Assembly: GCF_003610195.1 (NCBI RefSeq)
Contig: NZ_RAPO01000003.1
Location: 682,001 to 746,000 of the forward strand
Source: Halopiger aswanensis
GTDB taxonomy: Archaea; Halobacteriota; Halobacteria; Halobacteriales; Natrialbaceae
Direction: 5' to 3'
DNA: 64,000 nt
Both the position numbers and the translations under genes were made by a program. Shown piece after piece: positions 1 through 64,000 of the stretch; position 1 is the first letter of the stretch; each line of letters starts with the position of its first letter. The notes under the pieces were generated by a model, which worked only from the letters and a program-made list of their open reading frames with translations, was not told the DNA's origin and made no database searches.

Positions 1-1
1 C

Positions 2-310
2 GGGGCCGTCGACGCCGACGTCCGCGGCGACGGCGGGACCGCCGCCGGCGACCTCGAGCGGGAGCCGCCGCGGTCCTCGCCGGCCCGAAAACGCACGTTC
101 GACGATCCCTGGGGCGCCGAGGCCTTCCTCGAGGACATCGAAGGGTCGGCCTACGGGACGACGCCCGCGAAGCTTCGAGCGGGGCTCGACGTGGTCGCGG
201 CGGAAGAGACCGTCTGGATCTCGCCGGGGACGCCGTTTCTGGTCCCGGTATTCGTCGGGCTGGTGATCGCGGTGACCTACGGCCATCTGCTGCTGGGCGC
301 GTTCTTCTGA
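2..310 (+). CDS. pibD: Prepilin/preflagellin peptidase, C-terminal part (5' end outside window)
   Basis: Open from the window edge to the TGA at 308; 102 codons are visible. The visible part has an acidic, Pro-rich linker, then a block reading [19 protein letters not shown], then [18 protein letters not shown] followed by a short hydrophobic end. This tail matches what I know of haloarchaeal type IV prepilin/archaellin signal peptidases (A24 aspartic membrane proteases such as PibD), whose last membrane segment ends in a similar PFLVP...GLV...YG pattern. The catalytic aspartates lie in the missing N-terminal part, so activity cannot be judged. In that family the enzyme cleaves class III signal peptides of pilins and archaellins at the membrane. 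An unrelated membrane protein with a similar tail is the main alternative. Confidence 0.7.
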
Positions 311-350
311 CCTTCTGTTTCTGTTTTCCCCGGTACCGATCCTCGTGCCC

Positions 351-596
351 TCAGTCGAAGCCGACGACCCGCTCGTAGAGCGGCACGAGCGCCGTCCAGA
401 AGACGACGAAAACGGTGCCGACGACGACGATCGCGAGCCACGGTCGCTGCGCACCGCTGCGGCCGGTCGGCGGCTCGTTCAGCAGGAGGACGAACGTGAC
501 GACGAACAGCAGACAACAGAGGAGGACGCTGCCCACCTCGAGCGCCGTGGCGACGGGGCGCTCCTGCAAGCGGGCGACGATACTGACGAGTGGCAT
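351..596 (-). CDS. Small two-helix membrane protein, function unknown
   Basis: An 81-residue protein with two clear hydrophobic segments (about residues 18-39 and 53-74) joined by a short polar loop (EPPTGRSGAQRPW). It points toward the pilin peptidase end, 40 bp away, in convergent orientation. I do not recognise the family. The composition (strong helices, few charges) is typical of small conserved haloarchaeal membrane proteins. No catalytic motif is visible. The start ATG at 596 is the only good one and gives a short N-terminus (MPLVSIVARLQERP) before helix 1. It is likely real because it fills the space between two convincing genes and has coherent membrane topology. Confidence 0.55.
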   Translation of the reverse strand: MPLVSIVARLQERPVATALEVGSVLLCCLLFVVTFVLLLNEPPTGRSGAQRPWLAIVVVGTVFVVFWTALVPLYERVVGFD

Positions 597-704
597 ACTC
601 GAGGCTCACACCGGATCGGCAAAACAGTCACGGCGTCGCGTGGTCGTGGCGCGGTTCGGCGACGGCGTTGTCAGGCGCCGCAGCCGGCGAGCCGGCGAGC
701 CGGG

Positions 705-1124
705 TCAGGCTCGAGACTCGATGTCGTCGGCGATGTCGTCGAGTTCGTCGTCGTCCAAGTCGGGTCGCTCACCAGCGACGGCGTGGATGGGGCCGCCGCC
801 GTCGCCCTCGAAGCGGGGGACGATGTGGCAGTGGACGTGGGGCACTTCCTGGCCGGCGGCCTCGCCGTTATTGAAGGCGACCGTCGTCGCATCGGCGTCG
901 ACGGCCTCCTCGACGGCGGGAACCATTCGGTGGATCGTCTCGTAGAGGTCGGTTGCGACGTCCTCGGGGACGTCGTTCAGCCGTTCGTACTCGTCTTTGG
1001 GGATGACGAGCGTGTGGCCCGGCGCCAGCGGGTTGGCGTCGAGAAAGGCCAGCGTGGTCTCGTCTTCGTACACGACTCGAGCGGGGATCTCCCCCTCGAC
1101 GATCTGGCTGAAGATCGTGCTCAT
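705..1124 (-). CDS. HIT family nucleotide hydrolase
   Basis: A 139-residue protein of normal HIT length. The histidine triad HVHCHIV sits at residues 96-102, and the fold-typical N-terminus (STIFSQIVEGEIPARVVYED, LAFLDANPLAPGHTLVIPK) is complete. HIT proteins of the Hint branch hydrolyse nucleoside phosphoramidates and related mononucleotide derivatives (for example AMP-NH2 or adenylated lysine) in the cytoplasm; the exact substrate cannot be read from the sequence. The ATG at 1124 is immediately followed by the conserved N-terminus, so the start is secure. The gene stands alone, divergent from the accessory region that begins near 1.2 kb. Confidence 0.93.
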   Translation of the reverse strand: MSTIFSQIVEGEIPARVVYEDETTLAFLDANPLAPGHTLVIPKDEYERLNDVPEDVATDLYETIHRMVPAVEEAVDADATTVAFNNGEAAGQEVPHVHCHIVPRFEGDGGGPIHAVAGERPDLDDDELDDIADDIESRA

Positions 1125-1222
1125 ACGCGAGTATGTGTCTGCTCGGCGTAAGAAGGTTACTCGGATCGACGGCGAAGGGCGCGCTTGACCAGCGGATCGA
1201 TCGGTTCGAACGACAGTTTATC

Positions 1223-1268
1223 CCGGTAAACGATCGGCTATTCGCGATAACTCCGGTAAACTATCCGG
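1223..1268. repeat. Tandem pair of CCGGTAAAC-type motifs, 30 bp apart
   Basis: CCGGTAAACGATCGG begins at 1223 and CCGGTAAACTATCCGG at 1253. The second copy is flanked by CCGG on both sides. The 30-bp spacing is close to three DNA turns, as expected for a pair of protein binding sites. A related string, ACCGTAAACTATCCGG, lies upstream of upp at 41834. No gene lies immediately downstream on either strand, so the function is unclear. Confidence 0.4.
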
Positions 1269-1380
1269 AATTAGCGTGTACTGTCACTGTCTTCATTATC
1301 ACGCCGTTCCTCGAGACGACGTGCCCACGCGGGCATCGTGGCGCTGGCGGGGGACGACACTCACGCATTGACACACCCAC

Positions 1381-1405
1381 ACCACACCACACCACACCAC
1401 ACCAC
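1381..1405. repeat. Pentanucleotide tandem repeat (ACCAC)5
   Basis: Five exact head-to-tail copies of ACCAC, preceded by a partial copy and followed by looser CACC-rich sequence to about 1425. It lies in non-coding DNA. Such microsatellites are uncommon in haloarchaeal chromosomes and can vary in copy number by slippage. Confidence 0.9.
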
Positions 1406-1720
1406 CGATCACCCACCACGCACACTGCTGTGACCACCGCCACCGCAACGGTCCACGCTATCGATTCTTTCCGGTACGAACTCGCCGGACCCACCCGGCA
1501 ACTGACGGAACCGTAACTCGTTACCGCCGCGCTATGCCGTCGATCACGTCGTCTCCCGGTTCGGAGCGGACCGACTCGAGCGCGGACGCTGCGCCGGACC
1601 GTCCCAGACAGGGGTCCCTCCCGGCCATTGTTTATCAACTAGACGGCGTTTTGAACCCGATACTATTACCTATCCAACAACCATTTATAAAATATTTTTG
1701 CATTTTGGAGTATATAGCAC

Positions 1721-1727
1721 TATAAAT
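1721..1727 (+). promoter_or_regulatory. TATA box TATAAAT of the glycerol-phosphate module
   Basis: TATAAAT lies in an AT-rich segment, 30 nt (36 nt from its first base) before the ATG at 1757. This is the usual distance for a haloarchaeal leaderless transcript, so transcription probably starts at or next to that ATG. Other TATA-like strings lie at about 1686 and 1711. Confidence 0.5.
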
Positions 1728-1756
1728 GTTAATTGACCTCCGGGTATAGATACTGT

Positions 1757-1858
1757 ATGTCGTTCTTCCGTTGCACTGCGATTCGAAACCGGCACGCGCT
1801 ATCGACCGATCCGACAGTCCCTTCGATCGTGCCGAATCGGAGGGCCGACACGTGGTAG
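1757..1858 (+). CDS. Possible 33-residue leader ORF overlapping the start of the glycerophosphotransferase gene
   Basis: ATG at 1757, 30 nt after a TATAAAT box, opens a 33-codon frame (MSFFRCTAIRNRH... ending in RADTW) that stops with TAG at 1856-1858, overlapping the GTG start of the next gene at 1852. The layout (leaderless short ORF, then a strong ribosome binding site inside it and an overlapping start) is what translational coupling looks like. The peptide itself is basic and has no recognisable domain. The alternative is that the first part of the real gene is in this frame and a frameshift separates the two. Confidence 0.35.
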   Translation: MSFFRCTAIRNRHALSTDPTVPSIVPNRRADTW

Positions 1859-2847
1859 CGGTGCTGTACGCCATCGAGCGCCCGTTCATGCGAAAGACCT
1901 TCGAGGCGATCGATCGACACGTCACTCTCGAGTCGGCGTTCGTCCCGGTTCGAGCGGACGCGCGCGGCTGTAGCGACCGGATCGCCGAGATCGAGGTCGA
2001 CGACCCCGGTGCGGTCGACGAGAACGTCCGAGCGATCGACCCGTCGGTCGTCGTGTACAACCACCGGTTCGGCATCGATCGATTCTCGTTTCCGACGGAG
2101 TATCCGCTCGTCCACGTCCGCCACGGCGCGTCGATCGGTCGCGGCGAGATCGCTGTCACGACGGAGACGATCCTCGAGCACGTCGCCGTCGCGCTCGCGC
2201 CGGGCGAACGCTGGGCGGCGGCGTACCGGGCCGCCGCGCCGCCGGACGTTCGGGTGACCGTCGTCGGGATTCCGGAGGCCGACGCGCTGGTCGGCGCGCC
2301 GCCGCCCCGCGAACGCCGGGTGCTGTACGCGCCGACCAACTACATGGTCGGTCGCGGCGCGTACGTCAACACCGCCCGCTCGGTCGTCGAGTGCTTCGCG
2401 AACACGGCGTACGAACTCCTCTTTCGGCCGCATCCGACCGATCGGCGCGAGGGACCCGGACTGGCCGTCACTCAGGAGTGCAGAGCGCGGATCGCCGATC
2501 TCCCGAACGTCGTCTTCGATACGGCGACGACCCCGACCGAGAGCATGCGTCGATCGGACCTGCTCGTCTCGGATTACTCCGGTTCGATCGCCGAGTGGCT
2601 CCACACCGGTCGGCCCCTCGTCCAGCTGACCGCCATCGACGCGCCGGACCGCGAGGTGCCGCCGATCGGCGTTACGACGGACGCGATCGACCTCGAACTC
2701 GTCGACGACCTGTACCGCAACGGCGAGCCCGCCGACGTGCGCGACCGTCGCGCGGCCTGGCTCGAGGCCCTCGGCATCCCCATGGACGGCCGAGCCGGCG
2801 AGCGCGCCGCCGCGGCAGTCGAGGAGGTGTGCCGATGCGCGGCGTGA
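1852..2847 (+). CDS. CDP-glycerol:glycerophosphotransferase-like enzyme (TagB/TagF family)
   Basis: A 331-residue protein with the C-terminal pattern of the Glyphos_transf family (PF04464): LFRPHP at residues 190-195 and SDYSGSIAEWLHTGRPLVQL at 240-259, the counterpart of the TDYSS...D...P block of TagB/TagF. These enzymes transfer glycerol-phosphate or another polyol-phosphate from a CDP-activated donor onto a glycan or lipid acceptor at the inner membrane face. I chose the GTG at 1852 because GGAGGG (1839-1844) precedes it at 7 nt and because the conserved part begins at once (VAVLYAIERPFMRKT); a TTG at 1771 would add 27 unconserved residues. The gene overlaps the following nucleotidyltransferase by 13 bp, so the two are one operon. 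The actual acceptor and polyol are unknown. Confidence 0.8.
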   Translation: MVAVLYAIERPFMRKTFEAIDRHVTLESAFVPVRADARGCSDRIAEIEVDDPGAVDENVRAIDPSVVVYNHRFGIDRFSFPTEYPLVHVRHGASIGRGEIAVTTETILEHVAVALAPGERWAAAYRAAAPPDVRVTVVGIPEADALVGAPPPRERRVLYAPTNYMVGRGAYVNTARSVVECFANTAYELLFRPHPTDRREGPGLAVTQECRARIADLPNVVFDTATTPTESMRRSDLLVSDYSGSIAEWLHTGRPLVQLTAIDAPDREVPPIGVTTDAIDLELVDDLYRNGEPADVRDRRAAWLEALGIPMDGRAGERAAAAVEEVCRCAA

Positions 2848-3515
2848 TCCTGGCCGCCGGTCGCGGTCGACGCATGGGCCACTACACCGACGACGTCCCG
2901 AAGGCCTTCCTCGAGTTCGACGGTAGGACGCTGTACGACCGCCAGCGTGCCCTTCTCGAGCCCCACGTGGACCGAACGAGCGTCGTCCTGGGCTATCGTC
3001 ACGAGACCGTCGTCGACCGGTTCGATCCCGCGGATCCGATCGTCCTTCACGACTGGGAGCGGTACGAGAACGCCGCGTCGCTGTTGCTGGCGCTCCGGCG
3101 CATCGACGACGACGTGCTCGTGCTCAACGGCGACGTGCTCGTCGACGCGCGCGAGGTCGGTTGGCTGACGGACCAGTTCGACGCCCTCGCGGGCCGTCTC
3201 AACCTCGTCGGGTGTATCCCGGGGCTGCAGAACGGGGAGACGGCGATCCGCTGGGACGAGTTGGGTCGCGTGACGGACTACGGACTCATCGAAGGCCACC
3301 AACACGCCGGCGTCGGAATCGTGAGCCGTCGCCACCAGGAGACGGCGATACGGATCCTGCGAGAGCGAGTAGACGACTGGTACCCCTGCGTCTACCCCCG
3401 AACGCCGACGCGGCCGTCGTTGCTCCCGGCCGATCACCACGTCGAGATCAATCGCCCGACCGACCTCGAGCGCGCTCGAGCGTGGCTCGCGTCAGACCAG
3501 ATCCGGTGTTCGTAA
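2835..3515 (+). CDS. NTP-transferase, sugar/choline-phosphate nucleotidyltransferase-like
   Basis: A 226-residue protein with the nucleotidyltransferase signature near its N-terminus: ILAAGRGRRM (residues 5-14), then TDDVPKAFLEFDG with the lysine at 23. The VLNGDVLV block provides the metal-binding Asp, and the end reads EINRPTDLERARAWL, as in LicC/MobA-like enzymes. It should form an NDP-activated polyol, sugar or choline from NTP and a phosphorylated substrate. The start is fixed by GAGGAGGTG immediately upstream and by the 13-bp overlap with the glycerophosphotransferase gene. A CDP-polyol donor for that enzyme is the simplest inference from the pairing; the sequence alone does not say which nucleotide or substrate is used. 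Confidence 0.8.
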   Translation: MRGVILAAGRGRRMGHYTDDVPKAFLEFDGRTLYDRQRALLEPHVDRTSVVLGYRHETVVDRFDPADPIVLHDWERYENAASLLLALRRIDDDVLVLNGDVLVDAREVGWLTDQFDALAGRLNLVGCIPGLQNGETAIRWDELGRVTDYGLIEGHQHAGVGIVSRRHQETAIRILRERVDDWYPCVYPRTPTRPSLLPADHHVEINRPTDLERARAWLASDQIRCS

Positions 3516-3686
3516 CCCGGCCGGACCGGACGCAGTCGCGAACGCGGATCCCATCGCGGCGCCGCGACCCATTCGCCGAGTGCTCTTTGACACAAATTCA
3601 ACTTTCAGCGAATTTCAGCCAAATTGTCGGGTATTCGACGCCAGAACCAAAATGTTGATGCGTTGTGGCTCCCCCGAACCGGATAG

Positions 3687-4382
3687 ATGGAGATTATCGG
3701 CCATCGCGGCTGTGCAGACCAGTTTCCGGAGAACACCCTGTTTGCGCTGCGCGAAGCCGCCCGCCGACTACCCGCGGTCGAAGTCGACGTTCGACGGTGC
3801 GGGTCGGGCGAACTGGTGGCGTTTCACGACGACACGCTCGAGCGCGTCACCGGCGTCGACGGTCGCGTCGCCGAGACGCCGTGGTCCACCCTTCGCGAAC
3901 TCGACGTACTCGAATCGGGCGAGTCGATTCCCCGCCTCGAGGCGGTGCTGCAAGCCGTTCCGGACGACGTGACCGTCCAACTCGAACTGAAAGAGCGAGG
4001 AATCGCGTCGGATACGTTGCAGTTGGCGATGGCGGCCGGGGCCGACGTCCGCGTCTCGTCGTTTCTCCCCGAGGCGCTCGCGGAGATCGAGTCGAACTAC
4101 CTGGACGTGCCCAACGGGCTACTCTTCGGCGACGAACCCGAGGAAAACCTCTCGCGGGCCGTCGACCTCGACTGTACGCACGTGTTCCCCCACTACGACC
4201 TCTGCGTCGAAACCGACGTCGTGTCCGCCGCCCGCGAGCACGGCTTCGACGTCATCGCCTGGAAGGCCGCCCGGACGGCCGCCGACGTTCGGGCGCTTCG
4301 CGACGCCGGCGTCGACGGGGTCACCGCGGACCGCTGGGACGTCGCGCCGTCCTCGCCTCGAGTGACCGTCGAGTCTCGGTGA
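3687..4382 (+). CDS. ugpQ: Glycerophosphodiester phosphodiesterase
   Basis: A 231-residue single-domain GDPD protein. The catalytic and metal residues are all visible: GHRG at 5-8, ENT at 15-17, EVD at 32-34, HDDT at 47-50 and ELK at 100-102. It hydrolyses glycerophosphodiesters to glycerol-3-phosphate and an alcohol; there is no signal peptide, so it acts in the cytoplasm. It lies 171 bp after the nucleotidyltransferase, on the same strand. The neighbouring glycerophosphotransferase suggests it may recycle or trim glycerol-phosphate-containing material, although general phospholipid head-group turnover is equally possible. The start ATG at 3687 begins directly with the conserved MEIIGHRG. 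Confidence 0.93.
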   Translation: MEIIGHRGCADQFPENTLFALREAARRLPAVEVDVRRCGSGELVAFHDDTLERVTGVDGRVAETPWSTLRELDVLESGESIPRLEAVLQAVPDDVTVQLELKERGIASDTLQLAMAAGADVRVSSFLPEALAEIESNYLDVPNGLLFGDEPEENLSRAVDLDCTHVFPHYDLCVETDVVSAAREHGFDVIAWKAARTAADVRALRDAGVDGVTADRWDVAPSSPRVTVESR

Positions 4383-4465
4383 TCGGAACGGCGGCGTCGC
4401 GAAACCGGCTCTCGCGTCACCGACGCTGAAATCGCTCCGCAATACCGCGCCGACGGCCGAATCCG

Positions 4466-5305
4466 TTACTCGTCGGCGCGTCCGCACAGTTCCTCGAGCG
4501 TCTCGCCGATCGCCGCGAGGTACTCGTCGGGCTCGTAGCCGAGTCGGCCGATCCAGACGTCCTGATACGAGGGGTGGAGGATCGGCACGAGCCAGACGTC
4601 CAACGTTTCGCAGCGAACCGGCTCGAGCACGCAGTCGACGAACCCGTCCAGTTCCTTCCCTTCGGCCGCCAGCACGGTCGTCGTCGCGTGCTTGCCGGTT
4701 GCGAGGACGACCGCCGGATCGACGGTCTCGAGTTCGCTCAGCAGGTGCGGCCGGCAGTTCGCGCGCTCCTCGGGCGTCGGCTCGCGGTTGCTCGAGGGGT
4801 CCTCGGGGTCGGCGGGGAAGCACTTGACGGCGTTCGTGTAGTAGGCTTCGTCGTCGTAGCCGACCTGGGCCAGCATCCGCCGGATGCGCCGGCCGGAGTG
4901 GCGCGAGGTGTAGCCCTTCCCGGTCCAGTTGCCGCCCTTCCAGCGGTCGGCGTCCGGGTTGCCGGGACCCGGCGCCTCGCCGACGACGACGACGCTCGCG
5001 TCGAGGGGGCCGGTGCCCCACGAGATGCACTCGCGGGTTTCGGCGAGCGCGGGACAGCGCGTACAGTCGGGTTCGATGACGTTGCGCGACTGCGGGAACG
5101 GCGGGTCGGTCGGCGGACTCGAACCCGTCTCCGAGCCCGAGTCGGTGGCATCGCTCGAGTCCGCGTCCGCGTCGGCGCTCGAGTCGGACGGAGAAGCGTT
5201 CGGTGGGAACACGCCCGCGTTTCGGTACTCAGCGGGCTTAGGTTGCCCGGGTCGTGGCCCGTCGAGCGTGAATCGTCCGGGTCGCGGGTCTCGGCGAGCA
5301 GACAC
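4466..5305 (-). CDS. udg: Uracil-DNA glycosylase family protein (Fe-S type)
   Basis: A 279-residue protein. Residues 1-75 are a disordered Ser/Asp-rich extension; the rest is a family 4/5 UDG. The four iron-sulfur cysteines follow the expected pattern: CTRC at 81-84, KCFP at 161-164 and NCRPHL at 183-188, the last two separated by SSNREPTPEE. Motif 1 is GEAPGPG (109-115) and motif 2 is LHPSYQ (243-248). Between motif 1 and the first helix there is a longer loop (RWKGGNWTGKGYTSRHSG) than in bacterial family 4 enzymes. The enzyme removes uracil from deaminated DNA and starts base-excision repair. The gene is divergent from the small membrane gene at 5348, with only 42 bp between them. Confidence 0.88.
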   Translation of the reverse strand: MSARRDPRPGRFTLDGPRPGQPKPAEYRNAGVFPPNASPSDSSADADADSSDATDSGSETGSSPPTDPPFPQSRNVIEPDCTRCPALAETRECISWGTGPLDASVVVVGEAPGPGNPDADRWKGGNWTGKGYTSRHSGRRIRRMLAQVGYDDEAYYTNAVKCFPADPEDPSSNREPTPEERANCRPHLLSELETVDPAVVLATGKHATTTVLAAEGKELDGFVDCVLEPVRCETLDVWLVPILHPSYQDVWIGRLGYEPDEYLAAIGETLEELCGRADE

Positions 5306-5347
5306 GATGGGACAAGTTTACGTTCTCCCAGCGGCATTTCAGCGCTA

Positions 5348-5590
5348 ATGACGTCGCTCGACCCGGAACTCATCATCGAATCGCTGTCGGTCCTCTTCTA
5401 CGCGGTCGCCGCCAGCGCGCTCACGATCGCCGGCATCGCCGCCGAGTACGCGAGTACGCAGCACCTCGGCGCCGGTGAACAGACGGTCGCGCTCTGGCTC
5501 GCTGCCATCGGCGCCGTGATGATCTACGCCGGCGTCTACGGGCTCGGGTACCAGAAACTGCTCGTGGAAGTGCGCACGCGACTGAACTGA
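5348..5590 (+). CDS. Small two-helix membrane protein, function unknown
   Basis: An 80-residue protein with hydrophobic segments at about 13-33 and 46-67 and a short basic C-terminus (VEVRTRLN). The start ATG at 5348 follows the divergent UDG start by only 42 bp, so the two promoters must overlap. Residue use (Glu, Asp, Ala, Gly) fits haloarchaeal coding sequence. I do not recognise the family and see no catalytic residues. Confidence 0.65.
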   Translation: MTSLDPELIIESLSVLFYAVAASALTIAGIAAEYASTQHLGAGEQTVALWLAAIGAVMIYAGVYGLGYQKLLVEVRTRLN

Positions 5591-5755
5591 TCTCTGATCC
5601 GATCGGGTCGGTACTCGTTCTCGTCCGGTCTTCGTTTTCGACGCTTCGCCGTTTTCCGTTCGCTCCGCCTGCTCGACGTTGTCTGCCTCGAGGCTGCGCC
5701 GCTGCCTTCGCCTTCGCCTCCGCCTCCGCGTCCGCGCCTGCGGGACCGATTCCCC

Positions 5756-5761
5756 TTTAAT
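5756..5761 (+). promoter_or_regulatory. TATA-like box of ileS
   Basis: TTTAAT lies 28 nt before the ileS ATG (5784), the spacing of a leaderless haloarchaeal promoter. The sequence just before it is a CCTTCGCCTCCGCC-type low-complexity tract (about 5708-5735). Confidence 0.5.
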
Positions 5762-5783
5762 GTCTGAGCGAATCACGTCACGT

Positions 5784-8700
5784 ATGAGCAGGTTCGGCGA
5801 GGTCGACGACCAGTACGACCCCCACGAACTCGAGCAGCGGGTGTTCGAGTACTGGGACGAGGTCGACGCCTACGAGCAAACGGTCGAGCACCGATCGGAC
5901 GGGGAATCGTTCTTCTTCGTCGACGGGCCGCCGTACACCTCCGGGTCGGCCCACATGGGGACCACCTGGAACAAGACGCTGAAGGACGTCTACCTCCGCT
6001 TCTTCAGGATGCAGGGGTACGACGTCACCGACCGCCCGGGCTACGACATGCACGGGCTCCCCATCGAGACCCGCGTCGAGGAGCGACTCGGCTTCGAGAA
6101 CAAGAAGGACATCGAGGAGTACGGCGAGGAGAACTTCATCGAGACGTGTAAGGAGTACGCCGAGGAGCAACTCGAGGGCCTCCAGGCGGACTTCCAGGAC
6201 TTCGGCGTCTGGATGGACTGGGACGACCCCTACAAGACCGTCCGGCCGGAGTACATGGAGGCCGCCTGGTGGGGCTTCTCGAAGGCCGCGGAACGAGGAC
6301 TCGTCGAGAAGGGCCACCGCTCGATCTCGCAGTGTCCCCGCTGTGAAACCGCCATCGCGAACAACGAGGTCGAGTACGAGGACGTCGAGGACCCCTCGAT
6401 CTACGTCAAGTTCGACCTCGCCGAGCGCGAGGGCTCGATCGTCATCTGGACGACCACGCCGTGGACCGTTCCCGCGAACACCTTCGTCGCGGTCGACGAG
6501 GACGGCGACTACGTCGGCGTCCGCGCCGAAAAGGACGGCGAGGAGGAACTGCTGTACGTCGCCGAGGCCAAACACGAGGAGGTCCTCCGCGAGGGCCGCT
6601 ACGAGGACTACGAGGTCGTCGAGGAACTGTCCGGCGAGGAACTGATCGGCTGGTCCTACGAGCACCCGCTCGCCGAGGAGGTTCCGGACCACGTCGACGC
6701 CGAGGGCGCGTTCGAGGTCTACGACGCCGACTACGTCGACACGCACGGCGACGGTACCGGCCTCGTTCACTCCGCGCCGGGCCACGGTGAGGAGGACTTC
6801 GAGCGCGGCCGCGAACTCGGCTTCCCGATCTTCTGTCCCGTCGGCGGCGACGGCGTCTACACCGAGGAAGCCGGCAAGTACGAGGGCCAGTTCGTCAAGG
6901 AGGCCGACGACGAGATCATCTCGGATCTCGAGGACAACGACGCCCTCCTTGCCTCGGGCACCGTCGACCACAGCTACGGCCACTGCTGGCGCTGCGACAC
7001 GGGCATCATCCAGATCGTCACCGACCAGTGGTTCATCACGATCACCGACATCAAGGACGAACTGCTGGAAAACATCGAGGACAGCGAGTGGCACCCCGAC
7101 TGGGCCCGCGACAATCGCTTCCGGGACTTCGTCGAGGAGGCGCCCGACTGGAACGTCTCGCGCCAGCGCTACTGGGGCATCCCGCTGCCCGTCTGGACGC
7201 CCGAAGATCGGGACGACGACGAGGACATGATCGTCATCGGCGACCGCGAGGAGCTCGTCGACCGCGTCGATCAGGACGTCGATCCCGATGCGGTCGACCT
7301 CCACAAGGACACGGTCGACGAACTCACGATCACCGAGGACGGCACCACCTACACCCGCGTCCCCGACGTCTTCGACGTCTGGCTCGACTCCTCGGTCGCC
7401 TCCTGGGGCACCCTGAACTACCCCGAGGACGACAGCCGGTTCGACGAGCTCTGGCCCGCCGACTTCATCCTCGAGGCCCACGACCAGACGCGGGGCTGGT
7501 TCTGGTCGCAGCTCGGCATGGGAACCGCCGCGATCGGCGACATTCCCTACGAGGAAGTGCTGATGCACGGCCACGCGCTCATGCCCGACGGCCGCGCGAT
7601 GAGCAAGTCCAAGGACATCCTCATCGACCCCCACGAGGCCATCGATCAGCACGGCCGCGACGTCATGCGCCTGTTCCTGCTCTCGAACAACCCGCAGGGC
7701 GAGGACATGCGCTTCGACTGGGACGGGATGCAGACGATGGAGAACCACCTCCGCACCCTCTGGAACGTCTTCCGGTTCCCGCTGCCGTACATGCGGCTCG
7801 ACGACTTCGACCCGCAGGAGACGACGCTCGAGGACGTCGATTCGGACCTCGAGCTCATCGACGAGTGGGTGCTGGCCCGCCTGCAGTCGACGAAGCAGGA
7901 GATGACCGAGCACTTCGAGGACCGCCGCCAGGACAAGGCCGTCGACGCCCTCATCGACTTCGTCGTCGAGGACGTCTCGCGGTTCTACGTCCAGGCCGTC
8001 CGCGAGCGCATGTGGGAAGAGGAGGACAGCGCCTCCAAGGAGGCCGCCTACGCGACGATCTACCGCGTCCTTCGCGAGACCGTCGCGCTGCTGGCTCCCT
8101 ACGCGCCGTTCATCGCCGAGGAGATCTACGGCACCCTCACGGGCGACGCCGAGCACGACACCGTCCACATGTGCGACTGGCCCGCGATCGAGGAGTACTG
8201 GCAGGACGAGCAACTCGAGGAGGACGTCGCCTTCCTGCGAGCGATCGAGGAAGCCGGCGCGAACGCCCGCCAGCAGGCCGGCCGCAAGCTCCGCTGGCCC
8301 GTCCCGCGCGTCGTCGTCGCCGCAGACGACGAGCGCGTCGCCGACGCGGTCGAGCGCCACACCGACCTGCTCGAGGACCGGCTCAACGCCCGCGAGATCG
8401 AACTCGTCTCCGCGGAGGACCGCTGGGAGGAGCTCCAGTACAGCGCCGAGGCCGACATGAGCGAACTCGGACCCGCCTTCGGCGACCGTGCCGGGCAGGT
8501 CATGAACGCGCTCAACGAGGCCCGCATCGACGACCCCACGCTCGAGGCGCTCGAGGCGGCCGTTGATGACGTGCTCGAGGACGGCGAGTCGCTCGAAGAG
8601 TCGATGGTTTCCTTCGTCACCGAGACGCCCGACGACATCGCCGGCACCGCCTTCGGCCTGAACGGCGACGACCGCGGCGTCGCCTACGTCGACGCCTCGC

Positions 8701-8990
8701 TGACCGAGGACATCGAGAGCGAGGGCTACGCCCGCGAGGTCATCCGGCGCGTCCAGGAGATGCGCAAGGACCTCGACCTCGATGTCGAGGAACGCATCGC
8801 GCTGGACCTCGAGATTGCGGACGACCGCGTGGCCGACCTCGTTTCCGAGCGCGAGGACCTGATCCGCGAGGAGGTCCGCGCCGACGAACTGCGGGCGGTC
8901 GAGGACGGCCACCGCAAGGAGTGGGACGTCGAGGGCGTCCAGATGGAGATCGCGATCGAGCCGCTCGCGGCGGCCGAGGCGTCGGACTGA
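5784..8990 (+). CDS. ileS: Isoleucyl-tRNA synthetase
   Basis: A 1068-residue class I synthetase of the archaeal/eukaryotic IleRS type. It begins at ATG 5784 (MSRFGEVDDQYDPHELEQ). The HIGH-equivalent is HMGT at 57-60 in SGSAHMGTTWNK, and the KMSKS-equivalent is MSKSK near residue 606. The CP1 editing insertion lies between them, including the TTTPWTVPANTF block. The C-terminal part carries the anticodon-binding helices and ends EPLAAAEASD. It charges tRNA-Ile and edits misactivated valine. Longer in-frame starts upstream run through a basic, low-complexity translation of promoter DNA and are rejected. A long antisense ORF opposite the gene is a codon-bias shadow. Confidence 0.98.
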   Translation: MSRFGEVDDQYDPHELEQRVFEYWDEVDAYEQTVEHRSDGESFFFVDGPPYTSGSAHMGTTWNKTLKDVYLRFFRMQGYDVTDRPGYDMHGLPIETRVEERLGFENKKDIEEYGEENFIETCKEYAEEQLEGLQADFQDFGVWMDWDDPYKTVRPEYMEAAWWGFSKAAERGLVEKGHRSISQCPRCETAIANNEVEYEDVEDPSIYVKFDLAEREGSIVIWTTTPWTVPANTFVAVDEDGDYVGVRAEKDGEEELLYVAEAKHEEVLREGRYEDYEVVEELSGEELIGWSYEHPLAEEVPDHVDAEGAFEVYDADYVDTHGDGTGLVHSAPGHGEEDFERGRELGFPIFCPVGGDGVYTEEAGKYEGQFVKEADDEIISDLEDNDALLASGTVDHSYGHCWRCDTGIIQIVTDQWFITITDIKDELLENIEDSEWHPDWARDNRFRDFVEEAPDWNVSRQRYWGIPLPVWTPEDRDDDEDMIVIGDREELVDRVDQDVDPDAVDLHKDTVDELTITEDGTTYTRVPDVFDVWLDSSVASWGTLNYPEDDSRFDELWPADFILEAHDQTRGWFWSQLGMGTAAIGDIPYEEVLMHGHALMPDGRAMSKSKDILIDPHEAIDQHGRDVMRLFLLSNNPQGEDMRFDWDGMQTMENHLRTLWNVFRFPLPYMRLDDFDPQETTLEDVDSDLELIDEWVLARLQSTKQEMTEHFEDRRQDKAVDALIDFVVEDVSRFYVQAVRERMWEEEDSASKEAAYATIYRVLRETVALLAPYAPFIAEEIYGTLTGDAEHDTVHMCDWPAIEEYWQDEQLEEDVAFLRAIEEAGANARQQAGRKLRWPVPRVVVAADDERVADAVERHTDLLEDRLNAREIELVSAEDRWEELQYSAEADMSELGPAFGDRAGQVMNALNEARIDDPTLEALEAAVDDVLEDGESLEESMVSFVTETPDDIAGTAFGLNGDDRGVAYVDASLTEDIESEGYAREVIRRVQEMRKDLDLDVEERIALDLEIADDRVADLVSEREDLIREEVRADELRAVEDGHRKEWDVEGVQMEIAIEPLAAAEASD

Positions 8991-9006
8991 TCCGATCTAC
9001 CGTCGC

Positions 9007-9033
9007 AGCGTGAGCGCTCGCTGACTTTTCTTT
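9007..9033 (+). terminator. Putative terminator after ileS
   Basis: A short inverted sequence (GTGAGCGCTCGC around 9010-9021, centred on GAGCGCTC) is followed by the T-rich run CTTTTCTTT. It lies 17 bp after the ileS stop. Archaeal termination relies mainly on the T-tract, so the hairpin may be incidental. Confidence 0.4.
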
Positions 9034-9141
9034 CGTCTCGCTCGAGCCCGCGACGCTCGAGTCCGTGACGTGACCGGTGTAGCCGCCACTCCGGCGGCCG
9101 ACACCACAAAGGACTTGACGGTCAGTTTCAAGCGTACGTTC

Positions 9142-11337
9142 ATGCGCGCCCGGGTTGCCGTCGTCTTCTTCGTCGTTCTCCTCGTTGGCTCACTCTCCGC
9201 ACCTGTCCTCGGACTCGCCGCCGGCGGGGACTCGAGCGGTGCCGTCGCCGAACCGACCGGTACCGAGACCGCTTCGATCGGGGCGGCGAGTTCGTCCGCT
9301 TCGTCGCTGTCAGCCGCCTCGTCGGCCTCAAGCGCGACGCTCCACCGGACGACGACGTTGCGCCAACTTCCCGACCGACCGGGGACGTACGAGGCCGAAT
9401 TCAGCTTCCGGGTTCCCGACGCGGTCACCGAACTCAACGTCCTCCTCACGCCCGATGCGACCGTCCAGTCGGCTCGAGGGTTCGAGGGAGGAGACGAGAA
9501 GGGGACGGTCCGGTGGACCGAGATGACCGACGAGCCGACGCTTCGGGTGACGCTGCCGGCGAACCGGACGGCGGTCGGTCGGAGTGCCGTCGCGGCGACC
9601 GGCCCGTCGGGTTCGACCGCGAGCGCAACGTCGAACGCGTCACCGGCGACGGCCGCCACGTCGCGGGACGGCTACTCCTTCGTCGAGACCGGCGACTGGG
9701 GTATCGTGCAGGTCCCCGGCGGCTTCTCCTACCGCTACACCGCGCCCGTCGCCCTCGAGGAAACAGTACAAGTCGACGGCCCGGGAGCGACCGGCGGCGA
9801 CATCGCCGTCTTCGGTCCGGTGACGGAGTACGAACGCGCCGTCGACGGCGGCTCGGGGACGATCAGGTTGGTCGTTCCCGACGCGGCCGACCTACAGGAG
9901 GAGCCAGAGGCGATCTTCGACGAACTCGAGGCAGCACGGAACGGGCTCGACGTCGGTTCGGCCAGCGATGAACTGTTCTTCGTCGCAGCGCCGACCGACG
10001 CTGACTGGGGGCCCAGAGGGGTCCAGTACGGCCGCGCTGACGCGTGGGTCGCTGCCGACGCCGAACTGTCCGACCCCGGCAGCGCCTGGCTCCACGAGTA
10101 CGTCCACGTTCGCCAGGGGTACACGCGTTCGTCCGTCGGCACGACGAGCGAGACGGCGTGGCTCGTCGAGGGCCAGGCCGACTACCACGCCGCGACGTTG
10201 GCCCTCGAGCACGGGTTGATCGACTACGCGGACGTTCGGGAATTCCTCGCGGACGGCGAGCGCTCGCCATACGATACCGACGTCCTCGCCGAGCCCGACA
10301 GTTGGTCGGATGACCGGACGCCCTACGTGAAGGGACGGCTCGTCTACGGCGAACTCGACCGGCAACTCCGGCTCGCCACCGACGGCGACCGAACGCTCGC
10401 GGACGTCTTCCGACGGCTGAACGCCAGGGAGGAGCCGGTGACCGAGGACGCGCTGCTCGCGGCGCTCGAGGACGCGGGCGGCGAAGACGTCCGCGCGGCC
10501 GCGGAGAAGTACACGCGGACGAAAGCGGTACCCGAGATGTGGGATCGGGACGGCCATCAGCAGGCCTTCGACCAACCCGTCGCCGAGTTCGAATACGGGA
10601 TCGACGCGGACGGGATTCGCGTTGCGGGCGAACCGTGGGGCGCGTGGCGACACGGGAGCGGCGAGAACGGGTCGTTCGGATCCGTGGACGAGCAGGGCGG
10701 GGAACGTACGATCGCCGTCCCCGCCGACGAATCCGTTCGAATACCCGCGACGATCGCCAACACCGGAGATCGGAACGGCACCGACGACGCGACGCTACAG
10801 GTGAATGGGGACGTCGTCGACTACCAGCAACAGCGCCTCGAGGCCGGCGCGGCGACGACCGCGAATCTCTCCTGGACGCCGACGAAACTCGGCACGTACG
10901 ACGTCCGCGTCGGCGCGGAGAAACTGACGGCGGTCGTCGTCGGCGACTCGAGCGTCCGGGTGACGGACCTGACTCTCGAGCCCGAAACCGCTGCGCCCGG
11001 CGACCCGATCGTAGCGTCGGCGACGGTCGAGGCGACCGGCGACGGCCCCGGTGCCACCCTCCTCGAGTTTCGGACGGCCGAAGGGAAAACTACGATCCCC
11101 GTCGCAGTCGCGGCCGACGAGACCGCGACGGTCGAGCACGAACTGCGGTTCGAGTCCCCGGCGCGGTACGAGGTCGCCGTCGGACAGCAGTCCGCAACCG
11201 TTACCGTCGAGAACCGATCGCGGCCGCCGGCCGACCTCGAGGAAGTTCCCGGATTCGGCGCGCCAGCAGGGATTGCAGCGCTGGTCGCACTTCTGGCAGT
11301 CGCACACGTACTCTCGCTGCGGTCGCGGCGCCCGTAA
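9142..11337 (+). CDS. Surface-anchored gluzincin-type metallopeptidase-like protein with PGF-CTERM-like end
   Basis: A 731-residue exported protein. An N-terminal Sec-type signal (MRARVAVVFFVVLLVGSLSAPVLG) is followed by a Ser/Thr-rich region and a beta-rich domain. A zinc-peptidase motif HEYVH lies at 318-322, with the downstream glutamate E343 in WLVEGQADYHA, as in M61/M1-like gluzincins. After about residue 480 come two CARDB-like beta domains. The end has PGF at 703-705, a hydrophobic stretch and a basic RSRRP, which resembles the PGF-CTERM signal recognised by archaeosortase A for lipid attachment. It is therefore probably a cell-surface protease or peptide-binding protein. ATG 9142 is chosen because the signal peptide begins there; an upstream in-frame start would precede it with non-hydrophobic sequence. 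Confidence 0.75.
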   Translation: MRARVAVVFFVVLLVGSLSAPVLGLAAGGDSSGAVAEPTGTETASIGAASSSASSLSAASSASSATLHRTTTLRQLPDRPGTYEAEFSFRVPDAVTELNVLLTPDATVQSARGFEGGDEKGTVRWTEMTDEPTLRVTLPANRTAVGRSAVAATGPSGSTASATSNASPATAATSRDGYSFVETGDWGIVQVPGGFSYRYTAPVALEETVQVDGPGATGGDIAVFGPVTEYERAVDGGSGTIRLVVPDAADLQEEPEAIFDELEAARNGLDVGSASDELFFVAAPTDADWGPRGVQYGRADAWVAADAELSDPGSAWLHEYVHVRQGYTRSSVGTTSETAWLVEGQADYHAATLALEHGLIDYADVREFLADGERSPYDTDVLAEPDSWSDDRTPYVKGRLVYGELDRQLRLATDGDRTLADVFRRLNAREEPVTEDALLAALEDAGGEDVRAAAEKYTRTKAVPEMWDRDGHQQAFDQPVAEFEYGIDADGIRVAGEPWGAWRHGSGENGSFGSVDEQGGERTIAVPADESVRIPATIANTGDRNGTDDATLQVNGDVVDYQQQRLEAGAATTANLSWTPTKLGTYDVRVGAEKLTAVVVGDSSVRVTDLTLEPETAAPGDPIVASATVEATGDGPGATLLEFRTAEGKTTIPVAVAADETATVEHELRFESPARYEVAVGQQSATVTVENRSRPPADLEEVPGFGAPAGIAALVALLAVAHVLSLRSRRP

Positions 11338-11359
11338 CGGCGGCGTCGCAGTCGTCGAA

Positions 11360-11911
11360 TTACTCCTCGTCCTCGATCGTCACCAGAAACCGGCAGGCGT
11401 CGATGTCGTCTTCCCGATCACACGCCTGCTCGGTGACGGTCCCGTCCGCGTCGAAGGCCGCGAGCAGCCCTTCGAGAACCCCGTGGGCCAGCCCGCAGTA
11501 GGTCGTCTCTCGGTGCGTCTCGTAGGTGACGGTCACCTCGTCCCCGTCGCGCCGACTCGAGACGTCCGGCAGGGACGCTTTCTCGGTCGCCGCGTCGATC
11601 TCGGCGGTGACGGTCTCGAGGTCGGCGAGCAGCTCGAGGATATCCCGATCGGTCCGAATGTGGGCGTTGAACGTCGAGAGCAGTTCGGGGGCGAGGGTCC
11701 GGCCGAATCCCCGTTCGATGGTCCGCCGGTCCTGCGGCGCTAACTCGGTCAGCGTCTCGAGGACGGCGTCGATCTCGCGGTCGTCGTAGTGAGACACCTG
11801 CAGGTACAACTGCGGCTCGAGGTCGGCGCGGTCGACGACGCGCTCCCACGTCTCCTCGTCGGTCCGATCGACGACGTACGTTTCGAGCGTTTTGTGGACG
11901 ATTCCGTGCAT
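11360..11911 (-). CDS. H-NOX/HNOB-like haem-NO-binding domain protein
   Basis: A 183-residue single-domain protein. The N-terminus MHGIVHKTLETYVV and overall length match the HNOB (PF07700) family. YETHR at 130-134 corresponds to the YxSxR haem-propionate motif, with Thr in place of Ser. In my hand alignment to a bacterial H-NOX, the proximal haem-ligand histidine falls at about T100-V101 (DLETVTAEI), so it is apparently absent. Two cysteines near the end (ACDREDDIDACRF, C164 and C173) recall the metal-binding pair of V4R-type relatives. H-NOX proteins usually sense NO or O2 and pass the signal to a partner; no partner is adjacent here. Whether this protein binds haem is uncertain. Confidence 0.72.
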   Translation of the reverse strand: MHGIVHKTLETYVVDRTDEETWERVVDRADLEPQLYLQVSHYDDREIDAVLETLTELAPQDRRTIERGFGRTLAPELLSTFNAHIRTDRDILELLADLETVTAEIDAATEKASLPDVSSRRDGDEVTVTYETHRETTYCGLAHGVLEGLLAAFDADGTVTEQACDREDDIDACRFLVTIEDEE

Positions 11912-12107
11912 GCTTCGGGGGCGGCTGGTACGACGGGTGCGGCGGCGGTCGGTCAGCGGACGGTCGGCACTCGTCTGCAGTTGCCGGTCGCCCCGCTTCG
12001 TTCTATCGGCCCGCCGGTTTCCCGCTCGAGTCCGGGACGGTACGGATTCGCCTCGCTTTCGTATTTATTTCCTCCCGCGCTCGAGCCGCGACCGATTGCC
12101 ACACGCC

Positions 12108-12971
12108 TCAGAGGTGTGACGCCAGTACGGGCGCGACCGAGACGGCGCTGGCACCGCGTTCGATCGTGTCGGTGCCGTAGATCGCCTCGACGCCGGCCCG
12201 CGAGAGCTTCGCGTACGCGTCGCGGGCGAGCAGCGGATGGACGCAGGTGACGAAGACGCGGCCGACGCCGCGGTCCGCGAGGACGCCGACGGCCTCGCTC
12301 ATCGTCGACCCCGTCGCGATGATGTCGTCGGCGACGACGACGTCCCGCCCGCTCACGTCGACGTCGCTGGGCGTGATCTCGACCTCGGTCCCAGAATGAC
12401 GGGTCTTCTCGAAGTAGTCCGTCTCGCCCTCGCCGTAGGCGTCCCGGACCGTCTCCGCGAGCTCGATCGCACCCGCGTCCGGAGAGAGGAAGACCGGATC
12501 CTCGAGATCGGCCGGCAGCGGCTCGGCCAGCCGGCCGGCGGCGTCGACGGCGGTCGCCGTCGGCTCGAAGAACTCGCAGACGGCCTCCTCGTGGGGATTG
12601 ACGGTCAGCACGCGGTCCGCGCCGGTCGAGATCGCCCGTGCGACCGCCCGCGCGGAAACTGGATGGCCCGCTTCGAAGGCCTCGTCCTGGCGGCCGTAGC
12701 CCATGTACGGGAGGACGGTGACGACCTCCTCGGCGCCGGCCTCGCGGGCGGCGTCCTGCAACTGCAGGAGTTCGACGTGGGCGTCGCTCGAGACCGTCGA
12801 GGCGACGATTACCGCCCGGTCGGGATTCGAATCGGCATCGGCGAGGCCGGGGACGGCCGCGAGCAGTTCGCCGTCGGGAAACCGGTCGTACTCGACGGCG
12901 GCGAGCGGTTCCTCGAGTTCGGACGACAGCGCCGCGGCGAGGGCCTGCGACGCGGATCCGCTAACGATCAT
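12108..12971 (-). CDS. prs: Ribose-phosphate diphosphokinase (PRPP synthase)
   Basis: A 287-residue protein, the short archaeal form. Recognisable blocks are RFPDGE (30-35), PYMGYGRQD (88-96), NPHEEA and the PRPP-binding loop DDIIATGST at 215-223. It makes PRPP from ribose-5-phosphate and ATP for nucleotide, histidine and tryptophan synthesis, which links it to hisI, hisB and upp elsewhere in this window. On the minus strand GGTTTACC (12988-12995 region) lies about 20-25 nt before the ATG and could be the TATA element; it sits inside GCGGGGTAAACCCGC, a small inverted repeat. Confidence 0.96.
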   Translation of the reverse strand: MIVSGSASQALAAALSSELEEPLAAVEYDRFPDGELLAAVPGLADADSNPDRAVIVASTVSSDAHVELLQLQDAAREAGAEEVVTVLPYMGYGRQDEAFEAGHPVSARAVARAISTGADRVLTVNPHEEAVCEFFEPTATAVDAAGRLAEPLPADLEDPVFLSPDAGAIELAETVRDAYGEGETDYFEKTRHSGTEVEITPSDVDVSGRDVVVADDIIATGSTMSEAVGVLADRGVGRVFVTCVHPLLARDAYAKLSRAGVEAIYGTDTIERGASAVSVAPVLASHL

Positions 12972-13052
12972 ATTCGGGAGGACAGTGCGCGGGGTAAACC
13001 CGCTTTCGTTCTCGCGGTCCGCGTTCTCGGCGGGCCGAACTCGAGCGGTGGC

Positions 13053-13664
13053 TCACTCGTCGTCGCCGGTCGCAGTGTCGGCTGCTCCATCGCTGTCGAA
13101 GCTAGTGCCGCCGTCGCCGCAGGGACCGCCGTCGGTGTCGCTCAACATCTTGAGCGCGCCGCTGCGATCGATCATGGCGACGAGGTTGAGACAGGCGGGA
13201 TCGTTCCACTGCTCCGGTTCGACCTGCGTGAGGTCGGCGCCGTCGAGGCGGGCCATCAGCCGGAACGAACCGGCCTCGGTCGGCCAGTCGCGCTCGAGTG
13301 TGGTGCCGTCGCCGGCCGCGAGTTCGTGGGTGGTCCAGTGTTCGATTTCGCCGTCGAACTCGACGAGGACGTCGACCGTGTGCGAGCGGTCGTGGACGTT
13401 CTCGATGCTGATCTCGCCGAGGGCGGTACCGTCGGCCGCGGAGTCGCCACCGTCGTCGGTGTCGGTGTCGCCGCTGGAACCGGACTCTCCGCCGGAATCG
13501 GCGGCCGAGTCGGCGTCGCCGGTTCCATCGTCGTCGTTTTCGCCCTCGTCTTCTGGGTTGGTTCCGTCGGAGTCGTCGCTGGCGTCGCTCGAGCAGCCGG
13601 CTATCACACCCGCGAGTGCAGTGCCGGCGCCGGCGAGCAGTCGTCGACGCGGTAGCGCTGGCAT
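13053..13664 (-). CDS. Secreted lipoprotein with acidic linker, function unknown
   Basis: A 203-residue protein with a Tat-type signal (RRRLLAGAGTALAGVIAGC; RRR at 6-8, lipobox Cys at 24), so it should be exported folded and lipid-anchored. Residues 25-90 are an Asp/Ser/Gly/Glu-rich disordered linker. The remainder looks like one beta-sandwich (ISIENVHDRSHTVDVLVEF), of the kind that carries small extracellular recognition domains in haloarchaea. A cysteine pair in the C-terminal half (NDPACLNL and GGPCGDG) could form a disulfide. No enzyme motif is seen. It stands between prs and the propeller gene on the same strand. Confidence 0.75.
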   Translation of the reverse strand: MPALPRRRLLAGAGTALAGVIAGCSSDASDDSDGTNPEDEGENDDDGTGDADSAADSGGESGSSGDTDTDDGGDSAADGTALGEISIENVHDRSHTVDVLVEFDGEIEHWTTHELAAGDGTTLERDWPTEAGSFRLMARLDGADLTQVEPEQWNDPACLNLVAMIDRSGALKMLSDTDGGPCGDGGTSFDSDGAADTATGDDE

Positions 13665-13752
13665 GTACGAGTCACTGCAGTTCGGGTAGTTAACTTCCCG
13701 TCAGACGCGCGGCTGACGACACGGTCACTCGAGGACGCGACTGACGGCCCGG

Positions 13753-14661
13753 TCACTCGAGGACGGGCGCGCCGATTGCGAGCCCGGTCGCGTCGGTTAC
13801 GCCGATGGGATGGGGGCGCCACGCTACCGGCCCGTCGTCGCTCTCGTCCTCGTCGAGCGCCAGAAACGAGCCGCGGTCCGTGACGGCGTAGACTGCGTCG
13901 CCGTAGCCGACGGCGACGATCGACTCCTCGGGTCCCTCGCGTTCGGTCCACTCGTCGTCCGCGAGCGTTCGGACCGTACCGGCCGCCGAGACGGCGATCG
14001 CGCGCGTCAGTCGGCCCGGTTCCGTCCGCGGATCCGCGGCGACGGCGTCGAACGCGCCCTCGGCCAGTTCCATCCAGCCGTTGCCGAGTTTGTACAGCCC
14101 CTCGGCGGTCGCCGCCAGCGGGACGCCCGCCGCGGAGACGTCGCGGACGTCGGTCAGCCCGACGTGATCCAGCCCGCCGCCGTGAACCCGGTAGACGCCG
14201 CTGTCGGTCCCGATCAGATCGCCGTCGATCGCCCGCACGGTCGCGACGGTCTCGTCCTCGAGCGTCTCCCACTCGCCGCCGTCGCGCTCGGGGTGCCAGC
14301 AGGCGACGGTCCCCTCGGGACCCGCTGCGACGAGGTCCGTCCCGTCGTAGCCGACGGCGACCGCCTCGCCGAAGCCGGTTTCCTCGAAGGTGAGGCCGTC
14401 GTTTCCATCCCTCTTTTCTTCGGCTGCGTCCGCAGCCGACTGGGACGAGGCGACGCGTACGTCCGTATCGGTCGCGATCGCGACCGCCTCGCCGTCTACT
14501 GTCGTCGCGACATCGCGTGCGTCGCAGCGCTCGCAGAGGCTGAATTCGCCGACGGCGTCTCCGGCGACGCGGACGCGGACGACGCCCATCGAACTCGCGA
14601 CGTACGCCTCGAGCGCGCCCCCGCGGTCGCCGTAGACCCGCTTCTCCTCAATCGAATCCAT
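13753..14661 (-). CDS. HVO_0234-like beta-propeller protein
   Basis: A 302-residue protein made of short repeated beta-rich units such as AIDGDLIGTDSGVYRVHGGGL and GVPLAATAEGLYKLGNGWMEL, consistent with a beta-propeller. The N-terminus MDSIEEKRVYGDRGG and an early LCERCDARD block match a haloarchaeal family I know as HVO_0234-like, whose function is not established. There is no signal peptide, so it is cytoplasmic. It is divergent from the phosphohexomutase gene across a 155-bp gap and is co-oriented with the lipoprotein gene 88 bp downstream. Confidence 0.7.
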   Translation of the reverse strand: MDSIEEKRVYGDRGGALEAYVASSMGVVRVRVAGDAVGEFSLCERCDARDVATTVDGEAVAIATDTDVRVASSQSAADAAEEKRDGNDGLTFEETGFGEAVAVGYDGTDLVAAGPEGTVACWHPERDGGEWETLEDETVATVRAIDGDLIGTDSGVYRVHGGGLDHVGLTDVRDVSAAGVPLAATAEGLYKLGNGWMELAEGAFDAVAADPRTEPGRLTRAIAVSAAGTVRTLADDEWTEREGPEESIVAVGYGDAVYAVTDRGSFLALDEDESDDGPVAWRPHPIGVTDATGLAIGAPVLE

Positions 14662-14816
14662 ACGAATACGTGGGCGGCGGCGCCCGAAAGCGTTCCGTCT
14701 GCGTCGTCCACGCCGTCATCGCTCGTCGCTGCGGCCGATCGCGGTCCGTGGTGACGCGCTGCGCACGCTGTGGCGCTCCGGAATTCCTTTGAGGGGGCCG
14801 GTAAGACTAGCGCCTG

Positions 14817-16181
14817 ATGGAAGTGTTCGGATCCAGCGGGACGCGCGGCGTCGCGAACGAGGAGCTGACGCCTGCGTTCGTCCTGCGCGTCGCGAAAGCA
14901 GCCGGAACGGCGTGGGGGGCCGACCGGGTGGGGATCGCCCGCGACACGCGATACACCGGGCGGATGTTAGCCGATGCGGCGGCAAGCGGCCTCGCCAGTA
15001 CGGGCACCGATGTCGACCGGCTCGGCATCATTCCCACGCCGGGTGCACAGTCCTACGCCGAACGCGAGGGCGTCCCCGTCGTCGTCATCACGGCCTCGCA
15101 CAACCCGCCGCAGTACAACGGCGTCAAACTCGTCGGCCCCGACGGCATCGAGCTCTCGATCTCGGATCTCGAGACGATCGAGGAGACGCTGCTCACGGAG
15201 TCGTTCGCGGTCGCCCCGTGGGACGAGACGGGCCGCGTCCGCGAGGTCGACGGCGTTACCCGCGACTACGTCGACGAACTGCTCGCGGCGGCCGACCGCG
15301 AAACGATCGCGGACGCCGACCTCACCGTCGCGCTCGACCCCGGCCACGGCGCCGGCGCGCTCACCAGCCCCGAGTTCTTCCGCGAACTGGGCTGTCGCGT
15401 CGTCACCGTCAACGGTCAGCCCGACGGCCACTTCCCCGGCCGCGACCCCGAACCCGTGCCGGAGAACCTCGCGGACCTCGGGCGGCTGGTCCGGGCGACC
15501 GACGCCGACATCGGTATCGCTCACGACGGCGACGCCGACCGCGCGATCTTCTTCGACGAAACCGGCGAGTACGTCGAGGGCGACGCCACCCTCGCCGCGC
15601 TGGCGGCCGCCGAACTCGAGGCCGGCGACACCACGGTCTCCGCAGTGAACGTTTCCCAGCGGCTCGTCGACGTCGTCACCGACGTCGGCGCCGATCTCGA
15701 GCTGACGCCGATCGGCTCGACGAACATCATCACCCGCATCCGCGAACTCGAGGCCAAGGGCGAGCGCGTCCCGATCGCGGGCGAGGGCAACGGCGGGGTC
15801 TTCTTCCCCGGGTTCCGCCTCTCGCGCGACGGCGCGTTCAGCGCCGCCCGGTTCCTCGAACTCGTCGCGGAGCGGCCGGTCAGCGAGATCGTCGCACCCT
15901 ACGGCGGCTACGCCAATATCCGGCGCAACATCGAGTACGAGTCGACCGCGGAGCGCGACGCCATGCTGGATGCGGCCGCGAACCACGCCCACGCCGCCGA
16001 CGCCGAACTCAACACGCGCGACGGCTACCGGCTGGATTACGGCGACGCGTGGGTGCTGGCCCGCCCCTCCGGCACGGAACCGCTCGTGCGCATCTACGCC
16101 GAAGCCCGCGACGCCGACCGCGCGACCGAACTGGCCGACGAGATGTACGAGACGCTCGCCGACGCGAAAGCCGACGCGTAA
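14817..16181 (+). CDS. glmM: Phosphohexomutase, phosphoglucosamine mutase-like
   Basis: A 454-residue alpha-D-phosphohexomutase with all four signatures. The phosphoserine loop is ITASHNPPQYNG (Ser94), the metal loop DGDADR is at 237-242, the sugar loop is GEGNGG, and the phosphate-binding loop RPSGTEPLVRIY is near residue 418. The N-terminus MEVFGSSGTRGVAN matches archaeal GlmM/phosphomannomutase enzymes, which interconvert 6- and 1-phosphates of glucosamine, mannose or glucose for glycan precursors. The precise sugar cannot be fixed from sequence alone. ATG 14817 starts exactly at the conserved N-terminus. Confidence 0.92.
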   Translation: MEVFGSSGTRGVANEELTPAFVLRVAKAAGTAWGADRVGIARDTRYTGRMLADAAASGLASTGTDVDRLGIIPTPGAQSYAEREGVPVVVITASHNPPQYNGVKLVGPDGIELSISDLETIEETLLTESFAVAPWDETGRVREVDGVTRDYVDELLAAADRETIADADLTVALDPGHGAGALTSPEFFRELGCRVVTVNGQPDGHFPGRDPEPVPENLADLGRLVRATDADIGIAHDGDADRAIFFDETGEYVEGDATLAALAAAELEAGDTTVSAVNVSQRLVDVVTDVGADLELTPIGSTNIITRIRELEAKGERVPIAGEGNGGVFFPGFRLSRDGAFSAARFLELVAERPVSEIVAPYGGYANIRRNIEYESTAERDAMLDAAANHAHAADAELNTRDGYRLDYGDAWVLARPSGTEPLVRIYAEARDADRATELADEMYETLADAKADA

Positions 16182-16298
16182 TCCCCGTTTTCTTTGCCTG
16201 CAGTAGGTCTTTCCGTCCGTTCGTCGTGTCCGCAACTGAGGAGACCGTGTGGATCGTGATCGGAACCGGACGGGACGGACTCGAACGGCTCGAGGCGG

Positions 16299-17444
16299 AT
16301 GACCGACCGCGATAGTCAGGGGGCAGCCGACCTCGACAACGGCGGTCACGATGACGGTAGCAGTCACAGCCCCGACAGCGACGGCGACGGGGACGGACGA
16401 ACTCAGACTGATAGCCCGCCGGCATCACAGCCCGATTCGCTGCACGCCACGGACTCCCGATTGGATGACCTGCTGCAGTGGCTGTTCCTGTACGGGAATC
16501 GGATCGCTTTCTCGAGCGCGCTGCTGGTCGGCGTCTTCGTCGCCTGCCTCCTGTTGATCCGCGTCCAACTCATCACCCCGGCCGAGGCGGACGATATCAC
16601 CGCCATCGCCGCTGCGCTGATCGGCGGCATGCTCCCCTTCATCACCGTCGTCCTCGCGATCAACCAACTCATCCTCTCCGCGGAGTTCGGTACGACCGGC
16701 GCGTTCTTCGAACGTCTCGAGGCGACCCGCGACTATCGGCGGACGATCGAGGATCACACCGGCACCCAACCGAGTCCGGCGGAACCGTCCGATTTTCTGC
16801 GAGTGCTGATCGAGGCGAAGCGGCGGACGGCGCTCGGACTCCAGAACATCTGTCGCGGCGCGCCCGACGCCCTCCGGGCCGACGTCGAGGCGTACGTCTC
16901 GATGACGATTCCGCGAGACGCCGAGGCCATCGCCGCCCTCGATGATGCCACGTTCGGCACCTTCGACGTGATCTCGGTCATCCTCCACTACAACGATCCC
17001 TGGCAACTCCAGGAGGTGCGCCAGCTTCGGTCGACCCACCGCCACGCGCTCTCGGCGGCCGCCGAGAACCAACTCGATCGGCTCGAGGACCTCCTCGGCG
17101 ACATCCACGTCGCTCGGCAGTACTTCAAGACGGTCCACATGCAACAGGAGTTGGCGGACCTCTCGAAGCTCCTGCTGTACGTCGGCTTTCCGACGCTGCT
17201 GGGCGGCTCGTTCGTCGTCGTCGCCTACGGAAACCTCCTCGCGCTGGAGCTACACCCCTGGGTCTACGTCGCGGTCGTCAGCACGACGATCACGGCGCTG
17301 TTCAGTCCCTTCGCCGTGTTGCTCGCGTACGTCCTGCGGATCGCGACGGTCGCGCGCCGCACGGCCGCCGACTTCGGCCCGTTCGTCCTACAGGAGCGGG
17401 TTCCGGGCGAGGACCTCGAGACCGAGAGGAACGACGGAGAATAA
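16299..17444 (+). CDS. Four-helix integral membrane protein, function unknown
   Basis: A 381-residue protein. Residues 1-55 are an acidic disordered tail (SDGDGDGDGRTQ). Two helices follow at about 65-88 and 96-122. A soluble middle of about 160 residues contains RTALGLQNICRG and MTIPRDAEAIAALDDATFGTFDVISVI, and a second helix pair lies at about 290-345. This 2+2 topology with a large cytoplasmic middle resembles small channel-like or stress-related membrane families, but I do not recognise it. It lies 117 bp after glmM in the same direction; glmM is followed by a T-rich GTTTTCTTT tract at about 16187. Confidence 0.7.
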   Translation: MTDRDSQGAADLDNGGHDDGSSHSPDSDGDGDGRTQTDSPPASQPDSLHATDSRLDDLLQWLFLYGNRIAFSSALLVGVFVACLLLIRVQLITPAEADDITAIAAALIGGMLPFITVVLAINQLILSAEFGTTGAFFERLEATRDYRRTIEDHTGTQPSPAEPSDFLRVLIEAKRRTALGLQNICRGAPDALRADVEAYVSMTIPRDAEAIAALDDATFGTFDVISVILHYNDPWQLQEVRQLRSTHRHALSAAAENQLDRLEDLLGDIHVARQYFKTVHMQQELADLSKLLLYVGFPTLLGGSFVVVAYGNLLALELHPWVYVAVVSTTITALFSPFAVLLAYVLRIATVARRTAADFGPFVLQERVPGEDLETERNDGE

Positions 17445-17472
17445 TGGACTCGAGCCTGGCGCGTTGGCCTCG

Positions 17473-17982
17473 TCAAGACCGCAACTCGCTCCCGTACCGC
17501 GCGCCGACCCGCTCGGTCGCGAGCAGGATCCGGTGCGCGATCACGAGGACGACGACCGTACAGACGATCAGCGCACCCTCGAGCGGCGCAGAGAGCAGGC
17601 CGAGCGAGACGATCAGGGTCGTCGCGCAGGCGGGCGGGTGGCGGGTGTCGGTCGCGAGCATGCCGCCGGCGGTCAGGGTCGTCGCGACGACGCCGCTGGC
17701 GGCGAGGCGCAACCCCGCGAGCGAGCCGGGATCGGTCGCCGTCGTCATCGAGACGCCGGCCCCGAGCAGGTGATAGGCGAGCAGGCCGGCGGCGACGCCG
17801 ATCGCGTGGCCGCCGATCACCCGGCGGGGCGACGCGGCCTCGCTGTCCTGAAAGAGCGCGAGTACGAACGCGGAGGGGCCGAGGCTCGGAAACAGCATCG
17901 GCAGCCCGGTGAGCCACGCCAGCGCGGCCGTCGTCGAGATGAGCAGGCCGGTGTGGAGCGTCGTCCCCGTCCGGTCGTCCAT
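17473..17982 (-). CDS. HPP family membrane protein
   Basis: A 169-residue protein with four to five hydrophobic segments. The HPP family signatures are present: LFPSLGPSAFVLAL near residues 29-42, where the name-giving region begins, and DTRHPPACATTLIV. The start is taken at ATG 17982 (MDDRTGTTLHTG), because the longer frame to 18024 adds a basic, unconserved stretch. HPP proteins are integral membrane proteins; some plastid and cyanobacterial members have been linked to nitrite transport, but the haloarchaeal role is not known. The next gene upstream on the same strand is a UspA protein; HPP-UspA proximity is common in haloarchaea in my experience of such genomes (recollection, not verified here). 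Confidence 0.82.
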   Translation of the reverse strand: MDDRTGTTLHTGLLISTTAALAWLTGLPMLFPSLGPSAFVLALFQDSEAASPRRVIGGHAIGVAAGLLAYHLLGAGVSMTTATDPGSLAGLRLAASGVVATTLTAGGMLATDTRHPPACATTLIVSLGLLSAPLEGALIVCTVVVLVIAHRILLATERVGARYGSELRS

Positions 17983-18051
17983 ACCGGCCCCTTGTCGCTC
18001 GACGTGAAAACCTCGGCGTTTCACCCTCGAGTCCGGCCGCTCCGCCGATCG

Positions 18052-18465
18052 CTACGGAACGATCGTCACCGGAACGGTCGCCTGCCGCGTCACGGTCTCC
18101 GCGACACTGCCCAGCAACATTCGGGAGACGCCCGAGCGGCCTTCGCTCCCCATGACGATCTGGTCGACGCCGCGCTCCTCGGCGAACTCGAGGATCGCCT
18201 CCGGCGACTCGCCGCCGATGACGGTCGCTTCGACGGACCGCCCGTGATCGTCGGCGATCGAGCGGACGTCCTCGAAGAGGGCGGGCTCGGCCCCGCCGTT
18301 GCCGTCGGCGTCGGTTAGCTCCGGACCGCCGCCGTAGCCCGCCTCGAGGTCGTCGACGGCGTGGACGACCGTGATCTCGTCGTCCGGGTGGATCGAGAGC
18401 GCGTGCTCGAGGGCTGCGCGGGCGGTTTCGGAGTCGTCCATCGGGACGAGCAAGTGACGGGTCAT
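18052..18465 (-). CDS. Universal stress protein, UspA family
   Basis: A 137-residue single UspA domain. It begins MTRHLLVPMDDSETA, with the nucleotide-binding Asp at 10-11, and carries the ATP-binding glycine pattern GSEGRSGVSRMLLGSVAE (106-123), of the G-x2-G-x9-G-S kind. Such proteins bind ATP and act in stress responses or modulate nearby transporters. An Asp/Gly-rich loop (residues 43-62, GYGGGPELTDADGNGG) replaces the usual short loop. The gene lies 69 bp before the HPP membrane gene on the same strand, so a shared transcript is plausible. Confidence 0.9.
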   Translation of the reverse strand: MTRHLLVPMDDSETARAALEHALSIHPDDEITVVHAVDDLEAGYGGGPELTDADGNGGAEPALFEDVRSIADDHGRSVEATVIGGESPEAILEFAEERGVDQIVMGSEGRSGVSRMLLGSVAETVTRQATVPVTIVP

Positions 18466-18602
18466 ACACCGCCTTTCGAGCGCGATTCGGAAAGTGATCG
18501 GGGTGACCGAACCGTTCCCGGTGCGATCTAGTTGCTGGATTTAAGAAAACCGCACCCGAACTGGCCGAAACGACCCGTTCGACCGCCCGCTACCCACGAC
18601 CG

Positions 18603-18803
18603 ATGACCGACACCGGCCCCACACCCGATTCGAGTTCGAGTACCGCCGATGCCGACACCGAGACCCACTGGTCGGATCACGTTCGTATGCTGGCGTACGT
18701 GACGTTCCTCCCGGCGATTGTGTTTCTCGGCCCGCTCGTCGCGATCGCCGTTTTCGCGCTCGTCTGGCTGTTGCTTCCCGATCCGAACGCGGAAGAGCAG
18801 TGA
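18603..18803 (+). CDS. Small single-pass membrane protein
   Basis: A 66-residue protein. A polar Ser/Thr/Asp tail (MTDTGPTPDSSSS...) is followed by hydrophobic residues from about 29 to 57 (FLPAIVFLGPLVAIAVFALVW) and a short acidic end (PDPNAEEQ). Many haloarchaeal genomes carry such proteins. I see no other motif. It is convergent with the coiled-coil gene at 18861 and divergent from uspA. Confidence 0.6.
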   Translation: MTDTGPTPDSSSSTADADTETHWSDHVRMLAYVTFLPAIVFLGPLVAIAVFALVWLLLPDPNAEEQ

Positions 18804-18860
18804 CCACCACACCTGCACCCGCACCCGACCGGATTCCCGTCTCGCGAGCGCCGGTCCGGA

Positions 18861-20051
18861 CTACACCGGATCGTCGACCTCGAGCGCCGCTTCGAGCGCC
18901 CGCTTTTCCTCGCGGAGCGCCTCGAGTTCGGCCGCGACGCGGCCGTCGGCCAACCGCTCGCGTTCTTCGGGTGTTAGCTGGACGACCGCCTGCGCCGCAG
19001 TTTGGAGCCGCGCGTAGTCGATATCGGGATCGGTCAGCAACGCCCGAACGTCCCGAAGGGCAGCGACGGTGTCTTCGTCCGCGACGCGCTCGACGAACGG
19101 TCGGTACTCCCGCGTCCGGCGGCGGAGGACGCCCGCCGGCCCCGGCGGCCAGTCGATCGTCAGCGGTTCGGCGTCGATTCCATCGAGGAAGGTTCGCTGG
19201 GTCGCGACGCGGCGCTTGAGCCGGTCCGCGTCCGCGACGTAGTGTTCGAGTTTCGACCGCGAGTAGTCGGCGTACTCGAGCAGTTCGGGGATCGTGTACT
19301 CGCCGTCGGCGCTGGTGTCGACGTACTCCTGCAGATCCTCGGGTGGCTGGTGGTACTCGACGAACGGGTACCACCGGCTCCGCTCGAGCAGGGCGAACAC
19401 CTCGCGAACCGACGCTTCCTGACGGTACTGCGCGAACGCCTCCTGAACCGCGTCGTTGTAGGTCTCGATCGGCTCGCGGAGGCGCTCGACCGGCGCGTCG
19501 AGGTCCGCGTCGCCCAACTCGAGCAGCCGCTCCTTGGACGCGATCTCGTCGCCGATATCGCGGCGGCGCTTGGCGGCGTCTTTCCGCGCCGCAGCGAGGG
19601 CCTCGCGGGCGGCCTCGCGCTCGTCGAGCAGGTCGGCGAACGTCGCCGCCGGCTCGAGGGCCTCACGGGCGCGCTCGAAGTCGGACTCGCTGAGCCGGCG
19701 CTTGTCGATGGCGTCTAACGCGTCCTCGAAGGCGCCGCGAGCGGGGAGGTCCTCCGGCAAGTTTTCGACGAGCGTGGCGAACTGGCCCTCGAGTTCGACG
19801 TAGGCCTTGAAGTTCTCCTGGCCGGTTCCCGTCGCGCGGTCGACGTAGTCCTCGAGGAGTTTCGTCGCCGAGCGGTAGGCGTCGGCGGCCGTCTCGACGG
19901 TGTCCGCGCCGCGGTCCTCGATGCGTTGCTGTGCGTGGTCGAACCGCTCGCGAGCCGCCTCGAGCGCCTCGAGCGGCGTCGCGTCGGTCGTCGGTTCACC
20001 GGCACCGACGGCGTCGCCGGTGCGGTGAGACCCGTCGCGGTCGCTCATCAT
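18861..20051 (-). CDS. Large coiled-coil protein partnered with hisI
   Basis: A 396-residue, charged, almost entirely helical protein. Long heptad-like stretches run at about 25-230 and 340-390, interrupted by a Pro/Trp-containing segment (SRWYPFVEYHQPPEDLQEYV, then TIDWPPGPAGVL). There are no cysteines, no signal peptide and no nucleotide-binding motif. It is a conserved haloarchaeal type of protein that I cannot assign to a function. The gene follows the hisI stop by 3 bp on the same strand, so the two are translationally linked. The first codons read MMSDRD; the second ATG (20048) may be the true start. Confidence 0.75.
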   Translation of the reverse strand: MMSDRDGSHRTGDAVGAGEPTTDATPLEALEAARERFDHAQQRIEDRGADTVETAADAYRSATKLLEDYVDRATGTGQENFKAYVELEGQFATLVENLPEDLPARGAFEDALDAIDKRRLSESDFERAREALEPAATFADLLDEREAAREALAAARKDAAKRRRDIGDEIASKERLLELGDADLDAPVERLREPIETYNDAVQEAFAQYRQEASVREVFALLERSRWYPFVEYHQPPEDLQEYVDTSADGEYTIPELLEYADYSRSKLEHYVADADRLKRRVATQRTFLDGIDAEPLTIDWPPGPAGVLRRRTREYRPFVERVADEDTVAALRDVRALLTDPDIDYARLQTAAQAVVQLTPEERERLADGRVAAELEALREEKRALEAALEVDDPV

Positions 20052-20054
20052 CCG

Positions 20055-20432
20055 TTACTCGTGGTCATCGTAGACCGCATCGGGGTCGAACACCTGCTCC
20101 CCGACGTTCTCGCCCTCGATCGTCCGGTAGAAACACGACCGGTGGCCGGTGTGGCAGGCGCCGCCCGCCTGCTCGACGAGATAGAGGATGGTGTCGGCGT
20201 CGCAGTCGACGCGGATCTCCTCGATCGTCTGTCCGTGGCCGCTCGTCGCGCCCTTCTCCCAGAGTTCGTCCCGGCTGCGGGAGTAGTAGTGCGCGCGGCC
20301 GGTTTCGCGGGTTCGCTCTAAGGCCTCCGGGGAGACGTACGCGAGCATGAGCACCTCGCCTGTCTCGGCGTCCTGTGCGACGGCGGGGACGAGTCCGTCC
20401 TCGCCGAAATCGACCGCAACGGCGTCGTCCAT
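20055..20432 (-). CDS. hisI: Phosphoribosyl-AMP cyclohydrolase
   Basis: A 125-residue HisI domain without a fused HisE. The zinc site is visible as C77 (VDCDADT), C93 (GACHTGH) and C100 (RSCFYR). The substrate region [19 protein letters not shown] is intact. It opens the purine ring of PR-AMP in step 3 of histidine synthesis. ATG 20432 ([13 protein letters not shown]) is chosen over longer frames, which add basic, promoter-like sequence. It heads a two-gene unit with the coiled-coil protein. Confidence 0.96.
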
Positions 20433-20471
20433 GTCCGTGTGGATGTTCGTCGGAGCGATAGGTCTTTTGCC

Positions 20472-20521
20472 GCGATCAACGCGTGGTCGCTTCCTGCCGG
20501 CGGCGATCACGCGTCGTGGTG
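20472..20521. promoter_or_regulatory. Two GCGATCA-CGCGT direct repeats between hisI and the esterase gene
   Basis: GCGATCAACGCGTGGTCG starts at 20472 and GCGATCACGCGTCGTGGTG at 20503, 31 bp apart (about three helical turns). They lie upstream of both divergent genes. They may bind a regulator; no experimental basis is available here. Confidence 0.3.
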
Positions 20522-20606
20522 ACCTCCCCGTTCAGCCGCAGATGCGTCGAAGTGCAGCCAACTCCAGTAGAATCATGTAGACCCTATTCGATGCTCTCCA
20601 TAATTG

Positions 20607-21629
20607 ATGATCGGGGATCGCTATCCCGCCGTGTCGCTGCACAACGTCGCCGAACTCGCCGCTCCGGAGTGGGCCGCGGACGGCGACCAACTCTGTCGCG
20701 TTCCCGAATCGGTGGGCGCGGCGTTAAACGTCAGCGCCCGCGAACGGGTTCGCGGCCCGACGAACAGCGAACTCCGCTTCGTGCCCGAGCACGACGAAGC
20801 GGCGATCGAAGTCACGCTCTCCGCGGCCGACCGAACGCGAGTATGGCCGTTCTGGGGCGAGTTCCGGCCCTGGCAGCCGTTCGAAATCGGCCCCGAACCC
20901 GCGACGCACGCGTTCAGCGTCCCCGACCGACTCGCGAAACTCGAGGCCGGTCCCGATGTCGACACCGGCCGATTCGACCCGCGGGTCTGTCGGCTTCGCT
21001 TCGAGCGCGCCCCGTCGGTCGCCGTCCACGACGTCGCGGGCGACTGCCGGCCGCCGACGACCGCCGAACTCCCCGAGCGGCGGTACCTCGCGTACGGCAC
21101 CTCGATCACCGAGGGGGCCGCGTCCTCGGCGCCGCACCTGAACTACGTCAGTCACGTCGCCCGCGAAATCGACGCCGACCTGCTGAATTTCGGCTGTTCG
21201 GGCTCCGCGTACTGCGAGCCGGCGATGGCCGACTACCTCGCGAGCCGCGACGACTGGGACGTGGCGACGCTCGCGCTCTCGGTGAACATGGCGAACCGCG
21301 GGTTCACCGTCGACCAGTTCCGCGAGCGAGCCGACTACTTCGTGAACCGGATCGCGGCGGCCCACCCCGAGAAACCGATCGCGTGCGTGACCCTGTTCCC
21401 GTACTTCGCGGACGTCATCGAGGGCGGTGACGCCCGGCGGGCCGGCGACTTCCGCGCCGCACTGCGCGAGGTCGTCGCCGACTCCCCGCACGAGAACCTC
21501 TCGCTGGTCGAGGGGACCGAGTTGATGGACTTCACCGGCCTGGCCGCGGATCTGCTCCACCCGGGCGACACCGGCATGGAAGCGATCGGCGAGGGACTGG
21601 CCGCTCACCTCGAGGCGCGACTCGAGTAA
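20607..21629 (+). CDS. SGNH/GDSL-type esterase with N-terminal beta domain
   Basis: A 340-residue protein. Residues 1-155 are a beta-rich N-terminal domain, as in the two-domain SGNH_hydrolase group (PF14607 plus PF14606). The catalytic domain has YGTSITEG (Ser166 nucleophile), LNFGCSGSAY (oxyanion Gly), LSVNMAN (Asn227) and LLHPGD near residue 317, which supplies the His. Members remove acetyl or acyl groups from sugars or other small esters. There is no signal peptide. ATG 20607 is used; the TTG directly before it is less likely. An ACCCTATTC element about 30 nt upstream may be the TATA box. Confidence 0.85.
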   Translation: MIGDRYPAVSLHNVAELAAPEWAADGDQLCRVPESVGAALNVSARERVRGPTNSELRFVPEHDEAAIEVTLSAADRTRVWPFWGEFRPWQPFEIGPEPATHAFSVPDRLAKLEAGPDVDTGRFDPRVCRLRFERAPSVAVHDVAGDCRPPTTAELPERRYLAYGTSITEGAASSAPHLNYVSHVAREIDADLLNFGCSGSAYCEPAMADYLASRDDWDVATLALSVNMANRGFTVDQFRERADYFVNRIAAAHPEKPIACVTLFPYFADVIEGGDARRAGDFRAALREVVADSPHENLSLVEGTELMDFTGLAADLLHPGDTGMEAIGEGLAAHLEARLE

Positions 21630-21682
21630 CGGGCCGGCCGATCACGCAGCGATTCTGGGCGGCCCGCTCGGTGCGTCGCTTC

Positions 21683-21723
21683 GACTGTCACCGGGTTCGA
21701 ACGGTATTCGATCCGTTACAGTC
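21683..21723. promoter_or_regulatory. Wide inverted repeat upstream of lipoprotein gene
   Basis: GACTGTCAC (21683-21691) and GTTACAGTC (21715-21723) are inverted copies with 8 of 9 matches, separated by 23 bp that include TTCGAACGGTATTCGA. The element lies about 70 bp before the ATG at 21795, upstream of the expected TATA position, so an operator or activator site is possible. Confidence 0.3.
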
Positions 21724-21794
21724 ACGACTCGATTACCTCTCACGCAGCGAGACAGTCGCCAGCCGTTATCAGTGCCCTCGTGGTCCCGGCACGT

Positions 21795-22745
21795 ATGAGC
21801 GACTCGCGGACCAAACTGACACGGCGCGGCGTCGTCGCGCTCGCGGCGGCCGGGCTCGCCGGCTGTATGAACAGCGACGAGACCGCAGACGAGGGCAACG
21901 GCACGGAGAACGGAACCGACGCCGAAGCCGATACCGGCGATGGCGACGGTGACGAATCGCCTGACGGGATCGACAACCCCGCAGACGCAGTCGGTGGCGA
22001 AACGCCACCGGAGCTGGACGTGCCGGCGCTGCACGCGTGGCTGGTCGACAGCGAGTTGGTCACCGACGGCAACTGCCGATTCGATTACACCCGCACGATC
22101 CCCGAGGACTTCGGGTCCAACATGCCGTCGTTCCTCAGTGTTTCGCCCGCGACCGTCGACGCCCACCTGTTCCAGTCGTTCAGCCAGGTCTTCATCGGTT
22201 CGTTCGACGCGGAGACGATCGTCGAGAACGCCGCCGACGCCGACGCGTTCACGGTGACCGGCGGCTACAGAGGGTACGGCGTCGTCGAGCACGACGGCGA
22301 CGGCCCGCCCATCGCCGTCGGCCGCGACGCCCTCGTCGTCGGCGGGGACTACGAGCAGCGGATCGACGCCCGCTACGGCGACGGCGAACGCCTGCCGGAG
22401 CAGGATCCCGAGTTCCAGCGGCTCTTCGAGGAGTTGCCCCACGAGAACACGATCTCCGGGCAGTACGACAGCCCCGCGGACGAGGACGTCACCGTCGAGG
22501 AAATCTACCTCTGGGGCGTCTCGGGCGAATCACCCGACGCGGAGACGATGACGTGGGTGTTCCTCTTCGAGGACGAGAGCGCACTGACCGAGGACGTGCT
22601 GGCGGAACTCGAGAACATCTCCGGCGGCGTCGAGTCCTCGGCGATCGACGGGCGGATCGCGCGGGTCGTCGGCGCGCCGCCGAACCTCGAGTCGGCGTAC
22701 GGGGACGGTGCCGCCGGATCCGGTGCGGGCAACGAATCCGAGTGA
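21795..22745 (+). CDS. Secreted lipoprotein, function unknown
   Basis: A 316-residue Tat lipoprotein: TRRGVVALAAAGLAGC has the twin arginines at 10-11 and the lipobox Cys at 24. A Glu/Asp/Gly-rich linker runs to about residue 70. The mature part is one acidic alpha/beta domain containing FDAETIVENAADADAFTVTG and ISGGVESSAIDGRIARVVGA. I do not recognise the fold from sequence. Similar halobacterial proteins with this layout are annotated only as hypothetical. It sits alone, between the esterase and serA. Confidence 0.75.
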   Translation: MSDSRTKLTRRGVVALAAAGLAGCMNSDETADEGNGTENGTDAEADTGDGDGDESPDGIDNPADAVGGETPPELDVPALHAWLVDSELVTDGNCRFDYTRTIPEDFGSNMPSFLSVSPATVDAHLFQSFSQVFIGSFDAETIVENAADADAFTVTGGYRGYGVVEHDGDGPPIAVGRDALVVGGDYEQRIDARYGDGERLPEQDPEFQRLFEELPHENTISGQYDSPADEDVTVEEIYLWGVSGESPDAETMTWVFLFEDESALTEDVLAELENISGGVESSAIDGRIARVVGAPPNLESAYGDGAAGSGAGNESE

Positions 22746-22873
22746 GACGGCCCGACTGAAACGGCCCGGTCGAGACGCTCCCGACTCGATGTCGACTCGA
22801 AACGCCGCAGGAAAATCGCGATCCGATCGGGTTAGATCGACGGAGACCCGTTATCGCGGTTAACTCGTGACGA

Positions 22874-24460
22874 TCAGGACTGGCCGTTCAGCGTGATGTA
22901 GTTGACGCCGATGATCCGCTCGTCGTCGTTGAGCTCCGCCTTCGCCTCGTCGGGGACCTCGCTGTCGACGTTGTAGACGGTCAGGGCCTCGCCGCCGTGG
23001 GCTTCGCGGGCGTTGAACATGCCGGCGATGTTGACGCCGTGCTTGCCCATGACCGAGCCGATGAGGCCGATGACGCCGGGTTCGTCGGTGTTGCGCGTGA
23101 CGACCATCTTGCCGTGCGGGATGGCGTCGACGCGGTAGCCGTCGACGCGGACGATGCGCGGGTCGTCGCCCGCGAACAGCGTTCCGTCGACGGTGACCGC
23201 GTCGTCGTCGTTGCTCACCGTGACGGAGATCAGGCTCTGGAAGTCCTCGGCCTGCCGCGTTTTCGATTCGGTGACGTCGACGCCGCGGTCTTCGGCGATC
23301 TGGGGCGCGTTAACCGCGTTAACCTGCCACTCGAGCGGTTCGAAGACGCCCTTCAGGGCGGAGGCGGTGACGAACTCGACGTCCTCGTCGGCGATGTCGC
23401 CCTCGTAGGTGACTTCGACGTTCTCGATGCGGCCCTCGAGCAGTTGGGCGGCGACCTTGCCGGCGGTCTCGGCGATGTCGATGTAGGGCTCGACGCGCGG
23501 GAAGGCGCTCTCGTCGATCGAGGGCGCGTTTAGAGCGTTCGCGACGGGTTCGCCGACGAGCGCGGCGTTGACCTGTTCGGCCGTCGAGGTCGCGACGTTC
23601 TCCTGGGCCGCCTCGGTCGAGGCGCCGAGGTGCGGCGTGACGATGATCTCGTCGTGCTCGAGCAGCGGAGAGTCCGCGGACAGGGGCTCCTCGGCGAAGA
23701 CGTCCAGCGCGGCGCCGGCCAGCGTGCCGTCCTCGACCTTCGCCGCGAGGGCGTCCTCGTCGACGACGCCGCCGCGGGCGCAGTTGATGAGGTAGCCGTC
23801 GCCGAGCATGTCGAGTTCGTCCTCGCTGATCAGCCCCTCAGTTTCGGGCGTCAGCGGGGTGTGGACGGTCAGGAAGTCGGCCTGCTTCAGGCTCTCCTCG
23901 AGGTCGACGAGTTCGGCGCCGATGCGCTGGGCGCGTTCCTCGCTGATGTAGGGGTCGTAGGCGACGATGTCCATACCCAGCGAGTCGAGTTTCTTGGCGA
24001 CCTCCTGGCCGACGCGGCCGAGGCCGACGACGCCCAGGGTCTTGCCGTTGAGTTCGGCGCCGAGGTAGTCGCTTTTGGCCCACTCGCCGTCCTTGAGGCG
24101 GATGTGGGCCTGCGGGATCGATCGGGCGGTCGCGAAGGCCATCGCGACGGTGTGTTCCGCGGCCGCGCGGACGTTGCCCTCGGGTGCGTTCGCGACGATG
24201 ACCCCGTGGTCGGTCGCGGCGTCGATGTCGATGTTGTCGACGCCGATGCCGGCGCGGCCGACGATCACTAACTCGTCGGCGGCCTCGAAGACCTCCTCGG
24301 TGACTTCCGTCCCCGAGCGGACGATCAGCCCGTGCGCGTCGGAAACCGCCTCGAGGAGGTCCTCGCCCTCGAGTTCGTAGCCCGTTTCGACCTCGTGGCC
24401 GGCGTCTCGGAGTGCGTCCAGACCCGCGTCGTCGATGGGGTCCGTGACCAGAACCTTCAT
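22874..24460 (-). CDS. serA: D-3-phosphoglycerate dehydrogenase
   Basis: A 528-residue long-form SerA. The NAD-binding loop is GLGRVG at 146-151. Catalytic residues lie in INCARGGVVDED (Arg near 234) and VTPHLGASTEAAQ (His near 282). Residues from about 315 to 450 form the intervening ASB domain, and the last 75 residues are an ACT domain (TRNTDEPGVIGLIGSVMGKHG) that in relatives mediates serine feedback. It catalyses the first step of serine synthesis. ATG 24460 is preceded on the minus strand by GGTTTACC (24484-24491) at a leaderless-promoter distance. serB lies 2 kb away, separated by a histidine kinase gene. Confidence 0.97.
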   Translation of the reverse strand: MKVLVTDPIDDAGLDALRDAGHEVETGYELEGEDLLEAVSDAHGLIVRSGTEVTEEVFEAADELVIVGRAGIGVDNIDIDAATDHGVIVANAPEGNVRAAAEHTVAMAFATARSIPQAHIRLKDGEWAKSDYLGAELNGKTLGVVGLGRVGQEVAKKLDSLGMDIVAYDPYISEERAQRIGAELVDLEESLKQADFLTVHTPLTPETEGLISEDELDMLGDGYLINCARGGVVDEDALAAKVEDGTLAGAALDVFAEEPLSADSPLLEHDEIIVTPHLGASTEAAQENVATSTAEQVNAALVGEPVANALNAPSIDESAFPRVEPYIDIAETAGKVAAQLLEGRIENVEVTYEGDIADEDVEFVTASALKGVFEPLEWQVNAVNAPQIAEDRGVDVTESKTRQAEDFQSLISVTVSNDDDAVTVDGTLFAGDDPRIVRVDGYRVDAIPHGKMVVTRNTDEPGVIGLIGSVMGKHGVNIAGMFNAREAHGGEALTVYNVDSEVPDEAKAELNDDERIIGVNYITLNGQS

Positions 24461-24483
24461 GCGCGAGACAATCAGGTCGAGCA

Positions 24484-24491
24484 GGTAAACC
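24484..24491 (-). promoter_or_regulatory. TATA-like box of serA
   Basis: On the minus strand GGTTTACC lies 24-31 nt before the serA ATG, consistent with leaderless initiation. The rest of the 255-bp gap to the kinase gene contains nothing else I can name. Confidence 0.4.
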
Positions 24492-24715
24492 CTTCCGTTG
24501 TGTCCCCAACTGGCAAAAACTACCTCGCAGCGGACAGTATTGATGCGGATCCGAGTTACAATTCCGCGCAGGCGGCGGGTCGCGCACCCGACCGCGAGTC
24601 GGGCGATTTCGAACGACCCGGCGACGCGACGGCTCGCGGTCGCTCGCCGACGCCGCCGCTGGGTCGTACTCGAGTCAGGATCTCGAGATGAAACGGGCGG
24701 GTCCAGCCGTACGGA

Positions 24716-26344
24716 TCAGTCTCGAGTCCGCGTCTCTTCGCGGCCGTCATCGCCACCGTTCCATCCGTCTTCGTCGTCCGTCGCCCGCGGAACGCGGATG
24801 GTCACGCAACTGCCGCCGCCGGTTCCGTCGACGCCCGACTCGTACTCGAGGTCGCCGCCGTACTCCTCGAGCACCAGCCCGACGAGCCAGAGGCCCAGGC
24901 CGTTTCCGTGGTCGAGTTGCGTGATCGGTTCCTCGTTGAAGATCCCTGTGCGCTCGGGTTCCGGAATGCCGGGGCCGTTGTCGATGACGCGGATTGCGAT
25001 GTCGGTCTCGGCGGTGGCCACGTCGACCTCGATCTCCGGCCGTTCGTCGGTGTGGCGGACGGCGTTATCGATCACCTCCTCGAGAACCGTCTGGAGTCGG
25101 GAGTCGGCGGCTGCGATCGTCGGCCCCGCCGATTCGGTGCGGTCAGTCACCGAGATCACGCTTTCAGGGTATTGATCGCGGAGGTCAGCAATGACCTCGG
25201 CGAGGACGTCCTCGAGGACGACCGGTTCGCGGGGTTGCTCGCCGCCGAGAGTCGCGGCGGCCAGTTCCTTCGCGGTTTCGTTCGTCTCGATCAGTTCGGT
25301 TGCGGTCGCCGCGATCTCTGCGACGTACGCACAGAGATCGTCTGTACGGTCGACGGGCGGTGAGTTTGCGTCCGCCTCTCCGTCTGCACTCTCGCCGTCG
25401 ACCTCGCACTCGAGTTCCTCCAGCAGCAACTCCGCGAAGCCGTGGATCGCGTTGAGGTCGTTTCGCAGGTTGTGCCGGAGCAGCCGGTGGAGAACCTGCA
25501 GGTGCCGCTCGCGTCGCTTGAGGGCAGTCACGTCCCGGCCTTCCACGACGAGCAGTTGCGGCGCACCGCCGTCGTGGTCGATCGGCCGGATCGAGAAGTC
25601 GATGACGGCGGTCCGGTTTTCTCCCCGGACCCGAAGCTCGTCACGGAAGAAATCGCCGTCGCTGGCCCGGTCGACGCCCGTCCGAGCGACCGTTCGTCCC
25701 GCCTCGTTCGCGGCGAAACAGGGCGCCTCCCACAGCGGGTTCCCGACGACTTCCCCGCGCTCGACGCCGGCGAACTCCAGGGCCGTCCGGTTGACCTCGA
25801 GGATCGTCCCGTCGGGCTCGAGGAGACCGGTTAGCTGGTACGTGTTGTTGAAAACCGCCTCGAACCGCCGTTGGCGCTCCTTCCGGTCGGAGATGTCCCG
25901 GAAGAGGCCGGTGAAGATCCGCTGGCCCTCGTAGCTGTGCTCGCGGAGGCTCACCAGCACCGGCACTTCGTGGCCGTCCTTGTGCAACGCCGGGAGTTCG
26001 ATGCCGCCCCAGTCGATGTGCTTCTCGCCCGTCCGGAGGTACTTCTCGAGGCCGGCGGCGTGAGCCGGGCGGAGCCGCTCGGGGATGAGCACCATCTTCG
26101 ACTCCCCGATGAGTTCGGCGGGCTCGTAGCCGAGGATCTCCTCGATAGCCGGATTCGCAAAGAGGATTCGGCTGTGTTCGTCGATGGTCAGCAGTCCTTC
26201 GGAGGTGTTCGCTACGAGCTGTCGGAAGAAATCGCCCGCGTCGAACGGCGACGGCGGCGACTCGAGGGAGTCGGCCGCAGGCTGTTCGGCGGATGGTGGT
26301 ACCCCGTCGTCAGTCACGCAGGAAGTACTCCCTGCAGCAGTCAT
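24716..26344 (-). CDS. PAS-domain sensor histidine kinase
   Basis: A 542-residue soluble kinase. The first PAS domain is at about 35-155 (ANTSEGLLTIDEHSRILFANPAIEEI); the second, at about 165-280, ends in a PAC segment (VVEGRDVTALKRRERHLQVL). The phosphoacceptor is in LLRHNLRNDLNAIHGFAELL. The ATPase domain has LEEVIDNAVRHTD, DNGPGIPE and GNGLGLWLV. There are no membrane helices, so it senses an intracellular cue. No response regulator is adjacent, as is usual in haloarchaea. Start: an AGTATATGA string overlapping ATG 26344 looks like a TATA box, which would favour the GTG at 26317 (codon 10, VTDDGVPPS) as the leaderless start. It sits between serA and serB. Confidence 0.9.
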   Translation of the reverse strand: MTAAGSTSCVTDDGVPPSAEQPAADSLESPPSPFDAGDFFRQLVANTSEGLLTIDEHSRILFANPAIEEILGYEPAELIGESKMVLIPERLRPAHAAGLEKYLRTGEKHIDWGGIELPALHKDGHEVPVLVSLREHSYEGQRIFTGLFRDISDRKERQRRFEAVFNNTYQLTGLLEPDGTILEVNRTALEFAGVERGEVVGNPLWEAPCFAANEAGRTVARTGVDRASDGDFFRDELRVRGENRTAVIDFSIRPIDHDGGAPQLLVVEGRDVTALKRRERHLQVLHRLLRHNLRNDLNAIHGFAELLLEELECEVDGESADGEADANSPPVDRTDDLCAYVAEIAATATELIETNETAKELAAATLGGEQPREPVVLEDVLAEVIADLRDQYPESVISVTDRTESAGPTIAAADSRLQTVLEEVIDNAVRHTDERPEIEVDVATAETDIAIRVIDNGPGIPEPERTGIFNEEPITQLDHGNGLGLWLVGLVLEEYGGDLEYESGVDGTGGGSCVTIRVPRATDDEDGWNGGDDGREETRTRD

Positions 26345-26472
26345 ATACTTGTGGCTTCAGGTCGACTCGTCGCGGGGTCGAACTGTCGTCTCCGTCTCTC
26401 GCTCTCTCCCTCTCTCGAGTCCGTACTCCCCTCGCCGTCGCGAGTCGGGCGCGAACGAGAAACCTGAACTGG

Positions 26473-26478
26473 TTTATT
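26473..26478 (+). promoter_or_regulatory. TATA-like box of serB
   Basis: TTTATT within GGTTTATTCC, 29 nt before the serB ATG at 26502; the spacing fits a leaderless transcript. Confidence 0.45.
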
Positions 26479-26501
26479 CCGGGCCGCACAATCGGCGGTC
26501 G

Positions 26502-27149
26502 ATGACAGTCGTCGCTTTCGACTTCGACGGAACGCTTTCGGACTCCGAGATGACGGTCCTGCTCGGGCAGCGCTGCGGGGTCGCCGAGGATATGGCCGAG
26601 ATCACGGAACGCGCGATGAACGACGAGATCGGCTACGCCGAGAGCCTCCGCGAGCGCGCGGCCCTGCTCGAGGGCCTCGCCGCCGAGGAGGCCGAAGCGG
26701 CCTTCGACGAGGTCGTCCTCCGCGAGGGCGCGGCCGACCTGATCGCCGAGCTGAACGCGGCCGGCGTCACGACGGCCATCCTCACCGGCGGCTTCGAACG
26801 GGGCGTCGCCGCAGCCCTCGAGCGCGAGGGCGTCTCCGTCGACCACATCGTCTCGAACCGCCTGCCGATGAACGCCGACGAAACCGAACTGACCGGCGCG
26901 GTCGAGGGGCCGCTGATCGAGGGCACCAAGGACGACGCCCTCGAGGACCTGGCGGACGACGTCGGCGTCGCCCTTGAGGACACCGTCGCGGTCGGTGACG
27001 GCGCGAACGATCTCCCGATGCTCAAGGTCGCCGGCCTCGCGATCGGCTTCGACCCGAAGCCAGCGGTCGAGCCCCACTGCGACGTCGTCGTCACCTCGAT
27101 GGCCGACGCCCGCGAGGAACTCGTCGCGGACGGCGTGCTCGAGGACTAA
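26502..27149 (+). CDS. serB: Phosphoserine phosphatase (HAD family)
   Basis: A 215-residue HAD hydrolase. Motif I is DFDGTLSDSE (7-16), motif II the ILTGGF block, and motifs III/IV are K145-region DDALEDLADD and VGDGANDLPML. The helical cap (residues about 20-75) has the size seen in SerB/ThrH-type enzymes. It dephosphorylates O-phospho-L-serine, the last step of the pathway begun by SerA nearby; activity on other phosphomonoesters is possible. A T-rich tract (GGGCTTTTTCTCTC at about 27178) after the gene may terminate transcription. Confidence 0.88.
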   Translation: MTVVAFDFDGTLSDSEMTVLLGQRCGVAEDMAEITERAMNDEIGYAESLRERAALLEGLAAEEAEAAFDEVVLREGAADLIAELNAAGVTTAILTGGFERGVAAALEREGVSVDHIVSNRLPMNADETELTGAVEGPLIEGTKDDALEDLADDVGVALEDTVAVGDGANDLPMLKVAGLAIGFDPKPAVEPHCDVVVTSMADAREELVADGVLED

Positions 27150-27257
27150 CGCTCTCCGGCCGCTCTCGCGTTCTACTGGGCTTTTTCTCTCGGATACCGA
27201 CCGACGTTGGGATATGCCAACGGTGCGTTCATTGGTTCGCTCGCCGATACCTCTCGT

Positions 27258-28019
27258 ATGCGCGAGTTCGCTTTTACGATCACCTACGAGCGGGGTGCGG
27301 ACCATCTGATGGACGTCTTCATCGAGCACCCCGGACTGTACGCGCGGACGATCTCCTGTCACGCGACGACGGACACGATGTGGCGACTGGACGAGGTGAC
27401 CGGCCCTGCCGAGGCGCTATCGGTCTACGACGACCGCCTCGCGGACCTCTCGCGGTGTTCCAGCCTGCGCGGCATGGGCGGCTGTCCGATCGACTGGCAC
27501 TACGAGACCCTCGCCGAACGACCGACACGACGGCTCATCTACTCGCGCCAGTCGGAGGGCGAGGGCTGTCGCTCCGTCCCGTACCTCGCCGCGAAACACC
27601 TCGGCGACGGCGCACTCTGTCGCGCCGAACAGCACGGCCACGAGTACAAGTGGCGGATCCTCGCCGAAGACGACGCCGCGGTCCGTCCCGTGTACGAGGA
27701 ACTCGACGCCAATCTCCGGGACGGCCTCTCCCTCGAGTTCGAGCGCGTCACCGGCGAGACGGAGTGGCCCGACGACCACGCCGGGGGCGCCGAACTGCCC
27801 TACAAACAGCGCGAGGCCCTCGAGTTGGCCGTCGAGCACGGCTACTACGAGACGCCGCGCCGGATGTCGATCCAGGAGATCGCCGAGGCCGAGGACATCC
27901 CGACCTCGACGCTGCAGTACCGACTGACCCGTGCGGAAGCGTGGCTCGCCGAGACCTTCGTCTCGACCGACACCGGCGATCCCGTGGTGCAGGCGATGAC
28001 GTCGGCGAGCGACGACTGA
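27258..28019 (+). CDS. Bat-type helix-turn-helix transcriptional regulator (HTH_10)
   Basis: A 253-residue regulator with a C-terminal HTH_10 domain: LPYKQREALELAVEHGYYETPRRMSIQEIAE, then IPTSTLQYRLTRAEAWL as recognition helix. The N-terminal part (residues 1-150) is a ligand-sensing module of the bacterioopsin-activator type without PAS or GAF signatures, and contains several cysteines (SRCSSLRGMGGCP, GEGCRSVPYL, ALCRAEQ) that could bind metal or sense redox state. ATG 27258 directly begins the conserved MREFAFTITYERG. Its target is unknown; the Tat-exported amidohydrolase gene lies 227 bp downstream. Confidence 0.85.
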   Translation: MREFAFTITYERGADHLMDVFIEHPGLYARTISCHATTDTMWRLDEVTGPAEALSVYDDRLADLSRCSSLRGMGGCPIDWHYETLAERPTRRLIYSRQSEGEGCRSVPYLAAKHLGDGALCRAEQHGHEYKWRILAEDDAAVRPVYEELDANLRDGLSLEFERVTGETEWPDDHAGGAELPYKQREALELAVEHGYYETPRRMSIQEIAEAEDIPTSTLQYRLTRAEAWLAETFVSTDTGDPVVQAMTSASDD

Positions 28020-28246
28020 CGGCTCGAGGGCGAGGGCTGCCGATCTCGAGGCCCATCCGTCATCGCACCCGATCGCTCGTTTTCGACTGCTAGTCTGATG
28101 CCCCGGTAACTACCGACGTCGCTAAACCGCCCGCTGAGCACGCTATTGCCGAACGTTACCGAACGTGATACCCCTCCGGAACGAGTTGGAATGTGCCGAA
28201 CCAATCTCCATTCCGATGCAGCCGGTACGGTAACTCGAGTCAGATC

Positions 28247-29821
28247 ATGTCAACTGACGACCGATCGACGGACGAGTCCGGCGTCTCGCGACGCAACTAC
28301 CTCGGCCTCGGCGCCGGCGCGCTGGCGGGCCTGTCGTTCGCTTCCGTCGGCAGCGCTGACGAAAGGGAGAAGAGCGGGACAAACAAGGGCAACGCCCGCG
28401 GGAACGGCGCGGGTGACCGCCTGCTGATCACGAACGGGACGATCGTCACCGTCGACCCCGACCTCGGGATCCTCGAGAACGCGGATTTGCTCGTCGAAAA
28501 CGGGCAAATCGAGCGCATCGACGGCAACATCGATGCACCCGCTGCGGCGACGATCGACGCCGGCGACGCCATCGTCGCGCCCGGGTTCGTCAACGCCCAC
28601 CTGCACACCTGGCAGGCCGGCGTCCGCGGGGTCGCCGGCGACTGGTCGTTCATGGAGTACCTCGAGACGATGCTCGGGGAGATCAGCGGCCACTACGAGC
28701 CCGAGGACGCCTACCTGGGCAACCTCTTCGGCGCGCTCGAGCAGCTCAACGCCGGCGCGACGACGATCCTCGACTGGTTCCACATCGCCAACTCGCCCGA
28801 CCACACCGACCGGGCGATCGACGGCCTCGAGGACGCCGGCGTCCGCGCCGTCTTCGCGCACGGCCCGCCGGGGGACGACAGCGCGACGTGGTGGGAGCAG
28901 AGTACGGAGCCCCACCCCGACGATATCCGCCGGCTCCACCGGGAGCGGTTACCGGCCAACGACGGTCTGCTGACGCTGGCGATGGGCATCCGCGGCCCCG
29001 ACTACTCGACGGACGAGGTCGTGACGCAGGACATCGAACTCGCGCGCGAACTCGGGATTCCCGCGTCCATGCACATCGGCTCGCTCGGCCCCGGCGGGGT
29101 CGAGACCCTCGAGGAACTCGGGCTGCTCGGCGACGACCTGAACTACGTCCACGCCAACCGGCTCACCGAGCGGGAGTTCGAACTCGTCGGCGACTCCGGC
29201 GGCTCGGTCTCGGTCACGCCGGAAGTCGAGATGCAGATGGGGATGGGGATGCCGGCGCTCCGCCAGACGCTCGACGCCGGCGCGATCCCGTCGCTCGGCG
29301 TCGACATCGTCTCGAACGTCAGCGGCGACATGTTCGCCCAGACCCGCACGGCGCTGCAGACCCAGCGCGCGCTCGACAACCAGCCGACCGTCGAAGCCGG
29401 CGAGCAGGTCGCCGACCTCTCGCTGACCGCGCGGCAGGCCCTCGAGTTCGCGACGATCGAGGGCGCTCGCGCGCTCGGCCTCGAGGACCAGGTCGGTTCG
29501 CTGACCCCTGGCAAGCGGGCGGACGTCGTGCTCTTCGAGACGGACGACATCACCACGACGCCGGCCCACGATCCGGTCGAAACGATCGTCTTCCAGTCCG
29601 GCATCGAGACCGTCGATACGGTGATCGTCGACGGGACCCTCGTCAAGTACGACGGCGACCTCATCAACCCGGCCGCCGAGCGCCGGCGCCACCAGCTCGT
29701 CCGCTCCGGCCGCCGCATCCTCGAGGAAAGCGGCCTCGAGACGCTGGCGGAGTCCGTCGGAACCCGCGGTCGAGGTCGCGATCGTGGACGGGGACGCGGC
29801 TGGGGACAGCACGACTCCTAA
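28247..29821 (+). CDS. Tat-exported amidohydrolase with Arg/Gly tail
   Basis: A 524-residue protein. The signal carries twin arginines followed by NYLGLGAGALAGLSFASV and has no lipobox, so the enzyme should be exported folded. The body is an amidohydrolase of the cytosine deaminase/chlorohydrolase group: metal residues in VNAHLHTW (H118, H120), MHIGS, VHANRL and GVDIVSN, and the closing strand LTPGKRADVVLFETD. Members hydrolyse C-N or C-Cl bonds of cyclic amidines. The C-terminal 16 residues are RG-rich (RGRGRDRGRGRGWGQ), unusual for the family. ATG 28247 is chosen; the frame extending upstream to 28193 has no signal-like features. The substrate is unknown. Confidence 0.85.
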   Translation: MSTDDRSTDESGVSRRNYLGLGAGALAGLSFASVGSADEREKSGTNKGNARGNGAGDRLLITNGTIVTVDPDLGILENADLLVENGQIERIDGNIDAPAAATIDAGDAIVAPGFVNAHLHTWQAGVRGVAGDWSFMEYLETMLGEISGHYEPEDAYLGNLFGALEQLNAGATTILDWFHIANSPDHTDRAIDGLEDAGVRAVFAHGPPGDDSATWWEQSTEPHPDDIRRLHRERLPANDGLLTLAMGIRGPDYSTDEVVTQDIELARELGIPASMHIGSLGPGGVETLEELGLLGDDLNYVHANRLTEREFELVGDSGGSVSVTPEVEMQMGMGMPALRQTLDAGAIPSLGVDIVSNVSGDMFAQTRTALQTQRALDNQPTVEAGEQVADLSLTARQALEFATIEGARALGLEDQVGSLTPGKRADVVLFETDDITTTPAHDPVETIVFQSGIETVDTVIVDGTLVKYDGDLINPAAERRRHQLVRSGRRILEESGLETLAESVGTRGRGRDRGRGRGWGQHDS

Positions 29822-29961
29822 TCGAGAACTACCCGACGGTCCGGCGTGGTAACCCGATGTAATAGCAGGTTATTCGCCGGCCGTCCCAGCCGATCCGGAT
29901 CGCTCACCGAACCCTCCGAAATCGGCGACAATCAGGCCTAATTACCCATTTCAATACCGAG

Positions 29962-29976
29962 CGAGTTATTAACTCG
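29962..29976. promoter_or_regulatory. 15-bp perfect palindrome at promoter of small membrane gene
   Basis: CGAGTTA-T-TAACTCG, with seven-base arms around one T. It lies 21-35 nt before ATG 29997 and its centre (TTATTAA) is also the best TATA element there. A repressor bound here would block TBP. The 175-bp gap otherwise holds nothing recognisable. Confidence 0.5.
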
Positions 29977-29996
29977 TGACCGAGTAAGTAGTTTTG

Positions 29997-30341
29997 ATGA
30001 TGTGGCAAGATCTCGTCTTCATGCTCGGAAGCGGCCTCTCGATCGTCTTCCTCGCACCGACCCTCCGAAACGCGAACGCGAACGTCCCCCTCGGGACCAG
30101 CATCCCCTCGATGGGCATCGGGTACGTCTACGCGACGACCTTCTTCACCCTCGGGATGACCTTCTCCGCCGCCGGCGCGTTCGCCGCGGGGACGATGTGG
30201 TCGCTGATCGCCCTGTTCCGCTCGCCGGCGTCCCACCAGTTCCGGACCTCGGTCGCGCTCTTCGCCCACGACCTCTCGCGCTGGTTCGACCGCCGTCGCT
30301 CCGAGCACACCGTCGCCGCCGAACAGTACTACTCCGAATAA
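29997..30341 (+). CDS. Small two/three-helix membrane protein, haloarchaeal conserved type
   Basis: A 114-residue protein. Helices are at about 4-20 (LVFMLGSGLSIVFLAP) and 36-68 (SIPSMGIGYVYATTFFTLGMTFSAAGAFAAG, perhaps continuing to 73), followed by a basic cytoplasmic tail (RWFDRRRSEH). I do not know its role. Three possible starts are adjacent (TTG 29994, ATG 29997, ATG 30000); ATG 29997 fits the palindromic promoter best. It is followed by a convergent tRNA-modification gene. Confidence 0.65.
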   Translation: MMWQDLVFMLGSGLSIVFLAPTLRNANANVPLGTSIPSMGIGYVYATTFFTLGMTFSAAGAFAAGTMWSLIALFRSPASHQFRTSVALFAHDLSRWFDRRRSEHTVAAEQYYSE

Positions 30342-30473
30342 TCCGACTCCCGTCGCTCGCCGTCTGCGGTTCTCCGCCGCCGCTTCGCTCGCTTTCCTCT
30401 CCCTCTCTCGCTTCCTACTCTTCCTCACCCACCGACCTCGAGCCTCGACCCGTCGCAGTGTCGCTTCGACGCG

Positions 30474-31124
30474 CTATTCCGCCGTCTCCTCGAGCCACGC
30501 CTCGATCTCGTCGGCCAGCGCGCCGCGGCGGTGGATCGTCCCCGTCGAGAGATCGACGACGGTGCTCTCGGTGCCCTGCGTCTCGCCGCCGTCGAGGACG
30601 ACGGCTTCGTCTCGCACCTGCCGGCCGATCTCCGCGACCGTGCGGGCGCTGGGCTCGCCGCTGACGTTGGCGCTGGTCGACGTGATCGGGCGCTCGGCGG
30701 CCGCGAGCAAGGCCATGGCGGGTTCGCAGTCGGGCACGCGGATGCCGACCTGTTCGCCGCCCGCGGTCAGCACGTCCGGGACGACCTCCCGGCGCTCGCA
30801 GAGGACCGTGACGGGTCCCGGCAGGAACTCCGCGGCGAACGCGCGTTCGCGCTCAGTCGCCTCGATGTATCCCGCTTCAATCGCCGTCTCGAACGTCGGC
30901 ACCGCCAAGGAGACGGGTTTCGAGCGATCCCGGCCTTTCACCTCGAAGACGCGCTCGACGGCGTCGGCATCGAGCGCGTCGGCAGCGAGGCCGTAGACCG
31001 TCTCGGTCGGGTAGACGACGAGGCCACCCTCGCGGATCGCTTCGCCTGCGCGCTCGAGCGTCTCAGCGTCGATGTCGGGGTCGCCGTCGAAGTCGAACTC
31101 GAAACCGGATTCGTCGGCGTTCAT
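30474..31124 (-). CDS. L-threonylcarbamoyladenylate synthase (Sua5/YrdC)
   Basis: A 216-residue YrdC-domain protein. Visible family blocks are GGLVVYPTETVYGLAADAL, KGRDRSKPVSLAV, PGPVTVLCER and the ITSTSANVSGE segment. It makes threonylcarbamoyl-AMP from threonine, bicarbonate and ATP for t6A37 of ANN-decoding tRNAs. It lacks the extra C-terminal domain of long Sua5, so it is the short YrdC form. ATG 31124 (MNADESGFEFDFD) is chosen over the frame start at 31151, which adds nine basic residues. Confidence 0.94.
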   Translation of the reverse strand: MNADESGFEFDFDGDPDIDAETLERAGEAIREGGLVVYPTETVYGLAADALDADAVERVFEVKGRDRSKPVSLAVPTFETAIEAGYIEATERERAFAAEFLPGPVTVLCERREVVPDVLTAGGEQVGIRVPDCEPAMALLAAAERPITSTSANVSGEPSARTVAEIGRQVRDEAVVLDGGETQGTESTVVDLSTGTIHRRGALADEIEAWLEETAE

Positions 31125-31226
31125 ACGCGGTACTCGCGTCGGTGCGGCCAAAAGCGTACCGTCACGCGGTGCCGCGAAACGGCAGAATAAGCCCCGCGCA
31201 GCGCTCGGATCGCCGCTACCCGCGGA

Positions 31227-31736
31227 TCACTCGAGGCCGAACCGCTCCTCGAGGTCGTCGTAGTCGGGGAAGTCGGGCCAGTCGGTCCCGACCCAGGCGT
31301 CCTCGACGGTCAGGTCCTCGCCGACGGCGAAGACGGCGGGTCGGGGCTCGGTGATGCCTGCCATCCCGTCGAGGTCGTGGTCGATGCCGTAGTCGCGGGC
31401 GACGTCGGCGGCCGGATCGGCGAAGACGGTGAACGGATACTCGTTGTCCTCGAGGAATCGCTTGACGCCGTAGGGGGTCGACGCCGTAACGCCGACGACG
31501 TGGGCCTTCTCGTCCCAGCCGCGCTCGGCGAGTTCGTCCCAGACGTACTTCGCGAGGAACGACCCGGTCATCGGCGTAAAGACGACGATTGTGCGGCCGT
31601 GTTCGGCGACCAACTCCGAGAGGCTGCGGTTCTCCCAGTACTCGTCGGTGACCAGCGGCCGGGTGAAGTCGGGCGCCTCGTCGCCGGCCTCGGGGTTGTC
31701 CGCGGGGCCGAGATCGACGACCTCGAAGTCGGGCAT
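31227..31736 (-). CDS. Redoxin/AhpC-like protein without any cysteine
   Basis: A 169-residue thioredoxin-fold protein of the AhpC/TSA type: GDEAPDFTRPLV, TIVVFTPMTGSFLAKYVWDEL, ASTPYGVKRFLEDNEYPFTVFAD and a late PRPAVFAVGEDL strand. The position of the peroxidatic cysteine (P-x3-T-x2-C of peroxiredoxins) falls in FTPMTGSFLA, and the whole protein contains no cysteine. It therefore cannot act as a classical peroxiredoxin. Its start codon overlaps the stop of the upstream glutaredoxin-like gene (TGATG), so the two are one unit. It may be a structural or binding partner rather than an enzyme. Confidence 0.82.
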   Translation of the reverse strand: MPDFEVVDLGPADNPEAGDEAPDFTRPLVTDEYWENRSLSELVAEHGRTIVVFTPMTGSFLAKYVWDELAERGWDEKAHVVGVTASTPYGVKRFLEDNEYPFTVFADPAADVARDYGIDHDLDGMAGITEPRPAVFAVGEDLTVEDAWVGTDWPDFPDYDDLEERFGLE

Positions 31737-32047
31737 CAGACCTCACCCCCGTCGGTTGCGGTCGCGCCGTCGCCGTAGGTCGACTCGAGGTACTCCACGA
31801 TATTCGCGCTTTCCGCCATCGTGATGCCGGTGTTCTCGTCGACGACGACCGGCACCGTCCGGACGCCGGCGACGCGCTTGACGACGTTCCGGTCGGAGTG
31901 CATCGGTTCGACGAACCGCGACTGGTACTCGAGGTCGAACTCGTTCAGCAGGCGGGCGACGCGCTCGCAGTACGGGCAGCCCTGCAGCCGATAGAACGTG
32001 ATCGGCGGGTCGTCGCTCGCGGTGGTGGGAGCACTGGTGCTCGACAT
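31736..32047 (-). CDS. Glutaredoxin/GST-N-like protein with CPYC site
   Basis: A 103-residue thioredoxin-fold protein. The active site LQGCPYCERVARLL is near residue 20, with the cis-Pro segment VRTVPVVVDE and the end GITMAESANIVEYLESTYG, typical of the glutaredoxin/GST-N hybrid family common in haloarchaea. With two active-site cysteines it should perform dithiol exchange, probably with gamma-Glu-Cys, which replaces glutathione in haloarchaea. ATG 32047 (MSSTSAPTT) is chosen; upstream codons to 32158 are intergenic sequence. It overlaps the start of the cysteine-free redoxin. Confidence 0.88.
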   Translation of the reverse strand: MSSTSAPTTASDDPPITFYRLQGCPYCERVARLLNEFDLEYQSRFVEPMHSDRNVVKRVAGVRTVPVVVDENTGITMAESANIVEYLESTYGDGATATDGGEV

Positions 32048-32157
32048 GTGCGGCCGTTCGGCCACAAGCGGCGTAAACGTGTCGTCGCCGGTGATCGACG
32101 CGGGCGAACCCGGAAATGGTAAACGGTTAACCGATAGGGTTCCAATGCACACCATCA

Positions 32158-33600
32158 ATGGCGTTGTCTCCGCTGCTCGAGGCCGTGCTAGCCGTCTACG
32201 ATGTCCCGATCGTGGACGTTCGACTCGCGCTCGACGAGTCGACGGTGACGATCGTCGGGACGATCGCAGTCGCCGTGCTCATCGCGCTCTCGGGATTCTT
32301 CTCCTCCTCTGAGATCGCGATGTTCAACCTGCCGAAACACCGCATCGAGGGAATGGTCGAGGACGGCGTCGAGGGTGCGTCCCTCGTCAGGGATCTGAAG
32401 GACGATCCCCACCGGCTCCTCGTGACGATTCTGGTCGGCAACAACATCGTCAACATCGCGATGTCCTCGATCGCGACGGCGATCCTCTCGATGCACTTCG
32501 GCGGTCTGGTCGGCGTGTTGCTGGCCACGTTCGGGATCACCGCGCTCGTGTTGTTGTTCGGCGAGAGCGTCCCCAAGTCCTACGCGGTCGAGAACACGGA
32601 AACGTGGTCGATCCGCATCTCGAAGCCGCTGAAAGCCACGGAGTACTTCCTCTATCCGCTGATTATCGTCTTCGACTACCTCACCCGGCAGGTCAACCGA
32701 CTCATCGGTTCGACCGGCTCGATCGAGTCCCCCTACGTCACCCGCGACGAGATCCAGGAGATGATCGAGTCCGGCGAGCGCGAGGGCGTCCTGGAGGAGG
32801 AGGAACACGAGATGCTCCAGCGCATCTTCCGATTCAACAATACGATCGTCAAGGAGGTCATGACCCCGCGGCTGGACATGACCGCGGTCCCGAAGGACGC
32901 CAGCATCGACGAGGCCATCGAGACCTGTATCCAGAGCGGCCACGCCCGTATCCCCGTCTACGAGGGCAGCCTCGACAACGTGATGGGCGTCGTCCACATC
33001 CGCGACCTCGTGCGCGATCTCAACTACGGCGAGACCAACGACGGCGACCTCGAGCTCGCGGACCTCATCCAGCCGACGCTGCACGTCCCCGAGTCGAAGA
33101 ACGTCGACGAACTCCTGACCGAAATGCGGGAAAACCGGATGCACATGGCCATCGTCATCGACGAGTTCGGCACCACCGAGGGGCTGGTGACGATGGAGGA
33201 CATGGTCGAGGAGATCATCGGCGAGATCTTGGAGGGCGGCGAGGAACAGCCGATCGAGGAGATCGACGACCGCACGGTCCTCGTTCGCGGCGAGGTCAAC
33301 ATCGAGGACGTCAACGAGGCCCTCGAGATCGACCTCCCCGAGGGCGAGGAGTTCGAGACCATCGCCGGCTTCATCTTCAACCGCGCGGGCCGACTGGTCG
33401 AAGAGGGTGAGGAGATCACCTACGACGGCGTCCGGATCACCGTCGAGGACGTCGAAAACACGCGGATCATGATGGCTCGGCTGACGAAACTCGAGCAGGA
33501 GCGAGCCGAACCGGGGGCGGATGGGGACCCGGCGGAGGCGAGCGAGTCGTCGAACGGCAACGCCGATACCGGCGACGTGACGGACAGTACGGTCGAGTAG
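32158..33600 (+). CDS. CNNM/CorC-type membrane protein (DUF21 + CBS pair + CorC_HlyC)
   Basis: A 480-residue protein. The DUF21 membrane domain occupies about 1-190 (FFSSSEIAMFNLPKHRIEG, LVGNNIVNIAMSS, LLFGESVPKSYAVEN), followed by paired CBS domains at about 210-335 (VMTPRLDMTAVPKD, GHARIPVYEGSLDNVMGVVH) and the CorC_HlyC domain to about 445. This architecture belongs to the CNNM/CorC family, linked to magnesium or sodium-coupled divalent metal export; the CBS pair usually binds Mg-ATP. The end is a Ser/Glu/Asp-rich tail. GGTTAACC about 30 nt upstream may be the promoter element. The divergent neighbour is the glutaredoxin-like gene. Confidence 0.93.
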   Translation: MALSPLLEAVLAVYDVPIVDVRLALDESTVTIVGTIAVAVLIALSGFFSSSEIAMFNLPKHRIEGMVEDGVEGASLVRDLKDDPHRLLVTILVGNNIVNIAMSSIATAILSMHFGGLVGVLLATFGITALVLLFGESVPKSYAVENTETWSIRISKPLKATEYFLYPLIIVFDYLTRQVNRLIGSTGSIESPYVTRDEIQEMIESGEREGVLEEEEHEMLQRIFRFNNTIVKEVMTPRLDMTAVPKDASIDEAIETCIQSGHARIPVYEGSLDNVMGVVHIRDLVRDLNYGETNDGDLELADLIQPTLHVPESKNVDELLTEMRENRMHMAIVIDEFGTTEGLVTMEDMVEEIIGEILEGGEEQPIEEIDDRTVLVRGEVNIEDVNEALEIDLPEGEEFETIAGFIFNRAGRLVEEGEEITYDGVRITVEDVENTRIMMARLTKLEQERAEPGADGDPAEASESSNGNADTGDVTDSTVE

Positions 33601-33662
33601 CGGTCCGATCGCAGTTCTCGCAGCCGAGTTGACGCAACGAAATAGACGCGCGGCCGCGCTCG

Positions 33663-34397
33663 TCAGGCCTCGGGCGCGCTCGAGTTCCGCTCGACGTACG
33701 ATTCGATCTCGGCGGCGATCGCCGGCGGCACGACGATCCGTCGCGGCCCGGCGACGTACTGCCCGCCCGGCTGGGCGTAGTCGAGCGTCACGACGACGGC
33801 GTCGCCGACCGGTCGCGTGGAGACGGTCCGAATCACCGAGAGATCGATCGCCTGCTCGGGTTCGTAGAGGTAGATCACGCCCTCGTCGGGGTCGAACGCG
33901 CCGACCGACTCGAGGAACGACGAACACACGAGCGCGCCGAGCGCGAGCGGAATCGTCAGCGCCGCCAGCCCCGTAAACGGTCCCGCGCCGAGGTCGCCCA
34001 GTAGGTTGTTCTGCGAGACGTACCGACCGATGCCCATCAGGGTCACGATGATCGCACCCATCGCGATCGCACCCAGTGCGGCGTCGGCCGCCCGCTGGAG
34101 GGCCGGCCCCGACGGGGTCGAGAACGGGAGTCGCTCGAGGTGACTGCCCGTATTATCGCTCACAACGAGCGCGAAGATCGTTACGAGAATCGCCGCGAAC
34201 AGCGCGACGACGATGGATTGTCCGCCGATCTGTCCGGTGAGGTCGTAGAGCCGCCAGAAGACGATAATCGTGATGACGGCGAAGAAGGTGCCGACGCCGA
34301 GCGACCACAGGAGTCGGATCGCGCGCGACGTCGTGGCGTCGCGTCGCCACTGAAGCAAGTCGTCCGGATCAGCGGGGGCGTCCGCGTCCACGTCCAT
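33663..34397 (-). CDS. Integral membrane protein with C-terminal soluble domain
   Basis: A 244-residue protein. Four membrane segments lie at about 25-48, 58-78, 103-128 and 142-165, followed by a beta-rich cytoplasmic domain (VIYLYEPEQAIDLSVIRTVSTRPVGDAVVVTLDYAQPGGQ is read only in outline) that resembles PH-like membrane domains. I do not recognise a named family. ATG 34397 is used (MDVDADAPADPDD). It lies directly downstream of the PiT gene on the same strand, 90 bp away, so co-expression with phosphate uptake is possible. Confidence 0.7.
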   Translation of the reverse strand: MDVDADAPADPDDLLQWRRDATTSRAIRLLWSLGVGTFFAVITIIVFWRLYDLTGQIGGQSIVVALFAAILVTIFALVVSDNTGSHLERLPFSTPSGPALQRAADAALGAIAMGAIIVTLMGIGRYVSQNNLLGDLGAGPFTGLAALTIPLALGALVCSSFLESVGAFDPDEGVIYLYEPEQAIDLSVIRTVSTRPVGDAVVVTLDYAQPGGQYVAGPRRIVVPPAIAAEIESYVERNSSAPEA

Positions 34398-34487
34398 ATC
34401 GGAAGTCGCCAGCGCGCAGGTAAAGACCGTTCGGTCCGCGCACACGTACCCCCGGTAGTCGCGGGCCGGACGACGACCACCGGCGCC

Positions 34488-35681
34488 CTACAGCAGGAGC
34501 ATATCGGCGGCGGCGAACCCGGCGTAGGACACGATGATCGACCCGGCCAGCGACCCGATCCACGCGAGGACGGTGTAGGCCATCTTGCGGCCGCTGACGC
34601 CGCCGCCCGCGCCGGCGGCCGCGTAGCCGCTCCCGATGATCGCGCTGACGATGATCTCGTTGAACGAGACCGGAATGCCGAACAGGACAGCGGTCTGGGC
34701 GATCATGAAGGAGGGGATGAGCGCGGCGATCGATCGGCGCGGCCCCAGCGAGGAGTAGTCCTGCGAGATCGCCTTGATCATCCGCGGCGCGCCGGTCCAC
34801 GAGCCAAGCAGGAGTCCGAATCCGCCGCCCACGAGGAGCGCGGGGAGCGGCAACCCGACGTCGCCCGACAGCGGAATGAGCGGCCCGACGGCCAGCCCGA
34901 CCTGACTGCCGCCCGCGGAGAACGCGACCAGTCCGCCGAGCACCAGCAGGAAGTGGCGCTCGCCGCGCTCGAGGCCCCCGCGGAGGTCGAGCGCGATGAC
35001 GCCCGCCCACAGCGCCGCGATCACGACCGTCACCGCGGCGGCGCCGACGAGCGCCGAGCCGGGGAGCAGGTCGGCCGTCGCGCCGGCGATCGAGTCGCCC
35101 CCGGCCTGGCCGGGCTCGAGGATCGCAAACTCGATGTTAGCGACGAGGACGCCGACGAACGCCGCCAGCGCCATGATCAGATACGATTCGTCGACAGGTT
35201 CGGCGCGGAGCACGCGCGCGATCCCGTACGCGAGGCCGCCGCCGACGAACGGCGTCAGGATCCACAGCGCGGCGATTTCGGTGTACTTCGCCCACGCCGG
35301 CGCGCCGCCCATCGCGAGTCCGACGCCGATGACCGCGCCGGTCACCGTGAAGGCGGTCGCGATCGGATACCCCGCGAAGACGCCGATCGCGACCAGCGCG
35401 GCCGCGATCGTCAGCGCGATCGTCGCGGCCGGCGGGGACAGCGTCACGCCCTGAATAAGCTCGGCGCCGACCGCCTCGGAGACGTTCGCTCCCTGTAACA
35501 CTGCCCCGACGAAACCGAGCAGCCCGACCAGAAAGCCGGCCCGCATCACCGAAATCGCGTTGGCCCCGACTGCCGGCGCGAACGGCGTCGAACCGCTCGA
35601 GCCGGCGCCGATCGCCCAGGCCATAAATAGACTGGCGACTGCGGCTACCAGAAACGTCGCAATCGTCGCGGGTTCGACCAT
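34488..35681 (-). CDS. pit: PiT-family inorganic phosphate transporter
   Basis: A 397-residue, very hydrophobic protein with about ten membrane helices. The two inverted halves of the PiT fold are visible: AWAIGAGSSGSTPFAPAVGANAI near the N-terminus and GSGYAAAGAGGGVSGRKMAY near the C-terminus, each corresponding to the Asn/Asp-Gly phosphate-binding repeat of the family. PiT proteins take up phosphate with sodium or protons. The usual GANDVANSF motif is diverged here (GAGSSGSTPFAPAVG), as in other haloarchaeal members. A dyad operator-like site lies in the divergent spacer. Confidence 0.9.
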   Translation of the reverse strand: MVEPATIATFLVAAVASLFMAWAIGAGSSGSTPFAPAVGANAISVMRAGFLVGLLGFVGAVLQGANVSEAVGAELIQGVTLSPPAATIALTIAAALVAIGVFAGYPIATAFTVTGAVIGVGLAMGGAPAWAKYTEIAALWILTPFVGGGLAYGIARVLRAEPVDESYLIMALAAFVGVLVANIEFAILEPGQAGGDSIAGATADLLPGSALVGAAAVTVVIAALWAGVIALDLRGGLERGERHFLLVLGGLVAFSAGGSQVGLAVGPLIPLSGDVGLPLPALLVGGGFGLLLGSWTGAPRMIKAISQDYSSLGPRRSIAALIPSFMIAQTAVLFGIPVSFNEIIVSAIIGSGYAAAGAGGGVSGRKMAYTVLAWIGSLAGSIIVSYAGFAAADMLLL

Positions 35682-35751
35682 CTACGGGGTTCTATTTGTC
35701 GATCCTACAAGTGTGTGCCGACCTCGAGGCGCGCGAAGCGGGTCGAATCGT

Positions 35752-35780
35752 GTCACTGAAAGGTGACGATTCAGGTCACC
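35752..35780. promoter_or_regulatory. Three alternating GTCAC/GGTGAC half-sites in divergent pit / amino-acid ABC spacer
   Basis: GTCAC (35752-35756), GGTGAC (35762-35767) and GTCACC (35775-35780). The last two form a perfect six-base inverted repeat with 7-bp spacer; the first two form a five-base one. The cluster lies 71-99 bp from the pit start and 88-116 bp from the ABC operon start, suitable for controlling both. Confidence 0.45.
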
Positions 35781-35867
35781 ACCCCGGTTTTTCGGGATGA
35801 TCGGGCAGAAACGACGGTATCGAATCTTAACACCTAAACCACCTCCTCGGTAGTATTACATAGAGCA

Positions 35868-36791
35868 ATGGTGGACGAGACTGAGCAGTTCGATCGACGC
35901 ACGTACTTGAAACTGACCGGAACCGCAGGCGTCACCGTGACCGGCCTCGCCGGCTGTCTCGAGGACGCCGGGAACGGCAACGGCGACGAGAGCGGCAACG
36001 GGAACGGCGATGGCGGCAACGGGAGCGGAAACGGTAACGGCTCCGACAACGACACCGACGAGAGCGACGGCTCCGACGGCTCCAGCGACATGCAGATCGT
36101 CGCCGGCACGGCGCCCGGCTTCGAGCCGTTCGAGATGACCCGCGACGGCGAACTCGTCGGCTTCGACATCGACCTCCTCGAGGCGGTCGTCGACGAGACC
36201 GAGTACGAACTGGCCGAGTGGAACGAGTACGAGTTCGACTCGCTGATTCCGGCCCTCGAGAACGGCAACATCGACGTGATCGCGGCGGCGATGACGATCA
36301 CCGAGGACCGCCAGCAGTCGATCGCCTTCACCGAGCCCTACTACAGCGCGAACCAGTCGGTGCTCGTCCAGTCGGGCGGCGACTTCGCGCCGGAGGCCCT
36401 CGAGGACCTCGAAGATCGCGAGGTCGGCGCCCAGTCGGGGACGACCGGCGAAACGGTCGTCCAGGAACAGTTGATCGCCGAGGGACTGATCTCCGACGAT
36501 CAGTACACCTCCTACGACAACTACGTCTACGCCGTCCAAGAACTCGAGCGCGGGCTGCTCGACGCGATCGTCATCGACGAACCCGTCGGTGCGACGTTCG
36601 CCGACAACCGCGACGTCGAGGTCGCCTTCACGTTCGAAACCGGCGAGGAGTACGGCTTCGGTGTCCAGCAGGACGCCGACGACCTCGAGGCGGCCCTCAG
36701 CGAGGGTATCGCCGCCGTCCGCGAGTCCGGCGAGTACGACGAGATCACCCAGACGTGGTTCGATAGCGACGGAACCGACTCCGAGGAGTAA
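35868..36791 (+). CDS. Amino-acid ABC transporter, lipid-anchored solute-binding protein
   Basis: A 307-residue Tat lipoprotein (DRRTYLKLTGTAGVTVTGLAGC). After the lipobox comes a 45-residue Gly/Asn/Asp/Ser linker, then a type 3 solute-binding domain (PF00497): GTAPGFEPFEMTRDGELVGFDIDL, AAMTITEDRQQSIAFTEPYY and VGAQSGTTGETVV. These bind polar amino acids and deliver them to the HisM/GlnP-type permeases encoded next. Pocket residues TITEDR and SGTTGE are intact. It is the first gene of a four-gene operon and is followed by a permease after 11 bp. Confidence 0.95.
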   Translation: MVDETEQFDRRTYLKLTGTAGVTVTGLAGCLEDAGNGNGDESGNGNGDGGNGSGNGNGSDNDTDESDGSDGSSDMQIVAGTAPGFEPFEMTRDGELVGFDIDLLEAVVDETEYELAEWNEYEFDSLIPALENGNIDVIAAAMTITEDRQQSIAFTEPYYSANQSVLVQSGGDFAPEALEDLEDREVGAQSGTTGETVVQEQLIAEGLISDDQYTSYDNYVYAVQELERGLLDAIVIDEPVGATFADNRDVEVAFTFETGEEYGFGVQQDADDLEAALSEGIAAVRESGEYDEITQTWFDSDGTDSEE

Positions 36792-36802
36792 GCTGACCGG
36801 CT

Positions 36803-37705
36803 ATGCCCATAGATCCCGTCGTACCGCTCGTCGAGGCGTCGACGCTCCCGCTCGAGGCGGTTCAGGGACAGGGACACCTCCAGCTACCGCTGCAGTCCCA
36901 GCCGCTACAGGCGCTCTCCGTCGACCCGCTCTTGGTAACCGAGGAGCAGGTCGCCCGCCGCCTCGGTGAGGACTGGGCGTTCGTCTACCGCAACGCGGAC
37001 TACATGCTGTGGGGCACGGTGATCACGATCGCCCTAACGCTGACCAGCCTGCTGCTGGGCTTTCTCGCGGGTTTTCCGGCCGGCGCGATCGAGGTCTACG
37101 GCGACGGCTACTCGCAGTCGTTCGTCCGGAAGGCCGGCGTCCTGTTGCGCGGGACGCCGATCCTCGTCATCATGCTGTTGACGTACTTCGTGTTGCCGAT
37201 CGATATCGTCCTCGTCGCGCTCGAGCGGACGCTCGGGGCGATCGATTTCGTCCTCGGGCCGACGCCGTTTACCGCGCCGACGGACGTGCCGGACGCCTTC
37301 CTGGCGGCCACGCTCGCGCTCGGCTTCCGGAGCGCCGCCTACCAGTCCCAGATCTTCCGGGGCGCCTTACAGAGCATCGACGAAGGCCAGATGGAGGCCG
37401 CCCGCTCGATCGGCATGAGCCGCCTCGAGGCGATCCGTCACGTGATCGTTCCGCAGGCGCTGCGTCGCAGCGTGCCCGGCTTCCAGAACGAGTTTACCAT
37501 CGTGCTGAAGGACACGTCGATCGCCTTCGCGATCGGGCTCGGGGAGCTACTCAAGCGCAGTCAGGACCTGTTCACCCAGCAGACGACCGCCGTCCTCGAG
37601 GTGATCCTGTTCATCAGCCTGGTCTACTTCGTACTGACCTTTACGACCAACCGGACGCTCGACTTCGTGAGCAACCGCTTCGCAATTCCAGGTGAATCGT
37701 CGTGA
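36803..37705 (+). CDS. Amino-acid ABC transporter permease 1 (HisM/GlnP type)
   Basis: A 300-residue permease. Residues 1-50 are an odd Gln/Leu/Pro-rich segment (EAVQGQGHLQLPLQSQPLQA) before the family body begins at ADYMLWGTVITIALTLTSLLL. The permease has the EAA loop QMEAARSIGMSRLEAIRHVIVPQALRRSVPG and about five membrane helices. The start ATG 36803, 11 bp after the binding-protein stop, is supported by an AGGAG-type ribosome binding site. Whether the first 50 residues are real or a later start is used is unclear. The gene overlaps the ATPase by four bases (GTGA). Confidence 0.93.
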   Translation: MPIDPVVPLVEASTLPLEAVQGQGHLQLPLQSQPLQALSVDPLLVTEEQVARRLGEDWAFVYRNADYMLWGTVITIALTLTSLLLGFLAGFPAGAIEVYGDGYSQSFVRKAGVLLRGTPILVIMLLTYFVLPIDIVLVALERTLGAIDFVLGPTPFTAPTDVPDAFLAATLALGFRSAAYQSQIFRGALQSIDEGQMEAARSIGMSRLEAIRHVIVPQALRRSVPGFQNEFTIVLKDTSIAFAIGLGELLKRSQDLFTQQTTAVLEVILFISLVYFVLTFTTNRTLDFVSNRFAIPGESS

Positions 37706-38565
37706 GCGACCATCACCCTACTGATACGGACGACCGACGTACCGAGACCGACGCATCGACCGCAGACCCGGCCGACGGCACGGCCAGTGCCCGAACGGAC
37801 TCGGGCTCGAGGCCCCGGGCTGGGACCGGCGACCCGCTGTTGCGAATCGAGGACCTCCACAAGTCCTACGGCAACGAGGAGGTCCTGCAGGGCATCGATC
37901 TCGCGGTCGAGCGCGGCGACGTCGAGGTGCTGGTCGGCCCCAGCGGTAGCGGGAAGTCGACGCTGCTGCGGTGTCTGAATCTGCTCACGCCGGTCGACAG
38001 CGGGCACATCTACCTCGGCGACACGGAGGTGACGGCACCCGACACCGACCCGAACGAGATCCGCCAGCAGATCGGGATGGTGTTCCAGGACATCAACCTC
38101 TTTGCCCACCTCACCGCCCGTCAGAACATCACCCTCGGCCTCCGCAAGGTCAAGGGGATCCCGAAGGACGAAGCCCGGAAGCGGGCCGACGCCGAACTCG
38201 AGCGCGTCGGCCTCGCGGATCAGGCTGACTCCTACCCGGCCCAGCTCTCGGGCGGCCAGAAACAGCGCGTCGGGATCGCCCGCGCGCTCGCGATGGACCC
38301 CGAGGTCATGCTGTTCGACGAGCCGACCAGCGCCTTAGACCCCGAACTGAGCAACGAGGTGCTCGAGGTCATGGACGAACTCGTCGAGGGCGGGATGACG
38401 ATGGTCGTCGTCACCCACGAGATGCGCTTCGCGCGCGGTGGCGCGACGAACATCACCTTCCTCTCGGACGGGCAGATCGTCGAGCGCGGCCCGCCGGACA
38501 AGCTGTTCGAGGACCCGGACCGCGAGCGAACCGCACAGTTCTTCCAGAGCATCCGCCATGAGTGA
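37702..38565 (+). CDS. Amino-acid ABC transporter ATP-binding protein
   Basis: A 287-residue ATPase. Walker A is GPSGSGKST, the Q-loop QDINLFAHL, the signature LSGGQKQRVGIARAL, Walker B VMLFDEPTSALDPE and the switch His VVTHEM. The first 45 residues are an acidic Thr/Ser/Asp extension. The GTG start at 37702 overlaps the upstream stop. It drives the two membrane permeases of this operon. The transporter should be of the polar amino acid family; the exact substrate is unknown. Confidence 0.96.
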   Translation: MSDHHPTDTDDRRTETDASTADPADGTASARTDSGSRPRAGTGDPLLRIEDLHKSYGNEEVLQGIDLAVERGDVEVLVGPSGSGKSTLLRCLNLLTPVDSGHIYLGDTEVTAPDTDPNEIRQQIGMVFQDINLFAHLTARQNITLGLRKVKGIPKDEARKRADAELERVGLADQADSYPAQLSGGQKQRVGIARALAMDPEVMLFDEPTSALDPELSNEVLEVMDELVEGGMTMVVVTHEMRFARGGATNITFLSDGQIVERGPPDKLFEDPDRERTAQFFQSIRHE

Positions 38566-38586
38566 TCGAACGGAGGCGGTACTCTG

Positions 38587-39702
38587 ATGAGCGGCGCGAA
38601 ACCCGGGTCCGGGTCCGGGTCCGGATCTCAGTCCACGCCCTCGATCGCCCTCGACCGGTTCCTCGCCTCGATCGCGAGCGGGGAGCGGTCGCTCGCGAGC
38701 CTCGGGTTCGTGCTCTTCTGGGGCTGGCTCGTCACCCGCTGGCTGTACGACTGGACGCTCGGCCGATGGGGAATCGGTCCCGGCGCCGGCGAACCGTTCC
38801 TCCCGTCAGCCCCGCTCGAATCCGTCGCAGCGGTATTCGAGGGCAAGCAGGTGGCCCTGCCTCTCGGGCCGGTCGCCATTCCGACGGACTGGATCGCGAG
38901 CCTGTTCGACGGCGCCGCGTTAGCGATCGACATCGCGCCCGCGCTGGCGTCGGGCGCGTGGTACACGATCCTCCTCACGATCGCGGCCATCGCGCTCGGC
39001 TTCTGTATCGCGGTGCCGGTCGCCGTGCTCCGCGTCTACGGCGGCCCGCTGCGCTGGCTCGCGCTCGCCTACACCGAACTGATCCGCGGGACGCCGCTGC
39101 TGGCCCAACTGTTCGTCCTCTACTACGGACTGCCGTTGGCGGTCTGGCTCAACGATATCAGCGTCATCGGCCGCGGATTCGTTCCGGAGTACGCGTTCTG
39201 GATCGCCATCGTCGGCTTTACGATCAACGGCTCGGCCTACCAGGCCGAGTACATCCGCGGTGCCTTAGAGAGCGTCGACGAGGGCCAACTGACCGCCGCG
39301 CGGGCGATCGGCCTCTCGAAACTCGAGGGGATCCGCTACGTCGTGCTCCCCCAGACGCTGCGGTACGCGATTCCGGCGTGGACGAACGAACTGGTCTACC
39401 TGATCAAGTACTCCTCGCTGGCGGGCTTTATCACGGTGCCCGAACTCTACTACCGCGCCAGCCGGATCGCGTCCTCGACGTTCGAGTACACGCCGATCTA
39501 CGTGCTGCTCGCGATCGTCTACCTCGGGATCGTCCTCTCGGCGACGAACGTGATGGACCGCGTCGAGCGCTACGTGGCGGTCCCCGGTATCGGTCAAGTG
39601 GAGGGTCGCCAACAGGCGACGGGCGACGAGGCTGCGGCTGACGCGCCCTCCGACGAGGACACCGACCCCGGCACCGAGACGCCCGAGCGATCCGGGGCGT
39701 AA
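38587..39702 (+). CDS. Amino-acid ABC transporter permease 2
   Basis: A 371-residue permease, the second membrane subunit. Its EAA loop is QLTAARAIGLSKLEGIRYVVLPQTLRYAIPA. About five to six helices are visible, including SGAWYTILLTIAAIALGFCIAVPVAVL. Compared with permease 1 it has an extra N-terminal hydrophobic pair and a 35-residue acidic tail (GDEAAADAPSDEDTDPGTET). A GGAGG ribosome binding site lies 12 nt before ATG 38587. Two non-identical permeases imply a heterodimeric channel. Confidence 0.93.
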   Translation: MSGAKPGSGSGSGSQSTPSIALDRFLASIASGERSLASLGFVLFWGWLVTRWLYDWTLGRWGIGPGAGEPFLPSAPLESVAAVFEGKQVALPLGPVAIPTDWIASLFDGAALAIDIAPALASGAWYTILLTIAAIALGFCIAVPVAVLRVYGGPLRWLALAYTELIRGTPLLAQLFVLYYGLPLAVWLNDISVIGRGFVPEYAFWIAIVGFTINGSAYQAEYIRGALESVDEGQLTAARAIGLSKLEGIRYVVLPQTLRYAIPAWTNELVYLIKYSSLAGFITVPELYYRASRIASSTFEYTPIYVLLAIVYLGIVLSATNVMDRVERYVAVPGIGQVEGRQQATGDEAAADAPSDEDTDPGTETPERSGA

Positions 39703-39867
39703 GTCCGTCTGTCCGTCCGGTTCACTCGCGCTCGTCCGTTCTGCGGCGCGTCGTTTCCCAGTCGATGTGGCGACGCACAGTTCACGCTCAGCAACCCAGC
39801 GGCTGCTCGAGCGCTCCGTCGGAGTAAATCACGGTGAGAAACAGGCGGTCCGACGGCGCTTCTCGAC

Positions 39868-40641
39868 TCAGTTCGTCGTCGACTTCGACCCCGAGTCCTC
39901 ATCGGGTTCCGGGGGCGGCTCCGCGCCCTCGATCGCCTCCGCTGCGTCGGTGTCCTTCTCGACGTCGACGTGCCAGCGGTCGATCTCGTCGTCGAACTCG
40001 GCGAGACGATCCGAGACGTCGGCCTTCAGGCCGTCGTCGTTGATGTTGACTTCGAACACGAACTGCTCGTCGCCGTTCCCGCCGCGGGCCGACTGCTGGA
40101 TGTTCGCGCTGATCAGTTCGTTGTCGAAGTAGTACGGCGCCAACTGGGTCATCACGTTTTGGTAAACCGTGTCCTCGACCCGACGCAGGGCCTTGCGGCT
40201 GGCCGAGTCGGCCGCGCGCGCGACGTAATCGATCGACTCCTTCCAGTTGTCGACCGCGGCCTCGGCGTCGTCGTCCTCGAGTTGCTCGTAGGACTCCGAC
40301 AGCTTCTCGCCGGCCGTCTTGATGTCCTCGTCGGGGCCTTTGCCGGCCTTCTCGCCCTTGCCCTCTTCGACGCTTGCCTGGTCGGCGGTCTTCTCGCTCA
40401 CGTCGACCTCGAGGGTTTCGTGGGCCTTGGGCCGCCACTCTTCCCACTCCTCGAAGGCGTCGGCGAGTTGTTCCTCGTCGCGGTCGTCGGAGCCGTCGGG
40501 CTCGGTGTCGTCGACGCTGACGATATCCTCGTCGGGGTCGTGGACGCCCGCGTCATGGAGCGCGCGGGTGATACGTTCGCCGTGCTCGACGACGTCTCCC
40601 CAGTCACCGCGAACTTTGAATCCCGAGATGCTCTCTTCCAT
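39868..40641 (-). CDS. Acidic helical protein, DUF5828-like
   Basis: A 257-residue, very acidic, mostly helical protein. It begins MEESISGFKVRGDWGDVVEHGERIT and has a Lys/Glu/Gly-rich hinge around residues 92-108 (EEGKGEKAGKGPDED). The second half contains WKESIDYVARAADSASRKALRRVEDTVYQNVMTQL and ends in a Pro/Asp/Ser tail. I associate the N-terminus with a haloarchaeal family named DUF5828 (recollection). There is no catalytic motif, signal or membrane segment. It is convergent with the amino-acid transporter operon. Confidence 0.65.
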   Translation of the reverse strand: MEESISGFKVRGDWGDVVEHGERITRALHDAGVHDPDEDIVSVDDTEPDGSDDRDEEQLADAFEEWEEWRPKAHETLEVDVSEKTADQASVEEGKGEKAGKGPDEDIKTAGEKLSESYEQLEDDDAEAAVDNWKESIDYVARAADSASRKALRRVEDTVYQNVMTQLAPYYFDNELISANIQQSARGGNGDEQFVFEVNINDDGLKADVSDRLAEFDDEIDRWHVDVEKDTDAAEAIEGAEPPPEPDEDSGSKSTTN

Positions 40642-40769
40642 TCGGCTGACCGGGTAATAGGTGCGCGTCGGTATAAACTTCTCCGCCGTCTCGAAATCTG
40701 CGGGGGTCGGTGCGGCCCACGCGGTGGCCGGCAGAACCGACAGTAACGTCCTGCTCGCAGCGGTTTCGT

Positions 40770-41534
40770 CTACATCTGGGTCATCTGGCCGTGCTGGCCC
40801 TGCTGTCCCATCCGCTCCTGCCGAGTCATCGGCTCCAGCTGTCCCTGCTGGCCGACTATCCTCAGCACCGTTTCACAGGAGTTCATCGTCCGCTCGATCG
40901 TCGCGACCGTCTCCGCGATGTGGGAGTGTTGCTGGCTGTACTGGCGGATCTCCGGCAGCCCCTCGGTCGCAACGCGGATGAACGTCTCCGCGAGTTCGGG
41001 GCCGAACATCGAGTCGCGCGCGAGCATCTTCTCGTTGAGTTCGGCTATTTCGGCGATATCCTGGCAGATACGCGCACACGTTTGCATCTGCGGGCCCATC
41101 CCCGCACACTCCTTCGCGCACCAGCCGGCGACGTGGGATAGCTCCGTGAAGTCCTCGAGGGCGATGCGCAGTTCGTTCGTTAGGTGATCTTCGAACGAGC
41201 GCGCGCCGCCGGTTTGGGGCTGCATTTGGGTTTGGGCCTGTGGCTGCTGCTGGATCTGCATCTGCGGCTGGGACTGCGGTTGCATTCCCTGGCTTCCAAT
41301 CTGCCCGCCCGTCTCCTGCATTCCCGGCTCCATCTGGGACGACTGTCCGCTCGTGCCGGTCGTTCTCATCTGTTGGGTCCCCGACTGCATGCCCGGCTGT
41401 CGCTCCGATCGCGCGCCCGGCTGCGTGCCCGTCATCTGTGCGCCGCCTCCCTGCTGCATCTGCCCGGACTGCTCGTTCATCGCCTCGTACTCGGACCGTT
41501 CGTGGGGCTGTCGCTGCGGTGGCTGGTGCGTCAT
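40770..41534 (-). CDS. Met/Gln-rich protein with a Cys four-helix domain
   Basis: A 254-residue protein in two parts. Residues 1-110 are low-complexity and rich in Gln, Met, Gly and Ser (GMQPQSQPQMQIQQQPQAQ). Residues 115-228 form a predicted helical bundle with C139 and C143 (WCAKEC), C153 and C157 (TCARIC), C220, and H134, H203, H205. The tail is again Gln/Met-rich. CxxxC pairs spaced along helices recall the Csp/DUF326 copper-storage four-helix bundles, with fewer cysteines. Met-rich segments would also suit Cu(I) binding. This is inference. ATG 41534 (MTHQPPQRQP) is chosen; the longer frame runs into basic intergenic sequence. Confidence 0.75.
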   Translation of the reverse strand: MTHQPPQRQPHERSEYEAMNEQSGQMQQGGGAQMTGTQPGARSERQPGMQSGTQQMRTTGTSGQSSQMEPGMQETGGQIGSQGMQPQSQPQMQIQQQPQAQTQMQPQTGGARSFEDHLTNELRIALEDFTELSHVAGWCAKECAGMGPQMQTCARICQDIAEIAELNEKMLARDSMFGPELAETFIRVATEGLPEIRQYSQQHSHIAETVATIERTMNSCETVLRIVGQQGQLEPMTRQERMGQQGQHGQMTQM

Positions 41535-41866
41535 TGTCCTCGAGACCGCCTTCGCCGATTCGTCGATTAAACCGGGACCACCGTTTCGCCCGGTTCGAAC
41601 GACAAATCCCCGTTTTCCGTCCCCGGTGCCCGCCCCCGAAATCGGTGGCTCGCGAGGGTCGAATCTGCTACCGATCCGATCCCGCGATCGTAATCGATTC
41701 TTAGGCGATCGTAACTCGCTCTTTCGCCGAACGGCAGTACCGTGCTGGAGCGAGCGAGCGCCTCGAGCCGGCCGAACGCGGCGCGGTCGGCGCGAAATCG
41801 CGCGAACGGTGGACATACCGGCGGCTGATCGATACCGTAAACTATCCGGCGGGAGGCTGTACTGGT
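41535..41866. other. 332-bp divergent intergenic region between the Met/Gln-rich gene and upp
   Basis: No credible ORF. Near the upp end it contains ACCGTAAACTATCCGG (41834-41849), close to the expected promoter position of upp and similar to the paired motif at 1223-1268. Further upstream there is a run with GCGATCGTAA-type repeats (about 41689 and 41706). I see nothing else. Confidence 0.5.
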
Positions 41867-42544
41867 ATGCCGATCGAAGATCGGGACGACGCCTATCTGA
41901 TCACCCACGCACTGGCGAAGGACACGCTCTCGCGGCTTCGAGACGTCGAAACCGAGCAGGTCAGCTTCCGGAAGGGCCTGGTCAAACTCGGCCGCATCTG
42001 CGGCTACGAGATCATCGACGGCCGCATGGAGACGGAGTACGTCGAGATCGAGACGCCCCTCGAGCAGACCATGGGCGAGCGCGTCCGCGGGCTCGACGAC
42101 GTGGTCATCATCAACGTCCTCCGCGCAGCGACGCCGTTCGTCGAGGGGCTGCTGAAGGCCTTCCCGCGCGCCCGGCAGGGCGTCATCAGCGCGAGCCGCG
42201 ATGAAGAGGCCGGTCGAGACGAGGACGGCTCGTTCCCGATCTCGGTCGACTACGTGAAACTCCCCGAGATCACCGAGGACGACACGGTCATCATCGCGGA
42301 CCCGATGCTCGCAACCGGCTCGACGATGTGTACCGTCCTCGATCACGTCACCAGCAACGCCGTCGAACCGGAGAACCTGATCGTCCTCTCGGCCGTTTCG
42401 GCGCCCGAGGGACTGCTCCGCGTCGACGAGGAGTTTCCCGAAGCGGATCTGCTGACGGTCTCGATCGACGACTACCTCGACGACGACGGGTTCATCGTGC
42501 CGGGACTGGGCGACGCCGGCGACCGAGCGTTCCGAACGACCTGA
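41867..42544 (+). CDS. upp: Uracil phosphoribosyltransferase
   Basis: A 225-residue UPRTase. Family blocks are [29 protein letters not shown], the PRPP loop [12 protein letters not shown] near 144, and an [24 protein letters not shown] end. It makes UMP from uracil and PRPP in pyrimidine salvage; the PRPP would come from the prs product. The start [19 protein letters not shown] is conserved. A GTAAACTAT element 30-20 nt upstream may serve as promoter. Confidence 0.96.
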
Positions 42545-42684
42545 TCCGCTTCTCACGCCGCGGCAGTGTTCGGTTCCGGCTTCGTCCACCGCTACTCGAG
42601 CGAGCGTCGGAGCGAGCCGCGAGCATCGCTCGTCCCGGCCGCTCGAGCACCCGCCTTTTTACCGATCGGTCCGAATCGAGTGGT

Positions 42685-43095
42685 ATGGTGACGAACACGG
42701 AGACAGACGGGGACGACGCGTACGCGGTCGTCGATCCGGACGACCTCGAGTCGGTCGAGGGTCGGCCCTGCGATCTGCGGCGGCTCAGCGAGGCGACCGG
42801 ACTGGAGAACCTCGCGATCAACCGGTTCTGCGCCGAACCGGGCGAGCAACTCCCGTTGGCGTACCACTACCACGAGACCCAGGAGGAGGCCTTCATCGTC
42901 CTCTCGGGAACGCTGCAGGTCGAGACGCCTGACCGGGAGTTTTCAGTCCCCGAAGGATCGGTCTTCACGGCGAAACCCGAGTCGCCCCACCGCGCGTACA
43001 ATCCGGACGACGCTGACGACGCGGTCGAAGTCATCGCCGTCGGCGCGCCGCCGGTGCCGGACGACGCCGTGGCGTACGACCCGGACGATTCGTAA
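42685..43095 (+). CDS. Small cupin-domain protein
   Basis: A 136-residue single-domain cupin. The metal-binding block is YHYHETQEEAFIVLSGTLQV (His at the two YHYH positions plus Glu), and the second motif is ESPHRAYNPD. The strands before and after fit a complete beta barrel. Cupins of this size bind a divalent metal and can be isomerases, dioxygenases or sensors; the role here cannot be told. ATG 42685 has a CTTTTTACC box about 29 nt upstream, in keeping with a leaderless start. Confidence 0.85.
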   Translation: MVTNTETDGDDAYAVVDPDDLESVEGRPCDLRRLSEATGLENLAINRFCAEPGEQLPLAYHYHETQEEAFIVLSGTLQVETPDREFSVPEGSVFTAKPESPHRAYNPDDADDAVEVIAVGAPPVPDDAVAYDPDDS

Positions 43096-43118
43096 TCGCC
43101 TGCGGAGCAGCGAGTCGG

Positions 43119-44066
43119 CTACTCGAGCAGGCCCTTGATGTAGCCGATCGCGAACAGCCGGCCCATGTCGGTGTAGCCGGACATCGCGTCCTCGCGGTCG
43201 TCCTCGCCGATCATCCGCGGGACGTGGTCGGGCCGGATCGGGCCGTCGAAGCCGACCTCCCGGTAGGCGTCGATCGCCGCGCGCATGTCGGTCGGCCCCT
43301 CGTCGTGCCAGGTTTCGACGAAGGAGTCGCCGTCGCCCTCGACGTCGCGGAAGTGGACGAAGTGGATGCGCTCGCCGAACTCGCGGATCGCCTCGATGGT
43401 GTCGGTCTCCATCGCCGCGAAGTTGCCTTGACAGAAGGTGACGCCGTGGCGCGGGCTGTCGTGGAGGTCGAGGATGCGGCGGTAGTCCGCGACTGATTTG
43501 ACGATGCGCGGGACGCCTCGGACGGGGGAGCGCGGCGGGTCGTCGGGGTGCAGCGCCAGGTTGACGCCGTACTCCTCCGCGACGGGAACGACTTCCTCGA
43601 GGAAGTACTCGAGATTCTCCCAGAGTTCCGCTTCCGTGATTTCGGCGGCGGGGTGGTCCGGGGCGCGCTCCATCCACTCGTTGTCGAAGGCGATCCGCTG
43701 GGAGTCGCCGCGACCGGGCACCGAGTCGGAGGTGCGGATGACGCCCACCGGGTTCTCGGTCCAGACCCAGCAGTAGGTGTCGATGCCGAGCCGACCCATG
43801 TTTTCGATCAGCGTCTTTACCGTCTCGATCTCCTCGTCGCGGCCCTCCTCGCCGAGGACGGTGGCGTTCATCGGCGGCCGATCCTCGACGACGTCGAGCG
43901 AGAAGCCGTGGTCGGCGAACCGGTTGCGGGTCTGCATGAGCGTGTCGTACTCCCACCACTTCTCGTCGACGCCCCAGAAGCGGACGACGGCGGTGTCGAT
44001 GCCGAGCTGCTTGGCCATCGTCCACCGTTCGTCCGGTTTCGGGGGCAACATCACGGTCGGATCCAT
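43119..44066 (-). CDS. uxuA: Mannonate dehydratase-like TIM-barrel enzyme
   Basis: A 315-residue TIM-barrel protein. The metal and substrate residues of mannonate dehydratases are recognisable: NLALHPDDPP (His), FCQGNFA (Cys), IHFVHFRDVEG (His) and GFDGPIRPDHVPRM (Arg-Pro-Asp-His). It should convert D-mannonate to 2-keto-3-deoxygluconate, a step of hexuronate degradation. It is shorter than the roughly 390-residue enterobacterial UxuA, so a related sugar-acid dehydratase is possible. No other hexuronate gene is next to it. The start begins MDPTVMLPPKPDERWTMAKQ. Confidence 0.82.
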   Translation of the reverse strand: MDPTVMLPPKPDERWTMAKQLGIDTAVVRFWGVDEKWWEYDTLMQTRNRFADHGFSLDVVEDRPPMNATVLGEEGRDEEIETVKTLIENMGRLGIDTYCWVWTENPVGVIRTSDSVPGRGDSQRIAFDNEWMERAPDHPAAEITEAELWENLEYFLEEVVPVAEEYGVNLALHPDDPPRSPVRGVPRIVKSVADYRRILDLHDSPRHGVTFCQGNFAAMETDTIEAIREFGERIHFVHFRDVEGDGDSFVETWHDEGPTDMRAAIDAYREVGFDGPIRPDHVPRMIGEDDREDAMSGYTDMGRLFAIGYIKGLLE

Positions 44067-44200
44067 ATTACGCGGTTCCTCATGTCCCGGGGGTATCGGT
44101 GTTTCGGAACGTATCGGTGGCGTGTGACACGGTTCCTCGCCGCGAATCCGACGGTGCGACGTCGTTTGCCGTCCTCGAGTTACTCGGCGCCTCGAGCGCG

Positions 44201-44398
44201 TTATTCAGAACAGGTATCGATTCCAAACAGCGCATTCACCGGACACCGCTGGATGAGCGCCGTTGCGAGCACGTCGCTGCCGACGACGAACGCGAGCGTG
44301 CCGAGCGTCCGATCCCGGTTCCGGTAGCCGAACACCAACAGTGCGACCGCGAGGACGGTTCGCATCGCTCGGTCGAGGCCGCCGACGTTCTTGTCCAT
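44201..44398 (-). CDS. Small DUF2892-like membrane protein
   Basis: A 65-residue protein. It starts MDKNVGGLDRAMRTVLAVALLVFGY, continues TLAFVVGSDVLATALIQRCPVNALFGIDT, and ends in CSE. It has two short hydrophobic segments and the N-x-G...D...R and RCP-x-N-x-L-FGI features of the YgaP-like inner-membrane domain family (PF11127). The function is unknown; the RCP Cys is conserved in that family. The reading frame continues upstream, but ATG 44398 fits the family's usual size. Confidence 0.8.
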   Translation of the reverse strand: MDKNVGGLDRAMRTVLAVALLVFGYRNRDRTLGTLAFVVGSDVLATALIQRCPVNALFGIDTCSE

Positions 44399-44454
44399 AC
44401 CGAATCGACGGCTGCGGTGTACGTAGTAGTGTCCCCGAAGACGGGAGCCGTCGG

Positions 44455-46236
44455 TTACTCGCCGGTCAGCCGACGAAGCGGGTCCTCGCCTTGCCACCGG
44501 GCGTACGCGTACGACGCAGCCAGCAGAATCGCCCCGACGACGAGGAACGCGAGCGCTCGAGCGATCGCATCGAGTCCCTGCATGTCGAACAGAAACACCT
44601 TCGCGGTCACGAGCCCGAGGACGGCCATCCCCTGGAACCGGAGTCCGCGAACGTCGACCGAAAGGCCGGCGGTAACGAGCGCGAGGCCGAAGGCAGCCCA
44701 GGCGACGGAGACGCCGGCACCCGAAAGCTCCAGTCCCAGAACGACGACCGTCAGCCCGGTGCCGGCCACGGCGTACGGCGCGGCAACCGGCACCGAGTCG
44801 CCGGTCCGCGGAGTCGTCATCGTTTCGCCGCGGAACCGTAGGGCGAGACCGTAGAAGACGGCGACCGCGAGCGCGAACGCGACCGGTCGGCCGGTTGCTG
44901 TCGCCAGCGGCGCACCGGTGTCGAACGCCGGGAGTTCGGCGGCGTCCACGGCGAGGAGTTTGCCGACCGTCCCGAGCGCGACGAGATGGCCGCCGGTGCG
45001 GAACGCCGGAGCATCCGTTCGGTCGGCCCCGAAAATCGAGCCGCAGAGGAGCGCGAGCAGCCCGACGGTCGCCCCGAACGGCTCCGCTGCCAGCACGACG
45101 GCGCCCCCGAGCAACACGACCGCGAGGGCACCGGCTGCCTCGTCCCGTCGCACCGGCCGGCGATCGGTGATCGCGTAGACGCCGACGAGCGCGAGGCCGA
45201 CGGCGCCGAGTGCGACTCCCTCGAGCGGCGCTTCCGGAACCCACTCGGTGACGATGTCCTCAAGGAAGACAGCCCCGATTCCGGCGTTGAGGACGGTCAG
45301 TGCGCCAATCTGGGGGCGATACCAGCGACCGTCCGCGTCGGCTCGGCGAAGAACGTAGCCGCCCACGAGGTAGATTCCGAGGGCAGCGACGACGACTGCG
45401 GCGGCGAGCGACGCCGCCGGCTCCGTCTCGGCGCGCCACACCGCGACGAGTCCGTACGTCGGCAGGACGCTGGCGAGGACGAGCCGGTACCACGGGCGTA
45501 CCGCGGCGATGGCGACGAGGCCGACTGCGAGCAGCAACGCGTAGGCGGGCGTCACGACGAACGTCTCGGCCTCGAGGCCGAGGTACGCCGTCCCGTAGCC
45601 GAACAGGAAGGCTTCGCCGGCGACGATCGGCGCGCCGTCGCGGACCGACACGGCCGCTGTTCCGGCGACGAGGATCGTCAGCGCCGCGAGGACGGCCCAC
45701 AGCGGCGTTCCCAGGGCCGTCCGATACGCTTCGAAGCCGTAGGCCGCGTAGCAACTGAAGTACGCGATCGCGAGCCCGACGCCGGCCGCGATCTGCCCCC
45801 AGCGAACGTAGCCCTGTCGCTCGGCGGCAAATCGACCGCCGGCGAACAGCGCCACGCCGGCGACCGTGCCGGCGACGACGCGACCCAGCGGACCGAGCAG
45901 GCCGGCTTCGATGGCCAGCCGGACGAAGAACACCACGCCGGCGACGAGCGCGGCTCCGCCGAGGAGTCCGAGCCACTTGATGCCGATGTCGCGCTCCCAG
46001 TTCTGCGTGCGCTCCTGTTCTCGATCGTGAGCCGCTGTGTCGTCCTCGCGCGGCGTCGTCTCGTCCGACGGCGCTCGATCGGCGCGGTCGTCGACCGCGT
46101 CGCGATCGGTCCGCGTCGCCGCTGTGGACTCTCCGTCGACCGCTGCCTCGAGGTCGGCGACGCGACGCCGGAGGGTGGCGACCTCGGACCGGAGTCGCCG
46201 TACCTCCGCCGCGAGGTCGTCATCGTCGTCGCTCAT
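44455..46236 (-). CDS. Large DUF2339-type polytopic membrane protein
   Basis: A 593-residue protein. The N-terminal 95 residues form a coiled coil (LAAEVRRLRSEVATLRRRVADLEAAVD) and an acidic linker; from WERDIGIKWLGLLGGAALVAG onward there are 14 to 16 membrane helices to the end. This layout and the first-helix motif match the DUF2339 family (PF10101). The biochemical role is unknown; some bacterial members are annotated with envelope functions. It lies on the same strand as the DUF2892-like gene and the S9 peptidase. Confidence 0.85.
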   Translation of the reverse strand: MSDDDDDLAAEVRRLRSEVATLRRRVADLEAAVDGESTAATRTDRDAVDDRADRAPSDETTPREDDTAAHDREQERTQNWERDIGIKWLGLLGGAALVAGVVFFVRLAIEAGLLGPLGRVVAGTVAGVALFAGGRFAAERQGYVRWGQIAAGVGLAIAYFSCYAAYGFEAYRTALGTPLWAVLAALTILVAGTAAVSVRDGAPIVAGEAFLFGYGTAYLGLEAETFVVTPAYALLLAVGLVAIAAVRPWYRLVLASVLPTYGLVAVWRAETEPAASLAAAVVVAALGIYLVGGYVLRRADADGRWYRPQIGALTVLNAGIGAVFLEDIVTEWVPEAPLEGVALGAVGLALVGVYAITDRRPVRRDEAAGALAVVLLGGAVVLAAEPFGATVGLLALLCGSIFGADRTDAPAFRTGGHLVALGTVGKLLAVDAAELPAFDTGAPLATATGRPVAFALAVAVFYGLALRFRGETMTTPRTGDSVPVAAPYAVAGTGLTVVVLGLELSGAGVSVAWAAFGLALVTAGLSVDVRGLRFQGMAVLGLVTAKVFLFDMQGLDAIARALAFLVVGAILLAASYAYARWQGEDPLRRLTGE

Positions 46237-46350
46237 AGTCGGTTCTCTCAGCGTCGGCTGAAAAACATTCTGGAGTGACAGGTTGGTCTTCGGTGCGCTC
46301 GGCGATCCGGTCCGACTCCCGAACCCCTTCGTTTCCGGTCGAACTCGCGA

Positions 46351-48456
46351 CTACCGTTCGTCCGGTCCCGCCGAGTCGCTCGAGGCCGAAAGCCCCGCGT
46401 CCCGGTCGCGATCGAGTGCCAGCGGCGCCTCGTGGTGGTCGGAGTAGCCGTCGAACCAGCGGGCGATCCGCTCGAGGCGGTCGACGACGTGGGCGGGTTC
46501 CCCCGAGCGCGAGAGTTCGTGGCCCTCCCGCGGATAGCGCACGAGTCGGGTGTCGACGCCGTGTTTCTTGAGTCCGAGGTAGAACAGTTCGGCGGTGTTC
46601 GCGGGCGTCCGGTAGTCGCGATCGGAGTGGAGGACGAGCGTCGGCGTCTCGACCTCGGCGACGTGAGCGACCGGCGACTGCTCCCAGAGGAACTCCGGTT
46701 CCTCCCAGGGCGTCGTGTCGAAATCACCCTCGAGGAGGTGGAACGCGTCCGTCGAGCCGTAGAAGCCGGTGAGATCGTAGACGCCGCGCTGGGAGACGGC
46801 CGCCGTGAACCGATCGGCGTTGCCGACCGCCCAGGCGGTCATGAACCCGCCGAAGCTGCCGCCGGTGACGAAGACCTCGTCGTCGTCGACGTACTCGCGG
46901 TCACAGACCGCGTCGACACCGGCGAGCACGTCGGTCAGCGTGACCTCGCCCCAGTCGCGCTCGATGGCCGTCGCGTGGGCCTCGCCGTAGCCCGTCGAGC
47001 CCCGCGGGTTGCACCAGAAGACGGCGTAGCCCCGCGCCGCGAGCGTCTGGAACTCGTGCCACATCGTCCCCGCGGTCGTCCAGTGGGCGTGGGGGCCGCC
47101 GTGGATCTCGACGAGCAGCGGGTAGGTTTCGCCCGGAGAAGCGTCGGCGTCGAACTCGGGCGGGGTGAGCAGCCAGCCCTGAATTTCTTCGCCGTCCTCG
47201 CTCTCGAACCACAGTTCTTCGGGCTGGCGGACCGCCCGCTCCGCGAGGTAGTCGCCGTTGACGCGGCTCAGACGGTGCGGCTCGTTGCCGCCGCGGGTCG
47301 TCACGAAGACGTCGCCGGGGTGGTCCCACTCGCTCTGGACGAGTGCGACCGCGTCCCGACCGACGTGGAAGTCCTCGACGGTCGCGCCCTCCCCGTAGAT
47401 CCGCTTCGGGTCGGCTTCGGCGTCGCCCGGCACCGACCAGAGAACGCGCGATCCCTCGTCCGGCGTCGTGAAGTACAGGTCGTCGCCCTCGGGCGCCCAG
47501 GTGAAACTGCAGCGGTGGCCGACGGTCCGATCGAGCGGCGCCGTCGGCGTGGTCTCGGTACCATCTACGCGGTCGTGAACGCGAATCTCGGTCTGGCGCA
47601 TCGAGGCCTGCTCTTCGGGCGTGTACTCGAAGGCTACTCGCTCGTCCGCGGTCGCCTCGAGCGAGTCCGGCCCGAGCCAGCCCGAGGTCTCGGTGAACGC
47701 CTCGCGGTCGTCGGTCGCGAGGTCGTGAGCGAACAGTTCGTACCGCAGCGAGTCGTCGGGTTCGGGCTCTTCGCCGACCTTGCTCGCGTAGTAGACCGTC
47801 TCGTCGTCGCCCCAGGTGGGTGCGATGTAGTCGCGGTCGCCGTCGGTGAGGCGGGTGATTGCCTCGCCGTCGTCTTCGTCGCCGTCCTCGAGCGCCGGCC
47901 CGTCGGAGAGCGCCGCCTCGAGGTCGAGCACGTAGACGTGGCTCCGACGGCCGTCGAAGTACTCGGTGTCGGCCCGGTAGATGGGCCGGTCGATGACGCG
48001 CGGATCGGGCTCGTCGGGTTCGTAGTCGGGATCGACCGCCAGGTCGCGGCCGTCCTCGCGGTCGGCTGCCGTGACTCGCTGGCTGAAACATAAGCGGGAG
48101 CCGTCCGGACTCCACTCGAGGCTGCCGATGCCGCCGACGACGGCCGTGAGTTGCCGGGCCTCGCCGCCGTCGGTCGGGACGACCCACAGTTGCTGGCGGT
48201 CACCCTCGCCGCGAGTGCTGACGAACGCGAGCCACGAGCCGTCGGGGTGCCAGCGGGGTTGGCTGTCGACGCCGTCGCGGGCCGTAAACTGCGTCGGTTC
48301 GTCGCCGCCGACCGGGACGACGAACACCGTCGCAGTGTACGATTCGTCGTCATCGGGGACGCGGCGGACGAACGCGACGCGCTCGCTGTCGGGCGAGACG
48401 CGGGGGTCCTCGGCGTGTGCGAGGTCGGTGTAATCGCTCGCAGTAATACCGTTCAT
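46351..48456 (-). CDS. S9-family peptidase (acylaminoacyl/prolyl oligopeptidase type)
   Basis: A 701-residue cytoplasmic serine peptidase. The N-terminal two thirds is a beta-propeller of WD-like blades (HADEDPRV-type openings such as TDLAHAEDPRVSPDSERVAFV). The alpha/beta-hydrolase domain has the nucleophile in TGGSFGGFMTAW (Ser534), the acid in LHSDRDYRTP and the histidine in YPREGHELSRS. Such enzymes cleave short peptides or remove acylated residues. It is divergent from the TAXI operon across a 306-bp AT-rich gap. The start MNGITASDYTDLAHAEDP is typical. Confidence 0.94.
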   Translation of the reverse strand: MNGITASDYTDLAHAEDPRVSPDSERVAFVRRVPDDDESYTATVFVVPVGGDEPTQFTARDGVDSQPRWHPDGSWLAFVSTRGEGDRQQLWVVPTDGGEARQLTAVVGGIGSLEWSPDGSRLCFSQRVTAADREDGRDLAVDPDYEPDEPDPRVIDRPIYRADTEYFDGRRSHVYVLDLEAALSDGPALEDGDEDDGEAITRLTDGDRDYIAPTWGDDETVYYASKVGEEPEPDDSLRYELFAHDLATDDREAFTETSGWLGPDSLEATADERVAFEYTPEEQASMRQTEIRVHDRVDGTETTPTAPLDRTVGHRCSFTWAPEGDDLYFTTPDEGSRVLWSVPGDAEADPKRIYGEGATVEDFHVGRDAVALVQSEWDHPGDVFVTTRGGNEPHRLSRVNGDYLAERAVRQPEELWFESEDGEEIQGWLLTPPEFDADASPGETYPLLVEIHGGPHAHWTTAGTMWHEFQTLAARGYAVFWCNPRGSTGYGEAHATAIERDWGEVTLTDVLAGVDAVCDREYVDDDEVFVTGGSFGGFMTAWAVGNADRFTAAVSQRGVYDLTGFYGSTDAFHLLEGDFDTTPWEEPEFLWEQSPVAHVAEVETPTLVLHSDRDYRTPANTAELFYLGLKKHGVDTRLVRYPREGHELSRSGEPAHVVDRLERIARWFDGYSDHHEAPLALDRDRDAGLSASSDSAGPDER

Positions 48457-48762
48457 ATCAGCGGGGAATAGCGGCCGTCTGAAAGGCGTTCGGGTACAGT
48501 GGTGATTTCACGCCCTGAAGTTAGGTCGTCTCCCGCGAGGAACCGATCTTTACTACCACCGGAGAATATTCAGGCAACATTTCCGAGGCTTAAAGCCACT
48601 TCCGACGAACAATGTGCACGACGACGCTGCTGCGGGTCGAGAACGGGCCAGCCTGTTTATTCTTATTCATTAAATATAAAGGATATGTTTGATAGGAAAA
48701 ACTCGGAAATAGTACGTATCTCAAAGGTAAATCGAAGACTCTATTAATATAATGATGGATAT
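48457..48762. other. 306-bp AT-rich divergent promoter region
   Basis: No gene. The half nearest the TAXI operon (about 48650-48760) is markedly richer in A and T than the surrounding DNA (TTTATTCTTATTCATTAAAT). It ends with CTATTAATATAAT (48741-48753), the probable TATA region. For the minus-strand peptidase I see no clear element. The composition change may mark an acquired operon or merely a long regulated promoter. Confidence 0.6.
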
Positions 48763-48771
48763 ATGGCTGAT

Positions 48772-49848
48772 ATGGTGCAAGACATCAATCGGCGTCGGTT
48801 CATCGCTGCAAGTGGGATTGCTGGACTAGCTGGACTCGCCGGGTGTATCGGTGACGATGCCGAAGGCAACGGTAACGGAAACGGCGACGGCAACGGAAGC
48901 GGCAATGGAAACGGCGACAGCGGCAACGGCAACGACAGCGGTAACGGCGACGGCGAAGAGGACCTCGAGGAGGCCAACCCCGACGAAGGCGGGGAGATCC
49001 TCTCGTGGCACGCCGGCGGGACGGGCGGTACCTACTACCCGCTGTCGGGCGACTTCAAGAGCATCGTCTCGGAGCACACGCCCCACGACCTGCAGGTCCA
49101 GTCGACGGGTGCGAGCGTCGAGAACGTCGGCAGCCTCAACCGCGAACGGGCCGACTTCGCGCTGATCCAGAACGACATCGCGTACTTCGCGGTCAACGGC
49201 ACCGGCCTCGAGGAGTTCGAGGGCAACGCCATGGAGAACATCCGCGGCGTCGCGACGCTGTACCCCGAAACGATCCACGTCATCACGCAGGCCGACTCGG
49301 GCATCGAGACGCTCGAGGACCTCGACGGTGCGACGATCAACACCGGTGACCTCGGCAGCGGGACCCAGGTCAACGCCCTGCAGATCCTCGAGTCCGCGGG
49401 GATCGAGGAAGGGGATTTCGAGGAGCAAAACGCCGACTTCGCGACCGCGGCCGACCAGATCCGCGACGGCGACGTCGACGCCGCGTTCGTCGTCGGCGGG
49501 TGGCCGGTCGGCTCCATCGAGGAGCTCGCGACGACCTCGGACATCGCGCTGGTTGAGGTCTCCGGCGACGTCCGCGAGAGCATCATGAGCGACGCCGAGT
49601 GGTTCGCCGAGGACACCGTCCCCGCCGGCACGTACGACGGCGTCGACGAGGACGTCGAGACCGTCTCCGTGCAGGCGATGATCGCCACGCACGAGGGTGT
49701 CGACGAGGGCATCGTCGAAGAGGTCACGACCGCGATCTTCGACAACACCGACCAGATCACGCAGAAGGCCGACTTCATCAGCGCCGATACGGCACAGGAC
49801 GGCATGCCGATCGACCTCCACCCCGGCGCCGAAGCGTACTTCAACTAA
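48772..49848 (+). CDS. TAXI-type TRAP transporter solute-binding lipoprotein
   Basis: A 358-residue Tat lipoprotein (NRRRFIAASGIAGLAGLAGC) with a 40-residue Gly/Asn/Asp linker, then a TAXI (NMT1-like) solute receptor: SWHAGGTGGTYYPLSGDFKS, NDIAYFAVNGTG, INTGDLGSGTQVNALQ and AFVVGGWPVGSIEEL. TAXI receptors deliver organic anions such as glutamate-like or other carboxylates to a fused permease driven by sodium. ATG 48772 is preferred because the TATA region lies about 25 nt upstream; ATG 48763 adds MAD. The DUF1850 and permease genes follow in order, so the set is complete. Confidence 0.93.
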   Translation: MVQDINRRRFIAASGIAGLAGLAGCIGDDAEGNGNGNGDGNGSGNGNGDSGNGNDSGNGDGEEDLEEANPDEGGEILSWHAGGTGGTYYPLSGDFKSIVSEHTPHDLQVQSTGASVENVGSLNRERADFALIQNDIAYFAVNGTGLEEFEGNAMENIRGVATLYPETIHVITQADSGIETLEDLDGATINTGDLGSGTQVNALQILESAGIEEGDFEEQNADFATAADQIRDGDVDAAFVVGGWPVGSIEELATTSDIALVEVSGDVRESIMSDAEWFAEDTVPAGTYDGVDEDVETVSVQAMIATHEGVDEGIVEEVTTAIFDNTDQITQKADFISADTAQDGMPIDLHPGAEAYFN

Positions 49849-49878
49849 CTCCGGTTCGGGAGTCCACCCTTTCATCTC

Positions 49879-50436
49879 TTGACCGTGAACGTAACCCGTC
49901 GACACGTCGTCGTTGTCCTCCTCGTACTGGCAGTTCTCGGCGCGTCAGCGATCGCCGTTGCGACCGCTGCGGACGACAAAACGCTCGTCGTCACGGATGC
50001 CGATACCGGGGAACCGGTGCTCGAGGTTCCCGTCGAGGACGGGACCGAAGTGACGCTCTCGTACACGCACAGCGTCGAGAAGACGACCGTCGAGGACATC
50101 TACGTCGTCGACGGGACGGAACTGCGGATGGATCGGATGGTCTTTTCCTCGCACGGTGCGGGGCTGCCGACCAGCGGTCCGATCGAGGAGACGTCGGACG
50201 GCTTCGTCGTCTATTCGAACGAGTCGTACGCGAACCTGAACGTCGTCCCGGGATCGGTCGCCGGCCACGAACTCGTCGTCGGCAATGAGCGCTACGACTT
50301 AGTCGCCCGCTCGGACGGGCCGGTGGTGCTCTCGGTAGCCGAACGCAGCCTCTCCGAGCAACTGTCTGCGCCGCTATCGACCGACCACCGGCTCGATCCG
50401 ATTCGCGCGCTCGACTCGATTACCACCCATCGCTGA
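49879..50436 (+). CDS. DUF1850 protein of the TAXI transporter operon
   Basis: A 185-residue protein with a signal-like N-terminus (HVVVVLLVLAVLGASAIAVATA) and one beta-rich extracytoplasmic domain. The family pattern VTLSYTHSVEKTTVEDIYVVDG is present. DUF1850 genes usually sit between the TAXI receptor and the fused permease, as here, and are thought to be accessory subunits. The start is unusual: TTG 49879 or GTG 49885, no ATG being available. It ends 6 bp before the permease ATG. Confidence 0.85.
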   Translation: MTVNVTRRHVVVVLLVLAVLGASAIAVATAADDKTLVVTDADTGEPVLEVPVEDGTEVTLSYTHSVEKTTVEDIYVVDGTELRMDRMVFSSHGAGLPTSGPIEETSDGFVVYSNESYANLNVVPGSVAGHELVVGNERYDLVARSDGPVVLSVAERSLSEQLSAPLSTDHRLDPIRALDSITTHR

Positions 50437-50442
50437 CCAGAT

Positions 50443-53175
50443 ATGAGCGTAGACACGCCTAATACGGACGCACTCTCGGAGGAAGAACAGGAAGAGATCT
50501 TACAGGAAGTCCAGCGCCGGCGAACGCTCGGCGGGCTGGTCGCCGGTCTCGTCGGACTCATCGCCATCACGTTCTCGGCGTTCCAGCTGTGGCTCGCCGC
50601 CCGCGGGCGAACGTTCTCGGCGACGCTTCCGTACGTCGGCGAGGTCGGCTTCGGCCAACTGCAGCAACTCCAGATCAACGCGATCCACGTCACCTTCGCG
50701 CTGGTGCTGGCGTTTCTGCTGTTTCCGCCGACCCGCGGCCGGGGGCCGGTTTCCAGGCGGCTCGGCCGGATCGAACCCGCCGCTCGCGATCAATTCGGCC
50801 CCGACAGCGCGCTGACCCGGCTCGTCGAACGGCTCGGCGACGGGGTGCGCTGGGCGTTCGTCGATCGATCCATGCGCCGGATCACGCCCGTCGACGTCGT
50901 CCTGATCTTCCTCTCGCTGCTGCCGATGCACTACATCGTGACCCAGTTCGACGAGATTCGGCAGATTCCGATCTTCGGCATCCGTGCCTCGAGCCCGGTT
51001 CAGGAGGTGTACACCCACCGGTTCGTGAGCCCGATCCTCGAGCCGCTCGCGACCGGCCTCGGCGCCGTCGGAATTCCGCTCGACGACGTCTCCTACGCGT
51101 TCCTGGTCGGCGTCCTCGGACTCCTGCTGGTGCTCGAGGCGACCCGGCGGACGCTCGGCCCCCTGCTCATGGGGCTGGTCGGCTTCTTCATCGTCTACGC
51201 TCGGTGGGGGTACCTCGTCCCTCGCGATTCGCCGATCGGCTCGCTGGCGATCCAGCCCGACACGTGGGGGAACATCGTCTACAACCTCTGGTACACGGTC
51301 GAGGCGGGCGTGATGAGTACGCCGGTCACCGTCAGCGTCCGCTACATCTACATTTTCATCCTCTTCGGCGCCTTCCTCGAGATGAGCGGCGCCGGGAAGT
51401 GGTTCATCGATCTGGCGTACTCGCTGACCGGGACCAGACAGGGCGGCCCCGCCAAGGCCAGCGTCGTCTCGAGCGGCTTCATGGGGATGCTCTCGGGGTC
51501 GTCGATCGCGAATACGGTGACGACGGGGGCGTTCACGATTCCGCTGATGAAACGCTCGGGATACTCCCCCGAGTTCTCCGGTGCGGTCGAGTCCTCGGCG
51601 TCCTCGGGCGGCCAGATGCTGCCGCCGGTGATGGGGGCCGCCGCGTTCCTGATCGTCGAGTACCTCGGCGTCCCGTACGCGGACGTCATCGTCGCCGCGA
51701 CACTGCCCGCAATCGCCTTCTTCTTCGGCATGTGGATCATGGTCCACTTCGAGGCGGTCCGCGGCGGTATCGGCGGCCTGCCCCGCGACGAACTCCCCGC
51801 CGTTAGCTCGCGGTTCCGTGAGGGCTGGTTCTACCTGATTCCGATCGTCCTCCTGCTGTACTTCCTCATCGTCGCGCGGCTTTCGATCGGCCGCGCCGGC
51901 TGGTACACGATCGTCGCGATCACCGCCCTGATCGCAGTGGTTGCCGCATACAACGACCGAACCCGCGTCCCGCTGCTCGGGACGATCGCGGCCGTCTACC
52001 TCGCACAGACGGCGGCGTACGCGGTCGCCGGCACCGGGATCGCGGGGACGATACAGGCGGGAATCGACGCTGGGTCGGCGGCCGAACCGCTCTCCGTCGG
52101 CGCCGCCGCGACCGCCGCGTTCGGCGATCTAGGCGCGATCGCGGTCCTCGTCAGCCTCGCCGTCCTGCTCGCCCGTCCGAGTTCGGAATCGCCGCTGCTC
52201 GAGTTCGAGGACGACGTCGACGACGCCGCCGAGCGGACCGCGACGACGCTCGGTCTGTCCCGGGCTGGCTCGAACACGGCTTTCCGGTTCATCACGTTCG
52301 TCCTGAAATCGATGGACTCGGGCGCGCGAACCGCGACGACCGTCGTCGTCGCCGTGGCCGCCGCGGGCGTCGTCCCGGGCGTCATCAGCGTCTCCGGGCT
52401 CGGCCCGAACCTCGCGGCGCTCATCGACACCGTCAGCGGCGGCTCGATGCTCCTGCTGCTCTCGCTGACCGGCGTCGCCTCGATCATCTTCGGGATGGGG
52501 ATGCCGACCACCGCGATGTACATCATCCTCATCGCGATGCTCGAGACGCCGCTGGTCGAGGCCGGCATCGTCGCGCTGGCGGCGCACCTGTTCGTGCTCT
52601 ACTTCGGGCTGATGGCGGACGTCACGCCGCCGGTCGCCGTCGCCGCGTTCGCCGGTGCGGGGGTCGCCAAAGCCGACGAACTCAAGACGGCGTCGACCGC
52701 GTTCCTGCTCTCGCTGAACAAGATCCTGGTGCCGTTCGCCTTCGTCTTCTCGCCCGGCATCCTCCTGCTCCAGCGCGGCGAGGACGGCTGGACCCAAAGC
52801 GTCATGTCGCTGTCCGACGTCGCCGATCTCGGCTTCTTCGTCCCCGAGGTCGTGATCCCGGTCCTGGGCATGTTCCTCGGGGTCTACGCCCTCGGCGTGA
52901 CGATCATCGGTTACCAGTACGCGGCCGTCTCCCAACTCGAGCGGGCGGGCTACTCGGTGGCGTCGATCCTGCTGATGGTGCCGGAGATCCCGCTGCTCGT
53001 CCTCGAGGGCGTGATCGAACTGTTCGGTATTCCGGCGGCGCTGACGATCTTCCCCCTCACGGTATCGCTTCGCGCCGTCGGGCTGGCGATACTCGTCGGA
53101 CTCTCCGCCCGGAACCGTCGCGTGGCCGACGAGAGCGAGTCGGATCTCTCCGCCCCGACGGCGAGCGACGCCTGA
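50443..53175 (+). CDS. TRAP transporter fused permease (4TM + 12TM, TAXI type)
   Basis: A 910-residue protein with about 18-20 membrane helices. The small DctQ-like and large DctM-like subunits are fused, as is usual for TAXI systems. Typical blocks are SGFMGMLSGSSIANTVTTGAFTIPLMKRSGY, ASSGGQMLPPVMGAAAFLIVEYLGVPY and FGMGMPTTAMYIILIAML, followed by YFGLMADVTPPVAVAAFAGAGVAKAD. It forms the membrane channel for substrate bound by the TAXI lipoprotein. The start is six bases after the DUF1850 stop, so the three genes are one operon. The substrate is unknown. Confidence 0.95.
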   Translation: MSVDTPNTDALSEEEQEEILQEVQRRRTLGGLVAGLVGLIAITFSAFQLWLAARGRTFSATLPYVGEVGFGQLQQLQINAIHVTFALVLAFLLFPPTRGRGPVSRRLGRIEPAARDQFGPDSALTRLVERLGDGVRWAFVDRSMRRITPVDVVLIFLSLLPMHYIVTQFDEIRQIPIFGIRASSPVQEVYTHRFVSPILEPLATGLGAVGIPLDDVSYAFLVGVLGLLLVLEATRRTLGPLLMGLVGFFIVYARWGYLVPRDSPIGSLAIQPDTWGNIVYNLWYTVEAGVMSTPVTVSVRYIYIFILFGAFLEMSGAGKWFIDLAYSLTGTRQGGPAKASVVSSGFMGMLSGSSIANTVTTGAFTIPLMKRSGYSPEFSGAVESSASSGGQMLPPVMGAAAFLIVEYLGVPYADVIVAATLPAIAFFFGMWIMVHFEAVRGGIGGLPRDELPAVSSRFREGWFYLIPIVLLLYFLIVARLSIGRAGWYTIVAITALIAVVAAYNDRTRVPLLGTIAAVYLAQTAAYAVAGTGIAGTIQAGIDAGSAAEPLSVGAAATAAFGDLGAIAVLVSLAVLLARPSSESPLLEFEDDVDDAAERTATTLGLSRAGSNTAFRFITFVLKSMDSGARTATTVVVAVAAAGVVPGVISVSGLGPNLAALIDTVSGGSMLLLLSLTGVASIIFGMGMPTTAMYIILIAMLETPLVEAGIVALAAHLFVLYFGLMADVTPPVAVAAFAGAGVAKADELKTASTAFLLSLNKILVPFAFVFSPGILLLQRGEDGWTQSVMSLSDVADLGFFVPEVVIPVLGMFLGVYALGVTIIGYQYAAVSQLERAGYSVASILLMVPEIPLLVLEGVIELFGIPAALTIFPLTVSLRAVGLAILVGLSARNRRVADESESDLSAPTASDA

Positions 53176-53237
53176 TCGGCGCGCCGTCCGCTCGTCGCGT
53201 CCCTGTTTTCTCCGTTCGATCGTCGCCGTAGAATCAG

Positions 53238-53858
53238 TTACTCGTCGGCTTTACCGAGGTCGACCCGTCCGCTCGTCGCACTCCGCAGCCGATCCCGCAG
53301 CGCGTCGGCTTCCTCGAGCGGCACGCGCACGTCGAAGGTGACGTCGGCCGCGTAGTCGGCGTCGAACTCGTAGCCCTCGCTCTCGAGAATGCCCCGCACA
53401 GTACCGGAGTCGTCGTACTCGACGGTGACCGACACCCGCTCGTGGGGGCGCTCCTCGACGACGCCGGCCGCGTCCACGGCGTCCTTCACCGCCCGCGAGT
53501 AGGCCCGGACGAGCCCGCCGACGCCGAGTTCGGTGCCGCCGAAGTAGCGGGTGACCACGACCGCGCAGTTCTCGAGGTCGCGCTGTTCGAGGACGTTCAG
53601 CGCCGGCTTGCCCGCGGAGCCGGAGGGCTCGCCGTCGTCGCTCGAGTACTCCCGCAGGAGTTCGCCGTCGGCGTCGGCCCGCACCCGGTAGGCGGGGACG
53701 TTGTGGGTGGCGTCGGCGTACTCCTCGCGGATCCGCGCGACGAACGCCTCCGCGGCGTCGACGGAGTCGACGGGTCGGGCGTGGCCGATGAACTCCGAGC
53801 CCTGCACGACGAACTCCGCGGTCGCGGGCTCGGCGATCGTCTCGAACGTTCGGCTCAC
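53238..53858 (-). CDS. IMPACT family protein (YigZ-like)
   Basis: A 206-residue protein. The family core is SEFIGHARPVDSVDAAEAFV, then HNVPAYRV, DDGEPSGSAGKPALNVLE and VVVTRYFGGTELGVGGLVRAYS. A C-terminal ferredoxin-like domain (residues about 140-200) follows, as in YigZ. These proteins are thought to influence translation or bind nucleic acid; the role in archaea is not established. It is convergent with the TAXI permease. Confidence 0.93.
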   Translation of the reverse strand: MSRTFETIAEPATAEFVVQGSEFIGHARPVDSVDAAEAFVARIREEYADATHNVPAYRVRADADGELLREYSSDDGEPSGSAGKPALNVLEQRDLENCAVVVTRYFGGTELGVGGLVRAYSRAVKDAVDAAGVVEERPHERVSVTVEYDDSGTVRGILESEGYEFDADYAADVTFDVRVPLEEADALRDRLRSATSGRVDLGKADE

Positions 53859-54011
53859 GCTCTCCCACCGCCGCTTTCCCGCGTCTCGACCATAGCGACC
53901 CTACGCTCGCCCTCGAAAAGAGACCGTCGGTCCCGCGCTCGCGGCGTCGGGGCCGTCCCAGTGGTCACCAATATTAGCCGTCGACCCCGATCCCTTCAAC
54001 TCTGGCTCACC

Positions 54012-54017
54012 TTTTAT
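54012..54017 (+). promoter_or_regulatory. TATA-like box of the gene at 54043
   Basis: TTTTAT within CTTTTATCG, 26-31 nt before the ATG at 54043; leaderless spacing. Confidence 0.45.
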
Positions 54018-54042
54018 CGTCATCGCCGTGCTATCGGCCCGC

Positions 54043-54420
54043 ATGGACGACATCGACACCGATCCCGAACTGGCCGACGAAATCATGTCCGTCTGCCGAA
54101 CGACGGTCGGCGACGAACTCCGCAGCGTCACGTACTTCAGCGAGGATGCAGTCGACCAACTCTACCTCCGATCGGACTTAGAGCAGACCGCCGACCTCGT
54201 CGGCTTCGCCGAACACGAACGGATGGGCTTTCGCTCGCAGTCGGCCTACCGCAACACGCAACTGGGCGACTACGAGGCGACGATTCGGATGTTCGAGAAC
54301 GGCTACCTCTCGCGGGTCATCCGCGGGGAGCACGGCGTCTGGGTGACGACCGACGACATGTCGATGGAGCGGTTCGAGGAACTCACGAGCGCGCTCAAAC
54401 AGGTGCTCGACGACGCCTGA
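54043..54420 (+). CDS. Conserved haloarchaeal protein, function unknown
   Basis: A 125-residue acidic protein (MDDIDTDPELADEIMSVCRTTVGDELRSVTYFSED). The second half, with EHERMGFRSQSAYRNTQLGDYEATIRMFENGYLSRVI, suggests an alpha/beta sensor-like domain comparable in size to roadblock- or PAS-like modules, but I cannot name it. There is a single Cys (18). A TTTTAT box lies about 29 nt upstream. It sits between the IMPACT gene and the ACT protein gene. Confidence 0.65.
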   Translation: MDDIDTDPELADEIMSVCRTTVGDELRSVTYFSEDAVDQLYLRSDLEQTADLVGFAEHERMGFRSQSAYRNTQLGDYEATIRMFENGYLSRVIRGEHGVWVTTDDMSMERFEELTSALKQVLDDA

Positions 54421-54467
54421 GTCCCGAGCCGACCGCATTACACTGCCGCTACCGCCACCGCCGAGCC

Positions 54468-54971
54468 CTACTGCAGTTCGATCTTCCGTACGTACTCGAG
54501 GTCCCGAATCTCGGTGATCACGTCACCCGGCAGCTCCTGGTCGGTGACCAGGTAGAGCTTCGGTTCGTCGGTGAACTCCGGATCCTCGCTGATGGTCTGG
54601 CGGATCGAGATGCCGTTGTCGGCCAGCGTGCCGGTGATACCCGCGACGATGCCCTCCTGTTCGGCGTTGTCGGGCGTGATCGTCAGCACCGTCAGATCGA
54701 GCACCGGCGCGAGATCCATCAGGCTCGGCACCTGCGAGATGTTCTGGAAGATCCGCCGCAGTTCCGGATCCTCGAGGATGACGTCCGTCGTCGAGTCGAC
54801 GACCCGCCGGTCGACGTCGATCTCCCGCGCGATGCCCGTGTTCGGGATTTCGATGCCGCCCGAGACGACCCGTCCCTCGTCGTTGACCGAAAAGCCGCGC
54901 TCGAGGAGCAGCCGGATCACCGCCTGCTGGCTCGGCGACCCCTCGAACTTCTCCATGATTTCGTCGAACAT
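54468..54971 (-). CDS. HTH-ACT-type amino-acid-binding regulator
   Basis: A 167-residue protein. The N-terminal part (MFDEIMEKFEGSPSQQAVIRLLLERGFSVNDEGRV) looks like a winged helix, and residues about 90-167 form an ACT domain (DLTVLTITPDNAEQEGIVAGITGTLADNGISIRQT). ACT domains bind amino acids, so it probably adjusts amino-acid metabolism, in line with the ser, his and met genes nearby. The DNA-binding role is inferred. ATG 54971 (MFDEIM) is chosen; the upstream extension to 55532 is a shadow of the next gene. Confidence 0.85.
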   Translation of the reverse strand: MFDEIMEKFEGSPSQQAVIRLLLERGFSVNDEGRVVSGGIEIPNTGIAREIDVDRRVVDSTTDVILEDPELRRIFQNISQVPSLMDLAPVLDLTVLTITPDNAEQEGIVAGITGTLADNGISIRQTISEDPEFTDEPKLYLVTDQELPGDVITEIRDLEYVRKIELQ

Positions 54972-55053
54972 TCGTCGATTCTTTCCGGGTGTACGGGGGC
55001 GAGCGTATAATGGTCGGTGGTTGGCCGCCGTCGCTGTACCCGTCTGACGGACG

Positions 55054-55060
55054 TTTTTAC
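55054..55060 (+). promoter_or_regulatory. TATA-like box of the gene at 55084
   Basis: TTTTTAC, 24-30 nt before the ATG at 55084, with a GACGG sequence just upstream. Confidence 0.4.
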
Positions 55061-55083
55061 CCGCCCGGCGTCTATCGGTGCCC

Positions 55084-55896
55084 ATGCGCGCACTCCGGAG
55101 CTGTGACTTCTGTGACGCCGAGGCGGTCGGCGCGTTCGAGGTCGTCCCGCCCGAACTCGAGCCGACCGAGGCCGAACAGCGCCGCGTCGTCCTCTGTGGG
55201 GACTGCAAGGCGCAACTCGAGACCCTGCTCGAGCCGTTGCTCGCCCGTGCCGGCGCGGCATCGACGGCCGCCGGCAGCGGTGCCGACGTGGGTTCGGATT
55301 CCGATACGAACGCGGATTCGAACTCGGGACCCGTCGTCGCAGCGGCCGACGAAACCACGCAAAAACGCCAGCGAACGAGCAGCCCGAACGCGACGATCTC
55401 CGAATCCGGAGGCGACTCGAGCGCGACCGCTGACGCCGCTGCCGACACGTCCGCCGACGCACCGGCGTCGGACTCGGAGTCGAAATCGGAGTCGGAGCCA
55501 GGGATTACGTTCGAGACCGACGAAGCGGCCATCGCCGACTCGAGTGCGGGTCAGTCGGATCCGGATACGGCTATCGAATCCGGAGACGAATCCGCCGATA
55601 CCACCGAATCAACCGAGACAACAGCGCATCCGTCCAAATCGGACGCCGACTCCGGCTCGAGTGACGGGAGTGAGACCGCCGACGCGAACCACGAGAGCGC
55701 GAACCGCCCGCCACGAGCCTACGGCAAAGTAATTCGGCTCCTTCGCAACCGCGAGTTCCCCGTCGCCAGAGCCGACGCAGCCGAACTGGCAGCCGGCGCG
55801 TACGACCTCGAGCCGACAGCCGTCGATGCGATCATCGACCACGCGATCGAGAACGACGAGTTCGTCGAGCGCAACGGGGCGTTACACAGGGCCTAA
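55084..55896 (+). CDS. Zinc-ribbon plus disordered linker plus winged-helix-like protein
   Basis: A 270-residue protein. N-terminal CDFC (residues 7-10) and CGDC (residues 38-41) form one probable zinc site. A long acidic Ser/Asp/Glu linker (about residues 60-205) follows. The last 60 residues (RAYGKVIRLLRNREFPVARADAAEL and DAIIDHAIENDEFVERNGALHR) are a compact helical domain of winged-helix type. It could be a nucleic-acid-binding regulator or a zinc-dependent adaptor; neither is proven. I use ATG 55084; GTG 55078 is also possible. It ends 23 bp before the hisB stop (convergent). Confidence 0.7.
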   Translation: MRALRSCDFCDAEAVGAFEVVPPELEPTEAEQRRVVLCGDCKAQLETLLEPLLARAGAASTAAGSGADVGSDSDTNADSNSGPVVAAADETTQKRQRTSSPNATISESGGDSSATADAAADTSADAPASDSESKSESEPGITFETDEAAIADSSAGQSDPDTAIESGDESADTTESTETTAHPSKSDADSGSSDGSETADANHESANRPPRAYGKVIRLLRNREFPVARADAAELAAGAYDLEPTAVDAIIDHAIENDEFVERNGALHRA

Positions 55897-55919
55897 CTCG
55901 TCTCGATAGCCGACGCCTG

Positions 55920-56513
55920 TTACTCGTTCAGCGTCCCCTTCGTGCTCGGCGTCCCCTCGCGGCGCTCGTCTATCCGCGTCGCGTCGTCGAGCGTCCGCGC
56001 CAGCGCCTTGAACAGCGCCTCGACCTCGTGGTGGGCGTTCTCGCCCGTCACCTCGAGGTGCAGCGTCAGTCCGGCGTTCATCGCCAGCGATTCGGCGAAG
56101 TGGCGGGCCATGTCGCTGGTGAACCCGCCGATCGAGTCCTGGGAGAACTCGCCGTCGAAGTAGAACCGCGGTCGGCCGCTGACGTCGACGACGGCGCCCG
56201 CGACGGCCTCGTCCAGCGGGACGCGCCGATCGGCGTAGCGGACGATCCCCGACCGATCGCCCAGCGCCTCGTCGACGGCCTGCCCGAGCGCGATCGCGAC
56301 GTCCTCGACCGTGTGGTGGTCGTCGATCTCGAGGTCGCCGTCGCAGTCGACCTCGAGGTCGAACAGGCCGTGTTTGGCGACCGACTCGAGCATGTGATCG
56401 AAGAAGCCGATACCGGTGTCGACCGCGGCCGTTCCGTCCCCGTCGATCGTGATCGTACACTCGATGGCCGTCTCAGCCGTTTCGCGGGTTACGGTCGCCG
56501 TTCGCTCGCTCAT
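55920..56513 (-). CDS. hisB: Imidazoleglycerol-phosphate dehydratase
   Basis: A 197-residue stand-alone HisB. The manganese-binding motifs are [36 protein letters not shown], the second half-repeat with [18 protein letters not shown], and [17 protein letters not shown]. It dehydrates imidazole-glycerol phosphate (step 6/7 of histidine synthesis), complementing hisI at 20 kb. ATG 56513 ([12 protein letters not shown]) is chosen; the longer frame adds basic promoter sequence. CCTTGTACC about 25 nt upstream on the minus strand may be the TATA element. Confidence 0.97.
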
Positions 56514-56897
56514 GTCGGTCCGATCGGAGCGACGGTACAAGGGGATTGCGCTCGGCAGCGGTCGTCGGCCGCGCTCAAGGACCATCGAACCGACGCTCTC
56601 TGTTACCGATAGGGTACCACTGACCATTGGCGACCGCAGTCGTGTGTCCCCATTCTGATCGGTTACGATCCCAGTCCATTTTGGTGCCTCACTGTTCCCC
56701 TCGAGCGGACAGTCAGCCGAAAGCGAAGATACGGGATGAGAGAGTGTTTTAAAATTTTAGACGGAATCTCAAAGCGTTTCGAATAGTGATTCACTGCCGG
56801 CTAACGCGGTGAAACGAACCGAAACGACGCCAATGTTCGGCCCCTTATATGATGTCCGCAGTGAATGTCTGTCCTACGCAGAGGTGAACCGACGACG
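56514..56897. other. 384-bp divergent region between hisB and a small membrane gene
   Basis: No ORF I would defend. It holds an AT-rich patch (GTTTTAAAATTTTAGAC near 56745), a short 11-bp palindrome AGTGA-T-TCACT at 56785-56795 (common by chance) and TTATAT at 56845-56850, the probable promoter of the gene at 56898. The hisB promoter is at the other end. Confidence 0.55.
56845..56850 (+). promoter_or_regulatory. TATA-like box TTATAT
   Basis: TTATAT in CCCCTTATATGATG, with GAAACGA (BRE-like) about 20 nt further upstream. It lies 48-53 nt before ATG 56898, so the transcript would carry a short leader of about 25 nt, unlike most genes here. Confidence 0.4.
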
Positions 56898-57152
56898 ATG
56901 TCAAACCACTCCCCGCTCTCGAACGAATCGATCGGTCCGTCCAGCCCTGAGACGGACCGACACCGACGAGTCCTCCACTCGCTCAAAGGTCCCGCCCAGT
57001 TCCTCTCGTTCTGGGTTGCGATCGCCCTCCCCTTCATCCATCTCCCGTTGCTCGCACAGGGACTGGGCGATCCGAGCGTCACCTTCACGTTCTTCGCGTT
57101 GCTCGCGGGTAACGTGCTCGCGCTGTACGTCGGCCACGGCTACAATCAGTAG
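56898..57152 (+). CDS. Small two-helix membrane protein
   Basis: An 84-residue protein. A polar tail of about 30 residues (MSNHSPLSNESIGPSSPETD) precedes two hydrophobic segments (about 33-53 and 60-79, QFLSFWVAIALPFIHLPLLAQ and FTFFALLAGNVLALYVG). I do not recognise it. ATG 56898 is chosen because a haloarchaeal acidic, Ser-rich start follows; the frame upstream is basic. It lies 229 bp before the methionine operon, on the same strand. Confidence 0.62.
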   Translation: MSNHSPLSNESIGPSSPETDRHRRVLHSLKGPAQFLSFWVAIALPFIHLPLLAQGLGDPSVTFTFFALLAGNVLALYVGHGYNQ

Positions 57153-57349
57153 TCCACTCGGCCGCGTGCGGTGGCGCTTGCCGATTCCGTCCTGTCGTCC
57201 GGCTCCGCCCTCCACACCTCCACGGCCCTCCACCGTTCGATTTCGTCGCCCTCCAGGACTCAGTCCGGTGTTCGCGGCCACCGACCGACGTACTCGTTGC
57301 GCCGTGTGACTCGAACCCACGGTCAGCGGATTTTGCCGTTACTGCGGCG

Positions 57350-57355
57350 CATATG
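57350..57355 (+). promoter_or_regulatory. TATA-like element of metYX
   Basis: CATATG within GCGCATATGTGCG, 27-32 nt before the metY ATG; leaderless spacing. Confidence 0.4.
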
Positions 57356-57364
57356 TGCGTGGAG

Positions 57365-57378
57365 TAGTATGCATACTA
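57365..57378. promoter_or_regulatory. 14-bp perfect palindrome, probable operator of metYX
   Basis: TAGTATGCATACTA is completely self-complementary and lies between the TATA-like element and the metY ATG (57382), three bases before it. A repressor bound here would cover the transcription start. No regulator gene is adjacent. Confidence 0.6.
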
Positions 57379-57381
57379 AAC

Positions 57382-58719
57382 ATGAGCGACGACGCGAGCG
57401 ACGGGACCGACGAGTCGGACTGTTCCGAGCGGGGGCTCGGAACACGAAGCGTCCACGCCGGACAGCACCCCGATCCCGAGACGGGGGCGATGGCGCCGCC
57501 GATCTACCAGACCACCTCCTACGTCTTCGACGACGCCGACACCGCCGCCGCCCGCTACGCCTTAGAGGACGACGGCTACATCTACTCGCGGATCAGCAAC
57601 CCCACGGTCAACACCTTAGAGGAGCGCCTCGCCTCACTCGAGGGCGGCGCGGGCGCGGTCGCGACGGCCAGCGGGATGGCCGCGCTCGATTCGGCGACGC
57701 TCGTGCTCGCCGAGGCCGGCGACAACGTCGTCTGTTCGACCGACACCTACGGCGGGACGACGGCCTACTTCTCGAAGACCGCCTCGCGCCGCGACATCGA
57801 GGCGCGGTTCGTGCCGACCCTCGAGTACGACGCGTACGAGGACGCGATCGACGAGGACACCGCCTTCGTCCACGTCGAGACGATCGGCAACCCGTCGCTG
57901 GTGACGCCCGACTTCGAGCGCGTCGCGGCGATCGCCCACGACAACGGGGTCCCGCTCGTGGTCGACAACACGTTCGCGACGCCCGCCCTGTGTCGGCCCT
58001 TGGAGCACGGCGCGGACGTCGTCTGGGAGTCGACGACCAAGTGGCTCCACGGCTCCGGGACGACCGTCGGCGGCGTCCTCGTCGACGGCGGCTCCTTCGA
58101 CTGGGGTGCACACGGCTACGACGAGATCGCCGGCCAGAACCACGCCTACCACGACGTCGATTTCTCGCGGGACTTCCCCGAGGCGCCGTTCGCCGAGACC
58201 GTCCGCTTCCGGTCGCTGCGCAGTTTGGGCAACCAGCAGTCCCCGTTCGACGCCTGGCAGACGCTGCAGGGACTCGAGTCGATGCCCCTGCGGGTCCAAC
58301 GGCACTGCGAAAACGCCGCCGTCGTCGCGGACTACCTCGCAGACCACGCGGACGTCGCCTGGGTCACCTACCCGGGCCTCGAGAGCCATCCGACCCACGA
58401 CAACGCCACTCGCTATCTGGACGATTTCGGCGGGATGGTCGCGTTCGGGCTTGAAGGCGGGTACGAGGCCGGCAAGGCGTTCTGCGAGAACGTCGAGGTC
58501 GCGCAGTTCCTCGCGAACATCGGCGACGCGAAGACGCTCGTCATCCACCCCGCGAGTACGACTCACGGGCAGCTTACACCCGAGGAACGCGAAGAGGCGG
58601 GTGTGACGGAAGATCTGATTCGGATGTCGGTCGGCATCGAGGATCCGACGGACATCCTCACCGATCTCGAGCAGGCGATCGAGGCAGCCACACGGGAGAC
58701 GGCGGGTGACACACCGTGA
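57382..58719 (+). CDS. metY: O-acetylhomoserine sulfhydrylase / cystathionine gamma-synthase family enzyme
   Basis: A 445-residue PLP enzyme of the Cys/Met metabolism family. Key blocks are [60 protein letters not shown], the PLP lysine K220 in [13 protein letters not shown], and the C-terminal [20 protein letters not shown]. It has the long insert and size typical of OAH sulfhydrylases (MetY) rather than short cystathionine synthases. It makes homocysteine from O-acetylhomoserine and sulfide; the acyl donor is the product of metX next to it. ATG 57382 is right after the palindromic operator. Confidence 0.92.
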
Positions 58720-59927
58720 CGACCAAAAACACGGTCGACCTCGGGGCGTTCCAGTTCCTTTCGGGAGAGACGATCTCCTCGCTCGAGGTCGCCTACGAGA
58801 CCTACGGCGAGTTCACCGGCGACAACGCGGTGTTGATCTGTCACGCCCTGACCGGCAGCGCACACGTCGCGCGACGACCCGACGCGGGCGGCGACACGGC
58901 GGGTCAGGCCCGCGCCTGGTGGGGCGACGTCGTCGGCCCCGGGAAGGCCATCGACACGACCGAGTACTTCGTCGTCTGTGCGAACGCCCCCGGCTCCTGT
59001 TACGGGACGACGGGCCCGGCCAGCGAGAACCCCGAGACGGGCGAGCCCTACGGCACCGACTTTCCGCCCGTAACGGTCGGGGATTGGACCCGCGCGCAGC
59101 GACAGCTGCTCGACGAACTCGGTGTCGGCCGCCTGCACGCCGTCGTCGGCGGCAGCGTCGGCGGGATGAACGTCTTGGACTGGCTGCGTCGCTACCCCGA
59201 CGACGTGGACCGCGCCGGCGTCGTCGCCTCCGCCGCCCGCCTCGATCCGCAGTGTCTCGCGCTCGATACCGTCGCTCGGCGGGCGATCACCAGCGATCCG
59301 AACTGGAACGGCGGCCACTACTACGGCGGCCCGGAACCCGACGACGGCCTCGAGCGCGCGCGCCAGATCGGTCACATCATGTACCTCTCGAAGGCCTCGA
59401 TGGCCCGCAAGTTCGGCCGCCGGTCGGCCGGCCGCGAGACGGTCCGCGAGGAGCCGCCGGACCCCGCGGCAGCCTTCTTCCCCTACCGGGAAGTCGAATC
59501 GTACCTCGACTACCAGGCCGAGAAGTTCGTCGACCGGTTCGACGCCAACAGCTACCTCTACATGACCCGCGCGATGGACGACTTCGACCTCTCGGCGGGC
59601 TACGAGGGAGACGCCGACGCCTTAGCTGCCTTCGAGGGGGAACTCCTCCTGCTGTCGTTTACCGGCGACTGGCACTTTACCGTCGACCAGTCCGAAACCC
59701 TCGCGGATGCCGCCCGCGAAGCCGACGTCGACGTCGCCCACCACGTCATCGAGTCCGACCACGGCCACGACGCCTTCCTCGTCGAACCCGAGAAGGTCGG
59801 CCCGCCGCTGTCCGAACTGCTCGAGACCGGACTCGCGGGCCGCACGATCACCGACACCGAGGCGGAGCCCGAATCCGCCGATTCCGATGGATTCGCACCG
59901 GTTCACACGAGTCTCTTCTCCAAGTAA
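58716..59927 (+). CDS. metX: Homoserine O-acetyltransferase
   Basis: A 403-residue alpha/beta-hydrolase-type acyltransferase. The nucleophile elbow is [14 protein letters not shown] (Ser147), and the late catalytic residues fit [11 protein letters not shown] (Asp) and [14 protein letters not shown] (His). The N-terminal [12 protein letters not shown] and [14 protein letters not shown] blocks are typical of MetX. It acetylates homoserine with acetyl-CoA; a succinyl donor is unlikely in this family but cannot be excluded. The GTG start overlaps the metY stop (GTGA), confirming one operon. Confidence 0.95.
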
Positions 59928-59969
59928 CCGGTCAACCGGTCGAGCCGACCTCGAGCCGTGCGCTCGCAC

Positions 59970-60701
59970 CTATCCGAACCCGAGTAACGACCGCAGCGTT
60001 CGCGTTCGAACGCCACAGTCGTCGGCGAACTCGCAGCCCTCGCACTTGGTGCGGTTGGTCGTGCGCGCCGGCGGCCCGTCCATCTCGCGGACCGTCCGGA
60101 GCACCCGCCGGTAGCGAGCCTTGCGTCGCGTCGTCAACGCGACCGAGCGGACGACCCCGTAAGCCGGGTACTCGAGCCACGCCCGGTCGACCGCCGTCTC
60201 GTGCTCCCACGCCAGCGCCTTCGCGGCCGCGACGGCGTGGACCGACTGGGGATCCCAGACGCCCTGGTCCGGCGGTTCGCCGGTCGAGACGAGCACCGGC
60301 TCGAGGGGATCCTCGAGCACCTTGTGGACGATCCCCCGACAGTCCCGGCCGGTGGCTAGCACGTCTCGATCGGCGGGTGCACAGAGACGGCGCCAGTGGT
60401 CGCGTTCGTCCCCTGAGTCGTCGCCGGTCTCGAGTCGCTCCCGGGTCGCCCCGAGCGTCTTCCGGTACTGCGCGGCCGGGATAGCGATCGGTTCGTCGGC
60501 GAGGGCGGTCGATGGCGCCTCGAGCAACTCGTCGTACCGCGTCGCGAGGTCGCGGACGGCCTCGACGTCCGGAGGTGGCCGTCGCTGGTCGTCGGTGGTG
60601 CGCCGGTAGTAACACTTCCGCGGACAGTACGCCGCCGTTCGAAGATCGCTAAACGAGACGAGCGAGCGGGACACGGGGCGTCTGGCCGCCCCTTCGTACA
60701 A
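59970..60701 (-). CDS. Cas4/RecB-like protein with intact Fe-S cysteines and degenerate nuclease residues
   Basis: A 243-residue protein. The N-terminal AYCPRKCYYRR (C26, C30) and C-terminal TKCEGCEFADDCG (C220, C223, C229) are the iron-sulfur frame of Cas4/AddB-type PD-(D/E)XK proteins. The intervening RecB-like core aligns by hand (CRGIVHKVLEDPLEPVLVST, then GVWDPQSVHAVAAAKALAWE). The catalytic Asp is His126, and the (D/E)xK is Leu137-Val-Ser139, so the enzyme is probably inactive. Q152 is retained. No CRISPR array or cas genes are near. It follows the Cmi4-like gene by 69 bp, on the same strand. The start may be ATG 60701 or GTG 60671. Confidence 0.8.
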   Translation of the reverse strand: MYEGAARRPVSRSLVSFSDLRTAAYCPRKCYYRRTTDDQRRPPPDVEAVRDLATRYDELLEAPSTALADEPIAIPAAQYRKTLGATRERLETGDDSGDERDHWRRLCAPADRDVLATGRDCRGIVHKVLEDPLEPVLVSTGEPPDQGVWDPQSVHAVAAAKALAWEHETAVDRAWLEYPAYGVVRSVALTTRRKARYRRVLRTVREMDGPPARTTNRTKCEGCEFADDCGVRTRTLRSLLGFG

Positions 60702-60770
60702 AAACGCGCGGCCGATACCGCGCGCTCGTCACCGTCGAACCGAGCCGAAGTGGAGTAGCCCGTCGAATCG

Positions 60771-61361
60771 TTAGAAGTCGACGTCCGTCTCCATCCCTTC
60801 GGTCGCGTCCTCGAGGCCGTCCTCGCGAACGTCGGTCGTCATCCGCTCGGAGAGTTCGGCGTCCGCGAGGATGCTGTCGAACTCGTCGCGGTAGCGGTCG
60901 TTGGCCGTCCGGGACTGGTCCTCGGCTTCCGCGACGCGGCGGTAGCGGCGGATCTGGGCCTCGCTGACGTCGTACTCCGCGGCCAGCGTCGCGTCGTCCT
61001 CCTCGCGGCCGCGGATCGCCGTGAGGTCGACTTCGTCGGCGTCGTCGTCGCGGACGAGGTGCAGCGACATTCGGGCCTCGAAGATCTCGTCGGCGTCGAC
61101 GCCGAGTTCCTCGGCGATCGCCGCGTCGCTCTCGTCGTCGTAGAACGCCTTCGCGACCTCGCTGAGTTCGTCGTTCGAGAGGTCGGTCTCGAACTCGTAG
61201 CGCTCGCGCATCTGCGTGATGACGTTCTCGAGGCGCTCCTCGTCGGTTTGTTCGTCCCGCTCGAGCGAACCCCGCGTGTTCTCCTGGGACTCCGTGACGG
61301 TCTCCTCCCCGTCGGTGACGTCGGTGAAGATATCCCGCAGTTCCTCCGTTTTTTCGTTCAT
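60771..61361 (-). CDS. Cmi4-like regulatory protein (conditioned medium-induced protein 4 family)
   Basis: A 196-residue, very acidic protein with Glu/Asp/Thr/Ser-rich ends and two HTH-like segments: FYDDESDAAIAEELGVDADEIFEARMSL and EEDDATLAAEYDVSEAQIRRYRRVAE. The N-terminus MNEKTEELRDIFTDVTDGEETVTE agrees with haloarchaeal proteins named conditioned medium-induced protein 4 (recollection), described as induced by growth-phase signals. No signal peptide or membrane helix is present. TTAAATAG on the minus strand (61385-61392) sits about 28 nt before ATG 61361, a leaderless promoter. Confidence 0.75.
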   Translation of the reverse strand: MNEKTEELRDIFTDVTDGEETVTESQENTRGSLERDEQTDEERLENVITQMRERYEFETDLSNDELSEVAKAFYDDESDAAIAEELGVDADEIFEARMSLHLVRDDDADEVDLTAIRGREEDDATLAAEYDVSEAQIRRYRRVAEAEDQSRTANDRYRDEFDSILADAELSERMTTDVREDGLEDATEGMETDVDF

Positions 61362-61384
61362 GCGTGGACACTCCCGACGGGCGG

Positions 61385-61392
61385 CTATTTAA
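61385..61392 (-). promoter_or_regulatory. TATA box of the cmi4-like gene
   Basis: On the minus strand TTAAATAG, 24-31 nt before the start codon; it is flanked by GGCT/AGCC, a small dyad. Confidence 0.5.
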
Positions 61393-61446
61393 GCCTGTTG
61401 CCAGATAGCGTTGGCGAGAAATCGACCGTGTAGAACCGTTGGAAAC

Positions 61447-61469
61447 TCGAAAATGGTTTCGAATTTTCG
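61447..61469. promoter_or_regulatory. Overlapping dyads between the cmi4-like and etfD-like genes
   Basis: CGAAAAT (61448-61454) and ATTTTCG (61463-61469) form a seven-base inverted repeat with 8-bp spacer. Inside it, TCGAAA-ATGG-TTTCGA (61447-61462) is a second perfect six-base repeat. It lies midway between two leaderless promoters. Confidence 0.5.
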
Positions 61470-61510
61470 CACGACAGCGACGGGATAAACCGGTTGCAAT
61501 CGGGACAAGA

Positions 61511-61517
61511 ATTAAGG
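61511..61517 (+). promoter_or_regulatory. TATA-like box of the etfD-like gene
   Basis: ATTAAGG, 24-30 nt before ATG 61541. Confidence 0.4.
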
Positions 61518-61540
61518 TCCAGTCTTCCGGGTAATTGACT

Positions 61541-63727
61541 ATGAACGTTATCGCCCAGTCGGACGTCGCGCGGGAGACCTACTGGGGCATCAGCGCCACG
61601 GAGTACGCCGTGTTCTACCTCCTGACGGCGATCGCGATCGCCGTCTTCCTGTACGGCGTCTACCGGCGATTCGCCCGGTACGCGGCCGGCGACGACGACC
61701 CGTTCGCTCGCTTGAACGACCTTCCGTCGCGCACGCTGGCTGCGGCGAAGATCGTCCTCTCGAACGAGAAGCAGTTCGATCGGGACCTCTACGGCGGGTT
61801 GATGCACGCCTTCATCCTCTGGGGCTTCCTGACGCTGTTTATCGCGACGTCGATCCTGGCGGTCGACGGCTACGTCTACAAGCCGATCGTCCAGGGGCAC
61901 TTCTGGGAGGGGGACTTCTACCTGGCCTACCAGTTCGTCGTCGACGCGATGGGCCTGCTGTTCGTCGTCGGTCTCGGGATGGCGATCTACCGCCGCTACT
62001 GGGTCCGCAACGAACGCCTCTGGGGTCGCCACACTTCGAGCGAGGACGATCTCTTCATCTGGACGCTGTTCGGCCTCGGCGTCGGCGGCTTCCTGCTCGA
62101 GGGGCTGCGCGTCTACAGCGCCGGGATTCCGGACCACGAGGCCGTCAGCTTCGTCGCCTACGGGATGGCGCTCGCGTTCGATGCGGCCGGGCTCGCGACG
62201 CTCGGTCCCGAGCAGGCCGGAGTAAACGCGGCCGGCCTGAACGCCGAGAACCTCCACTGGCTCGCGTGGTGGTCCCACTCGCTGCTCGCGTTCTTCTTCA
62301 TCGCGTGGATCCCCTACGCAAAGCCGTTCCACATGCTCTCTTCCTTTGCGAACGTCGTCACGCGCGACGAGAAGGCAGGGCGGCGACTCCCCAACGTTCC
62401 CGCCGATCTGGACGCGACCAACGCCGAATCCCTCGACGATTTCACCTGGAAGGAACTGCTCGATCAGGACGCCTGCACCAAGTGCGGCCGCTGTTCCTCG
62501 GTCTGCCCCGCGAAGGCGTCCGACCGGCCGCTGGATCCGCGCAACGTCATCCTCGACCTGAAGTCGTACCGCGAAGATCGCGAGGCCGGCGCCGAACCGC
62601 AGCCGATCATCGCGGACGGCGGCACGTCGGCCACCGACACCGAGACCATGGAGTCCTGTATGGCCTGCATGGCCTGCATGGACGCCTGTCCGGTCGAAAT
62701 CGAGCACCTGCAGTCCTTTACCCGCCTGCAGCGCCAGATGACCGATCAGGGGGACGTCGACTCGAGCGTCCAGGACGTCTTCCAGAACGTGATGCAGAAC
62801 GGCAACACGTTCGGGAACGCGCCGCGCAATCGCGCCGACTGGGCCGACGACCTCGAGTTCGACATCACGGATGCCCGCGAGGAGAAGGTCGACTACCTCT
62901 GGTACGTCGGGGACTATCCGAGCTACGACGAGCGCAACAAACGGGTCGCCCGGTCGCTGGCGACGATCCTACAGGAAGCCGACGTCAGCTTCGGCATCCT
63001 CTTCGAGGACGAGAAGTACGACGGTAACGACGTTCGACGGATCGGCGAGGAGTTCCTCTACGTCGAATTAGCGGGCCACCACGTCGAGACCTGGGAGGAC
63101 TGCGAGTTCGACACGATCGTCTGCACCGACCCCCACTCCTACAACACGTTCAAGAACGAGTACCCGGAGGTCGACTTCGAGGAGTTCGCCGACGACCCCA
63201 TGATGCCGTTCGACTACACCGACGACTGGAACGCCGACGGCGAAATCGAGGTCTATCACTGGACGCAGGCCGTCGAGGAACTGGTTCGGGAGGGCCGGCT
63301 GGACCTGAACGGCGACGAACTCGAGTACACCGTCACCTACCACGACCCCTGCCACCTCGGACGGTACAACGACGAGTACGAGGCCCCGCGCGAACTCATC
63401 CGGGCGACCGGCTGCGAACTCGCGGAGATGCCGCGCAACCGCGCCGACTCGTTCTGCTGTGGCGGCGGCGGTGGCGGGCTCTGGATGGACTTCGAGGAGG
63501 ATCCAAAGCCGAGCGAGGAGCGCCTGCGGGAAGCGCTCGAAGACACCGCGGCCGGCGCGGCGGTGGAGAAATTCGTCGTCGCCTGTCCGATGTGCATGAC
63601 GATGTACGAGGACGGCCGCAAAACCGGCGACTTCGAGGACGAGATCGAGATCGTCGACGTCGCGGAACTACTCGTCGAGGCGATCGGAAAGACCGAAGAC
63701 GCGCGACTCGAGGTCGCTGCGGACTGA
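61541..63727 (+). CDS. Membrane Fe-S oxidoreductase with CCG domain, EtfD/HdrDE-like
   Basis: A 728-residue protein. Residues about 1-290 contain five to six membrane helices of the NarI/cytochrome b type (WGISATEYAVFYLLTAIAIAVFLYG). Two 4Fe-4S motifs follow at C312-C322 (CTKCGRCSSVCP) and C373-C383 (CMACMACMDACP), then one CCG domain with C604 (DPCHLG), C639-C640 (FCCGGGG) and C682-C685 (CPMC). This fused layout resembles EtfD of Actinobacteria, which passes electrons from ETF to the quinone pool in fatty-acid oxidation. It could instead serve another dehydrogenase. ATG 61541; a TTG six bases upstream is unlikely. Confidence 0.9.
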   Translation: MNVIAQSDVARETYWGISATEYAVFYLLTAIAIAVFLYGVYRRFARYAAGDDDPFARLNDLPSRTLAAAKIVLSNEKQFDRDLYGGLMHAFILWGFLTLFIATSILAVDGYVYKPIVQGHFWEGDFYLAYQFVVDAMGLLFVVGLGMAIYRRYWVRNERLWGRHTSSEDDLFIWTLFGLGVGGFLLEGLRVYSAGIPDHEAVSFVAYGMALAFDAAGLATLGPEQAGVNAAGLNAENLHWLAWWSHSLLAFFFIAWIPYAKPFHMLSSFANVVTRDEKAGRRLPNVPADLDATNAESLDDFTWKELLDQDACTKCGRCSSVCPAKASDRPLDPRNVILDLKSYREDREAGAEPQPIIADGGTSATDTETMESCMACMACMDACPVEIEHLQSFTRLQRQMTDQGDVDSSVQDVFQNVMQNGNTFGNAPRNRADWADDLEFDITDAREEKVDYLWYVGDYPSYDERNKRVARSLATILQEADVSFGILFEDEKYDGNDVRRIGEEFLYVELAGHHVETWEDCEFDTIVCTDPHSYNTFKNEYPEVDFEEFADDPMMPFDYTDDWNADGEIEVYHWTQAVEELVREGRLDLNGDELEYTVTYHDPCHLGRYNDEYEAPRELIRATGCELAEMPRNRADSFCCGGGGGGLWMDFEEDPKPSEERLREALEDTAAGAAVEKFVVACPMCMTMYEDGRKTGDFEDEIEIVDVAELLVEAIGKTEDARLEVAAD

Positions 63728-63767
63728 CGCTCGGCTGGAGGCTGGAGCCGACTGCACCGTGGGCCCG

Positions 63768-63938
63768 CTACGCGTAGTGCTCCTCGAGGTAGTCCACGAT
63801 ATCTTCGCTTTCGTAGAGCGTCTCCTCGCGGTCGGCGTCGACGAGGAACGGAATTATGTCCTCGCTGCCGAGGTCGGTTAGCGTTTCGCGAACCGTCTCG
63901 CCGTGCGGACAGCCCTCCGCTTGGTAGCGTTCGAGCAT
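63768..63938 (-). CDS. Very short GST-N/glutaredoxin-like protein, probably internally deleted
   Basis: A 56-residue frame: MLERYQAEGCPHGETVRETL, then TDLGSEDIIPFLVDADREE, ending YLEEHYA. The start and end match haloarchaeal GST-N/glutaredoxin-like proteins (GCPH site, IPFLVD strand, ESEDIVDYLEEHY helix), but about 25 residues of the usual 75-85 between the first helix and the PFLVD strand are absent. It may be a deleted remnant, a natural mini-domain or a short variant. It lies 40 bp after the EtfD-like gene, convergent. The window continues for 62 bp beyond it without another visible gene. Confidence 0.55.
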   Translation of the reverse strand: MLERYQAEGCPHGETVRETLTDLGSEDIIPFLVDADREETLYESEDIVDYLEEHYA

Positions 63939-64000
63939 CCCGATACGGTACGCGGCGGCGATCCGTAAACGGTAGCCGGTACTCGCAGCCGAGCGACGCG

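Follow-up and report, generated by a model that had tools for sequence, protein, structure and literature searches.

What might a Cas4-like protein do for a haloarchaeon if the residues with which Cas4 cuts DNA have been replaced, the cysteines of its iron-sulfur (Fe-S) module have been kept, and no CRISPR system lies nearby? The question is raised by a gene in the window (that is, the whole stretch of 64,000 nucleotides of Halopiger aswanensis DNA that was analysed), which the original prediction had described as a catalytically dead relative of Cas4 that retains its Fe-S cysteines and lies outside CRISPR, beside a gene named cmi4.

The gene, its start codon and its promoter

An open reading frame was confirmed on the minus strand at exactly 59970-60701, and a plus-strand reading of the same interval was ruled out by stops in frame. 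The TTG at 60701, with which the listed frame begins, is probably too far upstream as a start. The region upstream of residue 10 (in the numbering of the original prediction) contains in-frame stops in several orthologues, an ATG or GTG nine codons inside that TTG is common to all orthologues compared, and a TATA-like element stands at -30 to -23 relative to it; on these grounds the GTG at 60674 is most likely the start of the gene, and its transcript would be leaderless. Residues are numbered below from that GTG, and the addition of nine gives the original numbering.

59970..60674, minus strand: putatively inactive Cas4-like protein of 234 aa, counted from the probable GTG (the listed frame begins at TTG 60701)
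60697..60704, minus strand: TATA-like element TTTTTGTA, 30 to 23 bases ahead of the GTG; seen when the sequences 5' of 66 non-redundant orthologues were aligned
60683..60689, minus strand: GCGGCCA element, at -15 to -9 of the GTG start, kept in orthologue promoters

The minus-strand interval 60672-60704 of the window thus displays a haloarchaeal promoter class, in which a TATA-like element is followed by GCGGCCA at -15 to -9 and then by a leaderless start. A strict form of the pattern matched 4 times in the host genome, and 75 times in 59 genomes as compared with a single match for a reversed control; the genes 3' of the matches (at loci that include L175-L178) are unrelated to one another. 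GCGGCCA was therefore ruled out as the marker of a regulon of the cas4-like gene and cmi4, since the motif lies 5' of unrelated genes in many haloarchaea, and it was assigned instead to a general promoter class, which may represent a core promoter or operator element not yet described.

Loss of the active site and retention of the cysteines

The residues that correspond to the nuclease triad were followed across 66 diverse homologues, 29 of them haloarchaeal and 37 from other archaea (alignment A2). Haloarchaeal CRISPR Cas4 proteins served as the control for this mapping: their motifs GxxD and P-x-E-R-K hold an invariant Asp, Glu and Lys, and their GKID...PIERK aligns with GIVH...PVLVS of the present protein; that alignment bore out the original assignment of His126 to the catalytic Asp position and of LVS to the (D/E)xK motif.

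60324..60326, minus strand: codon of His117 (His126 in the original numbering), where Cas4 has its catalytic Asp; 24/29 haloarchaea have H here and 27/37 other archaea have D
60285..60293, minus strand: LVS, residues 128-130 (137-139 in the original numbering), at the (D/E)xK position; 0/66 acidic at Glu
60624..60626, minus strand: invariant C17 (C26 in the original numbering), first putative Fe-S ligand; 66/66 in A2
60015..60044, minus strand: C211, C214 and C220, the CxxCx5C of the putative Fe-S module; 66/66 in A2
60255..60272, minus strand: PDQGVW, residues 135-140, the family's own loop after strand 3; P135 in 66/66, G138 in 63/66, W140 in 61/66

The position of the catalytic Glu was acidic in none of the 66 homologues and hydrophobic in all but one. 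At the Asp position the five haloarchaeal sequences without His carry D, A, G, S or Q, and at the Lys position S or F was found in 27/29 haloarchaea and K or R in 34/37 of the other archaea. Judged from these alignments, the family appears to be catalytically dead by loss of the triad residues. Elsewhere in Halobacteriota the Glu-less family often retains both Asp and Lys, as does a divergent relative (L104) that forms the first branch on the haloarchaeal side of the tree, and the Glu was therefore lost first, followed by the Lys and Asp.

A conserved H/L/S triad was not found across haloarchaea, because neither the His position (H, D, A, G, S or Q) nor the Ser position (S or F) is constant, a pattern that corresponds to decay rather than to the emergence of a new triad. 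What is conserved instead comprises the four cysteines, CPR-x2-Y, G-x3-K, the PxxGVW loop, EY and an Arg; among these features the PxxGVW after strand 3, K118, E168-Y169 and R176 are peculiar to the family.

The claim that the Fe-S cysteines are retained held in substance, with a correction to their number: the protein contains seven cysteines rather than five, of which C17, C211, C214 and C220 (C26, C220, C223 and C229 in the original numbering) are invariant in all 66 homologues, and of which the remainder, including C30 in the original numbering, vary. Four invariant cysteines are as expected for an Fe-S cluster, which the protein would presumably bind. The loss of the Glu together with the retention of these cysteines recurs in every one of the 66 homologues and is therefore not a matter of chance.

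Fold, CRISPR context and descent

An AlphaFold2 model of the protein (pLDDT 93.2, pTM 0.88) was compared with solved structures, as the original prediction had proposed. The best Foldseek matches in the PDB were the Cas4 chains of Cas4-Cas1-Cas2 complexes (8d3l, 7mi4 and 8d3q), followed by AdnAB and Dna2, and the predicted fold is accordingly that of a RecB-like PD-(D/E)XK protein of the Cas4 type. An alignment of the family profile with intact haloarchaeal Cas4 by hhalign gave a probability of 99.3%, and all 29 haloarchaeal members of alignment A1 matched TIGR00372 weakly. The curated cut-offs were not reached by the protein itself, which scored 31.4 bits against a cut-off of 65 for TIGR00372 and 18.5 bits against 22.7 for PF01930, and a sequence-profile search of solved structures returned a chance match only.

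The window contains no CRISPR array, as the original prediction had stated for the surroundings of the gene, and searches of the host genome found neither Cas1 nor any Cas4 above cut-off, so that membership of a CRISPR adaptation module is excluded for the gene in that genome. The only other match to a Cas4 profile in that genome lies in an open frame of 926 aa that carries helicase motifs and is Dna2-like. Taken with the four cysteines in 66/66 homologues and the acidic Glu in 0/66, the lack of Cas1 supports the initial picture of a dead, cysteine-retaining Cas4 relative next to cmi4 and outside CRISPR.

The gene was found in 157/158 good Halobacteriales genomes, nearly always as a single match, and true Cas4 above cut-off in 34/118 genomes of that order. 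The original prediction had proposed a search for conservation across haloarchaea; the range of the family is far wider, with more distant relatives across much of the phylum Halobacteriota. At least one near-complete genome (G060) lacks the gene, and in another (G005, C25:257340-257798 and 291186-291386) it is present in two parts 33 kb apart, which suggests an insertion or rearrangement, or else an assembly error. The absence in the first and the split in the second indicate that the gene is not strictly essential. Values of dN/dS between 0.09 and 0.23 correspond to purifying selection, and in the tree of the family the haloarchaeal members form a single clade and all other members a second, with archaeal families falling largely together. 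No relatives were detected in a two-motif scan of IMG/VR viral contigs or by tblastn in PLSDB plasmids, and a viral or plasmid origin was ruled out on that basis. The family is ancient and vertically inherited, and in Halobacteriales its member is a core chromosomal gene.

Proposed role and alternative explanations

The explanation that we favour, tentatively and at somewhat less than an even chance, is that of a housekeeping, Fe-S-stapled DNA-binding pseudo-nuclease, which has kept the fold of Cas4, has lost its nuclease chemistry and works in the replication or repair of the chromosome. The fold, the loss of the triad, the four cysteines, conservation, selection and independence from CRISPR are seen in sequence and model; beyond these, we infer a bound cluster, DNA as the ligand and a part in replication or repair. 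The case for DNA is drawn from the fold, from charge and from replication-gene neighbours in other archaea. The median pI of the haloarchaeal Cas4-like proteins is 8.3, as compared with 5.0 for haloarchaeal Cas4 and 4.0-5.0 for those genes of the window with a secure reading frame, and residues 181-234 carry a net charge of +8, with several near-invariant Arg and Lys residues. Orc1/Cdc6 immediately precedes the Cas4-like gene in the same orientation, with almost no gap, at five loci in two archaeal families (L117, L120 and L211-L213), and in another family PCNA divergently adjoins the gene in 7/8 loci, mostly with the primase gene priL nearby. The neighbours differ by lineage (cmi4, a PAPS-reductase/PUA/ferredoxin protein, Cdc6 or PCNA), so that the link to replication comes from two clades.

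According to this proposal, nuclease chemistry would have been lost stepwise, with the catalytic Glu disappearing first, the Asp and Lys following in haloarchaea, and the Fe-S module being kept throughout. The cluster would staple the N- and C-terminal parts of the Cas4-like fold together, and the former nuclease groove, along with the basic C-terminal segment, might hold single-stranded or end-containing DNA and not cut it. The protein would be a subunit with a structural or recruiting part in the replication or repair of the chromosome and, in haloarchaea, would usually be encoded beside the HTH-like Cmi4 with no strict dependence upon it. A bolder form of the proposal, which is possible and to our minds rather doubtful, holds that the family is a pseudo-nuclease dating to the common ancestor of Halobacteria and their methanogen- or ANME-type relatives, an Fe-S subunit that gives structure to a core complex of replication or recombination, and in its logic a counterpart of the dead domain of RecC that has been masked by its resemblance to Cas4.

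The main rival is a redox sensor that acts with Cmi4, followed by a rewired enzyme. A sensor would use the Fe-S cluster of the inactive fold to report the state of oxygen, redox or iron, and would regulate transcription together with Cmi4; its support is drawn from the invariant four-cysteine module and from the following neighbour.

60771..61361, minus strand: cmi4 homologue, whose product of 196 aa is acidic and helical; a conserved neighbour, upstream and in the same direction

This gene was originally called cmi4, which we take to denote a conditioned-medium-induced gene. It lies no more than 1.2 kb upstream and on the same strand in 43/53 haloarchaeal loci (12/20 in a phylogenetically broad set), and is present in 96/98 good genomes. 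The Cmi4 model is all-helical with HTH-like segments, at a moderate pLDDT of 75, and in the window a divergent Fe-S oxidoreductase gene lies beyond cmi4. Against a sensor, the same cysteine module is common to active Cas4 nucleases and does not require such a function; the Cmi4 model found no significant fold match in the PDB; two near-complete genomes with the Cas4-like gene (G043 and G051) yielded no cmi4, and G060 has cmi4 alone; and tblastn detected no cmi4 near the non-haloarchaeal homologues. We consider the sensor unlikely. The genomes that have only one of the two genes also weaken the idea of a strict two-component complex with Cmi4. Near-universal in haloarchaea, Cmi4 is strongly conserved at both ends, with M[DN]EKTEELRDIF at the N-terminus and EDGLEDATEGMETDV at the C-terminus; the only note on the gene found in the literature reports its disruption in H. 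volcanii (PMC3462420).

A rewired enzyme, in which K118, E168, R176 and Y169 would form a migrated active site that still cuts nucleic acid, is a distinctly unlikely alternative. Migration of the active site does occur among PD-(D/E)XK enzymes, and the family as a whole keeps K118, E168 and R176. However, the Glu position is non-acidic in 66/66 homologues, no alternative [DE]xK motif was seen in their conserved core, and the haloarchaeal Asp and Lys positions drift, as would be expected once metal binding was no longer under selection.

An accessory role in Fe-S, sulfur or other metabolism, and not on DNA, appears improbable. In its favour, a gene for a PAPS-reductase/PUA/ferredoxin fusion lies 3' and in the same direction in 6/6 examined genomes of one methanogen-type family (L105, L106, L110, L114, L119 and L226), and in another clade a pyridoxal-dependent decarboxylase gene lies 3'; these partners are, however, lineage-specific and are not the haloarchaeal neighbours, and the fold and basic C-terminus point to nucleic acid. 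At L110 the Cas4-like and fusion open frames overlap as listed. A gene whose product appears to be an ACT-domain regulatory protein (cluster c7) was observed within 3 kb of the Cas4-like gene at L112, L117, L118, L120 and L121, in otherwise different lineages, and was not found near the haloarchaeal Cas4-like genes.

Finally, a component of CRISPR adaptation (Cas4 proper) or a decaying pseudogene, which the weak similarity to TIGR00372 and PF01930 might suggest, is already refuted for the host genome by the lack of Cas1 and, in the window, of an array, by the near-universality of the gene against the patchy occurrence of true cas4, and by purifying selection.

Relation to known systems and significance

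CRISPR Cas4 (TIGR00372/PF01930; SSO0001 4IC1, 8D3L, 7MI4), which provides the closest structural matches, likewise has a RecB-like fold, a four-cysteine module and an N-terminal Cys-Pro-Arg. In contrast, the present family has lost the catalytic Asp, Glu and Lys, falls below the family cut-offs, is a near-universal chromosomal gene unaccompanied by cas genes, and is marked by a PxxGVW motif of its own and by a tail, SLxSxL/F, at the C-terminus. The Dna2, AddAB and AdnAB nuclease domains and the inactive nuclease-like domain of RecC share the same fold, but the present protein stands alone at 234 aa and has no helicase domain. Dna2 and AddB carry Fe-S clusters, and RecC shows by precedent that a dead nuclease domain can guide DNA.

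The nucleocapsid protein TP1 of the virus TTV1 is likewise an inactivated derivative of Cas4, in which the Glu of motif III has been replaced (PMC4625639); that protein is a virion component that has lost the Fe-S module, whereas the present family is cellular, old and vertically inherited and retains all four cysteines. The survey of solo-Cas4 proteins by Hudaiberdiev et al., which also concerns Cas4 homologues outside CRISPR loci, described the catalytic motifs as conserved in all Cas4 proteins (PMC5704561), and the single inactivated derivative that it cited is the TTV1 nucleocapsid protein. The present clade, which does not have those motifs, may have been filtered out of that survey, and looks like an overlooked exception; in the open-licence literature that was searched, no paper describing the family was found.

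Earlier descriptions treat all Cas4 proteins as active nucleases, and the present clade contrasts with them. With the Glu apparently lost before Halobacteria split from other Halobacteriota, and the Fe-S module kept under purifying selection, the role of the Fe-S fold would be separable from cutting. Archaeal annotations as Cas4-like may accordingly denote proteins that are neither part of CRISPR nor nucleases. In haloarchaea the gene is near-universal, and its role is open to direct test in Haloferax volcanii. The presence of such a protein, with the cutting parts absent, in nearly all haloarchaea and in many methane-cycling relatives suggests the early conversion of an old DNA-cutting enzyme to housekeeping work, which most likely consists in holding or sensing DNA.
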